Below are positions 1 to 64,000 of a stretch of DNA of 64,000 nucleotides, piece after piece (positions within the stretch are counted from its first letter, which is position 1; the number at the start of each line of letters is the position of its first letter). Location: the NCBI RefSeq assembly GCF_002224645.1, contig NZ_CP022121.1, positions 682,001-746,000 of the forward strand, written 5' to 3'. A program made the position numbers and the translations under genes. Origin of the DNA: Dehalobacterium formicoaceticum. GTDB taxonomy: Bacteria > Bacillota > Dehalobacteriia > Dehalobacteriales > Dehalobacteriaceae. The notes beneath the pieces are model-generated. The model was given only the letters and a program-made list of their open reading frames with translations. It was not told the origin of the DNA and did no database searches.

Positions 1-956
1 ATGCTGTCAGGCCATTCAGCGTGTTCCTTTTTATACAAATCGTATAACACATCAAAAGCATACACTAAAAAGTTACCTGCCCCACAAGCCGGGTCTAGCA
101 ATTTGATTGTTTCAATCTTTTTGTTTTCTTCAAAGTAAGGTTTTAAAGTATTGTCTACAATATACTTAACAACCCAACGTGGTGTATAGAACTCTCCAAA
201 CTGTGTTTGCTCCTCTTCCAAGTTATTTAGAATCTCATAATAAATCAAATTAGCATATGAAACATCTTTATCCTCTTTGGCTGATTTCAACTCATCATCT
301 TTAATGTCAACCCAATACTGATAAATCCATCCTAAGAAGTCATCTTCAAAGTATTCGATTTCCTCAATTTTATTAATATTGAAAAGAATTTCTTTTAGTC
401 CATCAAAATCAGGATGAACTAAATTATGTTCGTAATCTTTAAATAGAAGGGGTACTTCCGTTGCCATCTCTTTAGAGAGCAATGACAACATGAATAAGAA
501 GTTATAATATTCCCTATCTTCTTCGAGATTGTCTTTTTCCTCCATTTTAGAAATTTCATCTTGATATTTATTCACCAAATCAGTGAACGCTAAAGGGTGT
601 ACATTGTTGAAATCTGGAAGAATGCTATCATAAATATTGTCTTTTAATAATCGACCAATAACACTCCCAATAAGCCCACGCTTCTCCATTGTTTTAAAGC
701 AAATGAGTATATGAAGAAAAGTTCTTGCACTATCTTGGATATACGCAATATATTCTTTTCTATTTCCTTCAATGTTTTTTCCTTTAAACAAGTTTACCAA
801 GTTATTCTTGATCACTGAGTCGTATTCACTCAAAGGTTTATTTGCTGCAATTCTACCGCAATCATCAAAGCCGTATTTTTCCATTTTTCCGGCAATATCC
901 TTGATAATAATTTCTCTCAATTTTGATATTACAGGTTTTAAGGTTGCTCTTGACAC
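1..956 (-). CDS. pglX: BREX adenine-specific DNA methyltransferase PglX/BrxX (N-terminal part, runs off the window)
   Basis: Open frame read leftwards from a GTG at 956, with AGGAGG 8 bases upstream; about 318 codons lie in the window and the gene continues beyond base 1. Near residues 288-296 the protein carries DPACGAGNF, the SAM-binding motif I of N6-adenine methylases, preceded by FGEFYTPRWVVKYIV, the usual lead-in. PglX in BREX systems methylates the host at a non-palindromic site so that self is distinguished from phage. It starts 12 bases after the brxC stop, so it is in the same operon. The target-recognition and C-terminal parts (about two thirds of a normal ~1100-1200 aa PglX) are outside the window. 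A type IIG-like methylase is possible from the motif alone; the BREX neighbours decide the call. Confidence 0.88.
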   Translation of the reverse strand, partial: MSRATLKPVISKLREIIIKDIAGKMEKYGFDDCGRIAANKPLSEYDSVIKNNLVNLFKGKNIEGNRKEYIAYIQDSARTFLHILICFKTMEKRGLIGSVIGRLLKDNIYDSILPDFNNVHPLAFTDLVNKYQDEISKMEEKDNLEEDREYYNFLFMLSLLSKEMATEVPLLFKDYEHNLVHPDFDGLKEILFNINKIEEIEYFEDDFLGWIYQYWVDIKDDELKSAKEDKDVSYANLIYYEILNNLEEEQTQFGEFYTPRWVVKYIVDNTLKPYFEENKKIETIKLLDPACGAGNFLVYAFDVLYDLYKKEHAEWPDS

Positions 957-968
957 AATGCGTTCCTC

Positions 969-3900
969 CTATAACTCTAAAGTTATCTTCTTTCCTGCCT
1001 CTATATCTTTCTTAATCTTTTCTCTTATTTCACTGAATACTGCATCGAGTTCTTTTAGCTTTTCAACACTGTCAATGTTGATGATTTTCCCATTTGAATA
1101 TGATCTAAACTTTTTCGATACACGATTATTAACAACCGGTACTTTGTTAATAACAGGTGTATCAAGTATACCTGAGTGACCGCTAGACGGTGCGTTTTTC
1201 GCTATTTCATTTTGATCATTAAATGCATGTACTTTCTCAACAGCTTTTGTTTTTGAAGCTACAAGTTCATTTACCATTCTTCTTAAGTCATCCAGAGTAC
1301 CAATGCTTTTTATCTTAAGATCATCAAATACCAAATTGTCAAGTTTGGTGAATTTAATTAAAGCTACAACTTGCTTTTGCTGATCCTCTGATATTTTCAT
1401 CCATTCAGGTAATTGTTGAATATCGGACATTATCGTTGTGTGAAGTCTCTCATATTCACGATACTTTTCTTGGAACGAGACTTTATATTTTTTTATTATA
1501 TCTTCAAAGCGTTTTAGATCCCCTAATATAAACTTCTCAGACGTTTCCTTGACGCTTTCTAAATTTGATTCATCAGCATTTTTTAACATTGAGTAGACTT
1601 TACATACCAGTGAAACTTTGTCTTTATTGTCAGATAAATAAAGGACATTTTTAAATCTGTCTTTCATCATTTCAGCATGAGATGCACTTAGTTTTTTATT
1701 AAATGAAACTACAATATCTTCAGTATCTGTTCTTTTTTTAATATCATTTGCTATAGCTGATATAATATCTAGATTATCCTTTACAATCTGCGGAATTACA
1801 TCTGAATATATATCCACACTTGCATTTAAGACTTTCTCGACAACAATTTTTATTTTCTCGGCAACATCTTTTAGTTTCAAATCAACTGCCATGTTCGGGT
1901 CTAATGTCTTGATCGTTCGAATAGCGTTGCGGATCTCTTCATCAGATATGTTTATTTTTGTGAATTTTAATCCATCAAAGCTATCTCTTTTTCTAGGTGC
2001 AAATGGCCCATTTTTACTTGTAAGTTCACTATTATCTTCAGGTATCGAAAATACTTTCCCTTGATTTGCAGCTTTTAAGTCACTATTCTTCATGGCTAAG
2101 GCAGTCATGATTTTTATGGTATCTAAATCCCAACCATACTTGCCTTTCGAAAATTCATCAATAACATTGAAACCATCTTTTTCAAATCCATTATCCGGAA
2201 AAGACTTCATAAATTCATTATAATAACGGTTACCTGTGTTTACTGAGCCATTTGCATCGATTAAATCTAATTCCTTTAAGTATTCGGAAGTCATCTTGAG
2301 TGTAGGGCTCAATATTTGTTTTAGAATAAACGTATCTACTTGCTCTCTCAACATCTTTCCGAAAAACATTGTATATTTTTTCTTGAGCATTTTTTCACAT
2401 TCTAAGGACAATCTCTGAGATGCAGTAGTTGCAAAATCTTTATTATCCTGTCCGTTATATGAAATAAAGGCAAATCTAAAACACTCTTCGAGCATTTTAT
2501 TAATATCGCCGTCAACTGCTATATCTTTTTTTGTTTCTATTTGTATTCTCAATTTTTGGTCAATACCAAAATCTGCTTCTCTCTTTAATGCTTCCTCCAT
2601 TTGAAGATAAAATTTTGTAGCTTTATATAATGAGTTTCCATCATACTTTTTATCCGGTACAACAAACAATTTTTCTTTATTATTACTTGAGTCAAATGCT
2701 TCTTTTCTTAATTTTTCAATATCCATTTCAAAAGGTATACACGAATAAACATTTGGAAATTCCACACTAACATCTGATGCTTTCAAAACAAATGCAATAT
2801 CTTTACTATAATCATTGATTTTGCCGAAAACCAGGTTTTTCCCTGCAGTTGGTTTAGCTCCAAAAATCTTATATATTCTCCCATTCAAGAAATCCCTTAT
2901 CGCTGATTCCGTTATGGAAGATATGTTTTTGATTCTTGTCCAAACGTCTGATTCTTTTTTTGTTATAGGCTTGTATAAGCCACCTTCATTATTAATAAAG
3001 TTTTCATTTGCTAAAATCTCAAGTACATCTAACAGTTTGTTTTCATCACTAATTACATCTTCACTGAAAACAAATGGTAATATCATGTTAGCCTTGATAC
3101 CTTCAGGCTTTACTTGTGATAACAAGACAATTGATTTAAGTGTTTTTAATAAAGGCTTCTTTTTTACAGGGTTATTTTTTGCATCAGTAATAGGCGCTCC
3201 CTCTAAACCGCCGATCAAATCACTATATTCTTCTTCAATACTTCTCTTACTTTTTAATTCCTCATAAATCAATTCAATATTAACAAAATACCCAACTTCT
3301 TTATCATATACTTCCGGATTCTTAACAATAGACTTGACAGTCTTCATCATATTTCTAGCAGAACCCTTGCTTTCATTTTTCAAAAGTTCTTTCATGTATG
3401 CCAACTGAAATGGATAAAATGGATACGAGCCAATCATATTGGGCATCTCAATTTTTCCATCTTGCGTATCAGATAAATATGCATTTGAAAACAAATACTT
3501 CATTTTGGCTATATTAATCTTCTTTTCAATTTCTTTAGTTACAAGCTCAGATTTTGCTAGATATCTTCTTTTAACGATCCAGATCATTTCTTCTGGATAT
3601 AAAATCTGCTCTTGCCCAAAACGATGAATCATACGCTCAGCAGTTGATGTAGTTAAAAGTTTAGTTTTTGCTTCAAGAGAAGTAACAACAAACCAAATAT
3701 CATTATTTAGAAGTTCAATTAAACCTTCAAATTTTCTTACTTTCTCAGGTGTATCAAGAACATCTAATATCTCATCTATAAAGATTATCATGCGTTTCTT
3801 TCCAGAATTATACAAAGTCACTTTCAAAAACTCTGCAACATCTAATGCAGAATATTCTTTATCTTCATCAAACGCAAGTCCTAATTGCCTCGATATTTCC

Positions 3901-4400
3901 TTTGGTAAACAATCCACTATACTGTCACCCGATTTTGTTATGTGATTTGCTGAGAAGATAAATGTGATATAATCTGATGGCTTTATATTACCAATCAGTT
4001 CGGCTATATCACTACTAATAACTTTATCTTGAATGGTTTTGGTCACGTTCAGCGTTGAGGGTTTTCCATGCTCATCGATATAATCAATATATTCTTCCGA
4101 GAATAGCGCATGCATTACTTTCAGCATATGGGATTTACCGGCTCCAAAGAAACCTCTAATCCATACTCCAGGTCCTATTTTATCTCTATACTTATCTTGT
4201 AATAATTGACACTTCATATGAAGCGTTGGATACTTTGCATCATCAAAAAAATATGCTACAAAATTGCCTAATATATCTTCGACGTTTCTCGTCAATACGT
4301 ATTCATCAATATCTAATGCTGTTATATGGCGATCAACAGTAGTAACGTCGTTAAATTCTCTTTTTATGTCTCTTTCAAATACTTCAAGTACTTTTTTCAT
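969..4400 (-). CDS. brxC: BREX P-loop ATPase BrxC
   Basis: A 1143-residue AAA-type ATPase. Walker A GFFGAGKSH lies near residues 83-91 and Walker B IIFIDE near 205-210, with a long alpha-helical, charged remainder, as in BrxC/PglY, the large ATPase of BREX phage exclusion. It probably works with BrxB, PglX and PglZ on DNA. I placed the start at the ATG at 4400 because GGGAG stands 8 bases upstream; an ATG at 4415 inside a TGATG overlap with the brxB stop is an alternative that would give translational coupling. Its length fits the family. No frameshift or loss of the P-loop lysine is seen, so the gene looks active. Confidence 0.9.
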   Translation of the reverse strand: MKKVLEVFERDIKREFNDVTTVDRHITALDIDEYVLTRNVEDILGNFVAYFFDDAKYPTLHMKCQLLQDKYRDKIGPGVWIRGFFGAGKSHMLKVMHALFSEEYIDYIDEHGKPSTLNVTKTIQDKVISSDIAELIGNIKPSDYITFIFSANHITKSGDSIVDCLPKEISRQLGLAFDEDKEYSALDVAEFLKVTLYNSGKKRMIIFIDEILDVLDTPEKVRKFEGLIELLNNDIWFVVTSLEAKTKLLTTSTAERMIHRFGQEQILYPEEMIWIVKRRYLAKSELVTKEIEKKINIAKMKYLFSNAYLSDTQDGKIEMPNMIGSYPFYPFQLAYMKELLKNESKGSARNMMKTVKSIVKNPEVYDKEVGYFVNIELIYEELKSKRSIEEEYSDLIGGLEGAPITDAKNNPVKKKPLLKTLKSIVLLSQVKPEGIKANMILPFVFSEDVISDENKLLDVLEILANENFINNEGGLYKPITKKESDVWTRIKNISSITESAIRDFLNGRIYKIFGAKPTAGKNLVFGKINDYSKDIAFVLKASDVSVEFPNVYSCIPFEMDIEKLRKEAFDSSNNKEKLFVVPDKKYDGNSLYKATKFYLQMEEALKREADFGIDQKLRIQIETKKDIAVDGDINKMLEECFRFAFISYNGQDNKDFATTASQRLSLECEKMLKKKYTMFFGKMLREQVDTFILKQILSPTLKMTSEYLKELDLIDANGSVNTGNRYYNEFMKSFPDNGFEKDGFNVIDEFSKGKYGWDLDTIKIMTALAMKNSDLKAANQGKVFSIPEDNSELTSKNGPFAPRKRDSFDGLKFTKINISDEEIRNAIRTIKTLDPNMAVDLKLKDVAEKIKIVVEKVLNASVDIYSDVIPQIVKDNLDIISAIANDIKKRTDTEDIVVSFNKKLSASHAEMMKDRFKNVLYLSDNKDKVSLVCKVYSMLKNADESNLESVKETSEKFILGDLKRFEDIIKKYKVSFQEKYREYERLHTTIMSDIQQLPEWMKISEDQQKQVVALIKFTKLDNLVFDDLKIKSIGTLDDLRRMVNELVASKTKAVEKVHAFNDQNEIAKNAPSSGHSGILDTPVINKVPVVNNRVSKKFRSYSNGKIINIDSVEKLKELDAVFSEIREKIKKDIEAGKKITLEL

Positions 4401-4414
4401 TTTGCTTTCTCCCA

Positions 4415-4990
4415 TCAATAAATAGATTTATAATCAATAACACAACTACTAAAACTGTCCTGGGTTATTTTTATTAGTCTGCCGTTTGTAAATTCAGTTT
4501 TGTAGTATCTATACTCATTTGTACTGTACTCTTCCTTTTGTCCTATGGTAATCCAAAACATAGGTATTTCGTTGTCCAATATTATATAGTGCTCATACAT
4601 ATACGCAGAAAGAAAATGAATTGGATCGAAGCCGTTACTATATAGCTCCGAGTCTTCAATTACAAGCAATTTTTTAGGACCGTTTTGTTCAACAAAATTA
4701 ACAATGTATTTTTCTAATGATTCACATATTAACTTCTGAAATTTAATATTATCCACGCCATACTTGCTTTCTGCTTCTGCTATTCTATCTCCATTTTTCT
4801 GCCACTCATTACTAATATAAAAGCTGTTTATATTTATAATTTCATTACTATCAAACTCTTCTTTAATTCTATTCTGTACTACAGCACATAAAGCGGGAGA
4901 ATCAAAGAACATTAATCTAATTGGCCTTGAAGGAGGCTTTGTTATCACTCTCTTAACCTCTGCAGTTACATCATTTATAATTTCGTGCAT
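4415..4990 (-). CDS. brxB: BREX protein BrxB (DUF1788 family)
   Basis: A 191-residue protein of the size and position of BrxB (DUF1788), between brxA and brxC in the order brxA-brxB-brxC-pglX typical of type I BREX. It contains LMFFDSPALCAVV near residue 30 and a hydrophobic strand LLVIEDSEL near the middle, compatible with a small nucleotide-binding-like fold, but no catalytic motif is obvious. The ATG at 4990 has AAAGGGG about 10 bases upstream and overlaps the end of brxA by 20 bases, suggesting coupled translation. The molecular function of BrxB is unknown in general; the call rests on length, context and recognisable family character. Confidence 0.8.
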   Translation of the reverse strand: MHEIINDVTAEVKRVITKPPSRPIRLMFFDSPALCAVVQNRIKEEFDSNEIININSFYISNEWQKNGDRIAEAESKYGVDNIKFQKLICESLEKYIVNFVEQNGPKKLLVIEDSELYSNGFDPIHFLSAYMYEHYIILDNEIPMFWITIGQKEEYSTNEYRYYKTEFTNGRLIKITQDSFSSCVIDYKSIY

Positions 4991-5759
4991 AATCAAATAA
5001 CCCCTTTTCTTTCATCGTAATTGTACTAATATCGCCTAAGCGATTAGTTTCCAGCAAACCTTTAATTTTAGCTCCCGATATCAAATACTCAATATCATAC
5101 TCATTTAACAAAAATCGCTTATATATCGGAGAGTGATAAACATCCTTGGCATTAATATGATCGTCTTCAAAATATATATAAAGAGTGAAAACAAACCATT
5201 CCGAAGTTAAGCTAGGTCTTTTTACTATGAAAGTATCTCGCTTTTCCTCAACCCAACCAAAAGCCTCAAGATTCTTTGAAAGTTGATTCCTTACTTTAAT
5301 CATACTTGCTTTACTGATCTCGTTTTGTAATTTATTAGGAAGCAAATCCCTGTAGTCATTCGTCACAATCTCAAAAAAACGATCTAAGTCCATTTGTGTA
5401 AATATTTTTTGTGATAACTTGTTGAAATTATCACATACATATTCGGTCATAAAAAATCTAGCTAAAGTCTCATATTCCAAATAGAAAATGAGTAAATAAT
5501 TTTTCTTTTCCTGCTCTGATATAGATGAGCTAAGTACTTTGGACAAAGAAATTACTTTATCCCTGTCAGTGTTTAAGTATCTTGATCTTATTGCTGTAAA
5601 GACCCTTTTAGCAGAACTCGCTTTTCTATCACTAAGAAGGTTTCCTGACTTTATAAGTCTATTCAAATCATCAACTGAATAGTTTTCATCTATAAATTTA
5701 AACACCTCTAAAGTCTCATCTATCCACGCACTAGAGGTAGTCCATTTAAATTTTTCCAT
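4971..5759 (-). CDS. brxA: BREX protein BrxA (DUF1819 family)
   Basis: A 262-residue, mostly helical protein, first gene of the BREX operon, with GAGG before its ATG. BrxA proteins (DUF1819) are about 200-260 aa and bind DNA in characterised systems. The opening residues (KFKWTTSSAWIDETLEVF) and the segment SLTSEWFVFTLYIYF fit this family in my judgement. The 3' end overlaps brxB. No catalytic residues can be named. The promoter should lie in 5760-5846 or upstream of the XRE gene; no convincing sigma-A hexamers were found. Confidence 0.8.
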   Translation of the reverse strand: MEKFKWTTSSAWIDETLEVFKFIDENYSVDDLNRLIKSGNLLSDRKASSAKRVFTAIRSRYLNTDRDKVISLSKVLSSSISEQEKKNYLLIFYLEYETLARFFMTEYVCDNFNKLSQKIFTQMDLDRFFEIVTNDYRDLLPNKLQNEISKASMIKVRNQLSKNLEAFGWVEEKRDTFIVKRPSLTSEWFVFTLYIYFEDDHINAKDVYHSPIYKRFLLNEYDIEYLISGAKIKGLLETNRLGDISTITMKEKGLFDYARNYK

Positions 5760-5846
5760 ACCTTATCCTCTTTCCAGATATACTATCCCTTTATATTTTA
5801 TCATGCTCATTGTCCAAAAAACAGGACACTGGACAAACACTCTGTT

Positions 5847-6062
5847 TTATTCATCTGAAGGTTCATAATACTCAATAAGGTCCCCAACATTACACTCAAA
5901 TAACTTGCACAGCTTATCTAAGGTGTCGTAGTCAATACGCTGTGTTTTATCGTGATACAAATTGGCAATAGTACTTCGAGCAAGTCCAGTTTTTTCGTAA
6001 ATATCCTGTATGTTATATCGTTTAGTCCCCATTAGAATTGACAATCTGCTCCTAATCGCCAT
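5847..6062 (-). CDS. small XRE-family transcriptional regulator
   Basis: A 71-residue Cro/CI-type helix-turn-helix protein. The HTH covers roughly residues 16-36 (NIQDIYEKTGLARSTIANLY), and almost the whole protein is this domain. GAGGTG stands before the ATG. It lies 87 bases upstream of brxA on the same strand, so it is a likely local regulator of the BREX genes, by analogy with regulators next to other BREX operons; direct control is inferred. No metal-binding or WYL domain is present, so it differs from the BrxR type. A role in the integrative element rather than in BREX is possible. Confidence 0.8.
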   Translation of the reverse strand: MAIRSRLSILMGTKRYNIQDIYEKTGLARSTIANLYHDKTQRIDYDTLDKLCKLFECNVGDLIEYYEPSDE

Positions 6063-6239
6063 TTTTACACCTCGCCAATATAAGGATACATTTATACAAC
6101 TAAAAGAATAACATACTTACCATTCAATGTAAAGTATATATGCTTTATTTAAAACATAATATAAGTCATTATATCGTTAATATAATACTTCCTTTTTCAC
6201 TTGTAGATATTAGTTCAACTGTATATTTCAAGAGGATGC

Positions 6240-6345
6240 ACCTTTGGGCTGCCCCCAGCTCACGATTGTCACATACTTCTCCCTTTACTCCCAACTCTTT
6301 TGGAGTTGTCAATAAAAGTGGAACTTTTTACATTTTTTGCCGTCT
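6240..6345. other. possible remnant of an insertion-sequence end
   Basis: The stretch contains GTTGTCAATAAAAGTGGAAC, which resembles the outer ends of some IS elements with a 5'-TGT...CA-type terminus, next to GC-richer sequence unlike its AT-rich surroundings. No transposase gene is present and no partner repeat was found, so this can only be an old scar. The rest of 6063-6420 holds nothing recognisable. Confidence 0.25.
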
Positions 6346-6424
6346 AAATAATGTATAATGAATAAAATCAATAAATCAAAACTCACTTAATTGAAAACGT
6401 TTGTGAATTATTTTACAAAATGAA

Positions 6425-6515
6425 TTATCAGCGAAAAGGGCAAACCTGCCAAAAGGCAGGGACGCAAAGCTATAGGGTCTAAGGTGCCTTTGCACTATGA
6501 TAGCCTGGCTGCCGC
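6425..6515 (+). promoter_or_regulatory. cyclic di-GMP-I riboswitch (GEMM)
   Basis: The sequence has the conserved GEMM-I core: GGGCAAACC, a short CCTGCC/GGCAGG hairpin with an AAAA tetraloop, then GGGACGCAAAGC, and a second arm closed by GCTAT...ATAGCC. These are the ligand-pocket and tetraloop-receptor elements of class I c-di-GMP riboswitches. A strong terminator follows directly (6532-6570), so it should act by transcription attenuation. What it controls is unclear, because only a decayed ORF follows. Confidence 0.92.
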
Positions 6516-6531
6516 ATTATGCTATGTGCAT

Positions 6532-6570
6532 AACCTGCCCTTTCTTAGCGGCAGGTTTTTTGTTTTTTTG
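6532..6570 (+). terminator. intrinsic terminator of the c-di-GMP riboswitch
   Basis: AACCTGCC pairs with GGCAGGTT across a short loop and is followed by a long T-rich run. Its left arm follows the riboswitch aptamer closely, as expected for an expression platform. Confidence 0.85.
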
Positions 6571-6707
6571 AGTAAAGGGTCAACGACTTTGCTGGTGAAA
6601 TTTGTAATATTTAGACAGCAATGCTGCTTACTTTTTTGACAAAATGTTGCCGCTATATGGGTAATGCAGCTATTGTTTTTCATTTTAGGTAAGTGAGGTG
6701 CTGACAA

Positions 6708-6880
6708 ATGAAAAATGAAATTCTGTTAAAGGTAAAAAAGCTAAAATAGCAGATGCAAAAAGTTATAAAGGCTTTATCTTTGCTGATGTCGGCTTCTCTG
6801 ACACAAATCAGTATCTCCCACACATACGGGAAAAAGTACAGCCTTCAACAATACTTAAACACAATATATTTCATACAGCC
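6708..6880 (+). pseudogene. decayed ORF downstream of the riboswitch
   Basis: An ATG at 6708 with GAGGTG 8 bases upstream opens a 13-codon frame ending at TAG 6747. From 6740 the -1 frame is open and reads protein-like residues (KIADAKSYKGFIFADVGFSD). The junction is A AAA AAG in the reading frame, so either one base was lost or ribosomes could slip. No family was recognised. It is probably the remains of the gene once controlled by the c-di-GMP riboswitch. Confidence 0.4.
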
Positions 6881-6881
6881 A

Positions 6882-6921
6882 GGAAAACCGCAATTTGCAG
6901 CAAGCAAGTTGCGGTTTTCTT
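6882..6921 (+). terminator. intrinsic terminator-like hairpin
   Basis: GAAAACCGCAA pairs with TTGCGGTTTTC around a 15-base loop and is followed by TTATT. It separates the decayed ORF from the sigma-like gene. Confidence 0.7.
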
Positions 6922-7102
6922 ATTGACAAAATATCTGTATTTCCGACTTTTGGTATGTCGAAATAACTCATCTATTTTTATTCAATCTTTCAAAGTGGAC
7001 AAGCCCTGCTTTTTTAAATTTTTAAGGTATTCGTCCGGGTGCCGCTCTCCTCCTCTGTTTTGGTTTTTCTTTACTAAAAAAATCAAAACGGAGGGTTCAT
7101 AT

Positions 7103-7525
7103 ATGATAAGAATCAATTTGCGGGATTACTACCCGTTCTATAAATCCGACTTTTTCATTGAAGTAACAGATGAAATTGCGGAACTATTTAAACTGTTTAA
7201 TCGAAAGGAACATGCAGACTTCGAGCGTAGGCGTGTCTACAAAGCATATTATTCTCTTGATGCTGGCGACGGTATTGAAAAGGATATTATCCTGCTGGTT
7301 TTATCGCCGGATGAAATCTATGAAAGAAAGCTGAGCAATCAGGAATTATATGCCGCTATCAACAGTCTCCCGGAAAAACAGGCGAAGCGTGTTTATGCCT
7401 ATTTCTTCTTGGAAATGAGCAAAGCACAAATTGCACGGATTGAAGGAGTTGGAGAAAGCACTATTAGGGACTCGATTAATCGCGGATTAAAGAACATAGA
7501 AAAATTTATAAAAAATTTTTTCTAA
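7103..7525 (+). CDS. sigma-70 region 4-like HTH protein of an integrative element
   Basis: A 140-residue protein. The ATG at 7103 has CGGAGGG upstream; the open frame extends further left, but that part does not look like protein. The C-terminal half, from INSLPEKQAKRVYAYFF to STIRDSINRGLKNI, is a sigma region 4-like helix-turn-helix. Small proteins of this kind commonly precede xis and int in Tn916-like elements of Firmicutes and are thought to help control element genes. No region 2 is present, so it is not a complete sigma factor. It is followed by a long untranslated region and then xis. Confidence 0.75.
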   Translation: MIRINLRDYYPFYKSDFFIEVTDEIAELFKLFNRKEHADFERRRVYKAYYSLDAGDGIEKDIILLVLSPDEIYERKLSNQELYAAINSLPEKQAKRVYAYFFLEMSKAQIARIEGVGESTIRDSINRGLKNIEKFIKNFF

Positions 7526-7559
7526 CCTCCTGCGAAATCGCCCTAAAAATCTGCTGATT

Positions 7560-8060
7560 AATAGAGGGATACATCTACCCCCTCAATTGAACCTTGATAA
7601 TTGAATAGGTGTTTTATCCGGTACATTCCCCGTATGTCCTTGAGAAGGAAAGCCAGATTGCAGGTACGCCAAGACCACAGTCCCAATATCCACACCATTG
7701 AGGAGTGGATAAAGGTAAGGGTGCGAGCGGTCAATACCCATGCAGTAAATAAATGCTGGTTACATTTAAGGCGGCGACACATACGGAGGGATAATGATAC
7801 TTCCGTCCAGCCACAGCCCTGCTCAAGCAGGATCACGCAATGGGGGCGGCTTGCAGAGAACCTGGGAGAGGTGGAATTCCTATGAGGACGGTTAACCGCC
7901 GTCTGCCGGATAAAGCCATAAGTAATAAAACCAAAATAGAAACGCGAGTTAGAGGTGCGCCTATCCATGTGAGTATATATGCGTGTCCAAACTAAGGCGT
8001 ATCTCCTGCTTCGCGAATCAAAAATAGAAAGTAGCGCGGCATTAAAAACGAGAAGGAGGC
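7560..8060 (+). ncRNA. candidate structured RNA or long leader between the sigma-like gene and xis
   Basis: About 500 bases with no convincing gene but many local hairpins: TCCTT-GAG-AAGGA near 7637, ACGGAGG...CTTCCGT at 7783-7806, CCTGC-TCAA-GCAGG at 7818-7831, GCAA...TTGC at 7838-7855 and GACGG...CCGTC at 7887-7903. The base composition is more GC-rich than the flanks. The region ends at the AGAAGGAGG of xis. A minus-strand frame crosses most of it, but its translation is rich in Cys, Trp and Arg and looks like a shadow. It may be a regulatory leader for xis-int or a stand-alone RNA; no Rfam family could be assigned by eye. Confidence 0.4.
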
Positions 8061-8065
8061 TTACT

Positions 8066-8299
8066 ATGGCTAATGAAAAATTATCCCAAGAAAAAGCCTA
8101 CCGTATCATGCTAAAGGGCTATCCCGATGTGCTTGACATCAAGCAAATGTGTGAAATTCTTGGCATTAGCCTAAAAACAGGATACGGTCTCATACAAGAA
8201 AATAAAATTGAATGTCTAAAGGTTGGGCGGGCATATAAGATCCCCAAGCCTTTTTTATTTAGCTATCTTAGAATAGGTACAAGCAGCGACAGCCAATAA
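8066..8299 (+). CDS. xis: excisionase-type HTH protein
   Basis: A 77-residue protein starting at an ATG 7 bases after AGAAGGAGG. A MerR/excisionase winged helix covers about residues 23-67 (DIKQMCEILGISLKTGYGLI then KVGRAYKIP), the layout used by excisionases to bind curved DNA beside att sites and by helix-turn-helix domains of the AlpA type. It lies 94 bases before the integrase gene on the same strand, as in Tn916-like elements, and should bias recombination towards excision. Upstream in-frame codons back to 7979 are open but lie in the structured leader and are not likely to be translated. Confidence 0.85.
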   Translation: MANEKLSQEKAYRIMLKGYPDVLDIKQMCEILGISLKTGYGLIQENKIECLKVGRAYKIPKPFLFSYLRIGTSSDSQ

Positions 8300-8393
8300 A
8301 AAATGATATTTGCACATTTTACGAACCTTATTTATTGTGATACACTCATCATGTCAACGGCAGGTGAGTGAATAATTCGAAAGGAGGAACCAT

Positions 8394-9731
8394 ATGGAAC
8401 TCACTCAAATGCTGAAAATGGTCAGATTGACCGAGGATGAATTAATTGGAGGCTTCATAACACCAAAGAAAGGATATTATTACATCGTTCTCAATCGAAA
8501 GGATCAGAACGGTAAGCGCAAGCCTCTTTGGATTTCAACAGGGCTTTCTGCAATTGAGGAAAATGAAGCAGAAGCCGAAAGCAAATGCTTATCAACCAGA
8601 ATCCAATATTCGCTTGACCTGAAAAATGGTGTGACGGATAAGACGTTTGCGCATGAAGTGCCTGAAAAGAGCATTGCTCATGATGATTCCGATGAAAACC
8701 ATTCCGCAAATCCCTTGTTCGCGGATTTATTAAACGAATGGCTGGCATTCAGACACCCAGATAATATTGTGGTGGGGGAAGATTTTAATTTTGACAGAAC
8801 GATCAAGCTCAATACCTGGGCCGGATATGCAGACAACATAAAGCAAAACCTGTATCCGACATTCAAGGCTTATGGATGCACTGTCCAGGAAATTACGCCC
8901 GATCTGCTCAAGGGACATTACGCTTATCGGCTGAAACACGGCAAGAAGAAGGCTACAGTTGCCAAGGATTACACTGTTATCAACCAGGTATTGAATTATG
9001 CCGTCAGCAAAAAGATGATCAGTGTGAATCCAAACAGCGCAATCACCTTACACAAAATCGAGAAATATAATGCGGCTACGCTCAATGCTGAACAGATGCA
9101 GTATTATCTCGAATTTATTGTCGGAGATATTATTGAAATTCCTATATTGCTCGGCGGCTTTTATGGGATGCGACGCAGTGAATGTGTTGGCACCAGAGAA
9201 TCGCAATTTGATTTTCAGCACAAATTCTTTCGAGCTAATCACACTGTAACGACAGCAGTGATCAATAAGCAAAAGATATATATCCCTTCCGATAAGCTCA
9301 AAACGGATTTAAGTAACCGCACTTATCCCTTGATTCCTTATGTAGAGGAAAGAATAAAAGCAAAAATAGCTGAGAACAAGGAACTGAGGAAGCTTTGCGG
9401 CAGTTCATACAGCAACGAATGGCTTGGATATCTTTGCGTCCATCCTTTGGGGGAAATCATCGACCCGGGTTACATAACCAACAGGCACCGGGAGTTACTC
9501 AAGAAAGCTGGATTGCAGCATGTCAGGTTCCATGACCTTCGGCATTCGTGCGTAGGATTGATGATGGCCAATGAAGTGCCTATGGAGCGTATCAGAGATT
9601 GGGTTGGTCACAGCGACATCCGAACAACGGTCAATACCTATGGCCATCTGGAATACCAATCTAAGAAAAAAACGGCCAAGATCATTCAGAAATCTTTGCC
9701 GCTTAAAATGGCAGGGACTGCTAATCTTTAG
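8394..9731 (+). CDS. int: tyrosine-type site-specific integrase
   Basis: A 445-residue phage/ICE integrase with AAGGAGG before its ATG. The N-terminal ~110 residues are an arm-binding region, followed by a SAM-like core-binding domain (about 115-215) and the catalytic domain. The catalytic set is complete: R260 in GMRRSE, H380 and R383 in HDLRH, H406 in GHSD and nucleophile Y416 in TYGH. The stop is 18 bases from the CCA end of tRNA-Ser(CGA), the usual position of int beside its att site. It probably inserted the island that carries the BREX genes; the far att site lies outside the window. Confidence 0.93.
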   Translation: MELTQMLKMVRLTEDELIGGFITPKKGYYYIVLNRKDQNGKRKPLWISTGLSAIEENEAEAESKCLSTRIQYSLDLKNGVTDKTFAHEVPEKSIAHDDSDENHSANPLFADLLNEWLAFRHPDNIVVGEDFNFDRTIKLNTWAGYADNIKQNLYPTFKAYGCTVQEITPDLLKGHYAYRLKHGKKKATVAKDYTVINQVLNYAVSKKMISVNPNSAITLHKIEKYNAATLNAEQMQYYLEFIVGDIIEIPILLGGFYGMRRSECVGTRESQFDFQHKFFRANHTVTTAVINKQKIYIPSDKLKTDLSNRTYPLIPYVEERIKAKIAENKELRKLCGSSYSNEWLGYLCVHPLGEIIDPGYITNRHRELLKKAGLQHVRFHDLRHSCVGLMMANEVPMERIRDWVGHSDIRTTVNTYGHLEYQSKKKTAKIIQKSLPLKMAGTANL

Positions 9732-9748
9732 GATTAACAGTCCCATGA

Positions 9749-9838
9749 TGGCGGAGAGTCAGGGATTTGAACCCTGGGTACATTTACATGTACACTGGTT
9801 TTCGAGACCAGCTCCTTAAGCCGCTCGGACAACTCTCC
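9749..9838 (-). tRNA. tRNA-Ser (anticodon CGA)
   Basis: An intact class II tRNA on the minus strand: acceptor GGAGAGT/ACTCTCC, discriminator G, encoded CCA, anticodon loop CTCGAAA, a long variable arm and a T-arm with GGGTTCAAATCCC. It reads UCG codons. Its 3' end abuts the integrase gene, making it the probable attachment site of the island to the left. Confidence 0.93.
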
Positions 9839-9911
9839 GAATATAAACTTATTTAGTACCTCGGATAGAACTTGGATAGAACAGCTCAAAAAGCTGTCCT
9901 GATTCGAACTC

Positions 9912-10016
9912 CGAGGGTTTGGAAAACTGCATAAAATCAAGGTTTTCGGCTACATGGCTTCCACAAAGCTCCACACATTTCGAGAGTCGCACCTTCGACC
10001 ACTCGGACAACCCTCC
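9912..10016 (-). pseudogene. degenerate tRNA-Ser(CGA)-like copy 1
   Basis: On the minus strand, GGAGGGTTGTCCGAGTGGTC begins a tRNA-Ser 5' half. An anticodon loop CTCGAAA, a variable arm GGAGCTT...GAAGCC and a 3' acceptor strand AACCCTC pairing with GAGGGTT are recognisable. The anticodon stem is imperfect, and a GAAAAC/GTTTTC stem with a 14-base loop replaces the normal T-arm. It cannot be a standard tRNA; probably a scar of earlier integration at this locus. Confidence 0.55.
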
Positions 10017-10095
10017 AATATATCTCCAAACATCAGGTCTCAGAAATCCCTCGGAAAAAGGAGAGAACTGATGGAGAGAACAATGGGTATTCAAT

Positions 10096-10206
10096 TGTCA
10101 AATTGACTCATAAAAACGAGTCATATCAACGTTTTCGGAGTTTAGCTTACCACATATCGCTTTCGGTTTCGAGTCAGGCTCGTTATGACCACTTCGATAC
10201 GCCTCC
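10096..10206 (-). pseudogene. degenerate tRNA-Ser(CGA)-like copy 2
   Basis: Minus strand from 10206: GGAGGCGTATCGAAGTGGTC followed by ATAACGAGCC and a loop CTCGAAA, matching the 5' half of a tRNA-Ser. Downstream it shares CCGAAAAC-N-TTGAT and a GTTTT arm with copy 1, but no 3' acceptor strand can be found. It is decayed or rearranged. Confidence 0.5.
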
Positions 10207-10232
10207 ATATAAAATTATAACATTTTAAACTC

Positions 10233-10679
10233 TTATCTTCGTTGATTAAAAAACCGCTGTATCAGACTCTTACACGCCTCTTCCTGAATCCCACCGAAGA
10301 CCTCCAATTGATGATTAAACCTGGAAAAATGAGTAATATTCATTAATGTGCCGGCAGCTCCTGCCTTGCCGTCCCAAGCACCAAAAACTAATGTATCTAC
10401 TCTTGCCTGTACCAAAGCCCCGGCACACATGGGGCAAGGTTCCAAGGTGACATAGATGGTAGCGCCATTTAATCGCCAACTTTTCAGATATTGGGCTGCT
10501 TCTTGTATGGCCAAAATCTCAGCATGGGCAGTAGGATCTTGTCTTTCTTCTTTAAGATTATGAGCCCGGGCAATAATCCTGTCTTGATAAACAATAATAG
10601 CCCCGATAGGGACTTCTCCTTTATAATATGCTTTTTCAGCTTCCAACAATGCTTCTTTCATATAAAGAACATTTAACAT
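10233..10679 (-). CDS. tadA: tRNA-specific adenosine deaminase TadA
   Basis: A 148-residue cytidine-deaminase-fold enzyme that converts A34 to inosine in tRNA-Arg(ACG). The zinc and catalytic residues are present: H52-A-E54 and P81-C82-xx-C85 (HAE and PCPMC). The length is normal. It lies beside a tRNA-Arg(ACG) gene (10836-10912), its substrate. The ATG at 10679 is used; a second in-frame ATG six codons later is possible. It is monocistronic among tRNA genes. Confidence 0.95.
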   Translation of the reverse strand: MLNVLYMKEALLEAEKAYYKGEVPIGAIIVYQDRIIARAHNLKEERQDPTAHAEILAIQEAAQYLKSWRLNGATIYVTLEPCPMCAGALVQARVDTLVFGAWDGKAGAAGTLMNITHFSRFNHQLEVFGGIQEEACKSLIQRFFNQRR

Positions 10680-10706
10680 TTTTCACCATCAATATTTAAA
10701 ACAAAC

Positions 10707-10783
10707 TGGCGCGCCCGGGAGGACTCGAACCACCGGCACGCGGTTTAGGAAACCGCTGCTCTATCCGCCTGAGCTACGGGCGC
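10707..10783 (-). tRNA. tRNA-Arg (anticodon CCT)
   Basis: Cloverleaf on the minus strand: acceptor GCGCCCG/CGGGCGC, anticodon loop TTCCTAA, T-loop with GGTTCGAGTCC, discriminator G and encoded CCA. It reads AGG. Confidence 0.95.
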
Positions 10784-10835
10784 ATTTTAATTAAAATCGG
10801 CTTACGCCAGATGAAGGACGAAAGCCTAAATGAAA

Positions 10836-10912
10836 TGGTGCGCCCGGCGAGATTCGAACTCACGACCTTTTGATTCGTAGTCAAACACTCTATCCAGCTG
10901 AGCTACGGGCGC
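10836..10912 (-). tRNA. tRNA-Arg (anticodon ACG)
   Basis: Acceptor GCGCCCG/CGGGCGC, anticodon loop CTACGAA, T-arm with GAGTTCGAATCTC, discriminator A and encoded CCA. A34 is the substrate of TadA, encoded just downstream on the same strand. Confidence 0.96.
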
Positions 10913-10917
10913 ATATA

Positions 10918-11012
10918 TGGCGGAGAGAGCGGGATTCGAACCCGCGATACAGGTTTTGGCCCGTATACTCGCTTAGCAGGCGAGCGCCTTCGGCCAACTC
11001 GGCCATCTCTCC
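10918..11012 (-). tRNA. tRNA-Ser (anticodon GCT)
   Basis: Class II tRNA with acceptor GGAGAGA/TCTCTCC, anticodon loop CTGCTAA, a long variable arm, T-arm GGGTTCGAATCCC and encoded CCA. It reads AGC and AGT. Confidence 0.96.
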
Positions 11013-11178
11013 GGATCAAGAGGCAAGATTTAAGATGTCAAAAGCAATAATCTTTCACCTGATAATGTACATCTTAATAACTGCCATCTATATCAATTTA
11101 TAAAAACTACTCGTCTAATCTTACTTTGATTTTTGCCTTCCCAGTCTTCTTGCTTTCAATTCCCTTGCATCTTGTATA

Positions 11179-11268
11179 TGGCGGAGAGGGTGGGATTCGA
11201 ACCCACGGAACCCTTGCAGGTTCAACGGTTTTCAAGACCGCCTCCTTAAACCGCTCAGACACCCCTCC
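11179..11268 (-). tRNA. tRNA-Ser (anticodon TGA)
   Basis: Class II tRNA with acceptor GGAGGGG/CCTCTCC (one G-U pair), anticodon loop CTTGAAA, a long variable arm, T-arm GGGTTCGAATCCC and encoded CCA. It reads UCA and related codons. Confidence 0.95.
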
Positions 11269-11375
11269 ACGCCGAGAAAACCCGGACAAAGGGCACATTT
11301 TATACTATAACATAGTGATTTTTCATTGTCAATTAAAGTAATTCCTAAAACAGCCTGTCTAATCAATAAACCTTA

Positions 11376-11452
11376 TGGCGCGCCCAGCAGGATTCGAACC
11401 TGCGACCTCCAGATTCGAAGTCTGTCACTCTATCCAGCTGAGCTATGGGCGC
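11376..11452 (-). tRNA. tRNA-Arg (anticodon TCG)
   Basis: Acceptor GCGCCCA/TGGGCGC, anticodon loop CTTCGAA, T-arm with CAGGTTCGAATCCTG, discriminator G and encoded CCA. It would read CGA and CGG. Confidence 0.95.
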
Positions 11453-11525
11453 GCATCAATAGCTTAGTTATAATAACACATTACAATCTTCCCGTCAATA
11501 TCATCTGATCCAGAAAAATTTAAAT

Positions 11526-12797
11526 TTATTTGATCACCGTAAGTCCACCCATATATTTCTGTAAAACTTCAGGAATTAAGACGCTTCCGTCCTCCTGCTG
11601 ATAATTCTCTAAAACTGCCGCTACTGTTCTTCCCACAGCCACCCCGGATCCATTAAGGGTATGGACAAATTCCGGTTTGCTTTTCACATCCCGACGGAAA
11701 CGGATATTGGCACGGCGAGCCTGGTAATCCTCAAAATTACTGCATGAAGAGATCTCACGATAACAATTAAAGCTGGGCAGCCATACCTCCAGATCATAAG
11801 TCTTAGCCGAAGAGAAACCTAAATCCCCTGTAGATAGGGTTACAACTCGATAAGAAAGTCCTAAGGATTTGAGAATCTCCTCTGCATCATTAGTAAGTTT
11901 CTCTAATTCCTCGTATGAGCTTTCCGGCTGAGAGAATTTTACCAATTCTACTTTATTAAATTGATGCTGCCGAATTAAACCCCGAGTATCCCGACCTGCT
12001 GCCCCGGCCTCAGCCCGGAAACACGCACTATAGGCACAATGGAAAATGGGTAAATTTGCTCCATCCAATATTTCTTCCCGATATAAATTTGTGACCGGTA
12101 CTTCAGCGGTAGGAATTAAAAAATATTCTGTTTTTTCAATTTTAAAAGCTTCTTCCTCAAATTTAGGCAATTGACCTGTTCCAATCATACTATCCCGGTT
12201 CACCATAAAAGGAGGAAAAACTTCTGTATATTGATGCTTTTCCGTATGTAAATCAAGAAAGAAATTTATCAAGGCTCTTTCTAAACGGGCCCCTGCCCCT
12301 TTATAAAAGGTAAATCTGGCTCCGGTAACCTTAGAACCCCTTTCAAAATCCAAAATACCCAGTTTCTCACCGATCTCCCAATGAGCTTTCGGTTCAAAAT
12401 CAAATTTTGGCACATCGCCCCATTTCCTGACTTCCAGATTATCATCTTCCGATAAGCCGACAGGAACCGATTCATGGGGAATATTAGGAATAGTAAGGAG
12501 CTCCTTTTGAATTCCTGCTTCTAATTCTCTTAAGCGATCATCCATTCCTTTGATCTCTTCTCCTAATTGACGCATTTCCGCTACTTTTTCTTCGGCAGAT
12601 GAACCGGATTTTTTAGCCTTGCCTATTTCCTGGGAAACTGCATTTCTTTCTGCCTTCATTTGTTCCACTTTCACTAATAGTTCCCGACGTTCTTCATCCA
12701 TATTTAGAAATAAATCTAGATTTATTTTCCCGCCTCTGTTTATTAAGGCTTGTTCCACCTTTTCCGGATTACTTCGGACAAATTTTAAATCTAACAA
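11526..12797 (-). CDS. serS: seryl-tRNA synthetase
   Basis: A 423-residue class II synthetase that charges tRNA-Ser and also tRNA-Sec. The N-terminal coiled-coil arm covers about residues 30-105 and grips the long variable arm. Motif 2 is visible around [20 protein letters not shown] and motif 3 around [18 protein letters not shown]. The length is normal. It sits directly upstream of a Ser/Arg tRNA cluster. No T-box leader was seen in the ~120 bases upstream. Downstream of the PdxT-like gene as in many Firmicutes (pdxS-pdxT-serS). Confidence 0.97.
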
Positions 12798-12871
12798 AAT
12801 AAACTGCCTCCCTTTCCTTGCTCCCTTTTATATACTTTTCCCATATATTGAAATTTTATTGCTTTTATTGT

Positions 12872-12910
12872 AAAAAACAAGCTTCTGCTCTCCAAGAGCA
12901 AAAGCTTAGT
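12872..12910 (-). terminator. intrinsic terminator of the PdxT-like gene
   Basis: Read on the minus strand, AAGCTTTTGCTCT pairs with AGAGCAGAAGCTT around TGG and is followed by GTTTTTT, just after the stop at 12919. Confidence 0.88.
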
Positions 12911-12918
12911 TAATTTCT

Positions 12919-13497
12919 TTATCCCTTAGCATCCTCAATCATTTGCTTAAAATAAAGATACACTCTTAAATCATCTGTTAATTCAGGATGAAAAGATGCG
13001 CCTAAGATATTGCCCTGACGTACCATTACAATTTTTTCCTGATACATAGCTAAAATACCTACATTTGGTTGAATAGATCTTATATATGGTGCCCCAATAA
13101 ATATCCCGGGAAAAGGAGCTTTTCCCAATACATCAATCTTCAAAGGAACCTCAAAGCTCTCTTTTATAAGATGAAAACCATCTTTTTCTACCTTGATTTC
13201 TAAAAGTCTGAGATATAAACCATCCTCCTGCTTCATTTCCCGGGCTAGCACCATCATGCCTTGACTAATTCCAAAAATCGGCATCCCCTGATAGACTTTA
13301 CCTTTGATTGCTTGATGCAGTTGATCTCGATCTTTCCATGCATGCCCCATGATTCTATCATCATCAGCAAGGATGAAACCATCGATATCATTTAAGTCTT
13401 GAGCGTTAATAATCAAAACCCCATCTATACCGCATTGAGCCAACATTCTTTGATGGTTTTTAAATTCTTTTTTAGTTGTTAATACCCCCACACGCAT
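12919..13497 (-). CDS. PdxT-like class I glutamine amidotransferase lacking the catalytic cysteine
   Basis: A 192-residue relative of PdxT, the glutaminase that feeds ammonia to the PLP synthase PdxS. It keeps the family frame (MRVGVLTTKKEF start, GASFHPELTDD with His and Glu of the triad), but the nucleophile motif GTCAG reads GISQG, with Ser at the Cys position, and the usual GGES loop reads ADDD. The enzyme should therefore not hydrolyse glutamine by the normal route. The partner gene pdxS is absent from this locus although the order gyrA - pdxT - serS is kept. I used the ATG at 13497, matching the family start; the frame is open 17 codons further. Probably a relic or a repurposed binding protein. 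Confidence 0.75.
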   Translation of the reverse strand: MRVGVLTTKKEFKNHQRMLAQCGIDGVLIINAQDLNDIDGFILADDDRIMGHAWKDRDQLHQAIKGKVYQGMPIFGISQGMMVLAREMKQEDGLYLRLLEIKVEKDGFHLIKESFEVPLKIDVLGKAPFPGIFIGAPYIRSIQPNVGILAMYQEKIVMVRQGNILGASFHPELTDDLRVYLYFKQMIEDAKG

Positions 13498-13597
13498 AAT
13501 ATTTAAAAAATCGCTCCTTCTAAATAAATCTAAGGAAAATATCAACAACCTATGATATATGAAACTATCTTATTATATTTTACCTGAAAAAACAATA

Positions 13598-16039
13598 CTA
13601 CACTTCATCATCCTTGGATACAACTTTTGCTACCGCGACCACCTTATCATCGGAATTGAGTTTCATCAGGGTTACACCCTGGGTATTGCGGCCTAAAACA
13701 GATGTGTCTGACACATTGATGCGAATCAGCGTTCCTTCTTTCGTGATCATCATTAATTCATCCCCTGGTTTCACGACTTTTATCGCCGTTAAAGGACCTG
13801 TTTTCGCCGTTTCTTTAATGGTTAAAGCCCCCTTGCCTCCACGGCTTTGTTTACTATATTCGTTCAAAGGTGTTCTTTTGCCAAAACCATTTTCTGAAAT
13901 GACCATCAGTTCACCGCCCTCGGTCACTGCATCCATACTGACCACCCAATCGTTTTTACCTAATTGAATCCCTTTAACCCCTCGGGTGGTCCGGCCTTGG
14001 CTGCGTACCTCTTCCTCAGAAAAAAGAATCGCTTTGCCATTTCTGGTACCTAAAATAATTTCTTCTGTACCATCCGTTAATTTTACACCGATTAATTCAT
14101 CATTTTCATCTAAATGTATGGCAATTAAACCATCTTTGCGTGCCGAATCATATTCCTTCAAGACGCTCTTTTTAACAATCCCTTGACGGGTTGCCATAAA
14201 TAAGAATAAGTCTTCACTATACTCTTTTACAGGAATGACTGTGTTAACTGTCTCTTCGCCGGAAAGATAAAGGAGATTGACCAAGGCTGTACCCTTAGCT
14301 GTTCTACCTGCTTCGGGAATTTCATGCACTTTTAAGCGATATACCTTACCTTTATTCGTGAACACCATCAAATAATGATGCGTCGTCGTAATAAATAAAT
14401 GCTCCACGAAATCTTCTTCTTTAGTGGTCATGGCAGTTATTCCACGGCCGCCTCTCTTTTGATTGCGATAGACATTCGTATTTAAACGTTTAATATAACC
14501 GTTATTGGTAATGGTAATTACCATATCTTCTTCAGCAATGAGGTCTTCCTCGTCTAATTCACTATCATCACGAACTATTTGTGTTCGTCTGGGATCAGCA
14601 TATTTTTCTTTCATCACGAGAATTTCTTCCCGAATAATATGTAATACCATTTTTTCATTTCTTAATACTTCCGTCAAATAAGAAATCGTTTTAATTAACT
14701 CCCGATATTCATCATCCAGTTTTTCTCGTTCCAATCCGGTGAGTGCACGCAAACGCATTTCCAAAATAGCCTGTGCTTGTTTTTCACTGAGGCTGAATTT
14801 CGTCATCAATTGTTCCCGGGCTACGTCTGTTGTTTTTGATTCTCGAATCGTCTTAATGACTTCTTCAATGTGATCTAAGGCAATTTTTAATCCTTCCAAA
14901 ATATGAGCCCGTGCTTCAGCTTTTGCCAATTCAAAGCGGGTTCGGCGTACGATTACATCTTTTTGATGTTCCAGGTAATGGATCAGCACTTGTTTTAAAT
15001 TTAAGATCTTGGGCTGACCATCCACCAAAGCCAAAGTAATAACACCAAAGTTCTCCTGAAGCTGGGTATGTTTGTATAATTGATTTAAAATAACACGTCC
15101 ATTGACATCTTTACGTAATTCAATGACAATACGCATGCCTGTACGATCCGATTCATCTCTTAAATCCGTAATACCATCAATTCTTTTATCTTTCACCAGA
15201 TCAGCAATTTTTTCAATCAATCTGGCCTTATTAACCTGGTAAGGAATTTCATTGACAATAATACGCTGCTTACCGTTGGACATTTGTTCTATATCCACTT
15301 TAGCCCGCATTTTTATGGAACCACGACCTGTAGTATAAGCGGATTTAATTCCTTCCCGTCCCATAATTAAAGCTCCTGTAGGAAAATCAGGGCCCTTGAT
15401 CATGGTCATGAGCTGAGATATTTCTATATCCGGATCATCTATCAGTCCTACCACCCCGTCAATGACTTCTCCAATATTATGGGGCGGGATATTCGTTGCC
15501 ATACCCACCGCAATCCCGGAGGAACCGTTCACCAATAAATTAGGCACACGGGCAGGGAGCACGGCAGGTTCTTCTTCTGAAGCATCATAATTAGGTATAA
15601 AATCAACGGTATCTTTTTGAATGTCCGTCATCATTTCTACCGCGTATTTAGATAAACGCACCTCAGTATATCGCATCGCTGCAGCAGAATCACCGTCTAC
15701 GGAACCAAAATTTCCGTGGCCGTCAATTAAAAGATAACGAATGGAAAAATCCTGAGCCAGCCTGACCACAGCATCATAAACAGAAGAATCACCGTGGGGA
15801 TGATATTTACCCAACACATCCCCTACAATACGTGCTGATTTTTTATGAGGCTTATCTGGGGTAACGCCTCGCTCATACATAGAATAAAGGATCCTGCGAT
15901 GCACCGGCTTTAAGCCATCCCGTACATCGGGCAAAGCACGACCTACAATAACACTCATTGCATAATCGATATATGATTTCTCCATTTCATCTTCTATGGC
16001 CAAGGGAACGATTTTCCCGTGGGTAAAAGTTGAGTCCAT
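13598..16039 (-). CDS. gyrA: DNA gyrase subunit A
   Basis: An 813-residue type II topoisomerase subunit that cuts and rejoins DNA during negative supercoiling. The catalytic Tyr is Y124 in AAMRYTE. The quinolone-resistance region reads [11 protein letters not shown] with the susceptible Ser and Asp unaltered. The C-terminal half carries the beta-pinwheel repeats with a GyrA-box-like QRGGRG near residue 530. The length and the gyrB-gyrA order are normal. Confidence 0.98.
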
Positions 16040-16138
16040 GATTACACCTCGATCTCATTCGCATATAATTACAAAAATTATCTGATAATCTAATTTCATA
16101 TTTGTTTTGTTTTATCAATCTTGATTTATCCTGCCGAC

Positions 16139-18097
<1,959 letters not shown>

Positions 18098-18204
18098 TTA
18101 ATTATATATGAAAAAAAATAATACAACAAGCAGGTCTTCTTCTATTATACATCATTTTCCATTTTTTAAACCCTGATCTATGCATCTTCGTTGATTCATG
18201 ACGA

Positions 18205-18456
18205 TTAATAAAGAAATTTTTTGATTCTTTTTTCAATAGTACTTGGGGCTATAGATGAAAAATATGTTTTTTTCTCTGTGACAATGATAGTATTCGTTTC
18301 CTCATCATTATCATTATTTTCATCGTTCCATTTTTGCTGGCCAAGGCTTTCCAAAAAACCTTGGGACAAAGATGAATCTTTTACCTTTAGATAATCTAAA
18401 ATCATAATGATTTCTTTACTGTTCACCATAATGTTTTTTCCTATATGTATAAACAT
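18205..18456 (-). CDS. remB: RemB/YaaB-like extracellular matrix regulator (DUF370)
   Basis: An 83-residue protein between recF and gyrB, the position of yaaB/remB in Bacillus. The start MFIHIGKNIMVNSKEIIMILDY matches DUF370, a small DNA-binding family acting on biofilm matrix and osmoprotection genes in B. subtilis. The central part is unusually acidic and Asn-rich (WNDENNDNDEETN). It is 9 bases after the recF stop, so translated from the same mRNA. Its target here is unknown. Confidence 0.85.
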   Translation of the reverse strand: MFIHIGKNIMVNSKEIIMILDYLKVKDSSLSQGFLESLGQQKWNDENNDNDEETNTIIVTEKKTYFSSIAPSTIEKRIKKFLY

Positions 18457-18465
18457 TTTTCTCCC

Positions 18466-19587
18466 CTAATTTTTTTTATTTTCAATTTTTCCCCGTGAGA
18501 TCTGAATTATATTGCCTTCTTTTTGTTTAAAATCAAAATCCGTGGTAGTAATAAAAGTTTGTACCTTATTACCGATATACTGCATTAAATGATTTTTCCT
18601 GTTCTGATCCAATTCCGACATCACGTCGTCTAATAATAAAACTGGATATTCTCCTATTTCTGATTTTACTAATTCCAATTCTGCAATTTTCAAGGATAAG
18701 GCAGCTGTTCTTTGTTGTCCCTGAGAAGCGAATTTTCGTGCATCAATACCATTAATCATAATTTTTAAATCATCTCGATGAGGACCAAAAAGGGTGATCC
18801 CCCGCTGGTTTTCCAAGACAAGATTATTATCTAATTGAGAAAAAAATATATTTTTAATTTTGTCAAGAGAGGCTGTTTTAAGATTTTCTTCTCCCTTTAA
18901 TTCCAAACTATGATAGTCTAAATCCAACTCTTCTGCTCCATTGGTTATCTTACGATGAGTCAATCTTGCCAAAGGAGTCAGCTTTTGTAAGACCTCAAAT
19001 CTTTTTTTTATGATCATGCTCCCCTGGTTAACCAATTGCTGGCTCCAAACAGGTAAAAGTTCTAATTTATTTTTACTTCCCCTTATTTCCTTCAATAAAT
19101 TATTCCGTTGACCTAAAATTCTTTGATACTGAATTAAAGAATAATAATAAGATGGAAATAATTGAATCATTTCTTGATCCAAATATCTTCTCCGTGCCGA
19201 TGGTCCGTTTTTAATAATATTTAGATCTTCAGGAGAAAAAAGAACACTATTAAAAACTCCCAGCACATCTTTGATCTTTTTTCTTTGGCTGCCATTTACC
19301 TTTAAAATCTTCTTATTTTCTTCATGATAGCCTGCTGACAAAAGATATTCCCCATTATTTCTTAGAATCTTTCCTTCCAGAAAAAAATATGGTTGACCCC
19401 ATTTAATCATTTCCCGATCTTTAGCGTTTCTGAAAGAGGAAAAAATGCTCAGATAATGAATGGCTTCCAAAAGATTAGATTTTCCCTGGGCATTCATGCC
19501 CATCAAGATATTAACATGGGGATGAAATTCAATCTTTTCTTCATCATAATTGCGGAAATTTTTTAAAAACAAAGATAAAATATGCAA
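18466..19587 (-). CDS. recF: DNA replication and repair protein RecF
   Basis: A 373-residue SMC-like ATPase that helps load RecA at gaps. Walker A GMNAQGKS is at residues 30-37 and the signature and Walker B region LLLDDVMSELD lies near residue 320. It follows dnaN after 31 bases; the small S4-domain gene (yaaA/rlbA) often found between them is absent. Normal length. Confidence 0.97.
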   Translation of the reverse strand: MHILSLFLKNFRNYDEEKIEFHPHVNILMGMNAQGKSNLLEAIHYLSIFSSFRNAKDREMIKWGQPYFFLEGKILRNNGEYLLSAGYHEENKKILKVNGSQRKKIKDVLGVFNSVLFSPEDLNIIKNGPSARRRYLDQEMIQLFPSYYYSLIQYQRILGQRNNLLKEIRGSKNKLELLPVWSQQLVNQGSMIIKKRFEVLQKLTPLARLTHRKITNGAEELDLDYHSLELKGEENLKTASLDKIKNIFFSQLDNNLVLENQRGITLFGPHRDDLKIMINGIDARKFASQGQQRTAALSLKIAELELVKSEIGEYPVLLLDDVMSELDQNRKNHLMQYIGNKVQTFITTTDFDFKQKEGNIIQISRGKIENKKN

Positions 19588-19618
19588 AAAAGAACACTTC
19601 GCTTTATATTTTTTTCAT

Positions 19619-20749
19619 TTAGGTGTTTCGTACCGGTAAAATTAAATAGATATACTTATCATTTTCAACTGAGCGAATAATACCGGGACTCAAGGATCCT
19701 GTTAAATCTATGTAAATTTCTTCCTCATCAATACTTTTCAAAGCATCCATCAAATAGTGAGAGTTAAAAATGATTTCCGTGGGTTCACCTTCCAGAAAAA
19801 CATTTAATTCCTCATGAATTTTTCCTAATTCCGGTGAATTAGAATTAATCTCTAAAATATTGTCATCAACACTTAATTTTACCAAGCTATATTTTTCTTT
19901 TAATTCATCCCGTACCAAAAGAGAGGCTCTTTCTATAGCCTCTAATAATTTTTTGGTTTTAACCCTAATACGGCTGGTACATTTACTGGGATCCGGGACT
20001 ACTTGCGTATAGCTGGGATATTGGCCTTCAATTAATCGCGTAAAAACTGTAATATTGGACGTTTTGAAAAGAAATTGATTGCTTCCCCCGATCATGATTA
20101 AAGGTTCGGTTTCATCCGGGATGATACGGGATACTTCTACCATGGTTTTGGTGGGAATAATCACAGAAATTTTATTTTCAATAACTGGTGATGAATTGCT
20201 CCAAAATTCTTCTTTCAGAGCTAATCGATGGCTATCGGTGGTTACCATAATGATTTTATCCCCTGTTATTTCAACCAGGGTTCCGGTAAATAAAGGTCTT
20301 GATTCATCATTTGAAGCAGCAATTGAAGTTTGTTTAACCATTTTCTTAAACTGGTTCTGAGGCATACTTCCTGTAATCTGATTTTTAATTTCAGGTAGGG
20401 ATGGAAATTCTTCATCAGAAAAGCCATTAATAAACTGTTCTGATTGTTCATATTTTATAATCATACCCTCCCGTACTGAGCTTTTTAAGTTAATAATTCC
20501 GGAAGGAAGCCTTTTTACCATTTCAATGAAATATCTTCCCGGAACAACCGAAGATCCCTCTTCAATAACCTCCACCTCGATAGTACACTGTATGGCAATT
20601 TCTGAGTCTGTAGCTGTTAATTTTAAGGCATTGTTTTCTGCTACTAAGTGTATGCCGCTTAATATGGGCTTGGTGTTCTTGTTGGAAACGGCTCTGCTAA
20701 CCGTTTGAACACCATAAACTAAATCTTCTTTACTACAATTAAAGTGCAT
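19619..20749 (-). CDS. dnaN: DNA polymerase III beta subunit (sliding clamp)
   Basis: A 376-residue clamp of three similar domains, ending in the typical YLILPVR. Processivity factor for DNA polymerase III. It lies 245 bases from dnaA, across part of oriC, in the classic dnaA-dnaN order. Start at ATG 20749 (MHFNCSKEDL), which matches the family N-terminus. Confidence 0.98.
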   Translation of the reverse strand: MHFNCSKEDLVYGVQTVSRAVSNKNTKPILSGIHLVAENNALKLTATDSEIAIQCTIEVEVIEEGSSVVPGRYFIEMVKRLPSGIINLKSSVREGMIIKYEQSEQFINGFSDEEFPSLPEIKNQITGSMPQNQFKKMVKQTSIAASNDESRPLFTGTLVEITGDKIIMVTTDSHRLALKEEFWSNSSPVIENKISVIIPTKTMVEVSRIIPDETEPLIMIGGSNQFLFKTSNITVFTRLIEGQYPSYTQVVPDPSKCTSRIRVKTKKLLEAIERASLLVRDELKEKYSLVKLSVDDNILEINSNSPELGKIHEELNVFLEGEPTEIIFNSHYLMDALKSIDEEEIYIDLTGSLSPGIIRSVENDKYIYLILPVRNT

Positions 20750-20994
20750 GATTGAGCCTCCTTAAATACAGTACATTTCTCATCTTTATAATCTTTATTA
20801 TCATTTAAATTAGCATTAATAGTAATAGGGGCAGTGAATATGTGTATATGTGCATTATTGCTTTTAAAACTATGGGGTTAGCTGTGTTGAAAATATGTTG
20901 ATAAATAGAAAACACTTATCAACATATCAACAAAAAAAATAAAACTTCCCTAAATAATATAATTATACACAGGTTATTCCGTAACTATCCCCAA
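20750..20994. other. oriC: replication origin, dnaA-dnaN intergenic part
   Basis: AT-rich spacer with DnaA-box-like 9-mers: TTATCAACA on the minus strand at 20896-20904 and on the plus strand at 20916-20924, ATATCAACA at 20924-20932 and TTATACACA at 20963-20971. Such clusters on either side of dnaA mark a bipartite Firmicute oriC. The dnaN promoter should also lie here. Confidence 0.75.
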
Positions 20995-22365
20995 TCAAAT
21001 GCTCTGTATATGGGTTATTATATCTGAGATGGAGCGGTCTATGTTAATATCCTGGGCTCTTTCTCTCGTAATTTTATCATAGGCATGAAGCACAGTGGTA
21101 TGATCCCGTCCCCCAAACTCTTCACCTATTTTAGGTAAAGAAGCATCAGTTAATTCACGGGACAAGTACATGGCAATTTGTCTTGGAAAAGCGATGTTGC
21201 GAGTTCTTTTTTTAGCTTTAAAATCATCCACCTTAAGATGGTAATATTCCGCTACAGCCTGCTGGATTAATTCTATCGAAATAGTTTTTTGCTTATTCTC
21301 TGGAAGAATGTCTTTCAAAGATTCCTGTACTAATTCCGGAGTCACTTCTTTCCCCGTCAAAGAGGAATATGCGATAACCCTGATTAAGGCGCCTTCCAAT
21401 TCTCTGATGTTAGATTGTATTTTATTGGCGATAAAAACCATTACATCATTAGCTACTTCAATGTGGTCGGCATGTGCTTTTTTACGGAGAATGGCGATTC
21501 TGGTTTCTAAATCAGGGGGTTGGATATCTGTAATCAGACCCCATTCAAAACGGGAGCGCAGCCTGTCCTCTAAAGTGGGAATTTCCTTAGGTGGACGGTC
21601 GCTGCTGATAATAATTTGCTTATTAGCCTCATGAAGGGTATTAAAAGTATGAAAAAATTCTTCCTGTGTACTTTCTTTACCGGCTAAAAATTGAATATCA
21701 TCTATTAATAAAACGTCCATATTACGGTATTTATTACGAAATTGAACGGTCTTATTCTCTCTGATGGAATTAATCAATTCATTGGTAAATGTTTCAGAAG
21801 AAACATAAACGACCTTGGAAAGCGGGTTATGGAGTTGAACAAATTGGCCGATCGCATGCATGAGATGAGTTTTTCCTAGACCTACTCCACCGTAAATGAA
21901 TAAAGGATTATATGCTTGAGCAGGGGCTTCCGCCACTGCCAGGGATGCAGCATGGGCAAAGCGATTGCTGTTTCCAATGACAAAAGAATCAAAGGTATAC
22001 TTAGGATTAAAATGAAAACCATTCATTGTTTCAAAGGATTTTTTTATCCCATTCGGCATCATTTCTTTATTTTTTTCTTTGGAATGGGGAGTTAAATAAT
22101 TAATCTCGCCATTTGCCTGGGGCAAGACAAATTCAATATCTACTTCTTCTGCTGTTACTAACTGTAAAGTGTTTTTAATCAGGCTGGCGTAATGTGATTC
22201 CAACCAATCTTTAGCAAAGCCATTGGGGACTGCAATGACAAATGTTTGATCATATTTTGTGACCACTTGAGTTTTTTTTAACCAGGTATCAAAGCTGGCT
22301 TCATTTAATTCTGTTTTTAAAATTTCTAAAGTTTTCTGCCAATCCTCTTTTAGTTGTGTAAGCAT
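20995..22365 (-). CDS. dnaA: chromosomal replication initiator DnaA
   Basis: A 456-residue initiator. Domain I covers about residues 1-85; the AAA+ domain has Walker A GGVGLGKT at 159-166 and Walker [11 protein letters not shown]; domain IV carries the DnaA signature [15 protein letters not shown] near residue 430. It binds DnaA boxes on both sides of its own gene and opens oriC. Start ATG follows GGAGGACACC. Normal length. Confidence 0.99.
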
Positions 22366-22626
22366 GGTGTCCTCCTTAAATCCTTAAAAAAGAAAAAACT
22401 ATATTTTGCGAGTATGATTGATGAATATCTGTAGGATATGAATTGAAATAAAATAAAAGGGACAAAAAAATATCCACAATGATACGCACAAAATTAATAC
22501 GGTGGATAAGTAATTATTTAACATGTATATTTTATTTTATATCAATGATAGCAAAAAATATCCACAATTTCAACAGGCAAAAAATAAGTTATCCCCAAAC
22601 TTAATTTGATCTTTTTTTTCTATTCC
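22366..22626. other. oriC: replication origin, upstream part between dnaA and rpmH
   Basis: DnaA-box-like 9-mers: ATATCCACA at 22470-22478, TTATCCACC on the minus strand at 22501-22509, ATATCCACA at 22558-22566 and TTATCCCCA at 22589-22597, with AT-rich tracts between. The region also holds the divergent dnaA promoter, which was not resolved. Confidence 0.75.
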
Positions 22627-22655
22627 TTGACAGTTCTAAAGTGGTAAGATATAAT
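22627..22655 (+). promoter_or_regulatory. sigma-A promoter of rpmH
   Basis: Exact consensus hexamers TTGACA (22627-22632) and TATAAT (22650-22655) with a 17-base spacer, 66 bases before the rpmH start. It should drive rpmH, rnpA and probably the following genes. Confidence 0.93.
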
Positions 22656-22720
22656 TCTAATGCTAATGCTTGCTTGGAAGCGTGATTTTTAAAAGATAGA
22701 TGAAGGAGGATTTTTTTATT

Positions 22721-22855
22721 ATGAAAAGGACTTATCAACCAAAAAGAAAAAGACATCAGAGGGTACATGGTTTTTTAAAAAGAATGAGTGATAAAAGCGG
22801 ACGTAATGTTATTAAGAGAAGACGCGCTAAAGGAAGAAAGAGATTGTCTGCATAA
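22721..22855 (+). CDS. rpmH: 50S ribosomal protein L34
   Basis: A 44-residue, very basic protein starting [18 protein letters not shown] and ending [12 protein letters not shown], the invariant L34 pattern. AAGGAGG precedes the ATG. First gene after oriC, followed by rnpA as in nearly all bacteria. A small hairpin (AAGGCCG/CGGCCTT, 22854-22872) follows and may lower expression of the genes behind. Confidence 0.98.
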
Positions 22856-23011
22856 GGCCGATAAGCGGCCTTTTCCCATATTTTATCAATTTTAAGATGA
22901 TATTTGCCTAAAATTTTGAGAATATTTTCATTTTTGATCGGGCAAAAAATGATTATAATTATTTCAGGATAGTTATAATATGGTTGAGTAGTCATTTAGG
23001 GGGCTCTCATT

Positions 23012-23343
23012 TTGTTGAAACAAGCATATCGGTTAAAAAGCCCGAAAGATTTTCGCCTGACATATAAAAAAGGCAAATCATTAGTTAATCCTTATTTAGT
23101 TTTGTATTTTCGTAAAAATCAGAAAAATACATATCGTATCGGCTTTTCAGTATCAAAAAAGTAGGAAAAGCTGTAATAAGAAATCGTGTTAAGAGAAAAT
23201 TAAGGGAAATTTGTCGTTTAAATGAAAAATTATTTTCAATTGGTTATGATTATATCTTTGTGGTCAGGGTAAGAAGTAAAGATGCTTCTTATCATAAACT
23301 TGAAAAAAATTTACTGGATTTAATCCATAAGATGAGAAAATAA
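23012..23343 (+). CDS. rnpA: ribonuclease P protein component RnpA, split by a -1 frameshift
   Basis: The protein subunit of RNase P, which matures tRNA 5' ends. A TTG at 23012 with AGGGGG upstream opens 50 codons ending ...GFSVSKK and TAG at 23162. From 23161 the -1 frame continues with [19 protein letters not shown], the RNR motif region, to TAA at 23341; together 110 residues, the normal length. The junction is A AAA AAG TAG (23155-23164) in frame, a canonical slippery heptamer; one missing A in a run of seven would explain it equally. RnpA is essential, so a functional product is expected, but homopolymer sequencing error cannot be excluded. Confidence 0.85.
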
Positions 23344-23344
23344 G

Positions 23345-23551
23345 ATGACTGGATTTTTGATTTTTTTTATTAGAATATATCAGAAAATAATATCACCAAT
23401 TTTACCTGGAAAATGCCGCTTTTACCCAACTTGTTCCCAATATTGGATTGATGCTTTGAATAAGTATGGTTTTTTTATTGGTGTCTGGAAGGGTTTAAAA
23501 AGGATAAGCAAATGTCACCCTTGGCATCCAGGTGGTTATGATCCTGCCTAA
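23345..23551 (+). CDS. yidD: membrane protein insertion efficiency factor YidD
   Basis: A 68-residue protein with an amphipathic N-terminus and the family core [20 protein letters not shown], then [19 protein letters not shown]. It helps YidC-dependent membrane insertion. The ATG is one base behind the rnpA stop, so translation is coupled. Normal length. Confidence 0.97.
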
Positions 23552-23578
23552 AATGAAATAGGAGGTGAATCTGCAAAT

Positions 23579-24289
23579 TTGGGTACTTTAATCGGATTTG
23601 TTACAGATTCTTTAGAGTGGCTTTATCAATTAACAGTACAGATTAATATGCCAAGCTATGCGCTGGCTATTGTGTTATTAACCATTATTATTAAAGTTTT
23701 ACTTTATCCATTAACTTATAAACAAATGAAATCGATGAAGGTCATGCAGCAACTGCAGCCTATTATCAAAGAATTAGATCAAAAATATAAAAATAATCCT
23801 CAGAAAAAACAAGAAGAGATGATGAAGGTTTACCAGGAATATGGGGCAAATCCTATGGCTGGCTGTCTTCCTTTACTGATTCAATTTCCTATTTTAATTG
23901 CTTTGTTTCGGGGATTACAATCCTTTCACCCATCTATACCGGAACATTATAATTTTTTCTGGATTAATGATTTAAGCTTAGCAGACCCCAGTGGATTTAT
24001 TTTACCTGTTTTTGTAGGATTAACAACTTTTTTGCAACAATATATTACTTCACCCAATTCCAATGATCCAACACAAAAAATGATGCTTTATGCCATGCCG
24101 ATTTTATTTGGATGGATGACAAGGTCTTTTCCAGCAGGTTTGGCGCTTTATTGGATTGCTTTTAGTGTGGTGGGAACAATTCAACAAATTTTCATTAACA
24201 GAGGAATAAAACCTACACCGGTAGAAGATACAGCGAAAGATAAAAATAAGAAGAAGCATTTACCGGTCAAGGAGAGTGAAAAAAAATGA
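23579..24289 (+). CDS. yidC: membrane protein insertase YidC/Oxa1/SpoIIIJ
   Basis: A 236-residue insertase with five membrane segments and the positively charged hydrophilic loop KYKNNPQKKQEEMMKVYQEYG. A TTG start with AGGAGGTGA upstream is used. Unlike B. subtilis SpoIIIJ, it begins directly in the first membrane region and has no lipobox. The 3' end (KDKNKKKHLPVKESEKK) is basic and probably contacts ribosomes. It overlaps jag by 4 bases. Confidence 0.95.
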   Translation: MGTLIGFVTDSLEWLYQLTVQINMPSYALAIVLLTIIIKVLLYPLTYKQMKSMKVMQQLQPIIKELDQKYKNNPQKKQEEMMKVYQEYGANPMAGCLPLLIQFPILIALFRGLQSFHPSIPEHYNFFWINDLSLADPSGFILPVFVGLTTFLQQYITSPNSNDPTQKMMLYAMPILFGWMTRSFPAGLALYWIAFSVVGTIQQIFINRGIKPTPVEDTAKDKNKKKHLPVKESEKK

Positions 24290-25071
24290 AATCAATAGAA
24301 ATATCCGGAAAAACTATTGATGAAGCGATAGAAAAAGGGCTAAAAAAATTAAATTGTAACCGTGATGCAGTAGAGATTGAAATTATTGAAGCACCTTCCA
24401 AAGGAATTTTTGGTATTTTTGGCGTGAAAGATGCAAAAATAAAATTAAATTATATCATTGATAATTTTGATAAGAACCAGGAAGCAGAGACTTCAGAAAC
24501 TTTTCCTTTGAGTGAAAGCAGATCTGAAATAAAGATTGTCAATGAAGAACCAGAGCCCGAGAAAAATCACAGTTTACAAAGTATTGAGAGCAATCATATC
24601 GTACAAAATGATAATGATTTACCTGAGACGGCAGCAATTCAATTTTTAGAAAATATTTTTAACAAAATTGAGGTCCAGGTTGAAACAGAAGTATCTAAAA
24701 AAGATGATTTTTTATACCTTTCTTTTCGAGGAGAAGATTTAGGAATTTTAATCGGGCGCAGAGGTGAAACCTTAGATTCACTGCAATACTTAACAAATTT
24801 GGTTGTGGGCAAAAAATTTGGACAAAGATATCGTATTATTCTCGATGTAGAAGGGTATCGTGAACGCAGAGAGCAAACCTTGATTAATTTAGCTTTAAGA
24901 TTATCTGAAAAGGTAAAAAGAACCGGTCATAATATCGTTCTGGAACCTATGAATCCCCATGAGAGAAGAATTATTCATACAGCTCTCCAGAATGATTCCA
25001 AGGTGCGCACCTTTAGTGAGGGGGAAGAACCTCACCGTAAAGTGGTAATTACTAAAAGAACGAAGTCATAA
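24286..25071 (+). CDS. jag: RNA-binding protein Jag/KhpB
   Basis: A 261-residue protein with three parts: Jag_N domain (residues 1-55, ending GIFGIFGVKDAKIKL), an acidic linker (about 60-105), a KH domain (about 110-185 with GILIGRRGETLDSLQYL), and an R3H domain (about 190-255 with NPHERRIIHTAL). It binds RNA and affects cell elongation in Gram-positives. It overlaps yidC, the standard pairing. Confidence 0.96.
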   Translation: MKSIEISGKTIDEAIEKGLKKLNCNRDAVEIEIIEAPSKGIFGIFGVKDAKIKLNYIIDNFDKNQEAETSETFPLSESRSEIKIVNEEPEPEKNHSLQSIESNHIVQNDNDLPETAAIQFLENIFNKIEVQVETEVSKKDDFLYLSFRGEDLGILIGRRGETLDSLQYLTNLVVGKKFGQRYRIILDVEGYRERREQTLINLALRLSEKVKRTGHNIVLEPMNPHERRIIHTALQNDSKVRTFSEGEEPHRKVVITKRTKS

Positions 25072-25091
25072 GAAAAATTTTTATGTTTCTA

Positions 25092-25121
25092 AACCCAGTA
25101 ATATTAATTGCTGGGTTTTTC
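25092..25121 (+). terminator. intrinsic terminator after jag
   Basis: AACCCAG pairs with CTGGGTT around a 12-base loop, followed by TTTCT. Confidence 0.85.
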
Positions 25122-25185
25122 TAAAACTTTTCTCAGATAACTAACTGCCACTAATACCAAGAACTCTGTTTATGAGGTGAAAATT

Positions 25186-26568
25186 ATGATAAATGATACT
25201 ATTGCTGCCATTTCTACTTCTTTTGGAGAGGCGGGGATTGGAATCATTCGTATCAGTGGTGAAAAATCCCTTGATATCTTAAATGAAATCTTTCAAGCAC
25301 GAAAAGAAAAGGATATGTCAAAGGTACCTAGTTTTACCATGCATCTAGGAAACATTGTTGATCATAACCAGGATGTAATTGATGAAGTATTGGTTTCCAT
25401 TATGAGAGGACCGAAATCTTTTACCGGGGAAGATGTTGTTGAAATCAATTGTCATGGTGGTTTGATACCTCTTCATACAACCTTTGAAAGGGTTTTAGAA
25501 GCCGGAGCACGTTTGGCAGAACCTGGGGAATTTTCAAAATTGGCTTTTTTAAATGGAAGGATTGATTTAACGCAAGCAGAAGCCATTATTGATGTGATCA
25601 GAGCAAAATCAAAACAAGGGTTAAATAGTGCCGTCAGTCAATTAGCCGGAAAATTATCGGATGAAGTGCGTGGCATCAGACATGGGATTTTAGGTCTTTT
25701 GGCTGCGATTGAAGCTGCAATTGATTTTCCGGAAGAAGATATAGAGGATCTTACCTATGAAAAAATCAAGCATACCGTGGCCTTTTTGACTAAACAAGTG
25801 GAAAAATTGATCGCCACTTTTGCTCAAGGCAAATTGATCCGTGAGGGTATTAAAACTGCTATTGTTGGTCGCACAAATGTTGGTAAATCCAGTCTCTTAA
25901 ATGCCCTGTTAAAAGAGAATCGATCCATTGTCACCGATATTCCGGGAACTACCCGGGATACTATTGAGGAGTATTTAACCATTGGAGGTATTTCCTTAAA
26001 AATAATTGATACGGCAGGCATTAGAAAGACAAAAGATTTAGTTGAGAGAATTGGTGTGGAGCGATCTAAAGAAATGATAAAAACAGCGGATTTGATCCTT
26101 TTTGTTTTGGATATTTCTATTGGTATCACCGAAGAAGACAAAGAAATCATTTCTGATATTAAAGATAAACAGGCTATTGTCTTGATAAATAAAATCGATG
26201 TGGAAGACGATGAGAAAAAACGAAAGGAGATTGAAAGATTTTTAACTCCTATACCTCATATTTTTATATCCGCAAAAGATGAAATCGGTATCGAACAATT
26301 GGAAAAGCTGATTGCATCTTCAGTTCTTCAAGGGGAGATCAATCTAGGACAAGATTTAATTATTACAAATGTACGGCATAGAGATGTACTTGTCAAAGCC
26401 CAGCAGAGTCTTCAGGAAGTTTCAAGAGGTGCTGAAAAATTAATGACTTTGGATTTTCTATCCATTGATTTAAAAGATGCCTGGGAAACCTTGGGTGAGT
26501 TGTCTGGAGACACAGTGGGTGAAGATTTACTTGATCGAATATTCAGCGATTTTTGTATCGGAAAATAG
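25186..26568 (+). CDS. mnmE: tRNA modification GTPase MnmE
   Basis: A 460-residue GTPase that with MnmG installs carboxymethylaminomethyl groups on U34 of tRNAs. N-terminal tetrahydrofolate-binding domain, helical domain, an inserted G domain with [23 protein letters not shown] and NKID, and the C-terminal CIGK whose Cys is conserved. The ATG at 25186 has GAGGTG upstream; the GTG at 25177 lies inside that ribosome-binding site. Confidence 0.97.
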
Positions 26569-26578
26569 AGGTGAAACC

Positions 26579-28483
26579 ATGGAGTATTTAGCAGGAGAAT
26601 ATGAAGTAATAGTTATTGGCGCCGGTCATGCCGGTTGCGAGGCAGCACTGGCAGCTGCGCGCATGAAATGTAAAACTTTATTAATTACTTTAAATATGGA
26701 GAATATTGCTCTCACGCCATGTAATCCATCAATTGGAGGTCCGGCTAAGGGTCATTTGGTCCGGGAAATTGATGCTTTGGGTGGGGAAATGGGAATCAAT
26801 ATTGATAAATCCCATATTCAAATCAGACTTTTAAATACCGGAAAAGGTCCGGCTGTGCATGCATTAAGAGCTCAGGTTGATAAAAAATTATATCAACAGG
26901 AAATGACTATGACGGTGCAATCACAAGAAAATTTAGATGTCAAACAAGCCACGGTAAATAAGATATTAGTAGATAATTATAAAGCAGTTGGTGTGGTGAC
27001 AAAAACAGGAGCTAAATATTTGGGTAAATCTGTGATTTTAACAACAGGTACCTATTTGCGCGGTAAGATCATTATTGGAGAAGTGCATTATCCGGGAGGC
27101 ACCAACGGACAATATGCCTCCATGTCTTTGGTAGAGAGTATCAAAGAAAATGGTTATGAAATCAGAAGGTTTAAAACGGGGACGCCGGCGCGTGTCGATT
27201 ACCGTTCCATCGATTTTTCTAAAACGGTGGAACAGCCTGGGGATAAAGGTCCATTATCATTTTCCTTTTTGACAGAAAAGTTTGATCGTCCTAATATTTC
27301 CTGTTGGTTAACTTATACCAATGAAAGAACACATCAAGTGGTACGGGATAACTTGCATCGCTCTCCATTATACAGTGGCATGATCGAGGGGATCGGGGCT
27401 CGCTATTGTCCTTCTCTGGAAGACAAAGTCGTTAAATTTCCTGATAAAACGGCTCATCAGCTTTTTTTGGAACCTGAAGGGTTAAACACATATGAATATT
27501 ATGTACAAGGCATGTCCAGTAGCTTACCGGAAGAAGTGCAGTTTGCCTTTTTGAGAACCATTAGAGGTTTGGAGCACGTAGAGATTATGCGGCCGGCTTA
27601 TGCCATAGAATATGATTGTATTGATCCTATGCAAATGAAACCTACTTTAGAAAGCAAATGTATTTCCAATTTATATACAGCCGGTCAAATTAACGGAACC
27701 TCCGGATATGAGGAAGCTGCCGCTCAGGGTTTGATGGCTGGGATCAATGCCGTCTTAAAGATCAGGGAAAAAGATCCATTGATTCTGACCCGTTCCGACG
27801 GCTATATTGGAGTTTTAATTGATGATCTGGTTACGAAGGGTACCAATGAACCATATCGGATGTTAACATCCCGAGCGGAATACCGACTGCTGCTGCGACA
27901 GGATAATGCAGATTTAAGGCTTACAGAATATGGAAGAAATATTGGTTTGGTGACTGATCATCGTTATCGCAAATTTACTGAGAAAAGGGAGATTATTGAT
28001 CAAACCTTAGCTAAAATAAAAGGAATCACGGTAACTCCTCAAAATGAGAAATTGAAAACACTACTGCAGCAAAAGGATTCCAGTGAGATTAAATCCGGCA
28101 TCTCTCTATATGATTTATTGAAGAGACCGGAAATTAATTTTAAGGATATTTCCTCATTGACAGAGGAAGATCTTTTTCTTACCCGTCAGGAAGAAGAACA
28201 AATAGAGATTCAGGTTAAATATCAGGGTTATATTAAAAAACAGATGGAGCAAGTTAACCGATTTAACAAATTAGAGCAAAAACAACTTCCGGAGGACCTG
28301 GAATATCATTTAATAAAAGGACTACGGACAGAAGCTCAGCAAAAGTTGGATAAAATTAAACCAACCTCCATTGGCCAAGCCTCAAGAATATCAGGAGTTT
28401 CACCTGCTGATATTTCTGTACTTCTTATTTATCTTGAGCAAAAAAAGAGAAGTCAAAAGGGGGGGGAAGTATCAGGTGAATGA
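26579..28483 (+). CDS. mnmG: tRNA modification enzyme MnmG (GidA)
   Basis: A 634-residue FAD enzyme, partner of MnmE. The dinucleotide-binding motif [16 protein letters not shown] is near residue 13, with the family signatures [16 protein letters not shown] and [10 protein letters not shown]. The ATG at 26579 lies 10 bases after the mnmE stop and has GAGGTGAAA upstream. Normal length; overlaps rsmG by 8 bases. Confidence 0.97.
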
Positions 28484-29201
28484 ATTTTATGATTTTCTGT
28501 CCCGTGGTTTAGAGTCAATGGAAATAGATTTCACCAGTGCACAATTAGACCAGTGTCACAAGTATTATCAAATTCTTTTGGATTGGAACCGTAAAATGAA
28601 TTTAACGGCCATTGTTGAGGAGAAAGAGGTCGCATTAAAGCACTTTTTGGACTCTTTAATGGTCTTTAAATTTATCCCTATGAAAGGGCAGGATCATTTA
28701 ATTGATATTGGTACCGGTGCTGGATTCCCCGGCCTTCCTTTAAAGATTTTTAGTCCGAAAATGGAAGTTGTTTTATTAGATTCTTTAGCTAAAAGATGTT
28801 CCTTTCTCACTGAGGTGGTTCGTGAATTAGGTTTGAAGAAGGTACAAGTGATTCATGGCCGGGCAGAAGATTATGGCCGCCAAGAAAAGTATCGAGAAAA
28901 GTTTACTTTAGTTACAGCGCGTGCTGTAACTAGTCTGCCTGTATTACTGGAATATTGTTTGCCCTTTTCAAAAATTGGCGGTATTTTTTTTGCTTTAAAA
29001 GGACCGGATATAAATGAGGAGATAGAAAAAAGCATGGTGGGTATTGATCTCTTAGGTGGTATGATAAAAGATATAAAACATTACCAACTTCCAATATCAG
29101 GAGATGATCGTTCTTTGATCGTGATCGAAAAAATAAAAGAGACATCAAATAAATATCCTCGAAAGGCAGGTACCCCAGAGAAACATCCTTTATCAAGATA
29201 G
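28476..29201 (+). CDS. rsmG: 16S rRNA (guanine-N7) methyltransferase RsmG (GidB)
   Basis: A 241-residue SAM-dependent methylase for G527 of 16S rRNA. The SAM motif [15 protein letters not shown] lies near residue 72 and NRKMNLTAI, typical of the family, near 36. The GTG at 28476 is preceded by a G-rich site (GGGGGGAAG) and overlaps the mnmG end, so translation is coupled. The 249 bases after it hold no gene that I can see, only a weak AGAAGAAA/TTTCTTCT hairpin. Confidence 0.95.
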
Positions 29202-29450
29202 TTTTTTTCATTTAGATCCCGATCCCTTTGCGAAGCTCTTAGTGAGAAGAAATAAAGTGGTTTCTTCTTTCATAAGGGCTTTTATCATAGAATAAAGTTT
29301 TCTGATGCTATTTTGCAGCTTCAGGCAGGATAGTTTCTAAGTGGTGTGGAATTAAGTTATTTTAGACAAGGTGCATCAAGATTAGAACGATAAATTGACT
29401 GCATAAATCATGGAAAAAGAATGCAGCTTATTTTAAACGGTGGTGAAAGT

Positions 29451-30212
29451 ATGGGAAAAATTATTGCAATTGCAAATCAAAAGGGTGGTGTTGCAAAAAC
29501 GACAACAGCTGTCAATTTGGCTTCCTTTATGGCCATAGAAGGTAAGAATATGCTGCTCATCGATATTGATCCCCAAGGCAATGCTTCCAGTGGTTTAGGG
29601 ATCAATCGGCAGGAAACGGAACATTGTATTTATGATGTATTGATCAACGGGGTATCCATTGATGCCGTTATCCACGATACGGAATTAGAAAGATTAAAGT
29701 TGGTTCCTGCTACAATCCAATTAGCTGGTGCAGAAATTGAGTTAGTTTCAGCAATTTCAAGGGAAAGTAAATTAAAAAAGGCATTGAAAGATATTAAAGA
29801 TCAGTACGATTATATTATTATTGATTGCCCCCCTTCTTTAGGTTTATTAACCTTAAATGCTCTGACGGCGGCAGACAGCATCTTAATACCTATTCAATGT
29901 GAGTATTATGCTTTGGAAGGATTAGGTCAGCTGATGAATACCTACGATTTGGTTCGAAGGCACCTCAATCCCCATTTGGAAATTTTGGGCGTTTTATTGA
30001 CCATGTTTGATGCCAGAACTAATTTGGCAATACAAGTGGTAGACGAAGTGAAAAATCATTTTAAGGGAAAAGTTTTTGCTACAATTATACCGCGTAATGT
30101 CCGTTTAAGTGAAGCGCCCAGTCATGGTAAACCGATATCCTTATATGATCCCAGATCAAGAGGGGCTGAGGTTTATCATGAATTAGCAAAGGAAGTGATT
30201 GAACTTGGTTAA
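29451..30212 (+). CDS. parA: chromosome partitioning ATPase ParA/Soj
   Basis: A 253-residue Walker-type ATPase with the deviant Walker [15 protein letters not shown] at about residues 10-23 and [14 protein letters not shown] downstream. With ParB it segregates origins and regulates DnaA. The ATG at 29451 has GGTGGTGAAAG upstream and matches the family start. It overlaps parB by 14 bases. Confidence 0.96.
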
Positions 30213-31101
30213 AAGAGGTTTAGGCAAAGGTCTGGATGCGTTGCTTACCCCTAATGTATACGGTCAAAATGATTCGGGTGATGCAGTTATTCTAATTGGG
30301 GTGGAAGATATTTTTCCCAATTCTCATCAACCACGCAAAAATTTTGATCAGGATAAAATGCGTGAATTATCTCTGTCTATCCAAGAACATGGATTGGTGC
30401 AACCAATCTTGGTGCGAGCGGTTCAGGATCAAAAGTATGAGATTATTGCTGGGGAAAGGCGCTGGCGGGCAGCACGTTTAGCTGGTTTAACGGAAATACC
30501 ATGTTTGGTAAAGGATTTGGATGATAGAATTGCTACAGAGGTTGCTCTTATCGAGAATATTCAAAGAGAAGATTTAAATGTGATGGAGGAAGCAGAAGCT
30601 TTTATCAAATTAATGCAGGATTTCGAGCATACACAGGATTCCTTGGGTGCACGTCTTGGTAAAAGCCGCTCTTATGTCGCTAATACCTTGCGACTTTTAA
30701 ATTTGCCCCTACCTGTGCAAAGTTTCATACGAGAAGGGATTATATCAGCAGGACATGCCCGGGCAATTTTGTCTATCAATGCAAAAGAAAAAAGAACTTT
30801 ATTTGCTGAGAAGATCATCAAAGAAAAAATGTCTGTCCGTCAAGCAGAAGAATGGGCCAAGGAAATTAATCAGAGGGAGGAAAATTTAGCTCTGAAGGAA
30901 ACAGATCAGAATGAAATGGATGATAAGCAAGACACCACCTCTCCCGGTGTTAAGGATATGGAATCCAGATTAAGAGGATTATTAAGCACCAAGGTGCGGA
31001 TTAAAAGGGGCAAGAATGGGGGTAAAATTGAGATTGATTATTATAGTCTAGAAGATCTGGAACGTATTATGACCTCCCTGATCCCTGAAGATGATTTTTA
31101 A
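30199..31101 (+). CDS. parB: chromosome partitioning protein ParB/Spo0J
   Basis: A 300-residue CTP-dependent DNA clamp. The N-terminal part carries [13 protein letters not shown] (ParB box II region) and [17 protein letters not shown]; the HTH follows ([23 protein letters not shown]); the C-terminal ~50 residues dimerise. A TTG start at 30199 (GGAAGTGA upstream) or 30205 is possible. Its binding sites, two parS copies, lie immediately downstream. Confidence 0.96.
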
Positions 31102-31115
31102 AACATGATAAAAAA

Positions 31116-31131
31116 TGTTTCACGTGAAACA
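31116..31131. promoter_or_regulatory. parS: parS site 1
   Basis: TGTTTCACGTGAAACA, a perfect 16-bp palindrome equal to the Firmicute parS consensus, 15 bases after the parB stop. Confidence 0.98.
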
Positions 31132-31163
31132 TTCCTTGTGAAAACCAAATATTTAGTAGAAAA

Positions 31164-31179
31164 TGTTTCACGTGAAACA
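31164..31179. promoter_or_regulatory. parS: parS site 2
   Basis: A second perfect TGTTTCACGTGAAACA, 48 bases from the first. ParB is loaded at these sites and spreads. Confidence 0.98.
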
Positions 31180-31247
31180 TCCAATGAGTCTTAATGAAAG
31201 GCCGGATTTTTTCATAGTATTTTTGATTGCGAAGTGGAGAAGTGAAA

Positions 31248-31946
31248 ATGTGGGGTACAATTGTAAATGTATTGGCGATCGTGATAGGCAGTTTAGTTGG
31301 TATTAAAAGCGGAAATTTTCTTAGTGATAGCACCAAGGATACTGTTTCCAAAGGTGTGGCTCTGGGTGTATTATTGATTGGTCTGCAAATGGCTTTTGAA
31401 ACGCAGCAATTAATTATAGTTTTAGTCAGCATGGTTTTAGGCGGCGTGACGGGAGAATTAATCGGGATTGAGAGATTTTTGGACAGAAGCGCTAAATTTC
31501 TGGAAAAAAGATATCAAGGAGAATCTACCGATAAGGGTATTGCTAAGGGTTTTGTTACGGCTACATTAATTTATTGTGTGGGAGCAATGGCAATTATGGG
31601 TGCGTTACAAAGCGGGCTTACCGGAAATCATAGTATTCTTTATGCAAAATCAATCTTGGATGGAGTAACCTCCATTGTCCTGGCATCTACTCTAGGTGTT
31701 GGGGTTGCATTATCAGCTCTTCCTCTACTGATCTATCAAGGTTCCATCACATTGCTGGCTCATTTTATTGAGCCTTTTATCATTGAAGAAGCGATTGTGG
31801 AAATGAAAGCCGTTGGGGGGCTTTTAATCGTAGCGATTGGCTTAAATATGCTGGAACTGACTAAGATTCGAGTGGGCAATTTACTTCCAGCAATCATTTA
31901 TGCCGTGGTTTTTACAACTTTTGTAATGAAATTAGGTTGGACATGA
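31248..31946 (+). CDS. DUF554 membrane protein
   Basis: A 232-residue integral membrane protein with about six or seven hydrophobic segments, starting MWGTIVNVLAIVIGSLVGIKSG, the typical DUF554 (YdfK/YqgA) opening. The function is unknown; a transport role is often guessed. The ATG at 31248 has GGAGAAGTG upstream. It stands alone after parS and ends at a strong bidirectional terminator. Confidence 0.85.
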   Translation: MWGTIVNVLAIVIGSLVGIKSGNFLSDSTKDTVSKGVALGVLLIGLQMAFETQQLIIVLVSMVLGGVTGELIGIERFLDRSAKFLEKRYQGESTDKGIAKGFVTATLIYCVGAMAIMGALQSGLTGNHSILYAKSILDGVTSIVLASTLGVGVALSALPLLIYQGSITLLAHFIEPFIIEEAIVEMKAVGGLLIVAIGLNMLELTKIRVGNLLPAIIYAVVFTTFVMKLGWT

Positions 31947-31950
31947 AATA

Positions 31951-31996
31951 AAAAAAAGGAAATTTTAAAGTTCTTCCTTTAAAATTTCCTTTTTTA
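31951..31996. terminator. bidirectional intrinsic terminator
   Basis: A long perfect stem, AAAAGGAAATTTTAAAG with its complement, between two convergent genes, with A- and T-runs on both sides. Confidence 0.9.
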
Positions 31997-32003
31997 TTTA
32001 CAA

Positions 32004-32648
32004 TCAACTCAAAGATAAAATATGTTTCAAGAGATCATCACTGGTTTCAGCAAAAAAATCAGGGTGATATTCTTTTAACTCATCAAAACTCGCCATACCC
32101 CAGGTAACAGCAATGGTTGTTACCCCAGCCTTATTACCACACATAATATCGAAGGGACTATCCCCAACATAAATAGTTTCCTGAGGAGTTTTTTGTAACT
32201 TTTCCAACGCGTAAAAAACAGGTTCGGGATGGGGTTTATGTTTCGAAGTATCATCAACTGTAACAGTGAGAGGAAAAAAATTATCCAGATCCGTGGCTGT
32301 GAGAGTCAAATCAGCACCATACTTACTTTTTGAAGTGACGATTCCTAAGTCAAATGTATTGTTCTGCAATTCAATTAAAACTTCTCTAATGCCCGGATAT
32401 AATTGAATTAGATGATGATGGATGGAACGAAAATGTTTTTGATAATTGGTGCAAAAAATATCTTCTTTCTCAGCACCTGCCATGACTTTTCCAATTTCTT
32501 TTAATGGAAGTCCTATCATTTTCATCACATCATCATTTCCCCAGGGAATGTTCATTTCCTCAAATACCTTGGCATAAGTCGCTTTGATGACAGGGAGCGT
32601 ATTTGCAATGGTGCCATCTAAATCAAAAAGTACTGTATTTATAGTCAT
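32004..32648 (-). CDS. HAD-superfamily phosphatase, PpaX/Gph-like
   Basis: A 214-residue HAD hydrolase: motif I DLDGTIANT near residue 9, motif II TSK near 105, motif III Lys in KHKPHPEP, and motif IV GDSPFD near 165. The cap type and KPxPEP sequence fit pyrophosphatase PpaX or phosphoglycolate phosphatase. The substrate cannot be fixed. GGAG precedes the ATG; a single gene. Confidence 0.85.
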   Translation of the reverse strand: MTINTVLFDLDGTIANTLPVIKATYAKVFEEMNIPWGNDDVMKMIGLPLKEIGKVMAGAEKEDIFCTNYQKHFRSIHHHLIQLYPGIREVLIELQNNTFDLGIVTSKSKYGADLTLTATDLDNFFPLTVTVDDTSKHKPHPEPVFYALEKLQKTPQETIYVGDSPFDIMCGNKAGVTTIAVTWGMASFDELKEYHPDFFAETSDDLLKHILSLS

Positions 32649-32787
32649 TTTATTCTCCTTCTTTGATGAAGTTTATCAAATCACTCCTACTCATTCTAAT
32701 ATAAAATAATTTTTTTTGTCAACAGAGCAAGTTTTTAGAAGAGTAATAAGTTATCAGATAAAAAAGGAGTATTGAGGTAAAGCCTGC

Positions 32788-33372
32788 TTATTGAGTTTTT
32801 CGCTTATGAATACCAAGTACAATACTTTCTGCGATTTTTCCTGCCATTTGCAAGACAATGTTAAGTCGGGTATTTTGTAAAACGAGAAATTCCATATGTC
32901 CGGAAACATTGACGATGCCTGTATAATAAATATCTCCTACAGGGGGCAGCTTTTTATGTACACCGGCACCGGGCGTAATTTGACCTAAGCCTAAGTTGAT
33001 CATACCCACATTCTCGAGCTTTCCTAAACAAGCATCAATAGCAATAATGATGGGAGAAGGATGGGCCTGGTGGATTTGAGACAGCTTGTCATCAATATTA
33101 TTGGCATGTACAGGCTCATTTAAAGTGCCGTAAAGGTTAAAATCGGCAGCATATCGCATCAGAAACCAACCAACAAGAGGACCTAGGCAATCTCCGGTGG
33201 CCCTGTCTGTACCAATACAGACGACAGCAATCTCCTTTTGGCCGGAGGGGTCAGCATTAATGAGGAATTTACATAATTGATCTGATAAGAGGGATAAGAT
33301 CATAGGGTTTTCATAATGACATTTAATTTGCTTTTCTGCATATATTTTAGAAGTAAGAAAGGGGAAACTCAT
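32788..33372 (-). CDS. yyaC: spore protease YyaC (DUF1256)
   Basis: A 194-residue protein of the family related to the GPR germination protease and hydrogenase maturation proteases. The core motif GTDRATGDCLGPLVGW is visible near residue 53, followed by IIAIDACLG and the segment GQITPGAGVHKKLPPVG. It is found only in endospore formers and lies near parB in Bacillus as well. The ATG at 33372 is chosen because AGGAGG lies 6 bases before it. Confidence 0.9.
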   Translation of the reverse strand: MSFPFLTSKIYAEKQIKCHYENPMILSLLSDQLCKFLINADPSGQKEIAVVCIGTDRATGDCLGPLVGWFLMRYAADFNLYGTLNEPVHANNIDDKLSQIHQAHPSPIIIAIDACLGKLENVGMINLGLGQITPGAGVHKKLPPVGDIYYTGIVNVSGHMEFLVLQNTRLNIVLQMAGKIAESIVLGIHKRKTQ

Positions 33373-33493
33373 TTGTACCTCCTGGATCATTATTCTTCAC
33401 TATTATATGCAAATAAAAAAATTAATATTCAAGGAGGCATTATAAGATTCAATCTCAGGTAACAAAAGTTTAGTTAGAGAAGGAGGTATAAGG

Positions 33494-34573
33494 TTGAAAA
33501 CTAAAGCCCTAGACTGGCAAATCGCCGCTGTTTATATAGGTACGGTAATTGGTGCAGGATTTGCCTCCGGCCAGGAGTTGATGCAATTTTTTGTTCGCTT
33601 CAGTATTAAAGGTCTTTATGGCGTCCTATTAACGGGATTGGCATTTACCTTCTTCGGAGGAATCATTATTTATTTAACCAAATTGCATGGTTTTCATACT
33701 TATAAAGATTTTCTAAACTGGCAACTGGGAACCCGAATGACGGGTATCCTGGATATCATCATCCTGATTTTTTTGTTTTTGGGGTTTAGTGTGATGTTAT
33801 CGGGCAGCGGAGCGTTATTTGAAGAACAGCTGGGCTTGCCGAAGATAATGGGGATCATAATTACACAGGTACTGGTAGTATTGTCATTAATGGCCAGAGA
33901 TGAAGGAGTTCTATGGTTTAATTCTATCTTAATACCCATTTTAGTGATTATACTCACGGTGGTATCGGGGATTAGTCTTTTTAGCGCGGCAACAGTGAAC
34001 CAGGGTAGTATTTTTGATCCTTTTGCAGATTCATTGGTTGTAAATAATTGGGTTCTCTCTTCCTTTCTTTATATCGCTTATAATATGATCAATGTATTGG
34101 TAGTTTTGGTAGCTTTGACGGCGGATAAGAAAGAGACTAGTCCTTGGGGAGGAGTAATGGGTGGATTTATATTGTCGCTTATCTCCTTATTAATTGTAGC
34201 CGCCCTTTTAGCAGCAGGGGAAACGATCTATGTATATCAAATACCAATGCTTTATTTAGCTTATCAGGTAAGTCCCATTATATTCTATTTCTATGGGGTT
34301 GTACTTTGGGGAGCGATGATTACCACTGCTGTGGCAGATGCTTATGGGCTTTGTCAGCGTTTGAGTTATGCCTGGAGCATGCCTTATAATCTCATATTGT
34401 TAATAGTGGTAATATTATCAATACCCTTTGCTATGTACGATTTTACCCTTTTAGTATCAAAAGTATACCCTGTCTTTGGTTTTATGGGATTGGCGGTCAC
34501 GATGTTTTTAATAGGAAAAGGAGTAGTGTATTTATTTCAGCTGATAGGATTAAGATTAAAAAGGTTATTCTAA
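33494..34573 (+). CDS. YkvI-like membrane permease
   Basis: A 359-residue integral membrane protein with about ten hydrophobic segments; it opens with WQIAAVYIGTVIGAGFASGQE, the YkvI signature of an amino-acid-permease-like fold related to germinant receptor B subunits. The substrate is unknown. TTG start with AGGAGG upstream. Adjacent to a GerM gene, so a sporulation or germination link is possible, but no direct evidence is present. Confidence 0.8.
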   Translation: MKTKALDWQIAAVYIGTVIGAGFASGQELMQFFVRFSIKGLYGVLLTGLAFTFFGGIIIYLTKLHGFHTYKDFLNWQLGTRMTGILDIIILIFLFLGFSVMLSGSGALFEEQLGLPKIMGIIITQVLVVLSLMARDEGVLWFNSILIPILVIILTVVSGISLFSAATVNQGSIFDPFADSLVVNNWVLSSFLYIAYNMINVLVVLVALTADKKETSPWGGVMGGFILSLISLLIVAALLAAGETIYVYQIPMLYLAYQVSPIIFYFYGVVLWGAMITTAVADAYGLCQRLSYAWSMPYNLILLIVVILSIPFAMYDFTLLVSKVYPVFGFMGLAVTMFLIGKGVVYLFQLIGLRLKRLF

Positions 34574-34674
34574 TAAAATCATTGCAGGATATTTGATAGG
34601 TAAGGTCGAAATATTAAGCTTAGGAATTTCGAAAATTGTGTATCCCCCCAAAATAGCATATCGGATGATATATC

Positions 34675-35697
34675 ATGTTAGGAGGTGAGCGGCTTAGCGG
34701 CCGGAAAATATTGCATAAAATAATTAGGTTGTTTTGTATATCTCTTTTGTTCCTACTCTTTGTTTTAGCAGGTTGTGCAGCAAATAATGACCTGGGTAAT
34801 AACGGGAAGGATGCTCCTTCACCTGCTCACGGGGATAATTCAAAACAAAGGAAGGCACTTTTGGTAAAAGATCAAGAGTTGGTGGTGGTGTATTTTGCTT
34901 CCATGGACAAGAAAAACCTGATACCGGTCACATTGGGTATCAAGCCAACACCGGAGGCTGCCAGAGTAGCAATGGAAAAACTTTTAGCAGGACCGGAGAA
35001 TGAATTTTCCGCACCGACGATTCCGGAAGGAACAAAGCTAAAGGATATGTATTTAGTTGGCACAACAGCCTATGTTGATTTGACTGAAGAACTATTGACG
35101 GCGCCCCGGCAAACTGCAGATCAGACAGTGAAATCCATCGTTTTCACCATGACAGAATTTCCTGGGGTAGAAGATGTGCAGATTATGGTAAACGGTCAAA
35201 TTGAGGAAAATTTAGCAGGTGTTGATATTAGTCAGCCCTTTAAAAGGCCGGACGCAATCAATTACTATGGAGCACAACCAATGGGTCAAAATTTAGTAAA
35301 AGCATATTTCAGTGATGATAATGCTATTTATTTGGTGCCTGTGACCCTTCAAGCTGATACCCAAGACCGTCCTTTGGCGGCTCTGCGCAAATTACTTGAA
35401 GGCCCCCCGAAAAACAGTGGTTTGGGAGCAACTCTTTGGCCAGGTACCAAAATTCATAGCTTTCACATGGCAGATGGGTTAGCAACCATCGATTTTAATA
35501 ATCAGGCATTTGGCTATGGGGGCGGAAGTACAGCTGAATTGATGTTTGTAAATTCCGTACTGTACACTTTGAGTCAGTTTTCTGAGATTAAACAAGTAAA
35601 GTTTTTATTTGAGGGCAAGGAAATTGAATATCTGCCGGAAGGTACAGATATGACATCTCCGATACAAATACCAAACAAAATAAATTTCATGCCATAA
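34675..35697 (+). CDS. gerM: GerM-type sporulation lipoprotein with two GerMN domains
   Basis: A 340-residue lipoprotein. The signal peptide ends in VLAGC with the lipidated Cys near residue 37, followed by an Asn/Gly-rich linker and two similar domains at about 70-180 and 200-330. Each has the GerMN pattern (VYFASMDKKNLIPV / AYFSDDNAIYLVPV, then LLAGP / LLEGP, and VDLTEE / IDFNNQ). GerM acts in engulfment and germination of spores. The start is uncertain: AGGAGGTGAG lies inside the first codons, so a later start such as TTG 34711 may be used. Confidence 0.85.
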   Translation: MLGGERLSGRKILHKIIRLFCISLLFLLFVLAGCAANNDLGNNGKDAPSPAHGDNSKQRKALLVKDQELVVVYFASMDKKNLIPVTLGIKPTPEAARVAMEKLLAGPENEFSAPTIPEGTKLKDMYLVGTTAYVDLTEELLTAPRQTADQTVKSIVFTMTEFPGVEDVQIMVNGQIEENLAGVDISQPFKRPDAINYYGAQPMGQNLVKAYFSDDNAIYLVPVTLQADTQDRPLAALRKLLEGPPKNSGLGATLWPGTKIHSFHMADGLATIDFNNQAFGYGGGSTAELMFVNSVLYTLSQFSEIKQVKFLFEGKEIEYLPEGTDMTSPIQIPNKINFMP

Positions 35698-35730
35698 AGC
35701 ACCTGTATAGGTGCTTTATGCGTCTTTTTA
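35696..35730 (+). terminator. intrinsic terminator after gerM
   Basis: AAAGCACC pairs with GGTGCTTT around a 6-base loop, overlapping the gerM stop; a T-rich tract follows after a few bases. Confidence 0.75.
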
Positions 35731-35831
35731 GTTTGCATCTGGATTGAGAATAAGATATATTAAAAAGAATATCAGATAGATTGAAATAGTGCCCCACGAA
35801 GGCAATAAATTCAGGTAGGAGGCCTTATGCT

Positions 35832-37232
35832 GTGCAAAATATTTATCAATGGCTGCCGGGTGTAGATGAGCTGTTATTAAATGAAAGAATAAAAGCAATA
35901 CATGATGTCCCCCGTCAGGTAATCTTGGATGGAATCAGAAATACGTTAAAAGAGTATCGTCACCAATTAGGAGTGAACCCCGAACGGTACCAGCATAAAG
36001 AGGAACTGCAAAGGGATATATTAAATGATATCATAAAGGAGATTGCGCGCCGGGAAAAACCCCAGCTGCGCAAGGTAATTAATGCTACCGGTATCGTGCT
36101 GCATACAAATTTGGGACGTGCCCTGCTAAGTGGAAAGGCATGGAAATCGGTGGAGATAGCTGCGACAGGGTATTCCAACCTGGAACTGAATTTGGCCACA
36201 GGACATAGAGGTTCCAGGTATGCCCATGTGGAAGAATTGATTACCCGACTAACCGGAGCAGAGTCCTGTTTAGTGGTCAATAATAATGCTGCTGCAGTAT
36301 TATTGGCTTTAAATACCTTAGCCAAAGGAAAAGAAACCATTGTATCCCGGGGTGAACTGGTGGAAATTGGGGGATCCTTTCGTATTCCCGATGTCATGGA
36401 ACAAAGCGGATCCCATTTGGTGGAAGTTGGCACCACGAACAAGACTTACCGGTCAGATTATGAGCAAAAAATCGGATCGGAAACAAGCTTGCTCCTGAAG
36501 GTACATACCAGCAATTATCGGATTATCGGTTTTACCCAGGAAACTGATATTAAAGATTTGGTGACCCTGGGCAAGGAATTTCACCTCCCGGTAATGCATG
36601 ATTTGGGGAGCGGCTCACTTTTTGATTTAAAAGGAAGGGGCATTGGTGATGAGCCCACGGTTCAGCAGATCATAGCCAGTGGTGCAGATGTGGTCACCTT
36701 TAGCGGGGACAAACTTTTGGGAGGTCCTCAAGCTGGGATTATTGCAGGGAAAGATCAATATATTTCTCTGATGAAGAAGAATCCCCTTACCCGGGCGCTG
36801 CGCATTGACAAAATGACGGTTGCCGCTTTGGAAGCAACCTTAAGAAGTTATTTGGATATGGAGGGGGCCTTGCAAGAAATCCCTACATTGGAAATGCTTA
36901 CACGTCCTTTAAATGTTTTGAAAGAACAGGCACAAGAATTGAAGGCCTTGATCGCTAAGGAATTAACTTCATTTATGGATATCTCCGTGGAGGAAGGGGT
37001 CTCTCAGGTGGGAGGAGGCTCTCTGCCGGGAAAATATCTGCCCACCTATTTGGTATTATTAAAACTTAAAAAACAAAAAGTGGAACAATTTGTCCATGCG
37101 CTCAGGGAAGGAGAACCGGGGGTTCTTACCTATGTGCGGGATGATCAGGTTATCCTTGATCCCAGGACAGTTCTTGCCTCTCAATATGAGTGCTTAGTAT
37201 CTGCCCTGAAAAAGGGATGTGGAGGGAAATAA
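35832..37232 (+). CDS. selA: L-seryl-tRNA(Sec) selenium transferase SelA
   Basis: A 466-residue PLP enzyme converting Ser-tRNA(Sec) to Sec-tRNA(Sec). The PLP lysine is K294 in FSGDKLLGGPQAG; the N-terminal domain contains the family motif INATGIVLHTNLGRALLS. GTG start with TAGGAGG upstream. Its stop touches the selB start, forming an operon. Normal length. Confidence 0.97.
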   Translation: MQNIYQWLPGVDELLLNERIKAIHDVPRQVILDGIRNTLKEYRHQLGVNPERYQHKEELQRDILNDIIKEIARREKPQLRKVINATGIVLHTNLGRALLSGKAWKSVEIAATGYSNLELNLATGHRGSRYAHVEELITRLTGAESCLVVNNNAAAVLLALNTLAKGKETIVSRGELVEIGGSFRIPDVMEQSGSHLVEVGTTNKTYRSDYEQKIGSETSLLLKVHTSNYRIIGFTQETDIKDLVTLGKEFHLPVMHDLGSGSLFDLKGRGIGDEPTVQQIIASGADVVTFSGDKLLGGPQAGIIAGKDQYISLMKKNPLTRALRIDKMTVAALEATLRSYLDMEGALQEIPTLEMLTRPLNVLKEQAQELKALIAKELTSFMDISVEEGVSQVGGGSLPGKYLPTYLVLLKLKKQKVEQFVHALREGEPGVLTYVRDDQVILDPRTVLASQYECLVSALKKGCGGK

Positions 37233-39152
37233 ATGCAGCGGATTATCATCGGAACAGCAGGTCATGTCGACCATGGAAAAACAGTTTTAACAAAAAAATT
37301 AACCGGTGTGGACACGGATCGTTTAAAAGAAGAAAAGAAACGGGGCATCTCCATCGAATTGGGCTTCGCCCCCCTGACCCTACCCAGCGGCACTCAAGTG
37401 GGTCTGGTAGATGTACCTGGTCATGAGCGTTTTATCAAGAATATGCTGGCGGGGATTGCCGGAATTGATTTAGTGCTATTGATTATTGCCGGGGATGAAG
37501 GTGTCATGCCCCAAACCAGGGAACATTTAGATATTATCGATCTTTTGGAGGTAAAAAACGGGATTGTTGTGGTGACCAAATCCGACTTGGTAGATGAAGA
37601 ATGGCTGGAATTATTGCATGAAGAAATTAAGGAAGCTATGGTGGGGACGGTGTTGGAAAATGCCCCGATCATTCCTGTCTCAGCTTTTACAGGCCAGGGT
37701 ATCCCAGATTTATTGGCGATGATTGATAAAATGGCCCAGGAAATGCCGCCAAAGATGATTACGGGTAAAATGCGCCTGCCGGTAGACCGGGTTTTTACTA
37801 TTACCGGATTTGGTACTGTTGCAACCGGAACCCTGTGGTCCGGGCGTTTAAAAGTAGGAGACACGGTAGAGATCTTACCTGGGGGTCAAAATGCACGGGT
37901 ACGAAATCTCCAGGTACACGGAGCTAAGGTCACAGAAGCTATTGCTGGGCAAAGGGTTGCCGTTAATTTGGCCGGGGTGGAGATGGAGGAAATTGACCGT
38001 GGATGCGTATTGGCTCAACCGGAGCTTTTGACACCTACCCACCGTATCGATGTAAAACTTCATTTATTGAAACATGTTGAACACCCCCTTGAGCAGAGGG
38101 CACGCATCAGAGTCCATCACGGCACCCAGGAAGTACTGGGCAGGGTGCAGTTTTTGGATCGGGAGGAACTCCAGCCGGGAGACAGTTGTTTCTGTCAAAT
38201 TGTCTTAGAAACTCCTCTTATGCCTTTAAGAGGAGACCATTATGTGGTGCGCAGTTATTCACCTATGATCACCATCGGCGGCGGTACGATCGTGGATTCC
38301 CTGCCGGCAAAACACAAAAGATATCAGGATCAGGTGATGGAAAACTTGGCCTTGAAATTTAAAGGGGAACCGAAAGATCTGGTGTTGCAAGAATTGTCTG
38401 AGGATCAGGTGGGTCTGGTCATGCCGAAGGATATTGCCTCTCGGACAGGTATGGAGGAAAGCTTGATCCAGGAAATCTTGTCTGAATTAACCCAATTCCA
38501 AGAGATAAGTTATGTTCATGGAGAAGGAACCTCCTATTATTTCCTTAAGGCTCAGGAAGAGGCATGGCTGGAGATAACGAAAAAAAGACTGGGTCAATAC
38601 CATCACACCTATCCCTTGCGTTCCGGCATGCCTAAAGAGGACCTTCGTTCTCGGGATTTCTCTCATCTGCCCGGGAAAATTTTCAATCTGTTGATAGAGC
38701 GTTGGCTAAAGGCGGAGATAATTAAAGGGGAAAGCCAAAGCTTGGCTTTATTGGATTTTGCGCCCCAGATTACGCCCCCTGTTGCTCAGGCCATTCAATT
38801 AATTGAAGAAGAATTACTGAAAGAACCATACTCCCCTCCTGGTTGGGATGAGCTGGCCGAAAAAGCCGGGCTGAAGGAGGAAGAAAAAGGGGAAATTATG
38901 ACCTGGCTGATCAAAAACCAGCATTTGGTCAAAGTATCTGATGAAGTAATTTTTCATCAAAAAGCTTTTCATGAAGCTAAAGAAAGAATCATTAATTATC
39001 TTCGGGAACATGGCTCAATCCAATTAGCTGAAACCAGGGATTTATTGAAAACATCCCGTAAATATGCACTTCCTTTATTAGAATATTTGGATCAATCAAA
39101 AATTACCATCAGAAAAGGGGATCAGCGTTTGCTGAAAAATGCCAATTTATAA
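37233..39152 (+). CDS. selB: selenocysteine-specific elongation factor SelB
   Basis: A 639-residue GTPase that brings Sec-tRNA to UGA codons with a SECIS hairpin. G1 GHVDHGKT at about residues 9-16, DVPGHERFI (G3) and TKSD (G4) are visible, followed by EF-Tu-like barrels and a C-terminal half of winged-helix repeats that binds the SECIS. It directly follows selA. Normal length. No selenoprotein gene is in the window. Confidence 0.97.
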   Translation: MQRIIIGTAGHVDHGKTVLTKKLTGVDTDRLKEEKKRGISIELGFAPLTLPSGTQVGLVDVPGHERFIKNMLAGIAGIDLVLLIIAGDEGVMPQTREHLDIIDLLEVKNGIVVVTKSDLVDEEWLELLHEEIKEAMVGTVLENAPIIPVSAFTGQGIPDLLAMIDKMAQEMPPKMITGKMRLPVDRVFTITGFGTVATGTLWSGRLKVGDTVEILPGGQNARVRNLQVHGAKVTEAIAGQRVAVNLAGVEMEEIDRGCVLAQPELLTPTHRIDVKLHLLKHVEHPLEQRARIRVHHGTQEVLGRVQFLDREELQPGDSCFCQIVLETPLMPLRGDHYVVRSYSPMITIGGGTIVDSLPAKHKRYQDQVMENLALKFKGEPKDLVLQELSEDQVGLVMPKDIASRTGMEESLIQEILSELTQFQEISYVHGEGTSYYFLKAQEEAWLEITKKRLGQYHHTYPLRSGMPKEDLRSRDFSHLPGKIFNLLIERWLKAEIIKGESQSLALLDFAPQITPPVAQAIQLIEEELLKEPYSPPGWDELAEKAGLKEEEKGEIMTWLIKNQHLVKVSDEVIFHQKAFHEAKERIINYLREHGSIQLAETRDLLKTSRKYALPLLEYLDQSKITIRKGDQRLLKNANL

Positions 39153-39242
39153 GAGAATATTTAGAATTGACAGGGAATATTGGACAAGTCTATAATGAAT
39201 CTTGGAATAATAAATTTAATAAAAAAAAGGGGGAGCTTAGAA

Positions 39243-40454
39243 GTGAGGTTTAGTAAAAAGATACTGGTATTCTTCGCCATAATGCTGATTGCTGCATTGG
39301 GTGCAGGGTGCGGAGGCCAGGAACCCACGGGAAATGAAGGGGAAAATCCGGCTAATGGCGCCGGCGAACCGGTAAAAGTTGGATTAAACTTTGAATTATC
39401 CGGAGATGTAGCCACTTACGGCGGCAACGGAGTTAAAGGAATTGAAATGGCTGCCAAGGAGATTAATGCCAAGGGCGGTGTTTTAGGCGGGCGCCAGATT
39501 GAACTGGTTAAAGTAGATAATAAGTCTGATGCCGCAGAAGTGACCAATGTACAAACAAGATTGCTCACTGTGGAAAATGTGGCAGCGACCATCGGCCCCG
39601 CTACTTCCACCAATTCATTGGCGGCGATACCTGTAGCCATGGAAAATGAGATTCCGTTACTGACTCCTTCCGCAACTGCCGATAAGGTGACAGTGGATGA
39701 AGCCACCGGAAAGGCCAAAGAGTATGCATTCCGTCTCTGCTTCTATGATTCCTTACAGGGAAATATCGGGGCAAATTTTATTTATAATAACCTGGGACTA
39801 AAAAAAGCAGCGGTTTATATTGATACCAACAGTGATTACAGTAAAGCCATCGGCTCTGTATTTAAAAAGGATTTTACCGCTTTAGGCGGAGAGATTATCG
39901 CTGAGGAAAACTATGTAAAAACCGACCAGGATTATAAAGCGACATTAACCAGAATTAAAAACGCCAAACCGGAAGTTATTTATCTTCCCGGCTATTATAA
40001 CAATGTGGGTTTAATCGTAAAACAAGCCCGCGAAATGGGCATTACCGTTCCTTTTGTCGGCGCTGACGGTTATGATTCCCCTGATTTAGTTAAGCTGGGC
40101 GGGGCGAAAAACTTGAACAATGTTTTCTTTACCAACCACTATTCTTCCCAGGATACCGACCCTAAGGTGCGAGCTTTCGTAGAGGCCTTTAAGGCTGAGT
40201 ACGGAGATGTTCCGGATGCCTTTGCTGCTATGGGTTATGATGCCATGTATCTAATGGCGGATGCGATTAACCGAGCCGGAAGCGATGATCCGATTGCGAT
40301 TAAAGATGCTTTAGCGGCTACCAAGGATTTTCCGGCTGTTACCGGGACCTTGACCATGGATGATAAACACAATCCGATTAAGTCCGTGGTAATTTTGGAA
40401 TTAGTAGATGGAGTACCAACCTTTAAAGATAAAATTGATCCGATTCAACCCTAA
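39243..40454 (+). CDS. livK: branched-chain amino acid ABC transporter, substrate-binding lipoprotein LivK-like
   Basis: A 403-residue periplasmic-binding-type protein. The signal peptide ends LGAGC (lipidated Cys near residue 21), followed by a Gly/Glu/Asn linker and the type I fold typical of LivJ/LivK (KVGLNFELSGDVATYGGNGVK, IGPATSTNSLA). GTG start with GGGGGAG upstream. It heads the livKHMGF cluster; the ligand may be Leu, Ile or Val or another small amino acid. Confidence 0.93.
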   Translation: MRFSKKILVFFAIMLIAALGAGCGGQEPTGNEGENPANGAGEPVKVGLNFELSGDVATYGGNGVKGIEMAAKEINAKGGVLGGRQIELVKVDNKSDAAEVTNVQTRLLTVENVAATIGPATSTNSLAAIPVAMENEIPLLTPSATADKVTVDEATGKAKEYAFRLCFYDSLQGNIGANFIYNNLGLKKAAVYIDTNSDYSKAIGSVFKKDFTALGGEIIAEENYVKTDQDYKATLTRIKNAKPEVIYLPGYYNNVGLIVKQAREMGITVPFVGADGYDSPDLVKLGGAKNLNNVFFTNHYSSQDTDPKVRAFVEAFKAEYGDVPDAFAAMGYDAMYLMADAINRAGSDDPIAIKDALAATKDFPAVTGTLTMDDKHNPIKSVVILELVDGVPTFKDKIDPIQP

Positions 40455-40468
40455 TATTCACGCAAAAA

Positions 40469-40489
40469 TGGGGGGAGGCAACTCCCCTC
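40469..40489 (+). terminator. hairpin between livK and livH
   Basis: GGGGAG-GCAA-CTCCCC is followed by TCTCTTCCC rather than a clean T-run. Probably a partial terminator or mRNA-stabilising hairpin giving more LivK than permease. Confidence 0.55.
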
Positions 40490-40583
40490 TCTTCCCTTTG
40501 TGTGTTTTTTCAAAAAAAAAATCCCGCTGGATTTATATTTTTAGACCGGCATCGCAACTAATATTCGGTTAGGGGTGGCACAA

Positions 40584-41462
40584 TTGGAGATTTTCATTCA
40601 ACAACTTATTAATGGAATTGCTTTGGGCAGCATCTATGCTTTGATTGCCCTGGGTTATACGATGGTATATGGAATTATCAAGTTAATCAACTTTGCCCAT
40701 GGCGACATCTATATGGTGGGAGCTTTTGTGGCTTTTTTTATGATCTCCATATTTGATATGCCTTTTTCTATTGCTTTACTGGTCGCCATGGCGGCTTGTG
40801 CTTTATTGGGTATGATCATTGAACGAGTGGCATATAAACCGCTAAGAAATCAAGATCGTTTAACAGCCTTAATTACCGCCATCGGAGTTTCTTTTTTTCT
40901 GGAATATACGATGATCTATTTGGTGAAACCGGATCCCCGGGCTTTTCCGGCGAGTTTTCAACTGCATAATTTTCACATCGGGAACATCGTTATTTCCAGC
41001 AAGGATCTGATCATTTTTGCCATCAGCCTTGGTTTGATGCTGTTGTTAACTTATGTGGTAAATCGTACAAAAACAGGTAAATCAATGCGTGCCGTTTCTT
41101 ATGATAGTGAGGCAGCCCAACTGATGGGTATTGATGTGAATAAAACTATTTCTGCCACCTTTGCTTTAGGTTCTGCATTGGCTGCGGCAGCAGGGGTTCT
41201 GGTGGGTATGTATTACGGTCAGATCGAACCTCTTATGGGGATTATGCCCGGATTGAAAGCATTCATCGCTGCCGTAATCGGTGGGATTGGTATTATTCCC
41301 GGGGCAGCTTTTGGGGGATTGATTTTAGGTGTTACCGAGTCCCTGGTTAGTGGTGCCGGGTATTCCATGCTGCGGGATGCGGTTGCTTTTATCATTTTAA
41401 TCATCATCTTAATTGTTAAACCCACCGGTTTAATGGGTAAAAATGTGAAGGAGAAAGTGTAG
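40584..41462 (+). CDS. livH: branched-chain amino acid ABC transporter permease LivH
   Basis: A 292-residue permease with about eight membrane segments and the family start INGIALGSIYALIALGYTMVYGI. TTG 40584 is chosen because AGGGGTG stands 6-7 bases upstream; a GTG at 40575 overlaps this site. Pairs with LivM. The stop is followed directly by livM. Confidence 0.94.
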   Translation: MEIFIQQLINGIALGSIYALIALGYTMVYGIIKLINFAHGDIYMVGAFVAFFMISIFDMPFSIALLVAMAACALLGMIIERVAYKPLRNQDRLTALITAIGVSFFLEYTMIYLVKPDPRAFPASFQLHNFHIGNIVISSKDLIIFAISLGLMLLLTYVVNRTKTGKSMRAVSYDSEAAQLMGIDVNKTISATFALGSALAAAAGVLVGMYYGQIEPLMGIMPGLKAFIAAVIGGIGIIPGAAFGGLILGVTESLVSGAGYSMLRDAVAFIILIIILIVKPTGLMGKNVKEKV

Positions 41463-42482
41463 GTGACGGCCATGAACAATAAAAAACAAGGGAATTCTTT
41501 TTTGAAACGTAACGCCCTCTCACTTATTGTCGCGGTAATTCTAGTGGCCGTTTATCTTGGATTGCATTTCTGGATTGCAGGCTTTGAAATTGGCGGCACT
41601 AGATATAAATTAAATAATTACTATACTTTGAACTTATATCTGATGGGGATGAATATTATCCTGGCAGTAAGTCTTAATTTAGTATGCGGCATTACCGGCC
41701 AGCTGGCCTTGGGTCATGCCGGATTTATGGCAGTAGGTGCATATCTTTCGGCGATTTTAACGGTAAAATTCGGCATGCCTTTTATCGTGGCGATTTTAGC
41801 TGCAGGTTTAGCGGCTGCGATCATGGGCTTTCTGATTGGATTACCCACCCTGCGCTTAAAAGGTGACTATCTGGCGATTGCGACCTTAGGGATGGCAGAA
41901 ATCATCCGAGTGCTCCTGATAAATATTGACTATGTGGGAGGAGCCAGTGGGTTTAGTCCCATTCCTAAACTGACAAATTGGACTTGGATCTTTGTGGCTA
42001 CAGTAGGCACGGTACTTTTTGCCAAGAATTTTATTAATTCCACTTATGGCCGGGCTTGTATCTCAATTCGAGAGGACGAAATTGCAGCTGAGACTATGGG
42101 CATTAACAGTACCCGGTATAAGACTCTGGCTTTTTGCCTGGGCGCCTTTTTTGCCGGTGTAGCCGGTGCTCTTTATGCCCATAATTTTTATATTATTCAG
42201 CCCAATGTATTTAATTTCTTTAAATCCTTTGAATATTTAGTGATGGTCGTATTAGGCGGTTTGGGCAGCATAACAGGTTCTATTTTGGCAGCATCCGGAT
42301 TAACAATTGTGAATGTAGGTTTACAAAAGGTACCGGAAGTCAGAATGATTTTATACTCTATTGTTTTAATCGCTGTGATGCTTTTCCGCCCCGGAGGCAT
42401 CATGGGGAGAAAGGAATTGTCCTTCTCCAGCTTTAAATCCAAAAAGGAAAGGGGTAAAGAGCGTGGCACTTCTGGAAATTAA
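41463..42482 (+). CDS. livM: branched-chain amino acid ABC transporter permease LivM
   Basis: A 339-residue permease, with a basic N-terminus and the LivM core NLVCGITGQLALGHAGFMAVGAY and GLPTLRLKGDYLAIATLG. The C-terminus is Lys/Ser-rich. GTG start; the end overlaps livG by 20 bases. Confidence 0.94.
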   Translation: MTAMNNKKQGNSFLKRNALSLIVAVILVAVYLGLHFWIAGFEIGGTRYKLNNYYTLNLYLMGMNIILAVSLNLVCGITGQLALGHAGFMAVGAYLSAILTVKFGMPFIVAILAAGLAAAIMGFLIGLPTLRLKGDYLAIATLGMAEIIRVLLINIDYVGGASGFSPIPKLTNWTWIFVATVGTVLFAKNFINSTYGRACISIREDEIAAETMGINSTRYKTLAFCLGAFFAGVAGALYAHNFYIIQPNVFNFFKSFEYLVMVVLGGLGSITGSILAASGLTIVNVGLQKVPEVRMILYSIVLIAVMLFRPGGIMGRKELSFSSFKSKKERGKERGTSGN

Positions 42483-43239
42483 CAACGTGGGAATCGCCTT
42501 TGGCGGTTTAAGAGCAGTGACGAATTGCAATATCTCACTTGAGCAGGGGGAATTGATCGGACTGATTGGTCCAAACGGAGCGGGGAAAACAACTGTTTTT
42601 AATATGCTGACCGGTGTTTACAACCCGACGGAAGGTGAGATTATTTTTGAGGGTAAATCCATCGCGGGGTTAAGGCCATATCATATTACAAAACGAGGGA
42701 TTGCCCGCACCTTTCAAAATATTCGTCTTTTTAAAGAATTGACGGTGCTGGATAATGTAAAAATTCCTTATCATATTCACGCCCGCCATGGCATGTTCAG
42801 CACCGTATTGCGTTTGCCTGCCTATTATCGCGGGGAAGCGGAAATTACTGAAAAAGCGATAGCCTGTTTGGATGTTTTTGGTTTGGCAGATAAAAAGGAT
42901 GAAGTGGCAAAAAATCTTCCTTATGGTCAACAGAGAAGACTGGAAATTGCCCGGGCTTTGGCGGCACAACCCAGACTTTTGCTTTTAGATGAACCGGCAG
43001 CAGGTATGAATCCCCAGGAAACCCATGAGCTTATGGAACTGATTTACTGGATCCGGGATCACTTTAAATTAACCATTCTGTTAATTGAACACGATATGTC
43101 TTTGGTTATGGGCGTGTGTGAACGAATTTACGTTCTGGAATACGGGAGAATTATTGCAGAGGGCACCCCGGATGAAATCAAAAATGATCCTAAGGTCATT
43201 AAGGCATATCTCGGGGAGGAGGTCAAGCTTAATGCTTAA
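42463..43239 (+). CDS. livG: branched-chain amino acid ABC transporter ATPase LivG
   Basis: A 258-residue ATPase: Walker A GPNGAGKTT near residue 38, the LivG signature YGQQRRLEIARALA, Walker B LLLLDEPAAGMNP and the H-loop IEHDM. GTG start; overlaps both neighbours, so translation is coupled. Confidence 0.96.
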   Translation: MALLEINNVGIAFGGLRAVTNCNISLEQGELIGLIGPNGAGKTTVFNMLTGVYNPTEGEIIFEGKSIAGLRPYHITKRGIARTFQNIRLFKELTVLDNVKIPYHIHARHGMFSTVLRLPAYYRGEAEITEKAIACLDVFGLADKKDEVAKNLPYGQQRRLEIARALAAQPRLLLLDEPAAGMNPQETHELMELIYWIRDHFKLTILLIEHDMSLVMGVCERIYVLEYGRIIAEGTPDEIKNDPKVIKAYLGEEVKLNA

Positions 43240-43939
43240 GATTAATCAAATCAATGTCTATTACGGAGCATCTATCCATGCATTAAAAGAAATCTCCCTC
43301 GAGGTGAAGCAAGGAGAAATTGTGACCATGATCGGAGCTAACGGTGCCGGTAAAACCAGCATCCTGAAAAGTATTTCCGGTCTTCTGGTACCAAAATCCG
43401 GTACCATCACCTTTGAGAGCCAAAACATTACAGGTATTCCTGCCAAGGATATTGTTAAAAAAGGTATTTGTCATGTTCCGGAGGGAAGGAGAATTTTTGC
43501 CAATATGACTGTTTTAGAGAATCTGGAATTAGGCGCTTTTTTAGATTCTGACAAAGCAGCGGTAAAGCAAAGGATGAAAACTGTTTTTGAACGTTTTCCC
43601 CGATTGTTTGAAAGAAAAAATCAATCCTCAGGCACCCTCTCCGGGGGTGAACAGCAGATGCTGGCCATGGGGCGTGCCTTAATGGGTAAGCCCCGGCTTT
43701 TGCTTTTGGACGAACCCTCCATGGGTCTTGCCCCCATTCTGGTACAAGAGATTTTTAGCATCATTAAAGAAATCAACGACCAGGGTACCACTGTTCTGGT
43801 TGTAGAACAAAATGCCCATCAAGCTCTATCCATTGCCCATCGGGCTTACGTCTTGGAAACGGGGAGAATTGTTTTAAGCGGCACAGCAGATGAGGTCGCT
43901 TCTTCCGAGGATGTGAAAAAAGCCTATTTAGGCGGGTAA
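43232..43939 (+). CDS. livF: branched-chain amino acid ABC transporter ATPase LivF
   Basis: A 235-residue ATPase: Walker A GANGAGKTS near residue 36, signature LSGGEQQMLAMGRALM, Walker B LLLLDEPSMGLAP and the H-loop region VVEQN. The ATG at 43232 has GAGGAGG upstream and overlaps the livG stop. It ends the operon before a terminator. Confidence 0.96.
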   Translation: MLKINQINVYYGASIHALKEISLEVKQGEIVTMIGANGAGKTSILKSISGLLVPKSGTITFESQNITGIPAKDIVKKGICHVPEGRRIFANMTVLENLELGAFLDSDKAAVKQRMKTVFERFPRLFERKNQSSGTLSGGEQQMLAMGRALMGKPRLLLLDEPSMGLAPILVQEIFSIIKEINDQGTTVLVVEQNAHQALSIAHRAYVLETGRIVLSGTADEVASSEDVKKAYLGG

Positions 43940-43964
43940 CAACATCTAAAATCATTTTTTACGG

Positions 43965-43991
43965 GAAAGCCGCAGGGGCTTTCTTTTTTTA
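43965..43991 (+). terminator. intrinsic terminator of the liv operon
   Basis: GAAAGCC pairs with GGCTTTC, followed by TTTTTTT. Confidence 0.9.
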
Positions 43992-44080
43992 CCATTCTTG
44001 AGATAAAGGAATTAGGGGGAGTTTGTAGAAATAAGATGAAATAAGATAGAAGTGAAAAATAAAAACCTAGGAGAGAAAAA

Positions 44081-45430
44081 ATGAAGCGAAAATTCCTGAT
44101 GTTATTATTAATGCTTTTTTCCTTAGCCATTCCCGGTTCTGTGTCGGCAGCCGGGTCGATCGGCCTCTATGTAAACGGGCAGCAAATTACCCCGGATGTA
44201 CCCCCCAGGATTGTTCAGGGGAGAGTTATTTTACCTGCTCGGGCGATTCTGGAACCTTTGGGAGCAGAACTGTTTTGGGATAGCAAAAGCCGTACTGTGA
44301 CAGTGTTTCAGGGTGTTAATAAGATTACCTTAATCATAAATCAAAAGACGGCTACAGTAAACGGAATAAAATATACCTTGGATGCGCCGGCCACTATCAT
44401 CAACGGAAGAACCTTTCTACCGGTAAGATTTATTGCCGAAGCCTTTGATTCTTATGTGGAGTGGGATAGCACCAATCGACTTGTGAAGGTCTTACATAAT
44501 GATAGTTCGGGCCGGGGCACAAGTGTTGTCACCGGTTATTATTATGATTATCGCTCTTTAACGGATCTGGAGAACTATGGGGACAAAATCACTGATACCA
44601 TTCATTTTTCTTATGAACTTAATAGCGAAAACCGGGTGCAGGAGAAAGTATTCTTTGAACAGGGTCTGCGCCATGCCCGGCAAAATGGTATGGGAGCGGA
44701 AATGCTGGTTGCTGCCTTCGATAAACCTTTATTAAAAAACCTGATGGAAGATGAAAGCAGCCAAAAACTCGTAATCGAGGATATCAATGGGATCCTGGAG
44801 TCACGGGGCTTTGACGGAGTTAATATGGATCTGGAGGGTATTGATCCCAGTCAAAGAGATAATTATGTGAACTTTATCAGTATGTTAAAAGAGGGGTTAG
44901 GATCCCGTTATACCCTTTCCTTATCCTTGCCCGCCCGCACCTCTGACCGGGAATGGTGGTATGACGGTTATGATTATCAGTCTCTGGCCAAAATTGCGGA
45001 TCGAATTATGATCATGGCCTATGATCAACATCATAATGGAGGGGAACCGGGACCAGTGGCCGGTAACGATTGGGTAGAACGAGTGATCAATTATCTTCTG
45101 CCTCAGATTCCTAAAGAAAAATTTCAGTTGGGTCTAGGTATTTATGGGCGGGATTGGCCGGAAACAGGAGTCGGGAAAGCAATATTTACCCAGGATGCCC
45201 GTAATCTGGCTGCAGCGAAGGGGGTTGCCATTCAAAAGGATCAGGCTTCCGGTGTTTCCTGGTTTTCCTATACAGATGACAGCGGTATCAAGCATCAGGT
45301 CTGGTTTGAAGACCGGGAAAGTGCTCAATCCAAATTAGAGCTGGCAAAAAAATATCAATTATCCGGCGTAGCTTTATGGCGTTTAGGGGTTATTCCTCCT
45401 GATATTTGGGAAATATTTAATAAAGGGTAA
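44081..45430 (+). CDS. secreted GH18-family hydrolase with copper-amine-oxidase-N-like stalk domain
   Basis: A 449-residue secreted protein: signal peptide of about 23 residues ending VSAAG, a stalk domain of the copper amine oxidase N-terminal family (about 28-140, with RVILPARAILEPLGAELFWD and RTFLPVRFIAEAF), then a GH18 domain. The active-site motif D245-G-V-N-M-D250-L-E252 is complete. Such proteins resemble the SleL/YaaH spore-cortex and peptidoglycan hydrolases, but this one has no LysM repeats. It probably cuts cell-wall or chitin-like glycans. Confidence 0.9.
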   Translation: MKRKFLMLLLMLFSLAIPGSVSAAGSIGLYVNGQQITPDVPPRIVQGRVILPARAILEPLGAELFWDSKSRTVTVFQGVNKITLIINQKTATVNGIKYTLDAPATIINGRTFLPVRFIAEAFDSYVEWDSTNRLVKVLHNDSSGRGTSVVTGYYYDYRSLTDLENYGDKITDTIHFSYELNSENRVQEKVFFEQGLRHARQNGMGAEMLVAAFDKPLLKNLMEDESSQKLVIEDINGILESRGFDGVNMDLEGIDPSQRDNYVNFISMLKEGLGSRYTLSLSLPARTSDREWWYDGYDYQSLAKIADRIMIMAYDQHHNGGEPGPVAGNDWVERVINYLLPQIPKEKFQLGLGIYGRDWPETGVGKAIFTQDARNLAAAKGVAIQKDQASGVSWFSYTDDSGIKHQVWFEDRESAQSKLELAKKYQLSGVALWRLGVIPPDIWEIFNKG

Positions 45431-45499
45431 TATAGTGAAAAAATATTTCAAATACTACTTAAATAAATAATGTTTATGTGGTACAATGTTTATTGCTAA

Positions 45500-45596
45500 G
45501 GGAGCGGATCTGGCCTGGTGGCCGGTCTGGACTTCAAATCCAGTGAGACGTAGTGATCCTGCGTCTGGTGTGTTCGATTCGCACACGTTCCCGCCA
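45500..45596 (+). tRNA. selC: tRNA-Sec (anticodon TCA)
   Basis: Long tRNA with acceptor GGGAGCG/CGTTCCC, a long D-stem with GGCC pairing, anticodon stem CTGGA with loop CTTCAAA, a long variable arm (GAGACG...CGTCTG), T-arm GTGTGTTCGATTCGCACAC, discriminator G and encoded CCA. It decodes UGA as selenocysteine together with SelA and SelB. Neighbours are unrelated. Confidence 0.96.
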
Positions 45597-45610
45597 AAAG
45601 TTAAAATTTT

Positions 45611-45648
45611 AAGGGTTATGCAGTTTTGAACTGGCATAACCCTTTTTC
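45611..45648 (+). terminator. intrinsic terminator of tRNA-Sec
   Basis: AAGGGTTATGC pairs with GCATAACCCTT around a 12-base loop, followed by TTTC. Confidence 0.85.
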
Positions 45649-45656
45649 TATAAGAA

Positions 45657-45693
45657 TCAAAAGCACCCTCAATTTTAACATAAGGGTGCTTCC
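45657..45693 (-). terminator. intrinsic terminator of the minus-strand lipoprotein gene
   Basis: AAGCACCCT pairs with AGGGTGCTT, read on the minus strand and followed by a T-run. Confidence 0.75.
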
Positions 45694-45722
45694 TTGTTAT
45701 TTTTAGTTTAGGATACTTGATT

Positions 45723-47207
45723 TTATTCGGCATATTTAATCAAGGTGATGGTAGCGAAATCGGCATCCCAGCTAATCTCCCAGCCGACTTTTTCAAATTC
45801 TTTCACGGGAACAAAGAGCAGTCCCTCTTGAATCGCCCCTTTAAAGTAAATAGGCTGACCATCCATTTTCACATAGGCTTGATGTTTATCAGGATCCCAG
45901 CCCGCTTCTTCGTTTAAAATGTCTGCCATCTGACGGAAAGGCACGCTGGTCTGACCTTCTTCGAGTACCGCTTCCAAATCACCAAATTTGGATTCCAAAC
46001 CATGGCTCATGGAATAAAAGCCGTAATCCGGTTCAACATAAATATATACAATCCATGGTATTTTTGCCTGAAAATCAGTCAGAGAAATCAATCCTTCTTG
46101 GGGAACTGTTACTTCAAAATTATTGGTTTTCTTGGTGCGATCCTTTACCTGCCAGACAAGATCCAAGGGTTGCGTGGCTTCCGGTTCTCCTTTTACTTGA
46201 AGTAATAGTTCAAGTTGAGAATCATAGGTGGAGGAATCCGCTTTTTGTAAGGAGAGAGAAAGTTTTGTTTCACCTAAGCTGCCAATGATCTCATTTTCGA
46301 TCATAGCACGGTTTTCTGCCCATTCGTTAAGGAATTCCGAGCCGCCCATTTTGATTTCATTAATGAATTCGGTGATACCTTGCAGATAAGCCTCTTTTTG
46401 GTCAGGATCTAACTCCAGAAGGAGCATTTCTTCATCTGTTAAATCCTCTACTGCAGAAATCAGATACGCTTCCAGTTGATCAGCATGGTCCAGGGAATAA
46501 AGAACAAAAGGTTCAATGAGTTCCATCACTTCTTGGGGCGTAAGATTAATGGAGAATCCATTCCTTTCTTTTTTCACAATCCCTGTTTCATACTGCTGAT
46601 AAACTTCATTCATTAATCCATCAATTAAGGAATAATACAGTGTGTTTTGTGTTTTAATCTGTTCTGTATTCCACAAGTTTGCTGAGTTCAAGGTTATTGG
46701 CCCTTCTTCTGAAGCTAACAAATCCGCCATTTCCTCCCGGGAGATGGTAAGATAAGCCTTACCATCGAGGGCATCAATGTAGGGGGTGAACTCAGAATCA
46801 ATACTTAATATTTCAGCTATTTTGTCTACTCTAATATAGAGATCATCCTCCTTGCCGATGATGGAGAATAGTTCCCGGGGCTCCGCTTTTTCATAGAGTT
46901 TCAGGTAAATGGAGGCGGAGATCAATTGTCGATCCAGATCCGCCTTAATATTGTATGTAAGCTTGATATCCTGCAATACTTTTAAGATGATATCCTGGAA
47001 TAGGGGGGATTTTCCTGTGATTTCTGTAATTTCCCCAGGTAGCTGGTTGACGGTCAAGGTGATTTCCCCATCGCTAACGTAAGAATTCAGGGAACTGGAT
47101 TCTTTTTGTAAAGCATAAAAATCTTTTTCAACCTGGCTGCATCCGGAGAGCATGATCATGCCCCACAGTAAAATAAAAAGTACTAAGATGTGGTTACGTA
47201 GTTTCAT
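45723..47207 (-). CDS. lipoprotein with C-terminal stalk domain, function unknown
   Basis: A 494-residue predicted lipoprotein: hydrophobic signal with lipobox LSGCS (Cys near residue 23), a long acidic middle part without recognised motifs, and a C-terminal copper amine oxidase N-like segment (about 430-490, with VPFRQMADILNEEAGWDPD and LFVPVKEFEKVGWEISWD). The stalk domain relates it to the GH18 protein across the tRNA-Sec gene. Enzymatic activity is not apparent; probably a cell-envelope protein. Confidence 0.75.
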   Translation of the reverse strand: MKLRNHILVLFILLWGMIMLSGCSQVEKDFYALQKESSSLNSYVSDGEITLTVNQLPGEITEITGKSPLFQDIILKVLQDIKLTYNIKADLDRQLISASIYLKLYEKAEPRELFSIIGKEDDLYIRVDKIAEILSIDSEFTPYIDALDGKAYLTISREEMADLLASEEGPITLNSANLWNTEQIKTQNTLYYSLIDGLMNEVYQQYETGIVKKERNGFSINLTPQEVMELIEPFVLYSLDHADQLEAYLISAVEDLTDEEMLLLELDPDQKEAYLQGITEFINEIKMGGSEFLNEWAENRAMIENEIIGSLGETKLSLSLQKADSSTYDSQLELLLQVKGEPEATQPLDLVWQVKDRTKKTNNFEVTVPQEGLISLTDFQAKIPWIVYIYVEPDYGFYSMSHGLESKFGDLEAVLEEGQTSVPFRQMADILNEEAGWDPDKHQAYVKMDGQPIYFKGAIQEGLLFVPVKEFEKVGWEISWDADFATITLIKYAE

Positions 47208-47469
47208 AAAATTGCTCCTATCTTTATTATTTTAGTATTTTGATAGTTATTCTATAATTTACAAATGATTCCTGCCTAGAATTGTGAATTTTTTAAAGGA
47301 ATAATGAAAGATAGGGAATGGATCCCAGCATTGTTAAAAAGATGATCAGATCGTGACAGGAAAAGACCGACATAAGTAGAATACTATTTAGGAGCTTAGA
47401 TGGGTTATGGCTACAGAACCAAGTATTTAGTATAATATAGAAAGATCATACTTAATGAGGTGAAATCTG

Positions 47470-48195
47470 TTGTATAAATTGGTTTTGTTTGATTTGGACG
47501 GGACTTTACTACCTTTGGATATTGAAGTTTTTGTCAAGAATTATTTTGTCTCGATCACCGATTTTTTTCAAGATGTGGTAGATCCCCAGGTGTTTTTGCA
47601 TAACTTAAAGCAATCCACCAGGGCGATGGCCAGAAACCAGGGGGATACGGTGAATGAAGAAGTTTTTATGAAAAACTTCCTGCCGGCTGTTGGACGGGAA
47701 CGGGATTTCATGTATCCTCGTTTTCAGCTCTATTATGAAAAAGAGTTTCCTAAATTGAAGGAATATGCAGGTTTTTCGCCCTGGGCGCAAGAATCAGTAA
47801 CCGAGGTGCTAAACAAAGGATATCCTATTGTACTGGCTACCAATCCCCTCTTTCCCCGCATGGCAACCGTAGAAAGAATGTCCTGGGCGAGAATATCTCA
47901 ATATCCCTGGTCCATGATTACCACCTATGAGAATAGCCGCCGCTGCAAACCCAACGTTCAATATTACCAGGATATATGCCGCCGGATGGGTGTTCAGGCC
48001 AAGGATTGCCTGATGATTGGCAATGATGTACAAGAGGATATTGTAGCCGGTACCCTGGGCATGGATACTTTTTTAGTTACGGATCATCTCATTGACCGAG
48101 GAAATCCGGTCTATCATCCTGGGCATCAGGGGACCTTGTCGGAGTTGGCGCACTTTATGAAAGAAATGCCTCAATATTCACCTCAGGGTTGTTAG
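47470..48195 (+). CDS. HAD-superfamily hydrolase
   Basis: A 241-residue HAD protein: motif I DLDGTLLPLD near residue 8, motif II ATN near 120, motif III Lys in RRCKPNVQYY and motif IV GNDVQED near 195. TTG start with GAGGTGAAA upstream. The substrate is unknown. A TATAAT lies about 35 bases upstream without a good -35. Confidence 0.85.
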   Translation: MYKLVLFDLDGTLLPLDIEVFVKNYFVSITDFFQDVVDPQVFLHNLKQSTRAMARNQGDTVNEEVFMKNFLPAVGRERDFMYPRFQLYYEKEFPKLKEYAGFSPWAQESVTEVLNKGYPIVLATNPLFPRMATVERMSWARISQYPWSMITTYENSRRCKPNVQYYQDICRRMGVQAKDCLMIGNDVQEDIVAGTLGMDTFLVTDHLIDRGNPVYHPGHQGTLSELAHFMKEMPQYSPQGC

Positions 48196-48239
48196 AATCA
48201 TAAAATAGTGTAGGATCCGGCTTGCCGAGAGTGATGAGC

Positions 48240-48374
48240 ATGAGTATAGAAAAAGAGCTATGCAAATGTTTAAGGATGGCCAATTTAACAGATGATGAAC
48301 GAAGGCGATTGTTGGTTTTTCTCACGGAGTGTGTGGCTGCGATTTTAAAGGTGGATGCTAAAATCAGTACTTAA
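48240..48374 (+). CDS. small hypothetical protein, paralogue of the next ORF
   Basis: A 44-residue ORF (ATG 48240, start MSIEKELCKCLRMANLTDDE). Its C-terminal 29 residues match the next small protein: both share L(S/T)D..R.RLL.........LKVD.KI. The ribosome-binding site is weak (GAGAGTGATGAGC). No known family was recognised. It lies 45 bases after the HAD gene and 22 bases before the next ORF, so they may be co-transcribed. Confidence 0.5.
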   Translation: MSIEKELCKCLRMANLTDDERRRLLVFLTECVAAILKVDAKIST

Positions 48375-48396
48375 TAACGGCGAGGAGGCGAATGCG

Positions 48397-48576
48397 GTGA
48401 GTGACTCTTCAGATTTTGCTAAACTTTTAGAGGGTTGCGATGATTTGGAGCCCCTGTTGGCATTGTTGGGGAAAACATCTGGGACACTATCTGATGCTGA
48501 TCGCATTCGCCTGCTGCGGGTCATTATGGCATTCTTGGGTGTTTGTTTAAAGGTAGATCTAAAAATAACCGTTTAG
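48397..48576 (+). CDS. small hypothetical protein, paralogue of the previous ORF
   Basis: A 59-residue, acidic ORF. GTG 48397 has AGGAGG 8 bases upstream. Residues ~31-59 (LSDADRIRLLRVIMAFLGV then CLKVDLKITV) mirror the preceding ORF. It is probably a small helical protein; no function is proposed. Its stop lies in the left arm of a terminator. Confidence 0.6.
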   Translation: MSDSSDFAKLLEGCDDLEPLLALLGKTSGTLSDADRIRLLRVIMAFLGVCLKVDLKITV

Positions 48577-48590
48577 ATCTGCCTTTTATT
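48552..48590 (+). terminator. intrinsic terminator after the small ORFs
   Basis: GGTAGATCTAAA pairs with TTTAGATCTGCC (one G-U), followed by TTTTATT. Confidence 0.85.
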
Positions 48591-48591
48591 G

Positions 48592-48620
48592 TTGAAGGGA
48601 GCTATGGGAAGGTTTATAAT
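48592..48620 (+). promoter_or_regulatory. probable sigma-A promoter of murI
   Basis: TTGAAG (48592-48597), a 17-base spacer and TATAAT (48615-48620), 35 bases before the murI start. Confidence 0.7.
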
Positions 48621-48654
48621 TTAACAGATTAAGATCTGTTAGGTGGTGCTTTTA

Positions 48655-49428
48655 ATGTCTGATAATAATCTTCCCATTGGTTTTTTTGATTCCGGGGTGG
48701 GCGGCGTCAGTGTCCTGGCGGAGGCGGCACGGCTGCTTCCCTGTGAATCTATGATCTATTTAGGTGATTCTCTTCATAACCCTTATGGCACCAAAGAGGT
48801 GGCAGAGATTAAGGAGCTTTCCTTTCAGGCTGCTGAATTTTTAATAAAATTGGGCATTAAAGCACTGGTGGTCGCCTGTAATACGGCAACCAGCGCTGCC
48901 ATTAATGACCTAAGATGTAATTTGGATATTCCGGTGATTGGCATGGAACCGGCATTGAAGCCGGGGGTGGAAAGATGTGGTCAGGGAGATATCGTAGTGA
49001 TGGCGACACCCGTTACTTTGCGGGAAAAAAAGTTTCAATGTCTGCTGGAAAATTATCGTGGGGATCATCATATAATCTCTTTGCCTTGCCCGGGTTTGGC
49101 CGAACTGATCGAAGGGGGAACATACAGAGGACAAGCAGTCCAAAATTATCTGGAAAACATTTTTGCTTCCATTGACATGGGCAAGGTTTCTGTCATCGTG
49201 TTAGGCTGTACCCATTATGTTTTTATCAAGAAACAGATAGCAGAATTGTTTCCCTAGGTGGTAATCATTGATGGCAATATAGGTACGGTGAAAAATTTGC
49301 AAAGAATTTTAACCAAAAAAAACCTTCTCGCCGATCAAAATGAAAAAAAGCGAACGATTCAGTATTACGCTACCGCTGATTCGGAAAGATTTGTGCCTCT
49401 CTGTGAGGAATTGTTTCATTATTATTAA
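48655..49428 (+). pseudogene. murI: glutamate racemase MurI interrupted by an in-frame TAG
   Basis: Racemase that makes D-glutamate for peptidoglycan. ATG 48655 has AGGTGG upstream. The sequence has the family start GFFDSGVGGVSVL, the first catalytic Cys in ACNTATS and the second in GCTHY, and runs to ...IAELFP followed by TAG at 49255-49257. The same frame then continues VVIIDGNIGTVKNL to TAA at 49426; with readthrough the protein is 257 residues, the usual length. Only the last ~57 residues would be lost. This can be a true nonsense mutation, a sequencing error or recoding; the truncated protein might keep both Cys but lacks the C-terminal helices. Confidence 0.85.
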
Positions 49429-49588
49429 GCATGAACAAACACTTAGCACTTATTCTGATTAGCAGATTGGGACGAGGGATCCAATCTTCCTTCACATATT
49501 TTAAGGGATTTTATCGCACACTAGTGGGAGACTGGAGACTAGGTTTTCGTCATCTGACAAAGGAGGTGCGGGGCCAATATGGCCGAAT

Positions 49589-51294
49589 ATGAATCAGAAT
49601 AATAGTAATCCTCAAGTAGCGTATTTTTGCATGGAGTTTGGGTTGAGTGAAGAAATGCCTATTTATGCGGGGGGATTGGGTGTTTTAGCAGGTGATTATT
49701 TGAAAGCGGCTCGGGATGCTCAATTCCCTATGATCGGTATTGGGATTTTATGGGCCCATGATTATACGGAGCAATATATTAATGGAGAAGGACGCCCCTA
49801 TGATGTTTATCCCGAGTTTGATTACCCGATGGTGCGGGATACGGGGGTATCGGTGCATGTGAATGTGCGCGGTGAAGATGTGGAATGCAAGGTCAAAATG
49901 GTAGATTGTTACGAAAATGTACCCCTTTATCTTCTAGATACCAATATCCCCGGCAGCAACCATGGCTGGATGACCAATAAATTGTACGGCGGCGCTGCCC
50001 AAGATCGCTTAGCTGCGGAGATGATTTTGGGAATTGGGGGTATCCGTCTTCTGCGTGCTTTGGGTTTAGAGGTAGATCTTTACCACTTTAATGAAGGACA
50101 TGCTCTTTTTGCCGGGTTGGAATTAATTCGGGAGGAAATGGAGAAAAATGATCATCGTTTTGATTTGGCATGGAAGAAGGCAAAATCTCAGATTATTTTT
50201 ACCACCCACACCCCTGTAGCCGCCGGAAATGAGATCCATGACCACAATTTACTAAACTATATGGGAGCATACAATGGGCTAAATTACGAGGAAATGTGTC
50301 AAATTGGAGGTGATCCCTTTAATATGACAGCAGCCTCCCTCAGGTTATCATTTAAAGCGAATGCAGTATCTAAGCTCCACGGGCATACAGCCCGGAAAAT
50401 GTGGCAGGAGATTCCTCTTTCCACACCGATAATATCCATTACAAACGGGGTACATGAGGGGACTTGGCAGGATAAGCGCATGAAAGAAGCTTTTGATCGT
50501 TCTGAGGATCTTTTTGCCGTACATATGACGTGCAAGAAGGAACTTTTTAACTATATTGCTGAAAAAACCGGTCAAGTAATGGATCCGGAGGTGCTGACTT
50601 TAGGTTTTGCCCGCCGGGCCGCTCCTTATAAGAGGAGTGTCTGATTTTCAGGAATTCCGACCTTCTGGAACCTTTTATTTCCCATGGGAAGCTGCAGTTG
50701 ATTTTTTCCGGCAAGGCCCATCCCAATGACCAACTAGGCAAAGATATTATTGCTGATTTGGTTAAAATGGATCAGAAATATGGGAATCGGGTGGTCTTTT
50801 TAGAAAATTATAATATGGAAGTAGCCAAGCTCCTGGTACGGGGCTGCGACGTTTGGCTCAATAATCCGCGGCGTCCATTTGAAGCCAGCGGTACCTCGGG
50901 GATTAAAGCCGCCATGAATGGGGTACTGAACTTTAGTGTCGTAGATGGCTGGGTGGCAGAAGGACCGCAGCATGGTGTCAGTGGTTGGCTTTTGGAACAA
51001 GCCGCCCGACAGTCAGAAGTTTGGGATCAGGATGAAAAAGATCTTCAGGAATTGTACCAGGTACTCTTCCGTGAAATCCTGCCCACCTATTATCAGGATC
51101 GGGAACGCTGGAAGGAAATGATGCTTTCCAGTATTGATATGGCCCAGTGGCAATTTTCCTCCGCTCGGATGATCAGAGAATATTATGATGTGATGTACCG
51201 GCCCACCTTCCAGGCACTGGATTACTGGGAGGTAGCTCCATATATTTATCCCGGTTGGCTGGAAATTGAACATCAGCCCCAGATCACCCAGTAA
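49589..51294 (+). pseudogene. glgP: alpha-glucan (glycogen) phosphorylase GlgP, frameshifted
   Basis: The first part (49589-50644) runs from PQVAYFCMEFGLSEEMPIYAGGLGVLAGD to GFARRAAPYKR; the second frame resumes with LIFRNSDLL and continues through IFSGKAHPNDQ to 51294, including EASGTSGIKAAMNGVLN near the PLP-binding region. One base is missing around 50635-50641 (AGTG-TCTG, expected AGTGATCTG). Repaired, it is about 568 residues, the short archaeal/Thermotoga-type phosphorylase that releases glucose 1-phosphate from glycogen. As it stands, only the N-terminal 351 residues are made, so it is either inactive or the sequence has an error. Confidence 0.85.
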
Positions 51295-51315
51295 ATCTAA
51301 AGATATTGTAAAATA

Positions 51316-51372
51316 AAGGGGCTGCTGCACTTTACTTGGAACCGGTCGGTTCATGGTGCAACAGCCCCTGCC
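51316..51372. terminator. large hairpin between glgP and typA (convergent)
   Basis: AGGGGCTGCTGCAC pairs with GTGCAACAGCCCCT (one mismatch) around a ~28-base loop that itself contains an ACCGGTCGGT repeat. It lies between two converging genes and can act in both directions. Confidence 0.75.
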
Positions 51373-51373
51373 T

Positions 51374-53197
51374 CTAAAATTTCAAAATATTTGCTTCTTT
51401 TTGAGCTTTTGCCCGTTCATTTCTCTTTAAATATTTCTTGCGGATGCGAACATTTTTCGGGGTAATCTCTACCAGTTCATCATCAGAGATAAATTCAATG
51501 GCCTCTTCCAGAGACAGGAGGCGGGGTTCTTTGAGCTTTGTGGTTTCGTCGGCAGTAGAAGAGCGCATATTTGTTAAATGCTTCTTTTTGCAAACATTAA
51601 TCTCCACGTCCTGTTCCCGATTGCCTACACCCACTACCATGCCTTCATAAACCGTGGTACCGGGTACAATAAAGAGGGTCCCTCGATCCTCCACAGCTAA
51701 AAGACCATAAGTGGTGGCTTCTCCATCTTCCCAAGCGATCAGGGAACCTGAATAGCGGGTGCTGATGTCTCCTTTATATGGCTGATAACCGTCAAAAATA
51801 TGGTTCATAATCCCATTCCCTCTGGTTTGGGTTAAAAGCTCGGAACGAAAGCCGATCAGACCTCGGGCAGGAATCTTAAATTCCAGACGAACGTTTCCTG
51901 TACCGCTGGAGACCATATTAGTCATTTCTGCTTTTCTGCGTCCCAGATTTTCCATCACCGGTCCCATAAACTCTTCAGGAATATCAAGCATCAGGTGTTC
52001 GATAGGTTCTAAAAGCTTTCCGTCGATTTTTTTGTAGATTACCTGGGGCTTGGAAACCTGCAGCTCGTATCCTTCTCGACGCATATTTTCAATCAGAATG
52101 GAGAGATGGAGTTCCCCGCGGCCGGAAACCTGCCAGGCATCTGTGCTTTCTGTATCTTCTACCCGAAGGCTGACATTAGAGATAATTTCACGATAAAGTC
52201 TTTCCCGAAGCCTACGGGAGGTAATATGAGTACCATCCTGACCGGCTAAAGGACTGTTATTTACGGAAAAGGTCATCGAGAGGGTAGGTTCGTCCACGGT
52301 GATCACAGGCAAAGCATCGGGATGATCCGCTTCAGTAATTGTTTCGCCGATGTTGACATCATCAATCCCGGATAAAGCGATAATTTCTCCGGCGGTTGCG
52401 GAAGGGACTTCTGTTTTTTTCAAGCCCTGATAGACAAAGAGCTTGGCAATTTTTTGCCGTTCAACCTTCCCGTCGTGCCTGATCAGGGAGACACTATCCC
52501 CTGATTTAACAGAGCCTCGGTTTATTTTCCCGATAGCATATTTCCCCAGATAGTTGTCATGGTCTAAGTTGGCTACTCTCATTTGAAAGGGTCCTTCTGC
52601 TACTTGAGGAGGGGAAACGTGATCAATGATGGTTTCAAAGAGGGGTTCCAGGTTTTCCCCCGTATCTTCCATCTCTCCCTGGGCTGTTCCGGAACGGGCT
52701 GAGGTGTAGACAATGGGAAAATCTAATTGCTCTTCTGAAGCGCCCAGTTCCACAAATAAATCGAATACTTGGTCAATGACCTCATGAGGCCGGGCATCCG
52801 GCCGGTCAATTTTATTAACGACCACAACCGGTTTTAAATTAAGTTCCAAAGCTTTTCTTAAAACGAACTTTGTTTGAGGCATGGGACCTTCAAAAGCATC
52901 TACTATTAATAAAACACCGTCCACCATCGATAAGGCACGTTCTACCTCACCGCCAAAGTCAGCATGACCGGGGGTGTCCAGAATATTTATTTTCGTATTT
53001 TTATAGGTGACAGCGGTATTCTTTGCTAAAATAGTAATACCCCTTTCTTTTTCAAGGGGATTGGAATCCATCACTCTTTCTGCTACAGCTTCGTTCTCAT
53101 GAAAAATACCGCTTTGTCGAAGCATACCATCTACTAATGTGGTCTTGCCATGGTCTACGTGGGCAATAATGGCAATATTGCGAATGTTTGGTGCCAT
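51374..53197 (-). CDS. typA: ribosome-associated GTPase TypA/BipA
   Basis: A 607-residue translational GTPase: G1 [10 protein letters not shown] near residue 11, the switch region [11 protein letters not shown]3 DTPGHADF and G4 NKIDRPDA, followed by EF-G-like domains and a basic C-terminus ([18 protein letters not shown]). It assists ribosome assembly under stress or cold. ATG 53197 has AGGAGG upstream; the 13 earlier codons are not needed. Confidence 0.96.
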
Positions 53198-53391
53198 AAA
53201 ATTCCTCCTAAAATTGGGCTCCCTATAGTATAACAACTTATTTTCCCGGTTACAACATTTCTTACTTTTAGTTTCGTTAAATTAATGTTATTTTTCCCAG
53301 ATTATTTTTACATATGAGTGTGTTCAGAGCAGTGATTTATGGCTGCCACCTGTAGATAATACGCTGAAGCGAGAAAGGGATGAGGTTTGGG

Positions 53392-54123
53392 ATGTGGCAA
53401 GATGTTAATTGGCGGGATTGGGGAATAATACTAAAACTAGATCCTGATAAGAAGATCAGGGAAGATATTTTAAAAGAAATCCTTTCTTATAGCGGGATTG
53501 ATGCGGTTATTGTCGGGGGGACCCAGAATATTACCCGGGATAATACGGAGGTGCTTCTCCAGATAATACATGATGCGGATTATGAGGGACCATTGATTCA
53601 GGAAATTTCTGAACTTCAGGCGGTTTCTGTCAACGTGGACGGTTACCTGTTACCGGTGGTTTTGAATGCCGGGCATCGGGACTGGTTTATCGGGCAGCAT
53701 TTAACAGGTATCAAAGCTTTGGGACATCTGATCAATTGGTCACAGGTTTTAGTTGAGGCTTATGTAATTTGCAATCCCGATAGTGCCGCTGCCCGGCGTA
53801 CACAGGCGATTGTTCCCGACCGGGAGGACCTCCTGGCCTATCAGACATTGATCGAGGAGGTGTATGCCTTGCCTATTTTATATGTTGAATACAGCGGCCG
53901 CTATGGAAATCCGGATTGGCTGAAAGCATTAAAAGAAAGACGGAAAAAAGCGCACATCTTTTATGGGGGCGGTATTGAGAGTGTCCCACAGGCGGAGGAA
54001 ATGGGATCTCTTGCCGATACCATTATTATCGGTAATCTCATTTACCGGCAACCCCAAAAACTTATGGAAATATTGGATCACAGGAGTAAAAAATCTTTTT
54101 TACAAGAGGCGTATCATGATTGA
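53392..54123 (+). CDS. pcrB: PcrB-family geranylgeranylglyceryl/heptaprenylglyceryl phosphate synthase
   Basis: A 243-residue TIM-barrel prenyltransferase that joins glycerol 1-phosphate to a polyprenyl diphosphate. Motifs KLDPDK near residue 18, IVGGTQNIT near 45, YVEYSGRYGNP near 170 and YGGGIES with ADTIIIGNLIY are typical of the family. ATG 53392 has GAGG upstream. The gene overlaps cca by 8 bases. Confidence 0.9.
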   Translation: MWQDVNWRDWGIILKLDPDKKIREDILKEILSYSGIDAVIVGGTQNITRDNTEVLLQIIHDADYEGPLIQEISELQAVSVNVDGYLLPVVLNAGHRDWFIGQHLTGIKALGHLINWSQVLVEAYVICNPDSAAARRTQAIVPDREDLLAYQTLIEEVYALPILYVEYSGRYGNPDWLKALKERRKKAHIFYGGGIESVPQAEEMGSLADTIIIGNLIYRQPQKLMEILDHRSKKSFLQEAYHD

Positions 54124-55438
54124 TAAGGATAAAATACCGGAAAGTGTATGGAGGACTTTGGAAACCCTTCAGTTCCATGGTTATGAAAGTTTTTTGGTGG
54201 GCGGGGCGGTACGGGATCTTCTAATGGGCAAAATCCCCCAGGATTTTGATATCTGCACGGCAGGAACCCCCGAAGAGGTGAAAAAACTGTTTCCCAAAGT
54301 GGTAGAAACGGGTCTTCCTTTCGGTACCGTGACGGTGATTGAGGAATCCCTTGGAGTGGAGGTAACCACCTTTCGCGCGCGGGACTCCGCACTAAAGGCC
54401 CAGGTTGAAAAAAATACGGTCAGGGAGGATGTTTCGGCTCGGGATTTTACTATTAATGGTTTGCTTTTTGACGGCAAAGAATTAATTGATCTGGTAGGTG
54501 GCCTGCCGGACCTTCTTGGGGGAAAAATCAAAGGGATTGGTCAGCCCTGTAATAGATACCGGGAAGATCCTTTACGGATGATCCGGGGCATTCGCTTCCA
54601 TTGTCAGCTTGGTTTTGAAATCGAAAAAAAGACCTTAGAGGCGATATTTCCCCAGGCTTATTTGATTGAAAGGGTGGCGCCGGAAAGAATTCGGGAAGAA
54701 TTGATTAAAATTCTGATCAGTGAGCAGCCGGCATCCGGTTTTAATCTTCTTCATCAGACCGGTCTGTTAAAGTATATTTTGCCGGAGTTGGAAAACTGTT
54801 TCGGCTTTGAACAAAGGAATCCTCATCATAATCAGGATGTTTTTCACCACATTATGACGGTGCTGGAGAAGACATCTCCTGATTTGATCCTGCGCCTGGC
54901 AGCACTTTTTCATGATATCGGTAAACCTGTAACCTTTTCTTTAGATGAAAAGGAGGTAGGGCATTTTTACGGTCACGAGCTGCAGAGTCAAAAAATGACT
55001 GATGAGATCATGTCACGACTGAAGTGGGACCGCAAAACAAAGGATCAGGTCACTCTTTTAGTAGGTGAACATATGCATCATCTCTCCCCGATGAAAGGAA
55101 AAGCATTGAAAAGAATGCTTAATCGGCTGGGAAAAGAAAATATGGAGCGCCTTTTGGATTTGCAGGCTGCTGATCTCAAAGCTTGCTCTTCTTCCCAGGA
55201 TTCATTAAGCATTGAAGTAATAAAAAAGGAGATCAACCGAATTCTGGCTACCCAGGAGCCAATTTCCCTGAAGGATTTGGCCATTGGGGGGAAGGATCTG
55301 ATCGAGATAGGCTATCCGCCGGGACCGGAGATCGGCAAAGCACTGCACCTGCTTTTAGAAAAAGTGCAGGAAAACCCCGGGATTAATTCTTCAAAGGAGC
55401 TTAAAAAACTGGCCCGAGGGTTCAGGCCAATTTTTTAA
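54116..55438 (+). CDS. cca: CCA tRNA nucleotidyltransferase / poly(A) polymerase family with HD domain
   Basis: A 440-residue enzyme. The class II nucleotidyltransferase head has VGGAVRDLLMGK, the metal pair DFD in PQDFDIC (about residues 41-43) and RDFTINGL, followed by REDPLRMIRGIRFHCQLGF. An HD domain is inserted (LFHDIGKPVTF near residue 270). It adds or repairs tRNA CCA ends. Since the tRNA genes seen here encode CCA, its main role is probably repair. Overlaps pcrB. Confidence 0.93.
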   Translation: MIDKDKIPESVWRTLETLQFHGYESFLVGGAVRDLLMGKIPQDFDICTAGTPEEVKKLFPKVVETGLPFGTVTVIEESLGVEVTTFRARDSALKAQVEKNTVREDVSARDFTINGLLFDGKELIDLVGGLPDLLGGKIKGIGQPCNRYREDPLRMIRGIRFHCQLGFEIEKKTLEAIFPQAYLIERVAPERIREELIKILISEQPASGFNLLHQTGLLKYILPELENCFGFEQRNPHHNQDVFHHIMTVLEKTSPDLILRLAALFHDIGKPVTFSLDEKEVGHFYGHELQSQKMTDEIMSRLKWDRKTKDQVTLLVGEHMHHLSPMKGKALKRMLNRLGKENMERLLDLQAADLKACSSSQDSLSIEVIKKEINRILATQEPISLKDLAIGGKDLIEIGYPPGPEIGKALHLLLEKVQENPGINSSKELKKLARGFRPIF

Positions 55439-55451
55439 GGGTAAGATGTAA

Positions 55452-56834
55452 TTATTCCGGAAAACAAATACTGTTACCGATGAATTCTCTCAGGATAGAA
55501 TTGAAGGGAATTTGTGCCGTATCCATAGGCTGAAAAAAGGATAATAGACTTATGAGTCGTTCTTTTATATCATAATAGGGACTGTCTTTTTTGATCTCTT
55601 CCAAGATTGGCGGAGCCAATGCACTAAGGGCATTCATTTCATAGATCAAGCTGGAATTAATCATGACATCCGCTTCTTCCTGATATTTAAAGACATTGTT
55701 ATTTTCACCCCGACGTACACTGGGCCATTGTTTCAAGGTATTTTCAGGGGAGAAGCCCCTGGAACGGGCATCTCTGACCATACGCCGGATCATCCGTACC
55801 TCTGTCGTAGGGGTTCTGTTGATAAGATCTACATTGAGCTCGAAAAGAGCGCTGATATAAATCTTATAAAAAACATTTTTATTACCGGAAGGAATTAATT
55901 TGGGATTTAGGGCATGAATTCCTTCAATAATGAGGATTTCATCATCGTTCAAACGCATGGTTTTTGTCTCTTTTTTACGTGTTCCGGTAAGAAAATCGAA
56001 AAGAGGTGTCTCAACCGTTTCACCTTTGATCAATTCTTTGATATGTTTTTGTAAAAGGGCCACGTCCAGAGCTTTGATGGTGTCAAAATCATAATTACCG
56101 TTTTCATCACGAGGCGTCTGTTCACGCTCCACAAAGTAATCGTCCACGCCCAGGGAGATAGGCTTGAGACCATTCACCCTTAGCTGAATGGCAAGCCGCC
56201 GGGTAAAAGATGTTTTGCCTGATGAGGATGGGCCGGAAATCAAAATGACCCGTATTCTGCGCCGTTGGCTTAAGATCATATCCGCAATATTAACGATTTT
56301 CTTTTCTTGCAGGGCTTCTGCCAGGCTGATTAGTTCCAAAGTTCTGCCGGAACTGATATACTCATTGATATCGCTAACCAATTCCAGGTTAATATTCTCT
56401 AAACCTTTCTGGGATTCTTCATAGGTTGCTGCTAATTTTTCCGGAAGGATCAAGGGTAAGTCCTGATCTCTTTGGGAAAAATTCACGATAAAACCGTCGT
56501 AAAAGGGAATTACCTGAAAAGGTTCCACCAATGAGGTATGGTCATGAGCCGGATAGATCGTTTTAATTATCCGATCGTTGATTTGATAGTGATAATAGCC
56601 ATGTTCATATTTTAAAAGAGAGATCTTAAGGTCCTGCCGTACTTCCTCCTGGAGTTTCAAATTTAATTGCTTTACTTCGCGGATGGAGAGGGCCGAGTTT
56701 AGCAGACGGCAAAAAACCCCCTCGGGGATGGAGTAAGCGATCTTTAGGGTGTCATCGGGAAATAGATCTTGCACCGTTTTAATCAGGATTAATTTAACGG
56801 TTTGCCGGGATAAATTCAAATGAGTTTCTTGCAT
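55452..56834 (-). CDS. uridine kinase-like nucleoside kinase
   Basis: A 460-residue protein with an N-terminal ~190-residue domain, distantly like the TGS/editing part of threonyl-tRNA synthetase, and a C-terminal P-loop kinase of the uridine kinase/phosphoribulokinase family (ISGPSSSGKTSFTRR near residue 200, DDYFVEREQTPRDENGNYDF, and IIEGIHALNPKL). The substrate may be uridine or cytidine or another nucleoside. Only 13 bases separate its 3' end from the converging cca. Confidence 0.88.
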   Translation of the reverse strand: MQETHLNLSRQTVKLILIKTVQDLFPDDTLKIAYSIPEGVFCRLLNSALSIREVKQLNLKLQEEVRQDLKISLLKYEHGYYHYQINDRIIKTIYPAHDHTSLVEPFQVIPFYDGFIVNFSQRDQDLPLILPEKLAATYEESQKGLENINLELVSDINEYISSGRTLELISLAEALQEKKIVNIADMILSQRRRIRVILISGPSSSGKTSFTRRLAIQLRVNGLKPISLGVDDYFVEREQTPRDENGNYDFDTIKALDVALLQKHIKELIKGETVETPLFDFLTGTRKKETKTMRLNDDEILIIEGIHALNPKLIPSGNKNVFYKIYISALFELNVDLINRTPTTEVRMIRRMVRDARSRGFSPENTLKQWPSVRRGENNNVFKYQEEADVMINSSLIYEMNALSALAPPILEEIKKDSPYYDIKERLISLLSFFQPMDTAQIPFNSILREFIGNSICFPE

Positions 56835-56844
56835 TTTTTCACCT

Positions 56845-57747
56845 TCATTCTTTAATTATTTCGGGGGGTGCTTGCATATTGTTTTTCCAGAGGAAGGAAT
56901 GCTCAGTGAAGCGCCCCAGCACCTCGGTGGTTTCGGAAATGGTCATAAAAGCATGAGCATCGATGCTTAAAACCAGGTCCTTTAAACGGGCCAATTCAAA
57001 TTGATTGACGACACAAAAGATTACATCTTTATCAATTTGTTGAAAACCTCCTCTGCCATGCATCAGGGTTACCCCACGGTTCAGCTGATTCATAATGGCA
57101 TCTTTGATCTCATGGGAATAGTTAGAAACGATCATAGCGGTAAGCTTTGTGTTTAATCCTTTCAGTACCAGATCGACGGATAATCCGCTGACCAAGATAC
57201 TGATGATGCTGTACATTGCCGGTTCCAAGCCAAAGATTAAAGCTGCCATCCCAATGATAAACAGGTTGGACAGAGAGGACACTGTTCCGATACTGATACC
57301 CAGTCTTTTTCGTAAGACAATGCCAACGACGTCAATCCCACCGGAGGAACCGGACTGACGGATAATAATGCCACCCCCCACGCCCATAAGAATCCCGCCA
57401 AAAATGCTGGCCAGCAAGGGATCGTTGGTATATGTTGTTGGGTTGACATACTCCAATAAAATTGATTGGAGGGAGATGGCGAGAATGGTATAAGTGATGA
57501 AACGAATGTTTAATTCCTTTCGTGCCCATATCATAATGGGAATGTTATAAAGGGTAATTAAAAGTCCTACCGACCAGGCAGTAAAATGGTTGGTCATAAT
57601 GGCCAAACCGGAGATACCCCCGGAGACCAGATGGTTGGGCATTATAAAAACATTTACTGCAAGGGCGATAAAGATCGAGCTTAAGATAATTAAAATTATA
57701 TCTCGCCCGACTTCTTTGACTTTCACAAGTATCACTATCCTTTTCAT
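56845..57747 (-). CDS. YitT-family membrane protein (DUF161 / DUF2179)
   Basis: A 300-residue protein with about six membrane segments; motifs MPNHLVSGGISGLA and RQSGSSGGIDVVG are characteristic, followed by a soluble C-terminal DUF2179 domain (about residues 210-290). A transport role is suspected for the family; no substrate is known. The start may be the GTG at 57726 rather than the ATG at 57747. Confidence 0.88.
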   Translation of the reverse strand: MKRIVILVKVKEVGRDIILIILSSIFIALAVNVFIMPNHLVSGGISGLAIMTNHFTAWSVGLLITLYNIPIMIWARKELNIRFITYTILAISLQSILLEYVNPTTYTNDPLLASIFGGILMGVGGGIIIRQSGSSGGIDVVGIVLRKRLGISIGTVSSLSNLFIIGMAALIFGLEPAMYSIISILVSGLSVDLVLKGLNTKLTAMIVSNYSHEIKDAIMNQLNRGVTLMHGRGGFQQIDKDVIFCVVNQFELARLKDLVLSIDAHAFMTISETTEVLGRFTEHSFLWKNNMQAPPEIIKE

Positions 57748-57849
57748 GTCATTTGCCTATATAATAGTAGTATTGAAGTTGTTTATCAAGCACCTGGACA
57801 GCAAATTTTTTTAAAGAACAAAATATTAAAATCTAAAGGAGAATTTATT

Positions 57850-58593
57850 ATGTTTCCCTTGACCCATTCACTGACGGCTCAAAAATTAATCGAGAATCCT
57901 GGAGCCAGGGCGATTCTGGGCAGCGTTTTTCCTGACCTGGCCAACGTGATTGGTCTCCATCGGGATGAGACCCATGAGATGGGTCTGGATTTTTATCGAT
58001 TTTGCCATAATCATTATCAGGAACACCTTGATTTTGCCCGAGGAGTGATCAGTCATGGCGCCAATCCCCAGGGACTGGATTTTTATGCTGATCAGTCTTT
58101 TGCTGGACAAAACCAGGGATATTGTTTCCAGCGGGGCTCCATAATTGTAGATCAGGTGGTAAAAACCTGCGGGATTCCCAAACAAATGGGTTTATGGAAA
58201 GCTCATAATTTTATTGAAATGACCTATGATGTCATTACCGCCGAACGATATCCCTATTTGCTGCAAGATTTTCAGGAAGCATTGGCAGATAAAGATGCCA
58301 TCGAGGATTGCTCCATGATTTTAGGAAAATATTTTCAGATTGACCGGGGGAAAATTAAAGCAGCTTTTCTGAAAATGCCTGAATTTTTTTGTTTGAATGA
58401 GGTCACCCCCCTGCATTTAGCGGAGAAATATGCCCTGCAATTGCAAAAAAGACATGGCATATACCAAGCTGACCCTCCGGCGATGGCCGAAGTTTTGGCA
58501 GAGGCTCGGGATCTGGTAGAAGATGAGTTTATGCCTTTTATGGATGGAGTTTATGAACGGTTATGCCAACTAATGGCTCAATTTCCCAAGTAA
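57850..58593 (+). CDS. conserved-looking hypothetical protein, possible metal-dependent hydrolase
   Basis: A 247-residue soluble protein starting MFPLTHSLTAQKLIENPGAR. It contains many His/Asp/Glu in the first 60 residues (FPDLAN, LHRDETHEMG, HNHYQEHLD), an arrangement reminiscent of zinc-dependent phospholipase C-like proteins (PD then H...TH), but the match is weak. AAGGAGAA precedes the ATG. It stands between the yitT-like gene and iorA, with no co-transcribed partner. Confidence 0.55.
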   Translation: MFPLTHSLTAQKLIENPGARAILGSVFPDLANVIGLHRDETHEMGLDFYRFCHNHYQEHLDFARGVISHGANPQGLDFYADQSFAGQNQGYCFQRGSIIVDQVVKTCGIPKQMGLWKAHNFIEMTYDVITAERYPYLLQDFQEALADKDAIEDCSMILGKYFQIDRGKIKAAFLKMPEFFCLNEVTPLHLAEKYALQLQKRHGIYQADPPAMAEVLAEARDLVEDEFMPFMDGVYERLCQLMAQFPK

Positions 58594-58719
58594 AAGAAGG
58601 ATTGAGGAAACCTATTACGATATGGTAAAATATATTTTATAGGCTTTAGTAGATAGCAAGAAAGCAAAGCATTTTTTACGATATATTTAAGATGAGTGTG
58701 ATTGTGAGGAGGAAAAGGG

Positions 58720-60480
58720 ATGAAGAAAATCATGTCCGGGAATGAAGCCATCGCCCGCGGCGCTTTTGAAGCGGGATGTTTGGTCGCAGCAGCGTACCCA
58801 GGCACACCAAGTACAGAAATTCTGGAGAATATTGCCCAGTATCAGGAGATTTATGCTGAGTGGGCGCCTAATGAAAAAGTGGCGGTAGAGGTCGTTTGTG
58901 GTTCCTCCATTGGGGGAGCTCGCTCTTTGGCAGCTATGAAGCATGTGGGATTAAATGTGGCGGCGGATCCATTATTCACCATTGCTTATGAAGGTGTTAA
59001 CGGAGGTTTGGTGCTGGTCTCGGCAGATGATCCGGGAACCCACAGTTCTCAAAATGAGCAGGATAACAGGCTTTATGCCCCCTTTGCCAAGGTGGCGATG
59101 CTGGAGCCCTCTGACAGCCAGGAATGCAAGGATTTTGTCAAAGAGGCTTTTGCCCTCAGCGAACAATTTGATACCCCGGTTTTATTCCGTGTTTCTACCC
59201 GGGTCTGTCATAGCAAGAGTCTGGTGGAATTAGGGGAAAGAGTGGAAGTAGGAGTTAAGGATTACCAAAAAAATATTAAGAAATATATTATGGTTCCCGC
59301 TCATTCCAAAGTAAGACATTTTGATGTTGAGGAGAGGCTTCTAGCCCTTCAGGCTTATGCCAACCGTTCGACCTTGAACCGCATTGAATGGGGCAAGAAA
59401 AAAATCGGTATCATTACCAGCGGTATATCCTACCAGCATGCGAAAGAAGTCTTTGGAGACAAAGCTTCTTATCTGAAAATTGGATTTAGTCACCCTCTGC
59501 CGGATAAAATGATCAAGAGCTTTGCCAAGGCCGTGGACAAGCTTTATGTGGTTGAAGAGGGTGAGCCATATTTGGAAAACGCAGTTCGGGCTTTAGGGAT
59601 CAACTGTATCGGCAAGGAATTCATTCCCCGTTGCGGCGAATTAACGCCCCAGATTATTCGTCAAGCCTTGCTGCCCAGTAAAAAAACCGCATCTTATCAA
59701 ACGGATCTGACCATACCGGCCAGACCCCCTGTTTTATGTGCCGGATGTCCCCACCGGGGAATATTCTATGCGGTCAGCAAGCATAAGGATGTCATCGCCA
59801 CCGGAGATATCGGTTGTTATACCTTAGGCATGGCCCCGCCTTTAAATGTGACGGATATTGTGATCTGTATGGGTGCCGGTATATCTGCCGGACTGGGCTT
59901 TAAACGGGCTGCCATGCAAGGAGGAAGGACAGATAAGGTTTTTGGCTTCATTGGAGATTCCACCTTTTATCATTCCGGCATTACAGGATTAATTGATGCT
60001 GTTTATAATAATACGCCCATGGTGACGGTAATTCTGGATAATAGTATTACCGCCATGACCGGCCATCAGGAAAATCCCGGTACGGGGAAAACCCTGCAAG
60101 GTAAACCGGCGCCGGTGATTGATATTGAAGGATTGGTGAAAGCGGTAGGCATACAAGAGAAAAATATTCGGGTGGTAGATCCCTATGATTTGACGGCAAC
60201 CAAAAAAGCGGTACAGGAAGCTTATGATGCCACAGAACCTTTTGTTATTATTACCAAGCAACCCTGTGCTCTGCTGAAACCGGTACAGAAAAAACGGGCC
60301 CAACTTCATTGTGTCATCGACCAGGAGAAATGTACCAAATGCAAATCTTGTCTGCGCATTGGCTGCCCTGCCATTTCCTTTAAAAATGATCAGATGAACA
60401 TTGATCAGGCCTCTTGTAATGGGTGTACCTTATGCCGTCAGGTATGTAAATTTGATGCCATTGAAAAGGTGGGTGAGTAG
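58720..60480 (+). CDS. iorA: indolepyruvate:ferredoxin oxidoreductase, alpha subunit IorA
   Basis: A 586-residue TPP enzyme that oxidatively decarboxylates aryl pyruvates from aromatic amino acids to aryl-acetyl-CoA, reducing ferredoxin. N-terminal pyrimidine-binding domain (GNEAIARGAFEAGCLVAAAYPGTPSTEI), a TPP domain with GDIGCYTLG and IGDSTFYHSGITGL, and two Fe-S motifs at the C-terminus: CTKCKSCLRIGCP and CNGCTLCRQVC. GAGGAGG precedes the ATG. Forms an operon with iorB one base behind. Confidence 0.96.
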   Translation: MKKIMSGNEAIARGAFEAGCLVAAAYPGTPSTEILENIAQYQEIYAEWAPNEKVAVEVVCGSSIGGARSLAAMKHVGLNVAADPLFTIAYEGVNGGLVLVSADDPGTHSSQNEQDNRLYAPFAKVAMLEPSDSQECKDFVKEAFALSEQFDTPVLFRVSTRVCHSKSLVELGERVEVGVKDYQKNIKKYIMVPAHSKVRHFDVEERLLALQAYANRSTLNRIEWGKKKIGIITSGISYQHAKEVFGDKASYLKIGFSHPLPDKMIKSFAKAVDKLYVVEEGEPYLENAVRALGINCIGKEFIPRCGELTPQIIRQALLPSKKTASYQTDLTIPARPPVLCAGCPHRGIFYAVSKHKDVIATGDIGCYTLGMAPPLNVTDIVICMGAGISAGLGFKRAAMQGGRTDKVFGFIGDSTFYHSGITGLIDAVYNNTPMVTVILDNSITAMTGHQENPGTGKTLQGKPAPVIDIEGLVKAVGIQEKNIRVVDPYDLTATKKAVQEAYDATEPFVIITKQPCALLKPVQKKRAQLHCVIDQEKCTKCKSCLRIGCPAISFKNDQMNIDQASCNGCTLCRQVCKFDAIEKVGE

Positions 60481-60481
60481 A

Positions 60482-61057
60482 ATGTCTGAGACGAAGAGCG
60501 TTTTATTAGTCGGCGTTGGGGGTCAGGGGATTATTCTTGCCTCGAAGATTTTATCCGAGGGCTTAATACAATTAGGCTATGATGTAAAAATGTCCGAAAT
60601 CCACGGTATGGCACAAAGGGGCGGCAGTGTGACCACCCAGATAAGATATGGGGAAAAGGTTTATTCCCCTATCATTGACCGGGGGGAGGCAGATGTAATT
60701 CTCGCTTTTGAGAAGGTAGAGGCCTTACGCAGTCTGCCCCACTTAAAAAAAGGAGGGAAACTTTTGATCAACGATCATGAGATCTATTCCCTGCCCGTCT
60801 TAATCGGTCAACAGGCCTATCCGGAAAATATCATTGACAAGATCCGGGAACAGGTGGAACATGTTAAGGCCTTTGATGCCGTATCTATGGCGGAAGAATT
60901 GGGCAACATCAAGACGCAGAATATGATATTGCTAGGTGCCTTAATCAAAGCTCTGGAGCTGGACCATGTTGAATGGAGCGAACTTGTAAGAGATCATCTC
61001 CCGGAAAAGGTACATGATCTCAATCTGAAGGCATTAGAGGCGGGGATGAATGTATAA
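60482..61057 (+). CDS. iorB: indolepyruvate:ferredoxin oxidoreductase, beta subunit IorB
   Basis: A 191-residue subunit with the family start VGVGGQGIILASKILSEG and MSEIHGMAQRGGSVTTQIRYG. It completes the IorAB enzyme. ATG 60482 follows the iorA TAG directly. The 3' end overlaps the converging cysteine-cluster gene by 24 bases. Confidence 0.96.
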   Translation: MSETKSVLLVGVGGQGIILASKILSEGLIQLGYDVKMSEIHGMAQRGGSVTTQIRYGEKVYSPIIDRGEADVILAFEKVEALRSLPHLKKGGKLLINDHEIYSLPVLIGQQAYPENIIDKIREQVEHVKAFDAVSMAEELGNIKTQNMILLGALIKALELDHVEWSELVRDHLPEKVHDLNLKALEAGMNV

Positions 61058-61678
61058 TTTCTGCCAGAGATTTTCGGGAAGCACATCTTTTATCCGGATT
61101 TCATCATAGTTTCTTTTTCCAGTAAAAATGGTAGCGGGATAATCAATTAATGAGGGAGCAGCTTCGTTATTTTCATGAATAACTGGGGCTGTTCCCTTTT
61201 CTTTGGCCTCATTTAGATAGCGGTGCACCAGATCGTCTTCCCCCACATTGAGAATGAGATCTCTTAATTGGCCGGCTTCTTCGGAATGGGGGAGACATAC
61301 AAAGGATTGACAAACAAAGGAGCGGGCGGGGTGACGGCGGCAGATTTTTTGTTCCCGGTCTAAAAAAATACAGGATTGATCGGGGTTTCTTTTTAAGCAG
61401 ATGTCCAGCACCGGTCCGGTACCGGTAACTTTACAGTATTGATGAATAAAGGGAGTGAGGGGAAGGGTGGGATCTTTCAAATATGTAAGGATGTCGATTG
61501 AGGTGAGGGGAATCCGCTCATAGCAGCACCCGTCACAGCCTTTGCAATTCTCCACATATTTTTCCTGGAACTGATTTAAAGCATTCAAATAGTCTTGAAT
61601 CGTAGCGTTCTCATCTAATATTTCTAAATCATAGCCGAAGGCATCATCAAATTGAGCCAAGAAAACATTGATATTCAT
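61034..61678 (-). CDS. YkgJ-family cysteine-cluster protein
   Basis: A 214-residue protein with Cys45, 48, 51 and 52 in CKGCDGCC, then further Cys in CLKRNPDQSCIFLDREQKIC and FVCQSFVC, the YkgJ/Zn- or Fe-S-binding pattern. The function is unknown. It converges with and overlaps iorB. Confidence 0.85.
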   Translation of the reverse strand: MNINVFLAQFDDAFGYDLEILDENATIQDYLNALNQFQEKYVENCKGCDGCCYERIPLTSIDILTYLKDPTLPLTPFIHQYCKVTGTGPVLDICLKRNPDQSCIFLDREQKICRRHPARSFVCQSFVCLPHSEEAGQLRDLILNVGEDDLVHRYLNEAKEKGTAPVIHENNEAAPSLIDYPATIFTGKRNYDEIRIKDVLPENLWQKLYIHPRL

Positions 61679-61866
61679 AAGAATTCCTTTCCAGACGCAG
61701 GTCCTGATTCTTTTTATATTTTTTCTGCAAATTTTCTTTTTTTCCTGCTTCGATATAATGCGGAAGAATAGAAAACTTGGCTTGTCTAAGCCGTAGGCTG
61801 AGGAGAAGCCTTATTTACACTTATACTTTCAACCTTTAAGAACTTATATTTTATGAAAGCAAAATA

Positions 61867-61898
61867 AAAAGAGGGCGCCGAAACGCTCCCTTTTCATA
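61867..61898 (-). terminator. intrinsic terminator of the DUF3243 gene
   Basis: On the minus strand AAAGGGAGCG pairs with CGCCCTCTTT (one mismatch, one G-U), followed by TTATTTT. The rest of 61679-61905 shows nothing further. Confidence 0.8.
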
Positions 61899-61905
61899 AA
61901 TTCCG

Positions 61906-62181
61906 CTAACTATTCTTGGCTAATTTAATCATTAAGCTCGTGAGAGTTGCTTGTTCCTCAGGAGTTGCTACTTCCCAAAGTTCTTTCAAAGCCTTGTTCT
62001 CAGGAATATCCGGACTAATATTATTGGCCAGGTAACTACCGAAAGTTTGAGCAAGCTGGGTAATTTCATCTTCTGAGATGCCCATATCATTAGCAAATTC
62101 CATCGCTTCTCCTAAAGAGTGTTTATACTGCTCCCAGGAAGAAGTATCCAACCTATCTAGCATTTGTTTCATTTCTTGCAA
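61906..62181 (-). CDS. DUF3243 family protein (YmfJ-like)
   Basis: A 91-residue acidic helical protein (LDRLDTSSWEQYKHSLGEAM ... ELWEVATPEEQATLTSLMIKLAK) like YmfJ of Bacillus. TTG 62181 has GGGAGG 9 bases upstream; the frame is open further left but without a site. Function unknown. Confidence 0.8.
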   Translation of the reverse strand: MQEMKQMLDRLDTSSWEQYKHSLGEAMEFANDMGISEDEITQLAQTFGSYLANNISPDIPENKALKELWEVATPEEQATLTSLMIKLAKNS

Positions 62182-62408
62182 TTGTACTCGCCTCCCTTTT
62201 TTAGCATGTCTATAGTATTTCACGAAAATAGATTTACATGCATTTCGGATTGGGAATTTGGGATTTGGTGCATCAGATCAAAAAAGACAGGGGAAAATGA
62301 AAAATGTGAGCGCCCCGAAGAAAGAAAGCTTGCTAAAAAAACCTAAAAAGTCTTTCCAGAAAACGGGGCGTATGTTAAGCTAAAGTATGGAAAGGAGTGG
62401 CATGATCT

Positions 62409-64000
62409 ATGGAAGATAAAAAGCTGAAGCAAAGGGAAGAGATTCCTAAGGAATATAAATGGCGTTTAGAGGAAATTTACGCTGATGATGGGCAGTGGGA
62501 AAAGGATTTTGCCAAGATCAAAGAAATTTTGCCCCGCATGGAGGGATTCCGTAACAAATTGGGAGATTCGCCCCAGTCCTTGTTAGGTTGTCTTAGATTA
62601 CAGGATGAGATCGGACAGATTTCTGATCAGGTATTTGTTTATGCCAATATGAGGAAAGATGAAAACAATGCCAACTCAAAATACCAGGGAATGAAGGATC
62701 GGGCCCAAGGGCTGATGGTGGCTATTGGGGAAGCCTTGTCCTTTATTCAGCCGGAGATTCTGGCCATTGATTCTGAAACTTTGAATGAATATTTAAACCG
62801 GGAACCGGGGCTTTCCTTATATCAGTTTTATTTGGAAGAAATTCTGCGCATGAAGGAGCATACCTTATCTCCCCGGGAAGAAGAGATTATTGCCATGTCC
62901 GGGGAATTGGGCGCCGGTCCGAAAAATATTTTCAGTATGCTCAATAATGCGGATATTAAGTTTCCAGAAATTACCGATGAAGAAGGAGACCGGGTGGCGA
63001 TCACCCACGGCAACTATATTAAGTTCATGGAAAGTGAGGAGCGACAGGTGCGTATGGATGCCTTTAAAGGCCTGTATGATACCTATGGCAAACAAAAAAA
63101 CACCTTAGGGGCTTTATTAAATGCTAGTGTGAAAAAGGATATTTTCTATGCCCGGGTCCATAAATACGGATCCGCCCTGGAAGCATCCCTCTATGATGAC
63201 AATATACCGGTGCGAGTTTATGACAATCTAATTAAAACAGTGCGCAGCCATTTAGGGCTTTTTTATCGTTATGTCGCCTTGAGAAAAAGGCTGCTTGGGC
63301 TTCCGGAGCTTCACATGTATGATATTTATGCTCCTTTAGTCAAAGAAATGAAAAGCAAAATCCCCTACGAGGAAGCTGTAACCATGGTTGAAAAGGGGCT
63401 GGCACCTTTGGGAGAAATTTATCTGACTGATTTAAAGCAAGGCATCCGTAACGGTTGGGTGGATGTGATGGAGAACGAGGGCAAGACTTCCGGGGCCTAT
63501 TCCTGGGGCGCATACGGCACTCATCCTTATGTACTGATGAACTACCAAAACAATTTGGACAATGTTTTTACCCTGGCCCATGAGCTGGGACATTCTCTGC
63601 ACTCTTATTATTCATGGCAGACCCAGCCCTATATTTATTCTTATTACAAGATTTTTGTGGCCGAGGTGGCTTCTACCGTCAATGAAACTCTGCTCACCAA
63701 ATATTTATTGGCCAATGCGGCTGATGAAAAACAAAAAATGTATCTGATTAATCATTATCTGGAGGAATTCCGGGGAACGGTTTTCCGCCAAACCATGTTT
63801 GCGGAATTTGAAAAGATTATTCATGAAAAGGCTGAGGCCGGTGAACCTTTAACCACCGAAGCTTTCTCAGAAATTTATTATCAATTAAATCAAGACTATT
63901 ACGGTCCGGATATGGCGATGGATCAGGAAATTGCTTTGGAATGGGCGCGCATTCCCCATTTTTATAATGCTTTTTATGTCTATAAATATGCCACCGGTTT
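62409..64000 (+). CDS. pepF: oligoendopeptidase F (M3 family), C-terminus outside the window
   Basis: The first 530 residues of a zinc metallopeptidase that cleaves short peptides in the cytosol. It opens EIPKEYKWRLEEIYADD and contains the active-site motif H391-E-L-G-H395, with the third zinc ligand Glu expected in FVAEVASTVNETLL about 25 residues later. AAGGAG lies about 11 bases before the ATG. The frame is open to the window end (YKYATGF). Confidence 0.94.
   Translation, partial: MEDKKLKQREEIPKEYKWRLEEIYADDGQWEKDFAKIKEILPRMEGFRNKLGDSPQSLLGCLRLQDEIGQISDQVFVYANMRKDENNANSKYQGMKDRAQGLMVAIGEALSFIQPEILAIDSETLNEYLNREPGLSLYQFYLEEILRMKEHTLSPREEEIIAMSGELGAGPKNIFSMLNNADIKFPEITDEEGDRVAITHGNYIKFMESEERQVRMDAFKGLYDTYGKQKNTLGALLNASVKKDIFYARVHKYGSALEASLYDDNIPVRVYDNLIKTVRSHLGLFYRYVALRKRLLGLPELHMYDIYAPLVKEMKSKIPYEEAVTMVEKGLAPLGEIYLTDLKQGIRNGWVDVMENEGKTSGAYSWGAYGTHPYVLMNYQNNLDNVFTLAHELGHSLHSYYSWQTQPYIYSYYKIFVAEVASTVNETLLTKYLLANAADEKQKMYLINHYLEEFRGTVFRQTMFAEFEKIIHEKAEAGEPLTTEAFSEIYYQLNQDYYGPDMAMDQEIALEWARIPHFYNAFYVYKYATG

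Follow-up and report, generated by a model that had tools for sequence, protein, structure and literature searches.

The window analysed here is a 64,000-nucleotide stretch of the Dehalobacterium formicoaceticum genome (NZ_CP022121.1, positions 682,001 to 746,000). It carries rnpA between rpmH and yidD, which is the usual order of the dnaA region. The features of the locus, in window coordinates, are listed below.

22721..22855, plus strand: rpmH (L34), intact, upstream of rnpA (TIGR01030)
23012..23164, plus strand: 5′ part of rnpA in the 0 frame, 50 codons to TAG (open reading frame; TIGR00188 2-50, E 1.7e-09)
23155..23160, plus strand: run of six A's (sequence); seven are expected in an intact gene (TCA AAA AAA GTA)
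23155..23161, plus strand: A_AAA_AAG heptamer, in frame (sequence); presumed by-product of a lost A
23162..23164, plus strand: TAG (sequence), which the Val-Gly codons GTA GG give once an A is lost
23161..23343, plus strand: 3′ part of rnpA, read in the −1 frame and containing the RNR motif (TIGR00188 51-107, E 1.8e-11)
23345..23551, plus strand: yidD, intact, downstream of rnpA (TIGR00278)

The spacer between dnaA (minus strand) and rpmH (plus strand), at 22366-22700, was AT-rich, held several DnaA-box-like TTATCCACA variants and is probably the replication origin. A second YidC-family gene was located far from the rnpA-yidD-yidC cluster (locus L037, G000:C1:3197197-3197964, minus strand).

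In the list of open reading frames of the window, the 0 frame of rnpA started at TTG 23012 and ended at 23164. Window 23150-23165 reads GTATCAAAAAAGTAGG, and the junction codons in the 0 frame are TCA (23153-55), AAA (23156-58), AAG (23159-61) and TAG (23162-64). The −1 frame was open from 23161, encoded 60 residues ending in IHKMRK, and reached its stop at 23341-23343. Both halves fitted the NCBIfam rnpA profile (TIGR00188, 111 positions) in order and with nothing missing. As the two pieces were contiguous on the profile, the A run is the exact point at which the frames meet, no residue is lost, and one extra base at the junction would restore the frame. The first-pass annotation had described a frame that ends after 50 codons and resumes in −1, where the RNR motif lies, and the open reading frames and profile matches agreed with this exactly. 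Its slippery A_AAA_AAG followed by TAG was likewise present at 23155-23164, with the heptamer in the 0 frame. There was no second rnpA copy in the genome (3,766,545 bp, single contig), and an RNase P RNA of type A was encoded elsewhere in it.

The heptamer and the stop codon arise together from a single event. An intact TCA AAA AAA GTA GGA that loses any one A of its run becomes TCA AAA AAG TAG GA; therefore neither the heptamer nor the TAG counts as independent evidence, and their automatic appearance speaks against programmed frameshifting. Among 1,046 sampled genes of the genome, in-frame A_AAA_AAG was observed 157 times, inside open genes. The heptamer is thus common, and the rnpA copy stands out only through the frame break at that point. 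In-frame A_AAA_AAA_G was found 95 times in the same sample, and at 7 of the 95 the loss of one A would bring in a stop codon at once.

Other ways of reading through the junction were also considered. Transcriptional slippage on the A run, restoring the frame in part of the rnpA mRNA, is known from long A runs such as the nine A's of Thermus dnaX, but often at runs of at least 8 (PMC3711429). With a run of only six A's in rnpA, and 1,156 six-A runs in the sampled genes, we regard slippage as extremely improbable. Pyrrolysine genes are present in the organism (PMC6778437), which prompted a reading of UAG as pyrrolysine; it was rejected since the 0 frame reaches TAA four codons later. Reinitiation was rejected as well, as no ATG, GTG or TTG occurs in the −1 frame until GTG 23260, beyond the RNR motif.

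Alignment with relatives had been set beforehand as a test able to refute frameshifting. An rnpA match was found in 57 of 61 genomes of the relatives search, D. formicoaceticum included, and all 56 others showed one unbroken match. In a wider phylum sample, which partly overlaps the relatives set, 293 of 299 genomes had a match, and only that of D. formicoaceticum lay in two separate pieces; the other 292 had a single match each by per-genome counts. No other split rnpA was therefore seen in the 56 relatives or the 292 phylum genomes with a match. Among the matches listed, a single internal TAG occurred in the match of one genome (G083). The junction lysines were in frame at all 26 loci read in detail (two from the same genome), and their codons varied between AAA AAA, AAA AAG, AAG AAA and AAG AAG, with AAA AAA G in several. 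For relatives that gave no rnpA match, contig gaps are the probable reason; one of them, G001, gave no yidC match either.

Both halves of rnpA were compared with 'Candidatus Formimonas warabiya' DCMF and with the closest metagenome-assembled relative, giving pN of 0.14-0.22 and pS of 0.79-0.94; no dN/dS ratio is quoted because synonymous sites were saturated. Both halves remain under purifying constraint, with no decay in either. Such conservation speaks against an old pseudogene and is compatible with an undercall, a very recent deletion or recoding.

The first-pass annotation had offered two readings, programmed frameshifting and a missing A in a homopolymer. Under the former, −1 ribosomal frameshifting at A_AAA_AAG would set the amount of full-length RnpA, and recoding would underlie the supply of a core enzyme of RNA processing. 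In favour of this, the heptamer has the correct phase and, given a stimulator, ranks with the most efficient ones in E. coli (PMC4066793), and reading on in −1 gives RnpA at exactly its full length. E. coli dnaX, a proven case, resembles rnpA in its in-frame A_AAA_AAG with a stop close behind, although that stop is in the −1 frame in dnaX and in the 0 frame in rnpA. In dnaX a Shine-Dalgarno-like stimulator also lies upstream and a hairpin downstream, and there is conservation across nine genera (PMC3711429); none of these was found for rnpA. The 30 bases upstream, AAATACATATCGTATCGGCTTTTCAGTATC, contained no Shine-Dalgarno-like stretch, and the RNA directly downstream of the heptamer folded no better than shuffled sequences (z of 0.15 and −0.15, pseudoknot-free folding). 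A longer segment folded into a hairpin whose loop holds the A run (z of −1.76); this is not a stimulatory layout, and the hairpin seems to follow largely from conservation of the GFS...GKA codons. When stimulators are lacking, heptamers in E. coli increase frameshifting no more than about tenfold above a background of 0.055% (PMC4066793). A literature search pairing rnpA with frameshifting returned no paper. With relatives intact and signals absent, programmed frameshifting in rnpA is very unlikely. The same low probability applies to its narrower form, in which the six A's of strain DMC are genuine and its RnpA arises by frameshifting without classical stimulators, so that an essential gene would be recoded in this species alone. 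The missing A is the reading favoured here.

Further one-base losses were found in the same genome. We compared 1.464 Mb of D. formicoaceticum, the window included, with 1.4 Mb of DCMF (G003; 6,441,270 bp), which has an Illumina-corrected assembly (PMC6778437). The 287 genes that could be compared (92,233 aligned residues) included four with frameshifts, namely rnpA, glgP, ppk and tilS, and each was the loss of one base with conserved sequence on both sides. The glgP (glycogen/alpha-glucan phosphorylase), ppk and tilS genes were named from their protein sequences alone. The lesions other than rnpA, all from the DCMF comparison, are as follows.

Window 50630..50652, plus strand: glgP-like gene, one-base loss at AGTGTCTG, outside any homopolymer
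G000:C1:862631-862651, minus strand: ppk, T run one short
G000:C1:1080026-1080044, plus strand: tilS, C run one short

The run changes were A7 to A6 in rnpA, T8 to T7 in ppk and C6 to C5 in tilS. The glgP-like gene was 75% and 77% identical to DCMF on the two sides of its break. This break is probably an assembly error of the same type, although its position outside a homopolymer counts against an undercall. Since tilS and glgP have no classical slippery heptamer, recoding cannot be the common cause of the four lesions, which further weakens the frameshifting reading. In the reverse search, D. formicoaceticum open reading frames against DCMF, 0 of 286 genes were frameshifted after tRNA, rRNA-like and spacer hits had been set aside. 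The contrast between 4/287 and 0/286 is suggestive but falls short of significance (one-sided Fisher p of 0.062).

Several frameshift candidates were discarded on inspection. One at about 10.7 kb of the window, before tadA, was a tRNA gene read as protein; others were antisense or shadow frames, the rpsF-ssb spacer, tRNA clusters and an insertion-sequence transposase. Hits that recurred at several positions were taken, from the recurrence, to be rRNA operons.

The history of the assembly fits a lost base, since consensus sequences from PacBio data are known to drop single bases within homopolymers. The D. formicoaceticum DMC genome (CP022121) was produced from one SMRT cell of PacBio RS II P6-C4 data with Canu and Quiver, and the paper describes no short reads or short-read correction (PMC5597755). 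In the Quiver-polished 2.9 Mb genome of E. faecium ATCC 700221, Illumina data revealed 561 single-base homopolymer deletions (PMC4888979). That case resembles rnpA in its single-base homopolymer losses, Quiver polishing without short reads and broken conserved genes. It was proven by Illumina data, whereas the undercall here is one that we infer, and the glgP lesion is outside a homopolymer. The frameshifts confined to one genome in the GeneTack survey, likewise confirmed by homology, do not differ materially from rnpA, and the survey authors expect such cases to be sequencing errors (PMC3711429). Against an undercall, high-depth Quiver assemblies can be nearly perfect: in an Illumina check of two strains, one showed no error and the other one homopolymer deletion in the chromosome and one in a plasmid (PMC5797582).

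The main rival to the undercall is that the ATCC culture used for sequencing had itself recently lost the base, as a deletion that was either fixed or still segregating. RnpA is normally essential (general knowledge, from outside D. formicoaceticum), and tilS is usually essential too. Under a true deletion, two usually essential genes would be broken in one culture, and neither half of rnpA shows decay. A runs mutate readily, and survival could come from residual RNase P RNA activity, a mixed population or low-level spontaneous frameshifting; A_AAA_AAG without stimulators frameshifts at more than 0.10% in E. coli, so that trace RnpA would be possible (PMC4066793). We consider a true deletion improbable, though less so than recoding.

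The rnpA break thus very probably reflects one base undercalled at the A run in a PacBio-only assembly, rather than a regulatory device. Three things carry this verdict, namely how the genome was assembled, the other lesions in it and the unbroken rnpA of relatives, and they make seven A's in the molecule itself most likely; the conservation of both halves and the presence of RNase P RNA also count in its favour. The cell would then carry TCA AAA AAA GTA in rnpA, and its RnpA would be an ordinary protein of full length, about 110 residues, that works with the RNase P RNA encoded elsewhere in the genome. The slippery site would be there because the missing A left it behind.

From the four lesions, the loss rate was estimated at about 1 per 69 kb (QV of about 48), or about 54 losses genome-wide (95% interval 15-139). 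The DMC reference genome may therefore hold some tens of one-base losses, so apparent pseudogenes and missing proteins of this strain need to be checked against strain EZ94, whose hybrid Illumina/PacBio assembly (GCA_024705665) is at 98.6% ANI, or against the raw reads before any interpretation.
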